Source of the DNA: Candidatus Pelagibacter sp.
Lineage (GTDB): Bacteria; Pseudomonadota; Alphaproteobacteria; Pelagibacterales; Pelagibacteraceae
Reading direction: 5' to 3'
Length of the DNA stretch: 21,785 nucleotides
Assembly (NCBI GenBank): GCA_013204495.1
Contig: JABMNQ010000187.1
Span: forward strand, 1 to 21,785
Below, piece by piece: positions 1-21,785 of the stretch (positions are counted from its first letter, which is position 1; every line of letters starts with the position of its first letter). The position numbers were made by a program, and so were the translations under genes. The notes beneath the pieces are model-generated. The model worked only from the letters and a program-made list of their open reading frames with translations. It had not been told where the DNA came from and searched no databases.

Positions 1-814
1 AGGCAAGTTTGGACCTGATGTCTGTCATATTAATTTACATAAAACATTTTGTATTCCGCATGGAGGGGGAGGTCCTGGTATGGGGCCAATAGCTTGTAAG
101 AAGCATTTAGAAATATTTTTACCAAAACATATAATCGTTAAAGATTGTGGCCCAGCAACAGGTATAGGTGCGGTTTCTGCTGCACCCTGGGGTAGCGCAA
201 GCATTTTATCCATATCTTGGATGTATATGAAAATGATGGGATCTGAAGGTTTAAAAAAGGCATCACAAGTTGCAATCTTAAATGCTAATTATATTGCTCA
301 TAAATTAGATCAAGCATTTCCGATATTGTATAAAGGAGAGCACGGTAATGTGGCCCACGAATGTATAATTGATATTAGACAAATAAAGAGTGAAACAGGA
401 ATAACCGAGGAAGATATAGCTAAAAGACTTATAGATTATGGTTTTCATGCACCAACAATGTCATGGCCTGTTGTGGGGACAATGATGATAGAACCTACAG
501 AAAGTGAAAGTCTAGAGGAAATTAACAGGTTTTGTGAAACACTAAAAAAAATTAAAGAAGAAATAAACAAAATAAAATCAGGAATATTTGATAAGTTAGA
601 CAATCCTTTAAAGAATGCGCCACATACGCACGTTGAATTAGTCGCAAATAAATGGGATCATAAGTATGAAAGAGAAGAGGCCGCTTATCCTTCAGAATTT
701 TTGAGAACATTTAAGTATTGGCCTCCAGTTGCAAGGGTAGATAATGTTTATGGAGATAAAAATTTATTTTGTACATGTCCATCAATGGATGAATACAAAG
801 ATACAGCTGCTTAA
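1..814 (+). CDS. gcvP: Glycine dehydrogenase (decarboxylating), P protein, C-terminal part
   Basis: This is the 3' end of the glycine cleavage P protein, the PLP enzyme that decarboxylates glycine and passes the aminomethyl group to lipoylated H protein. The reading frame is open from base 2, so the gene starts outside the window. About 270 residues are visible of a protein that is usually about 950. Near the left edge the frame reads [19 protein letters not shown], the hallmark PLP site of GcvP; the Schiff-base lysine is codon 41-43. An ATG at base 80 lies inside this conserved block and is not a real start. The C-terminal part ([17 protein letters not shown], later [16 protein letters not shown]) also matches the family. 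The stop is 12 bases before the next gene, which looks functionally unrelated. Identification is very secure. Confidence 0.97.
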
Positions 815-826
815 AAAATTATCACA

Positions 827-2071
827 ATGAAAATTGCCGTAGTTGGAGCTGGCATATCAGGATTGAGTGCAGCTTATTATTTGTCCAAAAAACATAAAGT
901 AGATTTATTTGAAAAAGAAAATCACTTTGGTGGTCACGCAAATACAATAAAAGTAGCTTATGATCATAATAAAGAAGTTGCAGTGGATATTGGCTTTATG
1001 GTTTTTAATAAAAATACCTATCCAAACTTAATTAACTTTTTTTCAGAAAATAAAATAGAGATTGAGAAAAGTGATATGTCATTCTCTGTGTCTGTAGTAG
1101 GTAGTGATTTAGAATATTGTGGCAAGGGGCTAAAGGGGATTTTTTCAAATAAAAAAAACATATTTAATCTAAAATTTATAAGAATGTTTTTTGAAATTAT
1201 CAGTTTTTACAAAAATTGCGAAAAAATAGAAAGTGAAAAAATAGAATCAAGAACATTAGGAAGTTACTTAAAAGAAATAAAAATATCAGATTATTTTATT
1301 AATTATCACATTATACCAATGGTGTCAGCAATCTGGTCAATGCCACCTTATGAAGCTACACAAATGCCATTAGCATTTTTTTTAAATTTTTTTAAAAATC
1401 ATGGACTTTTTAAAATAAAAGATAGACCACAATGGTATACAGTAATAAATCGAAGCAAAACTTATGTTGATAAAGTTATAAGTAAAATTAGTGGGGAACA
1501 TTTTAAAAATTATAATATAAATAAAATTGTTAGAAACGAAATGGGTGCTAAAATTTTTTATGGAGAAGAGAATGAGTTCTTTGATTATGACAAGGTAGTA
1601 ATTGCAACTCATGCAGATGAGACATTAAAAATAATTCATAATCCAACGTTAGATGAAGAGCTGATACTAAAAAATTTCAAATACAAGGATAATGAAGCAG
1701 TGATACATTTTGACGAAAGTATTATGCCTAAAAATAAAAAAGCATGGTGTTCTTGGAATTCGTCAATGAGTGTAGATAATATCAAAAAAGCATCAGTAAC
1801 ATATTGGTTAAATCAGCTACAAAATTTGAAAATTGATAGAAATATTTTTTTGACAATAAATCCATTTAGAGAAATACCTGCTGAAAAGATTTTCAAAAAA
1901 GTATCATTTACTCACCCTTATTACGATTCAGAAGCATTACTAAATCAGAGTAAGCTTCATAAGATTCAAAATAAAAAAAATATATTGTTTTGTGGAAGTT
2001 ATTTTGGCTATGGTTTTCATGAAGATGGAATAAAATCTTCAATTGAAATGCTAAAAATACTTAATGATTAA
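827..2071 (+). CDS. FAD/NAD(P)-binding amine-oxidase-like protein (COG2907 type)
   Basis: A 414-residue flavoprotein. The N-terminus has a dinucleotide-binding fold with VVGAGISGLSAAYYLSK (about residues 5-21), an acidic residue closing the second strand (LFEKE), and GGHANT, which is typical of the flavin amine oxidase/desaturase superfamily. The C-terminus (FCGSYFGYGFHEDGIKSS) has the usual FAD-contacting block. Annotation pipelines often call this family 'amine oxidase' or 'predicted NAD/FAD-binding protein'. Its tight linkage to DUF1365 and a fatty-acyl methyltransferase, with an 8-base overlap into the next gene (ATGATTAA), argues for action on membrane acyl chains such as desaturation or oxidation of a methylated chain, not on amines. 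In Rhodobacter-type bacteria, genes of these families take part in furan fatty acid formation (from memory). The exact reaction here is inferred. Confidence 0.85.
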   Translation: MKIAVVGAGISGLSAAYYLSKKHKVDLFEKENHFGGHANTIKVAYDHNKEVAVDIGFMVFNKNTYPNLINFFSENKIEIEKSDMSFSVSVVGSDLEYCGKGLKGIFSNKKNIFNLKFIRMFFEIISFYKNCEKIESEKIESRTLGSYLKEIKISDYFINYHIIPMVSAIWSMPPYEATQMPLAFFLNFFKNHGLFKIKDRPQWYTVINRSKTYVDKVISKISGEHFKNYNINKIVRNEMGAKIFYGEENEFFDYDKVVIATHADETLKIIHNPTLDEELILKNFKYKDNEAVIHFDESIMPKNKKAWCSWNSSMSVDNIKKASVTYWLNQLQNLKIDRNIFLTINPFREIPAEKIFKKVSFTHPYYDSEALLNQSKLHKIQNKKNILFCGSYFGYGFHEDGIKSSIEMLKILND

Positions 2072-2831
2072 AAATTCTTATATTTATACAGGCTCTGTAA
2101 TACACAAAAGATTTAAACCAAAAATACATAACTTTAGTTATAAAGTATTTTCATTACTTATTGATCTATCAGAATTAGATTTATTACATAAAAAATTAAA
2201 AATATTTTCATACAATAGATTTAATATTGTTAGTTTTTATAATAAAGACCATGGCCCAAGAGACGGAAGCTCAGTTGTAAGCTGGGTCAAAGACAACCTT
2301 AAAAAAAATAACTTAACATATAAGGATATTAAAATTAAACTTTTATGTTATCCAAGAATATTTGGTTACGTTTTTAATCCATTGAGTATTTTTTATGTTT
2401 ATGACAAACATTCAAACCTTATATCAATCATGTATGAAGTTAAAAATACATTTGGGGAACAACATGTTTATATTTTTAAAGCTAATAACAATGAAAGTTT
2501 AATACAACATGTATGTAAGAAAAAATTTCATGTCTCACCATTCATAGGAATGAGTAGTATTTATTTTTTTAGACTATTAAAACCAGGCAATAAAATTTCT
2601 ATAATAATTGACTTACAAGATACAGAAGGTAAAATTCTTTATGCGTCACAAGACGGCGTTAAAAGTGACCTAAATAACAAAACTTTAATAAAATCATATT
2701 TAAAACATCCATTAATGACATTTAAGATTATTTTAGCGATACATTTTGAGGCATTTAAATTGTGGACAAAAGGAATTAAGTTGATAAAAAAAAAAATTAC
2801 AACAAATAACAACATAACAATTGAAAATTAA
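2064..2831 (+). CDS. DUF1365 family protein
   Basis: A 255-residue DUF1365 protein. The N-terminus (YTGSVIHKRFKPKIHNFSYK) is the family signature, meaning a short strand followed by H-x-R-x3-P and FxY. The centre has the conserved block LLCYPRIFGYVFNPLSIFYVYD (about residues 93-114) and TFGEQHVY. No catalytic fold is established for this family. It is nearly always next to the FAD protein upstream and the methyltransferase downstream, and that order holds here: the start overlaps the previous gene by 8 bases and the stop is 2 bases before the next ATG. These overlaps suggest translational coupling and equal production of the three proteins. A role in acyl-chain modification is inferred from context only. 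Confidence 0.9.
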   Translation: MIKNSYIYTGSVIHKRFKPKIHNFSYKVFSLLIDLSELDLLHKKLKIFSYNRFNIVSFYNKDHGPRDGSSVVSWVKDNLKKNNLTYKDIKIKLLCYPRIFGYVFNPLSIFYVYDKHSNLISIMYEVKNTFGEQHVYIFKANNNESLIQHVCKKKFHVSPFIGMSSIYFFRLLKPGNKISIIIDLQDTEGKILYASQDGVKSDLNNKTLIKSYLKHPLMTFKIILAIHFEAFKLWTKGIKLIKKKITTNNNITIEN

Positions 2832-2833
2832 TA

Positions 2834-4009
2834 ATGCTTTATAAAACTTCTGATTTAATCGTATTTACCGCATTAAAGAATATCGAACATGGATACCTTG
2901 AGATTACAAAAGTCAACGGAGAGATTTTAAAATTTGGAAATCCAAATGATAGTTTAAAAGTTTCTTTACAGATTAAAGATGAAAGCCTTACTTATAATTT
3001 AATTAAAAATGGAAGTGTAGGCCTAGGAGAATCTTATATGAAAGATTTTTTTACTACAAATAATCTTTCTGATTTGATTGAGCTAACTGCCAAAAATATA
3101 AAGATTATTTATAAGTTTTCTGGTATTTTAGATTTGCCATTTTTTAATTTTATTAAAAATAAAATTATTAAAAATACAAAAAAAAGAAGTAAAAAAAACA
3201 TAGCCAAACATTATGACCTAGGTAATGATTTTTTTTCATTATGGCTTGATAAAACGTTGACATATTCTAGCGCTATATTTGAAGATCCAGAACAAGATCT
3301 TTTTAATGCTCAGAATAATAAATATCACAAATTGGTTGATCTATTAAGACCATCTGCCGGAAGTAAAATTTTAGAAATCGGATGTGGTTGGGGAGGTTTT
3401 GCCGAGTATATAGGCACCAATTACGATGTTAAATTAGATTGTATTACCATTTCTCAAAAACAATTTGAGTTTGCCAAAGAAAGAATTCACAAATGTGGTC
3501 TTAATGAAAAAGTGAATATTGAATTAAAAGATTTCAGAGATCTAAATAATAAATATGATCATATTGCATCTATTGAAATGATAGAGGCCGTAGGACAAAA
3601 TTATTTAGATAGTTATTTTAATACAATTAAGAAAAATTTAATACCATCAGGCACAGTGGGGATTCAAGCTATAACCATTGATAACACCTTATTTGATAGG
3701 TACAAAAACAAACAAGACTTCATCCAGAAATATATTTTCCCTGGAGGATTTTTGCCTTCTAGAAATGAATTGCAAACCCATGTTAATAGTAATGGTTTAA
3801 AATTTAATGAATATAACTCATATGCCAATCATTATTCAGATACTTTAATTATTTGGAGGGAGTTATTTAATAAAAAATGGGATTTAATTAAAGAACAAGG
3901 TTTTGATTTAACATTTAAAAGAATGTGGGAATTCTATCTTTCATATTGTGAAGCTGGATTTAAATCAAAAAATATTGATTTAATTCAATTTTCATTACAA
4001 AATAAATAA
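2834..4009 (+). CDS. Cyclopropane-fatty-acyl-phospholipid synthase-like SAM methyltransferase
   Basis: A 391-residue methyltransferase of the COG2230 family, which adds a methylene or methyl group from SAM to the double bond of phospholipid acyl chains. Visible landmarks are AKHYDLGNDFFSLWLDKTLTY (about 124-144), SAM motif I ILEIGCGWGGFAEY (179-192), MIEAVGQNYLDSYF (249-262), IFPGGFLPS (301-309) and NHYSDTLIIW (332-341). The acidic residue of the bicarbonate site (E251) and the late tyrosine (Y334) are kept. The canonical cysteine of YSCA is serine (S146), and the histidine of LLHTI is alanine (A279, in QAIT). This fits the subgroup found beside amine-oxidase-like and DUF1365 genes, so the product may be a methylated rather than a cyclopropane chain. 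A plain CFA synthase remains possible. Confidence 0.9.
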   Translation: MLYKTSDLIVFTALKNIEHGYLEITKVNGEILKFGNPNDSLKVSLQIKDESLTYNLIKNGSVGLGESYMKDFFTTNNLSDLIELTAKNIKIIYKFSGILDLPFFNFIKNKIIKNTKKRSKKNIAKHYDLGNDFFSLWLDKTLTYSSAIFEDPEQDLFNAQNNKYHKLVDLLRPSAGSKILEIGCGWGGFAEYIGTNYDVKLDCITISQKQFEFAKERIHKCGLNEKVNIELKDFRDLNNKYDHIASIEMIEAVGQNYLDSYFNTIKKNLIPSGTVGIQAITIDNTLFDRYKNKQDFIQKYIFPGGFLPSRNELQTHVNSNGLKFNEYNSYANHYSDTLIIWRELFNKKWDLIKEQGFDLTFKRMWEFYLSYCEAGFKSKNIDLIQFSLQNK

Positions 4010-4013
4010 TAAC

Positions 4014-4020
4014 AAGGAGA
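4014..4020 (+). promoter_or_regulatory. Shine-Dalgarno site of the DUF3833 gene
   Basis: AAGGAGA lies a few bases upstream of the ATG at 4024. It is one of the few strong ribosome-binding sites in the window and supports that start. Confidence 0.6.
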
Positions 4021-4023
4021 AAT

Positions 4024-4572
4024 ATGTCAAAACTAAAAATATCTACATTAACAATATCAATAATTACTTTATTCTTTACCGTTAGTTGTATAAATAACAA
4101 TTCGATGAAACCAATAGATTTTAAAAATACCGAACCATCAATAACGATAGAAGAATATTTTAATGGTCCTGTTAAAGCCTGGGGTTTATTGCAAGATAGA
4201 GGCGGTAAAGTAACAAGACAATTTAAAGCAGATATGTTTGGAAGCTTTGAGGGTGACATATTAACTCTTAAAGAGGACTTTTATTGGACTGACGGTGAAA
4301 AGCAAAATCGAATATGGAAAATAAAAAAAATCGACCAAAATTATTATGAAGGATCTGCACCAGATGTTGTGGGAACTGCCAAAGGCTTTCAATATGGATC
4401 TGCTTTTAAATTTGAATATGATTTAATGGTTCCATTTAAAGGAAAAGATATCAAAATCTCATTTGATGATTGGATTTTCAAACAAGATAACGAGGTTGCT
4501 ATTAATAGAGCTACATTAACAAAGTTTGGATTTAAAGTGGGTGAATTGACTGTTTTTTTTAAAAAGAATTAG
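4024..4572 (+). CDS. DUF3833 family putative lipoprotein
   Basis: A 182-residue exported protein. The N-terminus has lysines, then a hydrophobic stretch (about residues 9-20), then TVSC with cysteine 22. This looks like a lipobox, although -3 is threonine instead of leucine, so lipidation is probable but not certain. The body contains FNGPVKAWGLLQDRGGKVTRQF and later GFQYGSAFKFEYDLMVP, which I recognise as DUF3833. Members sit beside CFA-like methyltransferases, amine-oxidase-like proteins and SDRs in many proteobacteria, and have no assigned biochemical function. It lies 14 bases after the methyltransferase, so it is probably the last gene of that operon. Its stop overlaps the stop of the convergent SDR gene. 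A role at the envelope in the same lipid modification is inferred. Confidence 0.85.
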   Translation: MSKLKISTLTISIITLFFTVSCINNNSMKPIDFKNTEPSITIEEYFNGPVKAWGLLQDRGGKVTRQFKADMFGSFEGDILTLKEDFYWTDGEKQNRIWKIKKIDQNYYEGSAPDVVGTAKGFQYGSAFKFEYDLMVPFKGKDIKISFDDWIFKQDNEVAINRATLTKFGFKVGELTVFFKKN

Positions 4573-5330
4573 TAGTCAATTTTTTTCATTCCTTTTTCAA
4601 CTAATTTAAAATACCAGCTACTTGGAAGTATTCTTAAAATTTTCATCATAAAAGTAAATGCTTTTGGAAAATGGATTTCAAATCCTTTATTTTTAATTAA
4701 ACCATTATAGATTTGGTCTGCTGCAAATTCAGGTGATTTTATCATAGGCATAGGAAAATCATTCTGATCTGTCATTGGAGTTTTTATGAACCCTGGGCTT
4801 ATTAGTGACACACGTACATTTATTCTTTTCATTTCAAAGTGTAAACTTTCTGTAAAACTCGTAAGTGCAGATTTTGAAGCGCAATAAGCTCCAGCTGCAG
4901 GTAATCCTCTATAACCAGCAACTGAAGAAATGATGGAAATTTGACCACTTTTTTTAGCATTAAAATAGCCGTAAATAGAATTGATAGAATTCATTGTACC
5001 AAAATAGTTTACTTCCATAATTTTTCTTATTTTAACCAAATTAAAATATTTTTCAGATTTTGGGTCGTGTATTCCCGTGCCAAACACACAAATCTCAATA
5101 TTTTCAAATTTTTTTATAATATTATCAAAAACAGTTTTACATTGTTCAGAGTTTGTAACATCTAAAGGAAATGAATGAATATTTTCATTTTCGTTATGCA
5201 ATTCTTGTAATAAATTTTCACGTCTCGCAGAAGCCGCAACCATCCAGCCATTGTTGGAAAATTTTAGAGCCAATGATCTGCCAATTCCGCTACTTGCACC
5301 AGTTATCCAAATTACTTTTTTATCATTCAT
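4569..5330 (-). CDS. Short-chain dehydrogenase/reductase (SDR)
   Basis: A 253-residue classical SDR. The N-terminus reads VIWITGASSGIGRSLALKF (TGxxxGxG cofactor loop, about residues 5-23), followed by SARRE, whose arginines suggest NADP(H). The active site is ISIISSVAGYRGLPAAGAYCASKSA (about 132-156), which gives the Ser, Tyr and Lys of the catalytic set, and SLISPGFIKTPMT follows as expected. The C-terminus is mildly hydrophobic and basic, which would fit loose membrane contact. The substrate cannot be read from sequence. The gene is convergent with the DUF3833 gene (overlapping stops) and divergent from the TspO gene. SDRs accompany this lipid cluster in other alphaproteobacteria, so a lipid or aldehyde substrate is a reasonable guess. 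Confidence 0.9.
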   Translation of the reverse strand: MNDKKVIWITGASSGIGRSLALKFSNNGWMVAASARRENLLQELHNENENIHSFPLDVTNSEQCKTVFDNIIKKFENIEICVFGTGIHDPKSEKYFNLVKIRKIMEVNYFGTMNSINSIYGYFNAKKSGQISIISSVAGYRGLPAAGAYCASKSALTSFTESLHFEMKRINVRVSLISPGFIKTPMTDQNDFPMPMIKSPEFAADQIYNGLIKNKGFEIHFPKAFTFMMKILRILPSSWYFKLVEKGMKKIDY

Positions 5331-5351
5331 TAAGTGATGTATAATGAGTTT

Positions 5352-5819
5352 ATGTTAAAAAACAAATTATTATCATTTTTACTTTTTGTAATAATTACTT
5401 ATTCTGCATCTTTAATTGGAGGTTTGGCTACTATAAATTTTAAAGAACCTTGGTACTCAATGTTAGTGATGCCATCATACAATCCTCCTGATTGGGTTTT
5501 TGCACCCGTGTGGACTACTCTTTATTTATTTATGACAATTGCTATTTGGAAATTCTGGCACAGTAAAAATAGAGATATAGATACAATTTATATTTATATT
5601 GTTCATTTAATTTTTAATACAACTTGGAGTATAGTTTTCTTTGTTTTTCATAAAATTTTCTTGGCATTACTAATTTTGATTATTTTAATAGCCTTAATAA
5701 TTATATTAATGCAAAGATTTAATAAAATAAATTTAATAAGTTATTACCTAATGATTCCTTATTTACTTTGGTGCTTTTACGCATTAATTCTTAACTTGAG
5801 TTTATTTATTTTAAATTAA
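5352..5819 (+). CDS. tspO: TspO/MBR family tryptophan-rich membrane protein
   Basis: A five-helix membrane protein of the TspO/peripheral benzodiazepine receptor family, which binds tetrapyrroles and in Rhodobacter modulates photosynthesis and stress genes. Family features are SLIGGLAT at the end of helix 1, PWYSMLVMPSYNPPDWVFAPVWTTLYLFM (conserved Pro, Trp and PVW), and the Trp in FNTTWS; further hydrophobic helices follow. Three in-frame starts exist: GTG 5334, ATG 5337 and ATG 5352. I chose 5352 (155 residues) because it gives the usual short leader before helix 1 and leaves 21 bases to the divergent SDR start. The longer forms leave only 3-6 bases. No clear ribosome-binding site settles the choice. 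The stop is 2 bases before the next gene. Confidence 0.88.
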   Translation: MLKNKLLSFLLFVIITYSASLIGGLATINFKEPWYSMLVMPSYNPPDWVFAPVWTTLYLFMTIAIWKFWHSKNRDIDTIYIYIVHLIFNTTWSIVFFVFHKIFLALLILIILIALIIILMQRFNKINLISYYLMIPYLLWCFYALILNLSLFILN

Positions 5820-5821
5820 TT

Positions 5822-6925
5822 ATGGATGATGTTGTAATAATCGGAGGAGGTATTATTGGAGTAGCAACTGCTTATTTTTTATCTAAAGAAGGTCGAAAAG
5901 TTAAAGTTATCGAGAAAGACCCAACATATAAAGAGGCTTCATTTCCATTGTCATTAGGTGGTTTTAGAAGACAATTTTTTCAAAAAGAAAATATATTACT
6001 AGGAAAATTTGCAAGAGATTTTATTTTTCAAATACCTGAATTACTTAAAACTAAAATAAATCCAAATCCCACTGCTAGTATAGTTCCAAATGGTTACTTG
6101 TTAATGTTTGGGCCTGAACATGCAGAGCAACAATATAGAGCCTTGGAAAATCATAAAGAGTGTGATGCTGGAACAAAAAATATTAAAGGATCAGAGTTAT
6201 CCAAAATTTTCCCTTATATTAATGACGAAGGTATAGAAACTGCTACATATACAGATGATAAGAGTGAGGGTTGGATTGACCCTTTTATGTTTCATAGCGC
6301 TTTAAAAAGTAAGGCAACAGAACTTGGAGCTGAATTTATTAAGGGAGAGGTAAAAGATATATCGGAAATTAATGCTAATATAATTATCTCTGCGGCAGGC
6401 TGCTGGACTAAAAAAATATTGAATGATATTCCTGTTGTTCCTCAAAAACACACTGTTTTTAGAGTTAAATGCCCAACATATATATCGGAAATGCCTTTAT
6501 CAGCCGATTTAACAACTGGTGTTTATTGGAGACCAGAGGGTAAAGAGTATTTAGCTGGTTCTCCAAAGTCTACTTTTGACGCAACAAATCTTGAACCTGC
6601 CTGGGATGACTTCGAAGAGTTGGTATGGCCCGCACTTGCAAAAAGAATTCCAATGTTTGAAGAGCTCAAATTAACGGGTGCTTGGGCAGGATTTTATGAT
6701 CATAACCAACTAGACAGCAATGCTATTGTTGGTAAGCACCCTAAATATGAAAATGTATATATGGCTTCGGGTTTCACAGGAAGAGGATTGCAGCAAGCAC
6801 CTGGCATTGGTAGGGCTTTAACAGAGCTTATAACAACAGGCTCTTATCAAACTATAGATGTAAGTGCCTTTAATGTTGAAAGAATATTTAGCAAAGAAGC
6901 TAGACCAGAACCTTACGTATTATAA
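5822..6925 (+). CDS. FAD-dependent oxidoreductase, DadA/FOXRED1-like (DAO family)
   Basis: A 367-residue flavoprotein of the D-amino acid oxidase/sarcosine oxidase superfamily (COG0665). The Rossmann motif is VVIIGGGIIGVATAYFLSKEG (residues 4-24), with a Glu ending strand 2 (VIEKD). SLGGFRRQFFQKENILLGKF (about 44-63) closely follows the pattern I remember for FOXRED1-like proteins. The C-terminus has MASGFTGRGLQQAPGIGRALTEL, the conserved FAD-binding block. Superfamily members oxidise secondary or tertiary amines such as sarcosine, dimethylglycine or proline, or D-amino acids. The substrate here cannot be fixed from sequence. Glycine-, sarcosine- and formate-related genes in the window make an N-methylated amino acid attractive, but this is inference. 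It is 2 bases downstream of tspO and convergent with selO. Confidence 0.85.
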   Translation: MDDVVIIGGGIIGVATAYFLSKEGRKVKVIEKDPTYKEASFPLSLGGFRRQFFQKENILLGKFARDFIFQIPELLKTKINPNPTASIVPNGYLLMFGPEHAEQQYRALENHKECDAGTKNIKGSELSKIFPYINDEGIETATYTDDKSEGWIDPFMFHSALKSKATELGAEFIKGEVKDISEINANIIISAAGCWTKKILNDIPVVPQKHTVFRVKCPTYISEMPLSADLTTGVYWRPEGKEYLAGSPKSTFDATNLEPAWDDFEELVWPALAKRIPMFEELKLTGAWAGFYDHNQLDSNAIVGKHPKYENVYMASGFTGRGLQQAPGIGRALTELITTGSYQTIDVSAFNVERIFSKEARPEPYVL

Positions 6926-6934
6926 CGTATTATG
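6915..6934. repeat. 10-base tandem duplication at the convergent gene ends
   Basis: ACGTATTATA is followed directly by ACGTATTATG, two 10-base units with one mismatch. The pair covers the TAA stop of the FAD oxidoreductase (6923-6925) and the reverse-strand stop of selO (6930-6932). It is probably a small replication-slippage duplication. Confidence 0.6.
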
Positions 6935-8381
6935 TTCCACAAAAAGTTTGATATTTATTATCACTATGTGGGGCGGGTGACATAAACTCTAAATCATCGT
7001 TATTAACTAGATAAGGATTTTTTAATATTTTTATTAATTTATTAAACAATGTTAAATCACCATTACTTGCTGATGTTAAAGCTTCTTCAACTTTATGATT
7101 ACGAGGTATTACCATTGGATTAGAGAAATTCATTAATTCCATAGATTTATCATGTGAATTGCCAAACATTGTTAATCTTTTTACCCATTTATTTTTCCAT
7201 AAATCAAAGTCTGCATTATTATAAATTTCAGAATTTTTAATTGTCTTATTTGTCAAAAAAATAAAAGTATTCGTGTAGTCTACTTTGTTTTTCTCCATCC
7301 AATCTAATAATTCCATAATTAAACTTTTATCGTCATTATCTTCACCATATAATCCAAGCTTATCTCTCATCATATTTAACCATTTTGTTTCATAAATTTT
7401 TTCAAATTTATCTAAAGCTTCTCTAGCTAATTTAATGGCTTCATCTTCGTTTTTACTGATAAGAGGAATAAGACATTCTGCAAACCTTGTTAAATTCCAT
7501 TTAGTAATTTTTGGTTGATTATCATAGGCGTATCGTCCCAATTGATCTATCGAACTAAAAACTGTTTTGGGGTTGTAAGAATCCATAAATGCACAAGGAC
7601 CATAATCTATTGTTTCACCAGATATAGACATATTATCAGTATTCATAACTCCATGAATAAAACCAACGCGCATCCAATTTATTACAAGTTGGGTTTGTTT
7701 TTCTATTAAAACATTTAGTAAATCTAACGCTTTATTCTTGGATGATTTTATATTGGGGTAGTATTTTTCAATTGTGTAATTAGTTAAAATTTCTAAATCA
7801 TTAATATTTTGTTTTGCTGCAATATATTGAAACGTTCCAACTCTTAAATGTCCCAAGGCTACTCTTGTAAGAATTGCACCTTTCGAAATTTGTTCCCTAA
7901 CCACATCTTCACCAGTTTTTACTACCGCTAAACTTCTAGTAGTAGGTATTTTTAAAGAATGCATTGCTTCGCTTATAATGTATTCTCTTAGCATTGGGCC
8001 CAAAACAGCTCTACCATCACCACTTCGAGAGAACGGAGTTCTGCCAGAACCTTTAAACTGTATGTCAAATCGTTCATTATTTTTTGTAAGATGCTCACCT
8101 ATTAAAACAGCCCTTCCATCACCAAGCATTGTGAACTGACCAAATTGATGACCAGCATAAGCTTGAGCTATTGAACTAGATCCTTCAGGTAATATATTTC
8201 CTGAGAGGATTTGTGATAAATTATCTTTGGTAATATTTGAAAAATCTAGATCTAAATTTTTTGCTAAATCTTCGTTTAATATTAATATTTCAGGTAAGCT
8301 TACAGGGACAGGTTTAATGTCTTCTTTGAATGTTTTTGGTAACTTTGAATAACTATTATCGAAATGCCAACCAATAGTCAT
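6930..8381 (-). CDS. selO: Protein adenylyltransferase SelO (YdiU family)
   Basis: A 483-residue SelO pseudokinase, full length for the family (about 480). SelO transfers AMP from ATP to Ser, Thr or Tyr of protein targets and is linked to redox balance. Visible are YAGHQFGQFTMLGDGRAVL (about 75-93), FDIQFKGSGRTPFSRSGDGRA (105-125, with the ATP-anchoring K110), LREYIISEAMHSL (131-143, with the helix-C Glu), HGVMNTDNMSI (243-253) and IDYGPCAFMD (258-267). D249, N250 and D259 occupy the metal-binding and catalytic positions, so the enzyme should be active. The protein ends FCGT; a Cys near the C-terminus is usual in bacterial members, where animal SelO has selenocysteine. Its ATG is 8 bases after the formate dehydrogenase alpha stop, so it is probably the last gene of that operon. 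Confidence 0.96.
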   Translation of the reverse strand: MTIGWHFDNSYSKLPKTFKEDIKPVPVSLPEILILNEDLAKNLDLDFSNITKDNLSQILSGNILPEGSSSIAQAYAGHQFGQFTMLGDGRAVLIGEHLTKNNERFDIQFKGSGRTPFSRSGDGRAVLGPMLREYIISEAMHSLKIPTTRSLAVVKTGEDVVREQISKGAILTRVALGHLRVGTFQYIAAKQNINDLEILTNYTIEKYYPNIKSSKNKALDLLNVLIEKQTQLVINWMRVGFIHGVMNTDNMSISGETIDYGPCAFMDSYNPKTVFSSIDQLGRYAYDNQPKITKWNLTRFAECLIPLISKNEDEAIKLAREALDKFEKIYETKWLNMMRDKLGLYGEDNDDKSLIMELLDWMEKNKVDYTNTFIFLTNKTIKNSEIYNNADFDLWKNKWVKRLTMFGNSHDKSMELMNFSNPMVIPRNHKVEEALTSASNGDLTLFNKLIKILKNPYLVNNDDLEFMSPAPHSDNKYQTFCGT

Positions 8382-8389
8382 TTTATCGG

Positions 8390-11158
8390 TTAGTTAACTT
8401 CAGCCTGGTTTTCTTTTTGTTTGATTTCAGTTTTAAATTGATTTGATATTTTTTGAACTTCAACAGCTGTTACTTTGTATTCAGCACACATTGTTTCTTC
8501 ATCCTTACCATGGCCCGTTACCATGTTAACCATGTGTTCTGGAAAATGAAAAGTTGTAAATACTATTCCTTCTTTTACTTTGTCGGTAACTTCCACTTTT
8601 AAAGCAACTTCTCCTCGTCCAGAATAAAGTCTTCCTATGTCACCTGTATTTAACTCTCTTTTGTTGGCATCATTTGGGTGAACTAATAATAAGTCTTCAG
8701 AAACTATATTTATATTACTGGTACGCCTTGTCATAGTAGCAGCATTATAGTGTTGTAAAACTCTACTTGTTGTTAAAATTAATGGGTATTCTTTTTTATT
8801 AGTTTCAATTTCTGTAGATTCTTTCCAGTCAAAATTTTTCAGACGTCCTTTTCCAATTTTAAAAGTTTCTTTATGTAAAATTTGAGTATCTGTTCCATCC
8901 TCCAGAACTGGCCATTGTAATCCCATTTTACCAAGTCTTTCTCTTGTTACCCCTTTAAAGAAAGGAACGACATCTGCTATCTCTGCTAGAACTTGATCAG
9001 CGTCATATGTTGGTTGATCAAAACCTAATTTTTGCATCATATCTGTTACAATCATTCCATCAGTTTTAGTGCCCGGCAAAGGAGGTACGGCTCGATTAAC
9101 CCTTTGAATTCTTCTTTCGGTATTTGTAAAAGTTCCATCTTTTTCTAAAAATGTTGTTCCGGGTAATACTACAGTTGCAAGTTTTGCAGTCTCACTCATA
9201 AAAATTTCTTGAACCACCAATAATTCTAATGAGTTCATTGCCCGAACAACATGTGCACTATTTGGATCTGTTTGAACAATGTCTTCCCCAATAATCCAGA
9301 CCGCTTTAATATCTTTATTAATAGCTCCATCAAACATTTCTGGAATTTTTAATCCTGCTTTTGTTGGGTGAACTACTCCATATTTTTCTGTATAAAAATT
9401 TTGATTTTTTTCGTCTGCAACTTCAAAGTAACCAGCACCTTGATGAGGTTGGCATCCCATATCGGCAGCACCTTGTACATTATTTTGTCCTCTTAGTGGG
9501 TTAACACCAACACCTCTTCTGCCAATATTACCTGTGATCATTGCAAGGTCAGCAATCAGCATTACTGTTTTTGATCCTTGTTCTTGTTCTGTAACTCCTA
9601 AACCATGGAATTCCATTGAATTTTTAGCTGTTGCATAAGCTATAGCAGCCTCTTTAACCATTTGTTTATCAACACCAGCAACTTTAGCTAGGTGGTCCAT
9701 ATCCTGTCTTTCAATTTCTTTAATGAAATTTGCAAAACCTTCAGTTCTATCTCTAACAAAATCCTTATCGTAAAGATTTGCTTTCATTATAAAATGTAAC
9801 ATCATGTTTAAAACAGCCACATTTGTTCCGGGTCTAAGTTTAATATGGTAATCAGCAAGTTGCGCTAGTTCTGTAGTGATTGGATCAAGAACTATTAGTT
9901 TTTTACCCTTCATTACTTGTTGTTTTATTTTTGCCCCAGTAACTGGGTGAGCATTTGTTGGATTTGCTCCAATTACCATAAATAAATCTGCATGATAAAT
10001 ATCTTCTGTAGAGTTAGTGGCAGCTCCAGTTCCAAAAGTTTGTTGCATTCCCCAAGCTGTAGGTGAGTGACAAATTCTTGCACAACAATCGATATTGTTA
10101 GTTCCGATTGCAGCTCTAATCATTTTTTGGAATACATAATTTTCTTCATTAGTACATCTTGCTGAAGAAATACCAGCAACTGCATCTGGGCCACTTTCTT
10201 TAGTTATTCTGTTCAATTCTTTCTTAATAAAATCATAAGCCTCATCCCATGAAGCTTCTTCAAATTTTCCATTTCTTTTTATTAAAGGAGTTTTTAATCT
10301 GTCTGGATGATCATAAAATCCAAATGCATACCTTCCTTTAATACAAGTGTGGCCAGCATTGACTTCAGTTTCTTTAGGTGTGGATATTGCAACTACTTTA
10401 TTGTCTTTAATTGATGCCTCTAAGTTACATCCAACTCCACAATAGGAACAAGTTGTTCTAACTTTTTCATCTACTGCTACAGATTTTGATTGGAAAACAT
10501 CTGAGATAGCATCTGTTGGACATGTATGGGCGCAAGCACCACAAGATACACAAGAGGAGTCTCCGAATAAAGCATCATTGTCAGTTGTTATTTTAGATTC
10601 AAATCCTCTACCACTCATTGTTAAAACAAATGACCCTTGAATTTCATCACACGCACGAACACATCTTCCACAATTAATACAATTATCTAAATTCATTCTC
10701 ATATAATCATGAGAAGTGTCTTTTGTAATACCCTTGTGTTGTTTTGGACTATTATATCTATGATCAGTTATACCTAAATCATTAGCAACATCTTGAAGCT
10801 CACAATTATTATTAACCTCACAAGTTCCACATTCCATTGGGTGGTCTGTTAAAACTAGTTCTACTATATTTTTTCTTAATTCTGTTAAGCTTTCATTATT
10901 TGTAAAAATATATTGATTCTCAGAAACTGGCGTATGACATGATGCTACAACTTTAGTTGGGCCATCTTTAACTAAGGCAACCTCTACAGAACAAACTCTA
11001 CAAGCACCATAAGGAGCTAAATTTGGATCATCACACAATGTCGGGACTTTTTTATCCCCCAGGTAACTTTTTACAAAGCTTAAAACAGAGGTATGGTTTG
11101 GGCCAATTTCATATGGCTTACCATCTATGTGTGCAATTTTTCTTTTTTCAGAACTCAT
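8390..11158 (-). CDS. fdhF: NAD-dependent formate dehydrogenase, alpha (Mo-bis-MGD) subunit
   Basis: A 922-residue catalytic subunit that oxidises formate to CO2 at a molybdenum (or tungsten) bis-MGD site. Domains in order: NuoG-like [2Fe-2S] domain (C42, C53, C56, C74); His-Cys cluster (H106, C110, C113, C119); two [4Fe-4S] clusters (C160/163/166/170 and C203/206/209/213); molybdopterin domain with its own cluster (C237, C240, C244, C272) and K274. The active site reads CARICHSPTAWG, giving C363 as metal ligand with H364. This is the cysteine, not the selenocysteine, form. The dinucleotide-binding C-terminal domain covers about 790-900. This layout matches soluble FdsA / Methylobacterium FDH1-alpha enzymes. 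Respiratory NuoG lacks the CARxCHS site. The start overlaps the beta-subunit stop by one base (TAATG), indicating coupled translation. Confidence 0.95.
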   Translation of the reverse strand: MSSEKRKIAHIDGKPYEIGPNHTSVLSFVKSYLGDKKVPTLCDDPNLAPYGACRVCSVEVALVKDGPTKVVASCHTPVSENQYIFTNNESLTELRKNIVELVLTDHPMECGTCEVNNNCELQDVANDLGITDHRYNSPKQHKGITKDTSHDYMRMNLDNCINCGRCVRACDEIQGSFVLTMSGRGFESKITTDNDALFGDSSCVSCGACAHTCPTDAISDVFQSKSVAVDEKVRTTCSYCGVGCNLEASIKDNKVVAISTPKETEVNAGHTCIKGRYAFGFYDHPDRLKTPLIKRNGKFEEASWDEAYDFIKKELNRITKESGPDAVAGISSARCTNEENYVFQKMIRAAIGTNNIDCCARICHSPTAWGMQQTFGTGAATNSTEDIYHADLFMVIGANPTNAHPVTGAKIKQQVMKGKKLIVLDPITTELAQLADYHIKLRPGTNVAVLNMMLHFIMKANLYDKDFVRDRTEGFANFIKEIERQDMDHLAKVAGVDKQMVKEAAIAYATAKNSMEFHGLGVTEQEQGSKTVMLIADLAMITGNIGRRGVGVNPLRGQNNVQGAADMGCQPHQGAGYFEVADEKNQNFYTEKYGVVHPTKAGLKIPEMFDGAINKDIKAVWIIGEDIVQTDPNSAHVVRAMNSLELLVVQEIFMSETAKLATVVLPGTTFLEKDGTFTNTERRIQRVNRAVPPLPGTKTDGMIVTDMMQKLGFDQPTYDADQVLAEIADVVPFFKGVTRERLGKMGLQWPVLEDGTDTQILHKETFKIGKGRLKNFDWKESTEIETNKKEYPLILTTSRVLQHYNAATMTRRTSNINIVSEDLLLVHPNDANKRELNTGDIGRLYSGRGEVALKVEVTDKVKEGIVFTTFHFPEHMVNMVTGHGKDEETMCAEYKVTAVEVQKISNQFKTEIKQKENQAEVN

Positions 11159-12816
11159 TAATTATTCATAACTATATCATTTTTCATTTCATCACCAAAA
11201 TATTTTAATATATTCATAATAGGAGTGGGTATTGCACCACATAAAGCACACAAACAACCTTTTTGCATAGTTACAAGCAGTTCATTAAGTAATTTTAAGG
11301 GTATTTTAGCAGTTTTATTTTTTGCCTGGTCAAACATTTCCTTACCCCTGTAAGAACCAAGTCTACCTGGAAAGCACTTTCCACACGACTCTTCAGCTGA
11401 AAATTCAAATAAATGATGAATATAATCAATCATTGGAAAATCTCTTGGAATACTTACTATACTTGCATGACCCAACATAAATCCAGCTGTAGTAAATTCT
11501 TGAAAATCTAGATTTAATTTTTCTACTTCATTAATAGGAATTACACCTCCTAATGGTCCTCCAATTTGTAATGCTTTAATAGGTTCTTTGAAGCCACCAC
11601 CAATATCGTTTAAAACTTTTTTCATAGACATCCCCATTTCGACTTCATAAACGCCTGGATTATTAAAAAAACTATCAAGACAAACCAATTTAGTTCCAGC
11701 AGATTTTTTATTACCAATTGCAGAAAATTTATCAGCTCCATTAATAAGTATTCCTGTAGCAGCAGCCAATGTTTCAACATTATTTACTACAGTTGGTTTT
11801 TTATAAAGACCTTCAGTTACAGGGAAGGGTGGTCTTACATCAACTTCAGCTCTTCTACCTTCAATTGATGCAATCAATGCTGTTTCTTCTCCACAAATAT
11901 AAGCACCTTGACCAATGCAAATATTTAAATCAAATGAAAATTTAGTATCTAAGATATTTTTACCAAGCAGTCCTGATTCTTTTAAAGAATTGATAGCACC
12001 ATTTATTGCTTCAATAGATTTTGGATATTCACCCCTTATATACAAAACACCTTCGTCACTACCAATAACGTACCCACAAATAATCATTCCAAATAAAACT
12101 TTTAATGATTGATCCTCTAGTAAATATCTATCAGAGAAGGCACCCGAGTCACCTTCATCTGCATTACATATAACATATTTTTTTTCAGATATAGCTTTTT
12201 TACAAAAATCCCATTTCATACCCGTTGGAAAGCCCGCACCACCTCTACCAGTTAAATTTGAATCTAAAAGTGATTTAGTTATTTCTTGTTTGTCAGTGTT
12301 AATAAATTTTTTTAAGAGTTCACTAAATTGATTTAAATTAGAAAGTTTATCATCCATTAAAAAACTAGTAATTGCATAACTTTTAGAAAATAATTTTTCT
12401 TGAGTAATATCTTCACCTTTAATTATTTGATCAATTTTATTAATATCTTTTCCTGCATAATTCTCTCCATTGTAATGAAAAGCATGATTTTCATAACAGT
12501 GTCCAAGACAAAACATTTCACCAACTTTATCATGACCTAATTTCTCTTGCAGTTTTTCCTTTAAAGATTTTTGTGTACCTGCACACATACAAGCACTTCC
12601 ATTACAGACAAATGCCTTTTTTTCTCTATGTGAGGGTCTTAAAAATTCATAAAAACTTTCTGCTCCATGGATAGTAGAAACACCCATGTTATACTCTTTT
12701 GCAATTTCCTTAATACCATCTGCATTATTTGATTTTAAAGATCTTTCAGAAATTTTTTGGAATAGGTTATTTTTTAATCCAATTCTACCAGATAAATTAC
12801 TTATATTTTTTGACAC
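11158..12816 (-). CDS. fdhB: NAD-dependent formate dehydrogenase, beta subunit (fused NuoE-NuoF type)
   Basis: A 552-residue diaphorase subunit that carries electrons from the alpha subunit to NAD+. Residues 1-130 are NuoE/FdsG-like, with a [2Fe-2S] set C71, C76, C103 and C107. Residues about 185-545 are NuoF/FdsB-like: FMN/NADH motif TGRGGAGFPTGMKW (189-202), CNADEGDSGAFSDR (217-230), GQGAYICGEETALI (302-315), and an N3-type cluster region. That region is unusual. The usual CGxCxPCR is CGKCFPGR, with glycine at 484 in place of the third cysteine (GGT codon), while the distal site reads KGCLCALCG with three cysteines (C521, C523, C526). The fusion resembles Methylobacterium FDH1-beta. The start codon is GTG at 12816, supported by an upstream AAAGGA that overlaps the fdhD stop. 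Confidence 0.94.
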   Translation of the reverse strand: MSKNISNLSGRIGLKNNLFQKISERSLKSNNADGIKEIAKEYNMGVSTIHGAESFYEFLRPSHREKKAFVCNGSACMCAGTQKSLKEKLQEKLGHDKVGEMFCLGHCYENHAFHYNGENYAGKDINKIDQIIKGEDITQEKLFSKSYAITSFLMDDKLSNLNQFSELLKKFINTDKQEITKSLLDSNLTGRGGAGFPTGMKWDFCKKAISEKKYVICNADEGDSGAFSDRYLLEDQSLKVLFGMIICGYVIGSDEGVLYIRGEYPKSIEAINGAINSLKESGLLGKNILDTKFSFDLNICIGQGAYICGEETALIASIEGRRAEVDVRPPFPVTEGLYKKPTVVNNVETLAAATGILINGADKFSAIGNKKSAGTKLVCLDSFFNNPGVYEVEMGMSMKKVLNDIGGGFKEPIKALQIGGPLGGVIPINEVEKLNLDFQEFTTAGFMLGHASIVSIPRDFPMIDYIHHLFEFSAEESCGKCFPGRLGSYRGKEMFDQAKNKTAKIPLKLLNELLVTMQKGCLCALCGAIPTPIMNILKYFGDEMKNDIVMNN

Positions 12817-12820
12817 TTTT

Positions 12821-12826
12821 TCCTTT
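12821..12826 (-). promoter_or_regulatory. Shine-Dalgarno site of the formate dehydrogenase beta gene
   Basis: On the minus strand AAAGGA precedes the GTG at 12816 by a few bases and overlaps the fdhD TAA stop. It supports GTG as the start. Confidence 0.55.
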
Positions 12827-13668
12827 TAATTTTTAATAATCACTCTGTTTTCATTGCTATAAATATTAAAACTATCCTCTTTTACAAAACCTATCAATGT
12901 AATGTCAAACTTATTAGCAAGATCAATAGCAAGACTTGTTGGTGCACCAACTCCAATTAGAATACCAATATTTGTCATTAAAACCTTTTGAACTAGTTCA
13001 AAATTAAGTCTTCCTGAGCATGTAATAAATTGGGAGGGTGGATCTAATAAACCATTGTTTAGCGAGTGCCCAATAACCTTATCCAGAGCATTATGGCGAC
13101 CAACATCTTCTCTTAGGGATATTATTTCGCCATTACTCGAAAATAATCCACTAGCGTGGATGCCACCCGTTTTAGAAAATTCTGATTGGTTATCCCTTAA
13201 TGTAGCAGGTGATTTAATAATTATCTCTTTAGAAATTTTAGGTAAAGATTTTAAGGTTTTATCTTTTTTAATAATTTCTAACGAATCTAAAGAGGTTTTA
13301 CCGCAAACACCGCATGATGAATTTGTTAAAAAATTTCTTTTAATTTTGTCAATATCAACATTTTCTGAATCATTTAATGTTGCAACAATTTTATTTTGCA
13401 GCTTATATTCACCAACGTACTCTCCAATACTCTCAATTTTTTCAATAAAATCATTTTTTTCAATAATTTTTTCATTAAAAAGAAAACCTCTAACTAAATC
13501 CTCATCATTACCGGGTGTCCTCATGGTTATAGAGATTATCTTTTGAATCCAGATTTCTTCACGTTTGAATTTGATAGAAATCTCTAGAGGCTCTTCAATC
13601 GAAACTAAATCCTCAATATTACTTAAATTATTAGATTTGTATTTCAATATGTTGTATTTTGAATTCAT
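12826..13668 (-). CDS. fdhD: Formate dehydrogenase accessory sulfurtransferase FdhD
   Basis: A 280-residue FdhD protein, which moves sulfur from a cysteine desulfurase to the Mo-bis-MGD cofactor and is needed for active formate dehydrogenase. Visible are TMRTPGNDEDLVRGFLFNE (about 48-66), the essential CxxC pair in SSCGVCGK (C119 and C122), GGIHASGLFS, the strongly conserved LREDVGRHNALDKVIG, and SGRLNFELVQKVLM followed by GAPTSLAIDLA. Length and motif order are normal. It lies directly upstream of the beta and alpha genes (9-base gap), as expected for co-expression with its client. Its start is 4 bases after the HPP gene stop. Confidence 0.97.
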   Translation of the reverse strand: MNSKYNILKYKSNNLSNIEDLVSIEEPLEISIKFKREEIWIQKIISITMRTPGNDEDLVRGFLFNEKIIEKNDFIEKIESIGEYVGEYKLQNKIVATLNDSENVDIDKIKRNFLTNSSCGVCGKTSLDSLEIIKKDKTLKSLPKISKEIIIKSPATLRDNQSEFSKTGGIHASGLFSSNGEIISLREDVGRHNALDKVIGHSLNNGLLDPPSQFITCSGRLNFELVQKVLMTNIGILIGVGAPTSLAIDLANKFDITLIGFVKEDSFNIYSNENRVIIKN

Positions 13669-13672
13669 CAGA

Positions 13673-14149
13673 TTATTTTAAGGGGTAATTTTTTTTTAAA
13701 ATAAATTTATTTAGAATTATCCCAAATAGTAAAATTATTAGGCATCCAAAAATTATGGGACTTATTAGATACTCATATGAACCCTCTCCAATAATAACCA
13801 TAATTGGGTTACCACCGGCTGGAGGATGCACAACATCTAAAGCGATCATAAAAAAAATACCAATACCAACTGCTAAAGCAATATTTATAAATATCGGTAA
13901 ATGAATATAATTTACAAATAAAATTCCAATAAGTGCAGTTAACAAGTGACCAAAGAATATATTTTTAGGTTGCGCAAAAGGGCTTTCGGGAAATTCATAA
14001 AGTAATACCATTGAAGCACCAAAGGATGCTGTTAAAAATAATCCCATTGTAGTTTTGTATGTAAGCAATGTAAGAATCCCAATGGTAATAGTTGAAAAAA
14101 TTCCTGTTATGGATGCTTTTAATAATTTTTCTTTAGTAATTTTAATCAT
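13673..14149 (-). CDS. HPP family integral membrane protein
   Basis: A 158-residue membrane protein with about four to five hydrophobic segments (roughly 10-30, 33-51, 64-82, 86-106 and 128-150). The HPP-family signature is complete: TASFGASMVLLYEFPESPFAQPKN (about 40-63), FGHLLTALIG, and DVVHPPAGGNPI (105-116). Some family members in cyanobacteria and chloroplasts move nitrite. No substrate is known for most bacterial members. Here the gene lies inside the formate dehydrogenase operon, 2 bases after the SufU-like gene and 4 bases before fdhD. Because nitrite and formate are small monovalent anions often carried by the same channels, uptake of formate is a plausible inferred role. Confidence 0.9.
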   Translation of the reverse strand: MIKITKEKLLKASITGIFSTITIGILTLLTYKTTMGLFLTASFGASMVLLYEFPESPFAQPKNIFFGHLLTALIGILFVNYIHLPIFINIALAVGIGIFFMIALDVVHPPAGGNPIMVIIGEGSYEYLISPIIFGCLIILLFGIILNKFILKKNYPLK

Positions 14150-14151
14150 AA

Positions 14152-14550
14152 TTAAAACTTCAATGCCTTAGAGACTGTTTTAAATGGTAATAAAAGGCAT
14201 TCTTTTCTTGAGATGTTATTTTTATTCATAATTTCCCTAAAATCATTCCATTTTCTTTCAATTTTAACTTCAGTGTCATTAAACAAATCTTCAATGCCAA
14301 TAATAAGAGATTTAATATCATTTATATCTTGATTTATAATTTTTTGAGACAGCATACTTACAGAGGCCTGACAGTAAACACATGAACGACACTGATAGCC
14401 AATATCCTTAATTTTATCATTTTCGATAATTAATTTAATTTCCATTTCGTCACCACATAAGGGGTTCTTATTTTTTGCTTGGTGTGTATGATTTTTAATC
14501 ACCTTGTGATTTATAGTGTTAGATGCAATTTCTAGAATTCTTAGGTCCAT
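14152..14550 (-). CDS. SufU/IscU-like iron-sulfur scaffold protein
   Basis: A 132-residue protein of the NifU-N/SufU fold. The family ligands are recognisable: NPLCGDEMEI (C32, D34), a central CxxCxxC in GYQCRSCVYCQASVSM (C54, C57, C60, where C57 aligns with the usual middle ligand), and RKECLLLPF (C118). The first ligand-plus-Asp, the AS-SM pattern and the late Cys-Leu-Leu match SufU, which delivers or relays persulfide sulfur or builds Fe-S clusters. The two extra cysteines at 54 and 60 are unusual to my knowledge. It is the promoter-proximal gene of the formate dehydrogenase operon, whose products need many Fe-S clusters plus sulfur for the cofactor. A dedicated role in their maturation is inferred. 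Confidence 0.85.
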   Translation of the reverse strand: MDLRILEIASNTINHKVIKNHTHQAKNKNPLCGDEMEIKLIIENDKIKDIGYQCRSCVYCQASVSMLSQKIINQDINDIKSLIIGIEDLFNDTEVKIERKWNDFREIMNKNNISRKECLLLPFKTVSKALKF

Positions 14551-14593
14551 TATAATTCTTTAATTAAGAGATTAATGTTTTATATTTTGATTT
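14551..14593. promoter_or_regulatory. Divergent promoter region between the formate dehydrogenase operon and mobA-moeA
   Basis: These 43 bases separate two divergent start codons and must hold, or overlap, both promoters. They are almost entirely A/T, with an 8-base palindrome TTAATTAA at 14560-14567 and a -10-like TATATT at 14581-14586 facing mobA. No convincing -35 box or named operator is visible. Shared control of the enzyme operon and its cofactor genes is likely from the layout. Confidence 0.5.
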
Positions 14594-15214
14594 ATGGATG
14601 ATAACAATATTTTAGCAGTTGTACTAGCAGGCGGAAAATCTAAAAGATTCGGACAGGATAAAAATTGCGTAAAACTTGGATCAAGAACATTACTAGAGCA
14701 TGTTTTATTAAAAATTGTCGATAAATTTAAAGAAATATTGATTGTCTCAAGCAATTCTTTGGAAATAGAAGAAATAAAAAAAATTACAGTAATTCCAGAT
14801 TGTTTTGATGATCTTGGCCCATTAGCAGGTGTGCTCAGTTCAATGAAATGGATAAAAAAAAATAAAAAACCATACAAGTGGATTGCAACTTTTCCATCTG
14901 ATACTCCATTTTTTGATCCAAGTATTATTGAAGAATATAAAGCAAGAATTGAACAAAGTGAAAGCAGTTTATATTTTGTTAAATCAAACGAAAAAAGACA
15001 TAATATTTTTGGTTTATGGTCAATTGATTTATTAGAAAGATTAGAAGAAGATTTAATAAAAAACAATTATAGAAAAGTTGAGGAATGGGCTAATAAAGTT
15101 GGTGTGAGCACAATTGATATTAAGGTAAAAAATTATGATCCTTTTTTTAATATAAACACCAAAGAAGATCTTGAAGTCGCTCAAACTATTTTAAATCTTG
15201 AAAAAAATGATTGA
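14594..15214 (+). CDS. mobA: Molybdenum cofactor guanylyltransferase MobA
   Basis: A 206-residue nucleotidyltransferase that joins GMP to molybdopterin to make the MGD form used by formate dehydrogenase. The N-terminus has the GTP-binding signature VVLAGGKSKRFGQDK (about residues 9-23). Then come IPDCFDDLGPLAGVLSSMKW, where the DxxxxxGPLxG pattern is typical of MobA, the metal-binding FPSDTPF, and a late NINTKEDLE block conserved in the family. Length is normal (about 190-210). It is divergent from the formate dehydrogenase operon and overlaps moeA by 8 bases, so the two cofactor genes form a coupled pair. Confidence 0.95.
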   Translation: MDDNNILAVVLAGGKSKRFGQDKNCVKLGSRTLLEHVLLKIVDKFKEILIVSSNSLEIEEIKKITVIPDCFDDLGPLAGVLSSMKWIKKNKKPYKWIATFPSDTPFFDPSIIEEYKARIEQSESSLYFVKSNEKRHNIFGLWSIDLLERLEEDLIKNNYRKVEEWANKVGVSTIDIKVKNYDPFFNINTKEDLEVAQTILNLEKND

Positions 15215-16454
15215 TTACAAAAAAGCAAAAAATATTCTAATAAAATCAAAAATAAATATTAAAAATGAAGTTATAAGTTCATCAAAATCATTAAATAGAA
15301 TCAATGTTTTAGATATTTATTGTCCGGTGGATTATCCAGCAGGAACTAATGCTGCATTTGACGGTTTTGCTATTAATTCTAAAGATGCATTAAAGCTTGA
15401 TAAAAAAAACTCTAAAGAATTTAAAATTTTAAAATCAATATCTGCAGGTGATAATCCAAAAATAAATAAAGTAAAAAAATTTCAAACAGTTGAAGTGATG
15501 ACAGGTGCTCTTATACCCAAATTTTTTGACACTATTATTCCCATAGAAAAAATCGTGTTTACTAAAGATAAAAAATCTATTGTAATAAATGAAAAAATTA
15601 AAAAAAATCAGCATATACGACTTATTGGCTCTGATTATAAAAAGAAAGAATTGATCGTCAAAAAGGGAACCATTATTCAACCATCACACATTTTAGCTTT
15701 TAAAACATTGGGTATTAAAAACATTAAAGTTAAAAAGAAAATTAATATTTTATTTTTTTCTACAGGAAATGAAATTTCCAACAATATTAATATTGCTAAT
15801 TGGAAAGTTAGAAATTCAAATAGTCATTATATAAAATCTTTATCTAATAATTTTTTATTTAATTATATGGATGGTGGAATTTTGAGAGATAAAGATGAAC
15901 AGTTTTTTAAAAAGCAAATTGAAAAAAATTTTAGATCTGAAACAGATATTATAATTACGTCGGGAGCTGTTTCAGCCGGTAAGCACGATTTTATTCCCTC
16001 AGTAGTAAAAAAATTTAATTTATCAAATTTCTTTAAAGGTGTAGCTATTAGACCTGGTAAACCGATCTTATTTGCTAAGTTTAAAGGAAGTGAACAGGCT
16101 ATCTTTGGACTTCCAGGCAATCCTATTTCTTCCTCTGCTTGTTTTAGATTTTTTGTATACCCATACATTTTAAATATTCTTGGGGTTAAGGAAGAAAAAC
16201 CTTTTAAAGCTAAATTAATAAATAGTTTTACTAAAAGAAAAAACTTTACCAGGTTTTTAAAAGCAAGATTAACTTCAACCAATGATGGAAAACTCGAAAT
16301 TGAAGTTTTAAAAGGGCAAGAATCCTTCAGAATTAAATCGTTTGTTGAATCTAATGTTTGGGGCCTATTTAAATATGGCCAATCAGACTTTAAAAAGGGA
16401 GAATTAATTGATTGCTATTCTTCAATAGGTTCAAATATAAATATCTTCAAATAA
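15207..16454 (+). CDS. moeA: Molybdopterin molybdenumtransferase MoeA
   Basis: A 415-residue MoeA, which inserts molybdate into adenylylated molybdopterin. Motifs in order: PAGTNAAFDGFAINSKDA (canonical MDGYA, here FDGFA), SAGDNPK, VEVMTGALIPKFFDTIIPIE, a late FFSTGNEI, ILRDKDEQF, TSGAVSAGKHDFIPS (usual GGVSVGxxDY, acidic residue kept), VAIRPGKPILFAKF and FGLPGNPISSSACF. The acidic residues that bind metal and molybdate in the E. coli enzyme have equivalents here. A TTG at 15198 is in frame, but the ATG at 15207 gives the overlap ATGATTGA with mobA and a more typical N-terminus, so I use it. The protein is unusually lysine-rich, as expected in AT-rich DNA. Confidence 0.95.
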   Translation: MIDYKKAKNILIKSKINIKNEVISSSKSLNRINVLDIYCPVDYPAGTNAAFDGFAINSKDALKLDKKNSKEFKILKSISAGDNPKINKVKKFQTVEVMTGALIPKFFDTIIPIEKIVFTKDKKSIVINEKIKKNQHIRLIGSDYKKKELIVKKGTIIQPSHILAFKTLGIKNIKVKKKINILFFSTGNEISNNINIANWKVRNSNSHYIKSLSNNFLFNYMDGGILRDKDEQFFKKQIEKNFRSETDIIITSGAVSAGKHDFIPSVVKKFNLSNFFKGVAIRPGKPILFAKFKGSEQAIFGLPGNPISSSACFRFFVYPYILNILGVKEEKPFKAKLINSFTKRKNFTRFLKARLTSTNDGKLEIEVLKGQESFRIKSFVESNVWGLFKYGQSDFKKGELIDCYSSIGSNINIFK

Positions 16455-16502
16455 ATCTCATTTTTATTGTAGTGCAAATTAATAAGCTTTAAATATTGTT
16501 CA

Positions 16503-17408
16503 ATGATTGAATTAAAAAATGAAAAAATTGCTATTCCTGTTGTTTTATTAGCCGGTCTCATCTGGTCTTTTGGCCCCTTGGTTGTAAGATATATGGATCA
16601 ACCCAATTTAGTTCCTTGGCAGTATATTTTTACAAGAGGCCTAACAATTTTTTTAGTATTGAATCTTTATCTTTTTTTTGATGAAGGCAAAGATTTTTAT
16701 AAAAATTATTTAAAAATTGGAATTTCAGGTGTTATTGGTGGAACTGGACTTGGTATTGCTATGATAACGTTTATTTATTCAATAACCAATACAAGTGCAG
16801 CAGTGACGTTACTTTGTTTGGCTGCAATGCCATTTTTTACTGCATTATTAGGATTTTTATTTTTAAAAGAAAAAATTTCATTAAATGTTTGGACAGCAAT
16901 TATAATTGCAACTATCGGAATAATAATTATCGCGTTTGGCAATACTGAAAAAAACTCTTTGTTAGGACTTATTTTTGGTATGACTTCCTCAGTTGGTTTT
17001 TCTGTTTTTTCAGTTACGCTAAGATGGAAAAAAGAAACACCAAAATTTACAACAGTAGCTTTTTCAGGTTTCTTTTGTTTTACTGTTGCTTCAATTGTTA
17101 TCTTAAGTAACGATATGTCATTTTTATCTTCAAGTTATAATGGTGCCTTATTTTCTATACACGGTACATTAGTTTGTATAGGACTAATCTTGTATTCAAT
17201 TGGCTCGAAAGCCATACCAGCAGCAGAACTTACCTTGTTATCGCTAACTGAAGTTATAGGAGGTATATTTTGGGTTTGGATTCCAATTTTAGGCATTAAT
17301 GAAATACCTTCAACAAATACTATAATAGGAGGCTTTTTCCTATTTATGTCTATTATTTATTATAGCCTTACAATTAAAACTAATAGAAGATTCATAGCAT
17401 TAAATTAG
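16503..17408 (+). CDS. DMT superfamily (EamA) transporter
   Basis: A 301-residue membrane protein with about ten hydrophobic segments in two repeated halves, the EamA layout. Family landmarks are AGLIWSFGPLVVRYM at helix 1, TNTSAAVTLLCLAAMPFFTALLGFLFLKEKIS closing the first half, and AAELTLLSLTEVIGGIFWVWIPILGINE in the second half. EamA proteins move amino acids, metabolites or nucleotide sugars, usually by proton antiport, and substrate cannot be read from sequence. A 48-base AT-rich gap separates it from moeA, so it may start a new transcript. It ends 10 bases before the creatinase gene, and its TAG stop overlaps the Shine-Dalgarno site of that gene, implying co-expression. Transport of a guanidino compound or product is only a hypothesis. 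Confidence 0.9.
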   Translation: MIELKNEKIAIPVVLLAGLIWSFGPLVVRYMDQPNLVPWQYIFTRGLTIFLVLNLYLFFDEGKDFYKNYLKIGISGVIGGTGLGIAMITFIYSITNTSAAVTLLCLAAMPFFTALLGFLFLKEKISLNVWTAIIIATIGIIIIAFGNTEKNSLLGLIFGMTSSVGFSVFSVTLRWKKETPKFTTVAFSGFFCFTVASIVILSNDMSFLSSSYNGALFSIHGTLVCIGLILYSIGSKAIPAAELTLLSLTEVIGGIFWVWIPILGINEIPSTNTIIGGFFLFMSIIYYSLTIKTNRRFIALN

Positions 17409-17411
17409 GAG
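17407..17411 (+). promoter_or_regulatory. Shine-Dalgarno site of the creatinase gene
   Basis: AGGAG overlaps the TAG stop of the transporter gene and lies 7 bases before the ATG at 17419. It supports that start and coupling of the two genes. Confidence 0.65.
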
Positions 17412-17418
17412 TGTCAAC

Positions 17419-18636
17419 ATGCAAAGGCCAGATTTTTTTACACTACACAATGGTGATAAAGCAAAACTTCCATTCTCAGATAAAGAATACCAAACTAGAG
17501 TTGACAGCTTAAGAGAGGTAATGAGTAAAAATAATCTGGATATGATTATTTTAACTTCTATGCATAACATTGCTTATTATACAGGATTTATTTATTGTTC
17601 ATTTGGAAGACCTTTTGGATGTGTTGTAACAGAGAATAAAATTTCTACAATTTCTGCCAACATCGATGCCAGTCAACCTTGGAGAAGATCTCATACTGAT
17701 AATGTAATTTATACTGACTGGAAAAGAGATAATTTTTTAAAAGCCATAGTTTCTATAATTGGTAGAGATGAACCACCAAAAAATATTGGAATTGAAAATG
17801 ATCATGTAACCGTTGATGTAAAAGAAAAACTCACCTCTATTTTTATATTTTCATCTTTTAGTGATGTATCTAATGACTTGATGAATCTTAGAATGATCAA
17901 ATCGAATGAAGAAATAGAGATAATTAAAAATGGTGCTAGAATTGCTGATTTAGGTGGTGAAGAGATTGTTAAAAATATTAGAGTAGGCGAAAGTGAACTT
18001 GAAATTGCAATAGCTGGTAGAGATAGAATGGAACGTGAAATTGCAAAAACATATCCAGATGCAGAATATATGGATACTTGGGTTTGGTTTCAGTCAGGTC
18101 TAAACACCGATGGTGCACATAACCCAAAAACAAATAGAAAGTTAAAATCAGGTGATATTTTATCTTTAAACACTTTTCCAATGATCTCAGGTTATTATAC
18201 AGCGCTTGAGAGAACTTTATTTGTTAATGAGATAGATGATGCCTCTCTAAAGGCATGGGAGGCCAATGTAAAAGTACATAAAAAAGGCTTAGAGTTAATT
18301 AAGCCAGGAATTAAATGTTCTGACATTTGTCACGAGTTAAATGAATTATTTGCTGAACTTGGTTACTTGCAATATAGAACATTTGGTTATGGGCATTCTT
18401 TTGGAGTGTTGTCACATTTTTATGGAAGAGAAGCAGGGTTAGAACTTCGTGAAGATATAGATACTGTATTGGAGGAAAACATGGTTATTTCTATGGAGCC
18501 AATGATTATGATACCTGAAGGAAAACCTGGTGCTGGAGGTTATAGAGAGCATGATATTTTAGTTATAGGAAAAAATAGCGCTGAAAACATTACTAAGTTT
18601 CCTTTTGGTCCAGAACATAATATTATAAAATCATAA
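17419..18636 (+). CDS. Creatinase (creatine amidinohydrolase), M24 pita-bread fold
   Basis: A 405-residue creatinase, which hydrolyses creatine to sarcosine and urea; Pseudomonas creatinase has about 404 residues. From memory of that protein, long blocks agree: YCSFGRPF (59-66, with the carboxylate-binding F62 and R64), SANIDASQPWRR, DTWVWFQSGLNTDGAHNP (219-236, catalytic H234), GYYTALERTLF (258-268, E264), YRTFGYGHSFG, YGREAGLELREDIDTVLE (R337), MVISMEPMIMIPEG (E360) and GGYREHDIL (H378). Positions that bind metal in M24 peptidases are not Asp (SLNTFP, YYTALERT), which fits the metal-free creatinases and argues against an Xaa-Pro peptidase. The gene is followed 3 bases later by an amidinotransferase gene. 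Guanidinoacetate or another guanidino acid cannot be excluded as substrate. Confidence 0.9.
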   Translation: MQRPDFFTLHNGDKAKLPFSDKEYQTRVDSLREVMSKNNLDMIILTSMHNIAYYTGFIYCSFGRPFGCVVTENKISTISANIDASQPWRRSHTDNVIYTDWKRDNFLKAIVSIIGRDEPPKNIGIENDHVTVDVKEKLTSIFIFSSFSDVSNDLMNLRMIKSNEEIEIIKNGARIADLGGEEIVKNIRVGESELEIAIAGRDRMEREIAKTYPDAEYMDTWVWFQSGLNTDGAHNPKTNRKLKSGDILSLNTFPMISGYYTALERTLFVNEIDDASLKAWEANVKVHKKGLELIKPGIKCSDICHELNELFAELGYLQYRTFGYGHSFGVLSHFYGREAGLELREDIDTVLEENMVISMEPMIMIPEGKPGAGGYREHDILVIGKNSAENITKFPFGPEHNIIKS

Positions 18637-18639
18637 AGT

Positions 18640-19752
18640 ATGATTGAAAAAACTGTAGTTAGTAGCTGGAATGAATGGGATCCTCTAAAACATGTAATTG
18701 TTGGTAAGGCTGATGGCACTTGTATTCCTGCACCAGAACCAGCATTAGACGCAAAGGTACCAGAAGACTCTGATATGAGAGGTCAATTTGGACCAAGAAC
18801 TAAAGATACAGTTGATAAAGCAAACCAACTATTAGATGATTTTTCAAGAATGCTTGAAAAAAGAGGCATTAGGGTAGATAGACCAGACCCAATAGATTTT
18901 AATCAAAAAATTTCAACACCGGATTGGCAAGCAGAAACAATGTTTGGATGTATGCCACCGCGAGACGTTTTATTAACAGTGGGTAGTGAAATTTTAGAGG
19001 CTACGATGAGTTATAGATGTAGATGGTTTGAGTATTTATGCTACAGGCCTTTACTAAAAAAATATTATGATGAAGATCCTAATATGAGACATGAGTCTGC
19101 ACCAAAACCAAGATTAACAGATGCAGACTATAGAAAAGATTATCTGTCAGACAAAATTGGTATTCAAAAAAGATTAGAATGGACAGAAGATAAATTTTTT
19201 GTAACAACGGAAGAAGAGCCATTATTTGATGCAGCAGATGTTTTAAGATTTGGTAAAGATTTAGTTGTGCAGCATGGATTTACCACAAACCTTAAAGGAA
19301 TAGATTGGCTCAGAAGACATTTTAAAGATCATAGAGTGCATGCAGTAAATTTTCCAGGTGACCCTTATCCAATTCATATAGATGCAACATTTACTCCAAT
19401 TAAAGAAGGTTTAATTATTAATAACCCTCAAAGAAGACTTCCAAAAGAACAAAGAAAACTTTTTGAAAATAATGGATGGGAAATTATTGATTCAGCTCAA
19501 CCTGCGCACAATCAACCACCACCGCTATGCTATTCATCAACATGGCTATCAATGAATGTATTAGTTTTAGACCCTAAAACAGTATGTGTTGAAAAAAGTG
19601 AAGTTTACCAAGCTGAACAATTAGATAAATTAGGAATGGAAGTAATTCCAGTCTCTCTTAGAGATGCTTATGCATTTGGTGGAGGACTTCATTGTTGTAC
19701 AGCAGATGTTTACCGTGAAGGTGAGCTAAAAGATTATTTTCCAAAACAATAG
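18640..19752 (+). CDS. Arginine:glycine amidinotransferase-like enzyme
   Basis: A 370-residue amidinotransferase closely resembling vertebrate AGAT/GATM over its whole length. Such enzymes move the amidino group of arginine to an amine through a thiouronium on cysteine. Visible are SSWNEWDPLKHVIVGKADG (8-26), RPDPIDF (81-87), PRDVLLTVGSEILEATM (107-123), FVTTEEEPLFDAAD (187-200, catalytic Asp region), PIHIDATF (244-251, H246), SSTWLSMNVLVLD (299-311) and GGGLHCCTADV (347-357, nucleophile C352). Where human AGAT has HCWTCD, this protein has HCCTAD, so a second cysteine follows the nucleophile. The acceptor amine (glycine, lysine, a diamine or other) cannot be read directly; similarity favours glycine. 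It is wedged between creatinase (3-base gap) and threonine aldolase (2-base gap), a glycine-centred context. Confidence 0.9.
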   Translation: MIEKTVVSSWNEWDPLKHVIVGKADGTCIPAPEPALDAKVPEDSDMRGQFGPRTKDTVDKANQLLDDFSRMLEKRGIRVDRPDPIDFNQKISTPDWQAETMFGCMPPRDVLLTVGSEILEATMSYRCRWFEYLCYRPLLKKYYDEDPNMRHESAPKPRLTDADYRKDYLSDKIGIQKRLEWTEDKFFVTTEEEPLFDAADVLRFGKDLVVQHGFTTNLKGIDWLRRHFKDHRVHAVNFPGDPYPIHIDATFTPIKEGLIINNPQRRLPKEQRKLFENNGWEIIDSAQPAHNQPPPLCYSSTWLSMNVLVLDPKTVCVEKSEVYQAEQLDKLGMEVIPVSLRDAYAFGGGLHCCTADVYREGELKDYFPKQ

Positions 19753-19754
19753 AT

Positions 19755-20807
19755 ATGGCAACAATTAAAACAAAAAGAGAGCGAGTAAAATTCGCTTCTG
19801 ATAATGTGGCGGGTGCATGTCCAGAAGTATTAGAAGCGCTATTGAAAGCCAATGAAGGAGATAGTGCTCCTTATGGAAATGACGATTACTCTAAAAGCTT
19901 ACAAAAAAAATTTTCAGAAATATTTGAAAAAGAAGTGATAGTTTATCCAATTGCCTCAGGTACAGCCGCAAATGCACTAGCACTTGCAACAATGACACCT
20001 GTATTTGGTAATATTTATTGTCATAAATTAGCTCATATTAATACTGATGAATGTGGTGCACCTGAGTTTTATACTGGTGGTGCTAAATTAATTCCATTAG
20101 TAGGAGTTGATGGAAAGATTACCCCTGAAGAGTTAGAGCAAAATATTAGTGGAGTTGGTATTGTTCACCATACACAACCGTCCTCAGTAAGCATTACCCA
20201 AGTATGTGAAACTGGTGAAGTATATGAGTTAGACGAAATTAAAGAGATAACTAAAGTTGCACATAATCATAATTTAAATATGCACATGGATGGAGCAAGA
20301 TTTGCAAATGCACTAGTTTCACTTAATTGTACTCCAGCTGAAATGACATGGAAATCAGGGATTGATGTTTTGTCCTTTGGTGCAACAAAAAATGGTTGCA
20401 TAGCTGCAGAAGCTATTATATTTTTTAAACCAGAGTTAGTAGGAAATTTATCTTTTTTAATGAAAAGAGCAGGGCATTTATTATCAAAAATGCGTTTTGT
20501 ATCCGCTCAATTAGAAGCTTACATTTCAAATAACGTTTGGTTAGACAATGCAAAAAATGCAAATGAAATGGGAAAAAAATTAAGTGAAGGTTTAATCAAA
20601 CATAGCAGTATAAAACTTGCCTACCCAACTCAAGCAAACGAAGTTTTTGCTAAGTTTCCAAGAGAAGTTATTGAGCATCTAAATTCTGAAGGATACAAAA
20701 TGAATGAAGATGAGCTAGATGGTCAAGCAGTAAGACTGGTTGCAGCATGGAATACCAAAATTTCAGATGTAGAAAGCTTTCTTGAAACTGTAAATCAATC
20801 AAAATAA
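19755..20807 (+). CDS. ltaE: Low-specificity threonine aldolase
   Basis: A 350-residue fold-type I PLP enzyme of the threonine aldolase family, which cleaves L-threonine (or allo-threonine) to glycine and acetaldehyde. Landmarks: FASDNVAGACPEVLEAL (13-29), PYGNDDYSKSLQ (39-50), the cofactor-binding PIASGTAANALAL (65-77), CHKLAHINTDECGAPEF (89-105), MHMDGARFANAL (176-187, with the Asp that contacts the pyridine nitrogen), and LSFGATKNGC (206-215) with the Schiff-base K212. Family length is about 340-350. Other beta-hydroxy amino acids are possible substrates. It is 2 bases downstream of the amidinotransferase gene, so a shared role in supplying or recycling glycine is likely. Confidence 0.94.
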   Translation: MATIKTKRERVKFASDNVAGACPEVLEALLKANEGDSAPYGNDDYSKSLQKKFSEIFEKEVIVYPIASGTAANALALATMTPVFGNIYCHKLAHINTDECGAPEFYTGGAKLIPLVGVDGKITPEELEQNISGVGIVHHTQPSSVSITQVCETGEVYELDEIKEITKVAHNHNLNMHMDGARFANALVSLNCTPAEMTWKSGIDVLSFGATKNGCIAAEAIIFFKPELVGNLSFLMKRAGHLLSKMRFVSAQLEAYISNNVWLDNAKNANEMGKKLSEGLIKHSSIKLAYPTQANEVFAKFPREVIEHLNSEGYKMNEDELDGQAVRLVAAWNTKISDVESFLETVNQSK

Positions 20808-20818
20808 ATTATTAGAGA

Positions 20819-21595
20819 ATGAATTCAGTAATTTCATCTCTATATTTTTCTCCCATTAAATCTTTATCATTTCAACATATAAAAAAAACTATTGTTAAAA
20901 AAGATATTGGAATTTTAAATGATAGAATTTTTGCTTTATCTAGAGGACTAAACGAAGACAAAGCAAAACAAATAGAAAAAGATCCTACTCAAAGAGAGTT
21001 AATTAATTTTATGACGTTAAAAAACTCTCCAGTATTAAATAAATATAATTTTGAATTTAAAGATAAAAATCTTTACTTATTTAAAGATAATAAAGAGATC
21101 ATTTCAGTTGCAACAAATAATGAGAAAGATAAGCAAAAATTATCAAACATGTTATTAGAACTAGAAAGTGATTTACCACAACCAAGTTATTTGCTTAAAA
21201 ATGAGATATATCCTTTTTATGACACAACAGGTAATAAAAGTGTATCTAATACAATTTCATTAATAAATCTGAACAGCATTAAAGATTTTGAAATAAAGAT
21301 TAATCAAAAAATAGAATTTGAAAGATTTAGAGGAAATATTTATGTTAAAGATCTAAAACCTTGGGCTGAAAGAGAATGGCTGGGTAAAACTTTATTAATT
21401 AATAACATCAAATTTAAAGTCTTAAAACATATCCCTAGATGTTCAGCCACCAATTTAAAAATTAATTCACAAGAAGCAGATATCAACCTTCCCAATACAC
21501 TAAAGAAAACTTATAATAATATAGATATGGGGGTGTATCTACTTCCATTAGCTGACGGAGAAATCTCAGAAGGGAATGAAATTTTTTTATCTTAA
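20819..21595 (+). CDS. MOSC-domain molybdenum-cofactor protein (YcbX/mARC-like)
   Basis: A 258-residue protein with an N-terminal MOSC beta-barrel (SLYFSPIKSLSFQHIKK at residues 7-23, then NDRIFAL, where 'PIKS' and 'DR' are family marks) and a C-terminal MOSC domain: FERFRGNIYVKDLKPWAERE (168-186), KHIPRCSATNL (203-213) and GVYLLPLADGEISEGNEI. C208 is the expected molybdenum ligand. Relatives (YcbX, mARC) reduce N-hydroxylated compounds such as hydroxylamines, amidoximes and N-hydroxyguanidines. It is the last gene of the creatinase/amidinotransferase run, 11 bases after threonine aldolase, in a window that also encodes Moco synthesis. The substrate is unknown. Its stop overlaps that of the convergent gene at the right edge. 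Confidence 0.85.
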   Translation: MNSVISSLYFSPIKSLSFQHIKKTIVKKDIGILNDRIFALSRGLNEDKAKQIEKDPTQRELINFMTLKNSPVLNKYNFEFKDKNLYLFKDNKEIISVATNNEKDKQKLSNMLLELESDLPQPSYLLKNEIYPFYDTTGNKSVSNTISLINLNSIKDFEIKINQKIEFERFRGNIYVKDLKPWAEREWLGKTLLINNIKFKVLKHIPRCSATNLKINSQEADINLPNTLKKTYNNIDMGVYLLPLADGEISEGNEIFLS

Positions 21596-21785
21596 CTTGG
21601 GTTCTTCTTTAAATGTTCACTCCAATCAACAACTTCTTGAAACTTATCGTCAGGAATATCTTTATAAGAGTTCTCAAACTTCTCTTTGACACACAAAGCA
21701 ACATGCGCATAGGGGTTTCTCCCTTTCGGATGATTGGGGTGACTGGGAAGTTGACCCAGTAAATAATCACCAGCTTCCTGAATTA
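21592..21785 (-). CDS. Unidentified protein, C-terminal part
   Basis: An open minus-strand frame enters from the right edge and ends at TAA (21592-21594). The last 63 residues contain GDYLLGQLPSHPNHPKGRNP, YAHVALCVKEKF, NSYKDIPDDKFQEV and VDWSEHLKKNPS. The composition is that of a soluble protein, with Pro/His-rich loops followed by helices. The even codon use and the snug convergent overlap with the MOSC gene stop indicate a real gene. I do not recognise the family, and no start codon is inside the window. Confidence 0.65.
   Translation of the reverse strand, partial: IQEAGDYLLGQLPSHPNHPKGRNPYAHVALCVKEKFENSYKDIPDDKFQEVVDWSEHLKKNPS

Follow-up and report, generated by a model that had tools for sequence, protein, structure and literature searches.

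A creatinase gene beside an AGAT-type amidinotransferase gene in SAR11 bacteria: a candidate module for the scavenging of guanidino acids

The analyzed window is the whole stretch of 21,785 nucleotides of contig JABMNQ010000187.1, which derives from Pelagibacter (SAR11). In this window, a gene of the creatine-degrading creatinase family directly precedes a gene of the family of L-arginine:glycine amidinotransferase (AGAT), the enzyme of the first step of creatine synthesis in vertebrates and also of cylindrospermopsin synthesis. The question is why both are encoded side by side. An earlier note on this DNA had offered two answers, either (a) a bypass of arginase or (b) a reversed amidinotransferase salvaging guanidinoacetate next to creatine hydrolysis. 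The genes were found in a single tight run:

16503..17408, + strand: EamA-family (drug/metabolite) transporter (PF00892, 65 bits)
17419..18636, + strand: creatinase (creatine amidinohydrolase, M24 fold), 405 aa (7yto/1chm, about 530 bits; F62, R64, H234, E264, R337, E360)
18637..18639, + strand: 3-base spacer between the creatinase stop and the AGAT start
18640..19752, + strand: AGAT-type amidinotransferase, 370 aa (1jdx/1jdw, 294 bits; D197, H246, C352; flap D241-P-Y-P-I245)
19755..20807, + strand: PLP-dependent L-threonine-aldolase-like enzyme, 350 aa (PF01212; L-threonine aldolase structure, 354 bits)

The spacing of 3 bases given in the earlier note was confirmed. The flanking EamA and threonine-aldolase-like genes had been missed there. 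Domain and family scans of the ORFs identified EamA, creatinase, aldolase and MOSC as the neighbors of AGAT within the window. The promoter and terminator scan gave a signal at shuffle level. A search of the window and of five loci for a glycine riboswitch or another known RNA near the operon gave no hit above the gathering score.

The best solved matches of the creatinase are the creatine amidinohydrolases 7yto (531 bits), 1chm (528 bits) and 1kp0 (499 bits), whereas the next M24 enzyme reached only 94 bits. The key residues in the numbering of the Pseudomonas putida enzyme are presumably F62, R64, H232, E262, R335 and E358. In the window, F62, R64, H234, E264, R337 and E360 are all present and were invariant in 48 of 48 aligned creatinases (the window's included), which confirms the intact enzyme described before on the basis of the same residues except R337. 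Judged by its sequence, it appears to be an ordinary family member in which nothing hints at an altered substrate; it is probably a creatine-degrading enzyme and is best read as a creatine hydrolase. Of 20 SAR11 genomes screened for creatininase (PF02633), among them that of the window (86% complete), none gave a match. The use of creatine by SAR11 through creatinase is already in print: Thompson et al. (2013; PMC3686209) list creatinase among the SAR11 gene clusters and describe a Red Sea enrichment of the complete enzyme set from creatine to glycine. The terms "amidino" and "arginine" are absent from the main text of that study, as is "creatin" from the main text of Sun et al. (2011; PMC3160333), which it cites.

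For the amidinotransferase, the best solved match was L-arginine:glycine amidinotransferase 1jdx/1jdw (294 bits, 44% identity), which we take to be the human enzyme. Its residues D170, D254, H303, D305, R322, S354, S355 and C407 are all kept (D109, D197, H246, D248, R265, S299, S300 and C352 in the window). Asp170 is assumed to be catalytic as well, and R322, S354, S355 and D305 are taken as the arginine-binding residues. C352, H246 and D197 correspond to the catalytic set Asp254-His303-Cys407 of AGAT (PMC3684758), in agreement with the Cys, His and Asp motifs named in the earlier note. The "300-flap" departs from the human sequence, with D-P-Y-P-I in place of D-P-N-P-M (N300 to Y243, M302 to I245), at positions that influence which substrates human AGAT and CyrA accept (PMC4887976). 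Since the CyrA flap is also non-human (F and S, with the aromatic residue at the N300 position) and CyrA still uses glycine (PMC4887976; PMC3684758), the change leaves glycine possible. The amidine donors of human AGAT and CyrA include guanidinoacetate (PMC4887976). The window enzyme is named AGAT-type and not AGAT sensu stricto, glycine being only its predicted acceptor.

As had been noted before, the window holds neither guanidinoacetate methyltransferase nor creatininase among the scanned ORFs, which were all but one of 922 aa (8390-11158) and the short antisense ones; the sole methyltransferase-domain protein is of the cyclopropane-fatty-acid-synthase type. A guanidinoacetate methyltransferase adjoining AGAT, as would be expected of a creatine biosynthesis pathway, was not found among the window neighbors.

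The AGAT is a core gene (50 of 61 SAR11 genomes), whereas creatinase is optional (13 of 61 at E<=1e-60, with many assemblies incomplete) and adjoins AGAT in 12 genomes; the window's own genome is included in both counts. In some databases the SAR11 AGAT gene is labelled "serine/threonine protein kinase". The gene-neighborhood check proposed in the earlier note found the adjacency in far more than a single genome. The pair occurs in three arrangements, namely in tandem in SAR11, divergently in genus g234 (7 genomes) and convergently in genus g285 (2 genomes) of f110, an alphaproteobacterial family unrelated to SAR11 which we guess to be SAR116-like. The paired creatinases come from three separate lineages. 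In a survey of the class, this AGAT was detected in 8 genomes (E<=1e-100), 7 of which also carry creatinase, compared to 38 of 377 others (Fisher p 1.4e-6); the 7 represent three lineages. The corresponding numbers for family f110 were 10 of 14 and 5 of 23 others examined (p 0.005). The association was weak when only the 61 SAR11 genomes were considered (creatinase in 13 of 50 with and 0 of 11 without AGAT; Fisher p 0.10). The recurrent neighbor genes suggest joint work in scavenging nitrogen and glycine from creatine-like compounds. Phage carriage was rejected: viral contigs yielded no creatinase, and the three AGAT relatives found in them are distant (23-30% identity). Plasmid matches were found in Photobacterium and Streptomyces records, without annotation at the match.

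An EamA gene was located at most 3 kb upstream of AGAT in all 67 named loci with more than 2.5 kb of upstream flank (80 loci examined), and EamA-AGAT is a conserved unit among near relatives. Of 73 named loci whose flank was long enough, 53 have the threonine-aldolase-like gene at most 300 bases from AGAT. The aldolase-like product of the window scores below the NCBIfam cut-offs and would release glycine. Further glycine/serine genes near AGAT are serC-serA (genome G348) and the DMGDH-like and BHMT-like genes of locus L118.

The direction of the reaction is addressed by two other SAR11 operons, in which a ureohydrolase and AGATb, a sister clade 75% identical to the window AGAT (human S354 to Tyr, G404 to Ser), replace each other. 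Operon 1 reads BHMT-like, DMGDH-like, then AGATb (L118) or ureohydrolase (L187), followed by MTase, Rieske and DddP-like genes, with flanks 77-92% identical. The BHMT-like and DMGDH-like names are those of Pfam domains only, and the M24 gene of L118 is taken to be DddP-like from its similarity to the solved structures 4b28/4rzy. In operon 2, AGATb heads the order EamA, 2OG, luciferase-like and TPP in L120, the EamA differing from that upstream of window-type AGAT, and in L232, L234 and L235 a ureohydrolase is found there, divergently oriented and not in line. The sample is small, with one versus one genome for operon 1 and one versus three plus one cut off for operon 2. The ureohydrolase of L187 most resembles 3-guanidinopropionase, and the metal motifs are kept in five of the swap-operon ureohydrolases. 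As the acceptor of a ureohydrolase is water and not ornithine, urea is released; its replacement by AGATb points to an AGAT that moves amidino groups from guanidino acids to ornithine, the nitrogen being kept as arginine. Mainly because of this exchange, option (b) fits better than option (a): its salvage direction is favored, while its substrates and the direction itself stay predictions.

We therefore tentatively prefer to read the genes as a scavenging module for guanidino acids, with the reactions creatine to sarcosine plus urea and guanidinoacetate plus ornithine to glycine plus arginine. Imported creatine would be hydrolyzed by creatinase, and in the window genome the sarcosine would be converted to glycine by SAR11 sarcosine-oxidizing enzymes; published SAR11 gene lists include sarcosine dehydrogenase/oxidase (PMC3160333). 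The AGAT would mainly work in the salvage direction: guanidinoacetate or a closely related compound would donate its amidino group to ornithine, yielding glycine and arginine with no nitrogen lost as urea. Both reactions would feed glycine, a source of which is required by SAR11 (PMC8437039). The threonine-aldolase-like neighbor would yield further glycine, and the EamA protein may move substrate or product; a guanidinoacetate uptake system was not identified. Against the scavenging module, the swap concerns the sister AGATb and not the window orthologue, the flap carries Y243 and I245 where human AGAT has N300 and M302, and ureohydrolase and AGAT also coexist: 5 of 6 SAR11 genomes with a swap-type ureohydrolase carry window-type AGAT elsewhere, and genus g285 has a further ureohydrolase close to its AGAT and creatinase genes. 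Further counterpoints are the 37 of 50 AGAT genomes that gave no creatinase match, the separate contigs of the two genes in four genomes, the weak co-occurrence within SAR11, the urease of the window's own genome and of 13 of 14 f110 AGAT genomes, and the urea nitrogen that creatinase would waste in most creatinase-bearing f1 genomes.

With greater reserve, SAR11-type AGATs in general could be catabolic transamidinases, which pass the amidino group of guanidino acids to ornithine and do not hydrolyze it to urea. A nitrogen-limited, mostly urease-free SAR11 cell would thereby keep both nitrogens as arginine, and creatinase would cover N-methylated creatine, which the transamidinase may not handle. 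Urease was found in 3 of 39 genomes of SAR11 family f1, and the window's own genome has urease; strains HTCC1062 and HTCC7211 are described as lacking it (PMC8437039). Of the 14 f1 genomes with creatinase, 2 have urease, so that creatinase would waste urea nitrogen in this group. A link between urease and creatinase in f1 was rejected (1 of 25 in the others). The urea-saving rationale is at odds with f110, in which 13 of 14 AGAT genomes have urease.

The module could also scavenge with a different AGAT substrate, namely 3-guanidinopropionate, 4-guanidinobutyrate or taurocyamine, resulting in beta-alanine, GABA or taurine plus arginine. The altered flap and the similarity of the interchangeable ureohydrolase to 3-guanidinopropionase speak for this, but the arginine-binding residues are unchanged, glycine/serine genes recur nearby and CyrA takes glycine despite its aromatic flap residue, so that we regard it as unlikely.

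Rather unlikely is a synthetic AGAT whose product from arginine, guanidinoacetate or another guanidino compound, is exported by EamA, the creatinase being a separate creatine-use gene dropped in. Characterized members of the EamA family frequently act as exporters; an EamA gene precedes AGAT in every named locus with enough upstream flank, a different EamA follows AGATb in L120, and the creatinase slot is optional. However, this leaves both the creatinase beside AGAT in other lineages and the ureohydrolase in the AGATb position unexplained, and such synthesis would presumably be expensive for a nitrogen-limited streamlined cell.

The arginase bypass of option (a), in which arginine and glycine give ornithine and guanidinoacetate and creatinase then splits guanidinoacetate into glycine and urea, would account for the adjacency and is disfavored as improbable. 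It agrees with the finding that the two tested SAR11 ureohydrolase types (L184 of the window genome, and L186 of G012, which stood in for the window genome's second copy) exceed the agmatinase cut-offs and fall short of the one for arginase. A 293-aa ureohydrolase shared by many SAR11 genomes with creatinase was rejected as a guanidinoacetase on the basis of its copy L186, which is above the agmatinase cut-off and adjoins two genes that, named from their sequence starts only, are presumably polyamine genes; L186 showed one of three metal motifs by simple pattern. The bypass needs a changed creatinase specificity, yet the checked residues match 47 other creatinases, and creatinase had no match in 37 of 50 AGAT-bearing SAR11 genomes (E<=1e-60; many assemblies incomplete), although both genes would be expected always together. 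With AGAT core and creatinase optional, an arginase bypass is not the obligatory role of the pair. Ornithine cyclodeaminase exceeded the cut-off in 0 of 47 SAR11 genomes (weaker matches in 7), and the published SAR11 polyamine map includes an arginase, speB1 (PMC8437039).

Accidental synteny inside a variable region, without functional meaning, is very improbable given three arrangements, three creatinase lineages and co-occurrence in two surveys, even though creatinase also moves singly (a copy 89% identical on another contig in G039; separate creatinase and AGAT contigs in G039, G363, G348 and G426).

Both enzymes are intact and their genes adjoin in three arrangements, and a guanidino-compound pathway, as proposed in the earlier note, is likely. 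If the scavenging module is real, AGAT would serve catabolism and save nitrogen in marine bacteria of very high abundance, creatine, guanidinoacetate and other phosphagen-type metabolites would gain a new place in the nitrogen and glycine economy of the ocean, and a common SAR11 gene labelled as a kinase in some databases would gain a function.

Compared to the P. putida creatinase (1chm), the window enzyme is similar in its near full-length match (about 530 bits) and in every checked active-site residue, and differs in its setting, with creatininase in 0 of 20 SAR11 genomes and urease rare in f1 SAR11 (3 of 39). SxtG, HsvA, the StrB-type inosamine-phosphate amidinotransferase and AmtA (PMC4887976) share the superfamily with the window AGAT, but the solved ones score below human AGAT (224, 209 and 179 bits) and none of their natural-product settings was seen in the window. 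The 3-guanidinopropionase/guanidinobutyrase-type ureohydrolases, which take the AGATb position in two SAR11 operons, belong to an unrelated fold family (PF00491). Human AGAT and the cyanobacterial CyrA/AoaA share the family, the Cys-His-Asp set and the arginine-binding residues with the window AGAT. It differs from human AGAT in sequence (44% identity), in the D-P-Y-P-I flap and in having no guanidinoacetate methyltransferase among the scanned window ORFs, and unlike human AGAT and CyrA/AoaA it is likely to be catabolic rather than biosynthetic.

The window corresponds to contig C180 in a genome of 1.22 Mb and 197 contigs (86% complete). Near its end the following genes lie in a close run.

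16503-17408, + strand: EamA, first gene of the run
17419-18636, + strand: creatinase, 10-base gap after EamA
18640-19752, + strand: AGAT-type amidinotransferase, 3-base gap after the creatinase
19755-20807, + strand: threonine-aldolase-like PLP enzyme, 2-base gap after the amidinotransferase
20819-21595, + strand: MOSC-domain protein, 11-base gap after the aldolase-like enzyme

The open reading frame coordinates thus bear out the earlier note, in which a creatinase and an AGAT-like enzyme were placed side by side, 3 bases apart. In several public records the AGAT family of 18640-19752 is labelled 'serine/threonine protein kinase', apparently a misannotation.

Of 589 named loci the best 80 were compared for gene order, a sample that therefore consists of near relatives (Pelagibacter, Pelagibacteraceae or Pelagibacterales, and one Alphaproteobacteria). 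Among these best 80, upstream order was scored in the 67 loci with more than 2.5 kb upstream: EamA was found within 3 kb upstream of AGAT in all 67, and the gene directly 5′ of AGAT was creatinase in 44 and EamA in 22. In the remaining locus (L103) the pair is separated by a 572-codon open frame (6275-8000), by eye a TPR-sulfotransferase-like protein. The aldolase gene lies less than 300 bases 3′ of AGAT in 53 of the 73 loci, among the same best 80 of 589, with enough downstream flank. Across the window's own genome and 60 relatives, many of them incomplete, 50 were found to carry AGAT and 13 creatinase, and every one of the 13 has AGAT as well. AGAT thus has a role even where creatinase is missing, and creatinase is an optional extra. 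The two genes adjoin in 12 of the 13. Neither was found in the near-complete G158 and G435, of another genus in the same family.

Across the class, members of this AGAT subfamily (E≤1e-100) were called in 8 of 385 genomes, and distant AGATs alone (38% identity) in two more, one with creatinase. Creatinase occurs in 7 of the 8 compared to 38 of the 377 others (Fisher p 1.4e-6, which overstates independence because the 7 genomes represent three lineages). In the unrelated alphaproteobacterial family f110, AGAT was found in 14 of 61 genomes. Creatinase was sought in these 14 and in 23 genomes picked, mostly for completeness, from the 47 without AGAT, and was found in 10 and 5, respectively (p 0.005). 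The genes are neighbours in 9 of the 10 f110 genomes with both, divergent in genus g234 (7 genomes) and convergent in g285 (2 genomes). Creatinase and AGAT lie on different contigs in G348, G426, G363 and the SAR11 genome G039. Hence the neighbourhood check proposed in the earlier note shows the adjacency in many genomes, and the pair recurs in SAR11, g234 and g285. In the creatinase tree the creatinases of SAR11 and the AGAT-linked ones of g234 and of g285 hold three separate, well-supported positions, with creatinases from genomes without the AGAT subfamily falling between them, and the simplest reading is that the pair was assembled three separate times. In the AGAT tree the f110 sequences form one clade beside the AGATs of SAR11 family f1; one early pairing with later exchange of the creatinase is conceivable as well.

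Glycine/serine and methylated-amine metabolism recur as the setting of AGAT, though not everywhere. In G348 (family f82) AGAT is followed by serC and serA, and its f110 neighbours include MTTB with a GcvT-like gene (L147) and a DegT-type PLP enzyme (L148). An agmatinase/guanidinobutyrase-like ureohydrolase lies near AGAT in g285. In SAR11 family f2 (nine loci fetched) AGAT adjoins an FAD monooxygenase and an amino-acid-type ABC transporter. In family f142 a 61% relative heads a hydroxyectoine/ectoine catabolism-like cluster (L151; OCD family, M20, M24), in which the EutB-like protein scores below the cut-off. Near creatinase or in genus-mates, four f110 loci (L190-L193) show a ureohydrolase, a transporter resembling spermidine/putrescine ABC systems by eye, further M24 enzymes that resemble ectoine hydrolase with scores below the cut-off, and a gene similar to diaminopropionate ammonia-lyase. 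Together these may form a larger island for guanidino compounds or osmolytes.

Both enzymes kept their active sites, in agreement with the earlier note. The residues it listed for an intact creatinase (F62, R64, H234, E264, E360), together with R337, are invariant in 48 of 48 aligned creatinases. The window creatinase scores about 530 bits over nearly its whole length against solved creatine amidinohydrolases, other M24 enzymes far lower. As it is not set apart from creatinases of AGAT-less genomes, creatine is its predicted default substrate, and very probably the one acted upon. The AGAT-type enzyme (44% identical to human AGAT) retains the noted Cys, His and Asp motifs as well as the arginine-binding residues. 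Its 300-flap reads D-P-Y-P-I (human D-P-N-P-M); PMC4887976 gives D-I-F-P-S for CyrA and D-M-H-P-M for AmtA. CyrA, aromatic at the position of the window's Tyr, uses glycine and AmtA does not; therefore, the acceptor cannot be read from the flap. Separately, two neighbouring 399-codon frames were seen in G031 (L121, contig 11), with an AGAT-like match about 31% identical to the window enzyme.

A sister clade, AGATb (75% identical), is exchanged for a ureohydrolase in two contexts. In G004 the order is BHMT-like, DMGDH-like, AGATb, methyltransferase, Rieske oxygenase and DddP-like; in G034 a ureohydrolase, closest to 3-guanidinopropionase, replaces AGATb, and the six flanking genes, including a small gene after the DddP-like one, are kept at 77-92% identity. 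G004 has an extra 146-codon frame 5′ of the DddP-like gene. The second operon, in G025, has AGATb ahead of EamA, 2OG oxygenase, luciferase-like and TPP enzyme genes. These genes are shared at 71-91% identity by G022, G023 and G024, where a divergently oriented ureohydrolase stands before them; G022 and G024 also have insertions, an additional EamA or other frames. The G030 copy of this operon is cut off after EamA. Between the two contexts the ureohydrolases are 85-88% alike, and the metal motifs GGDHS and DAHTD are kept in the 5 of 5 checked. Since two unrelated guanidino enzymes stand in for each other, a shared net job is suggested, namely to strip a guanidino acid of its amidino group. However, swap cases are few, 5 of the 6 SAR11 genomes with a swap ureohydrolase carry window-type AGAT elsewhere, and AGATb departs from the window's own AGAT at the sites of human residues 354 and 404.

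In the proposed route, creatinase would convert creatine to sarcosine and urea, and AGAT would convert guanidinoacetate and ornithine to glycine and arginine. Both steps would feed glycine, with the aldolase as a third source; only the AGAT step would keep the guanidino nitrogen. The sarcosine step is assumed from PMC3160333, its candidate in the window being a weak sarcosine-oxidase-like gene. This DAO-family FAD-dependent oxidoreductase (5822-6925) could serve sarcosine made by creatinase; at E≤1e-15 it matches a single solved structure, a chain of sarcosine oxidase (88 bits), and no NCBIfam model reaches the cut-off among the 25 matches listed. Human AGAT and CyrA accept guanidinoacetate as amidine donor (PMC4887976). 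SAR11 cells need glycine, urease is missing from HTCC1062 and HTCC7211, and agmatine inhibited nitrogen-limited SAR11 growth, for which urea build-up was suggested (PMC8437039). Of 39 f1 genomes 3 were found to have urease, one of them the window's own. There, on contig C172, the urease alpha gene is flanked by frames that look like other ure genes, with purine or ureide degradation genes upstream, all by eye. Urea avoidance is not a general reason for the pairing because 13 of the 14 f110 AGAT genomes have urease. We lean slightly towards guanidinoacetate as the AGAT substrate, and salvage is, by a little, the favoured direction of the enzyme. The complete scheme, creatinase on creatine with AGAT salvaging guanidinoacetate onto ornithine, is tentative.

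A SAR11 creatinase that serves the conversion of creatine to glycine is already described in a study of Red Sea metagenomes (PMC3686209), whose main text does not contain 'amidino', and creatine use was proposed for AEGEAN169 (PMC11366302). For amidinotransferases in SAR11 or Pelagibacter no relevant literature was found in the search, which left most subscription journals outside, and the papers combining creatinase, amidinotransferase and guanidinoacetate were clinical or metabolomic work, judging by titles and the openings of abstracts. Within that same range of journals, the creatinase-AGAT pairing and the AGATb/ureohydrolase swap appear undescribed. The pair is real and recurrent, and both enzymes belong to known families; what is likely new is that an AGAT-type enzyme would be used catabolically, in a way that saves nitrogen.
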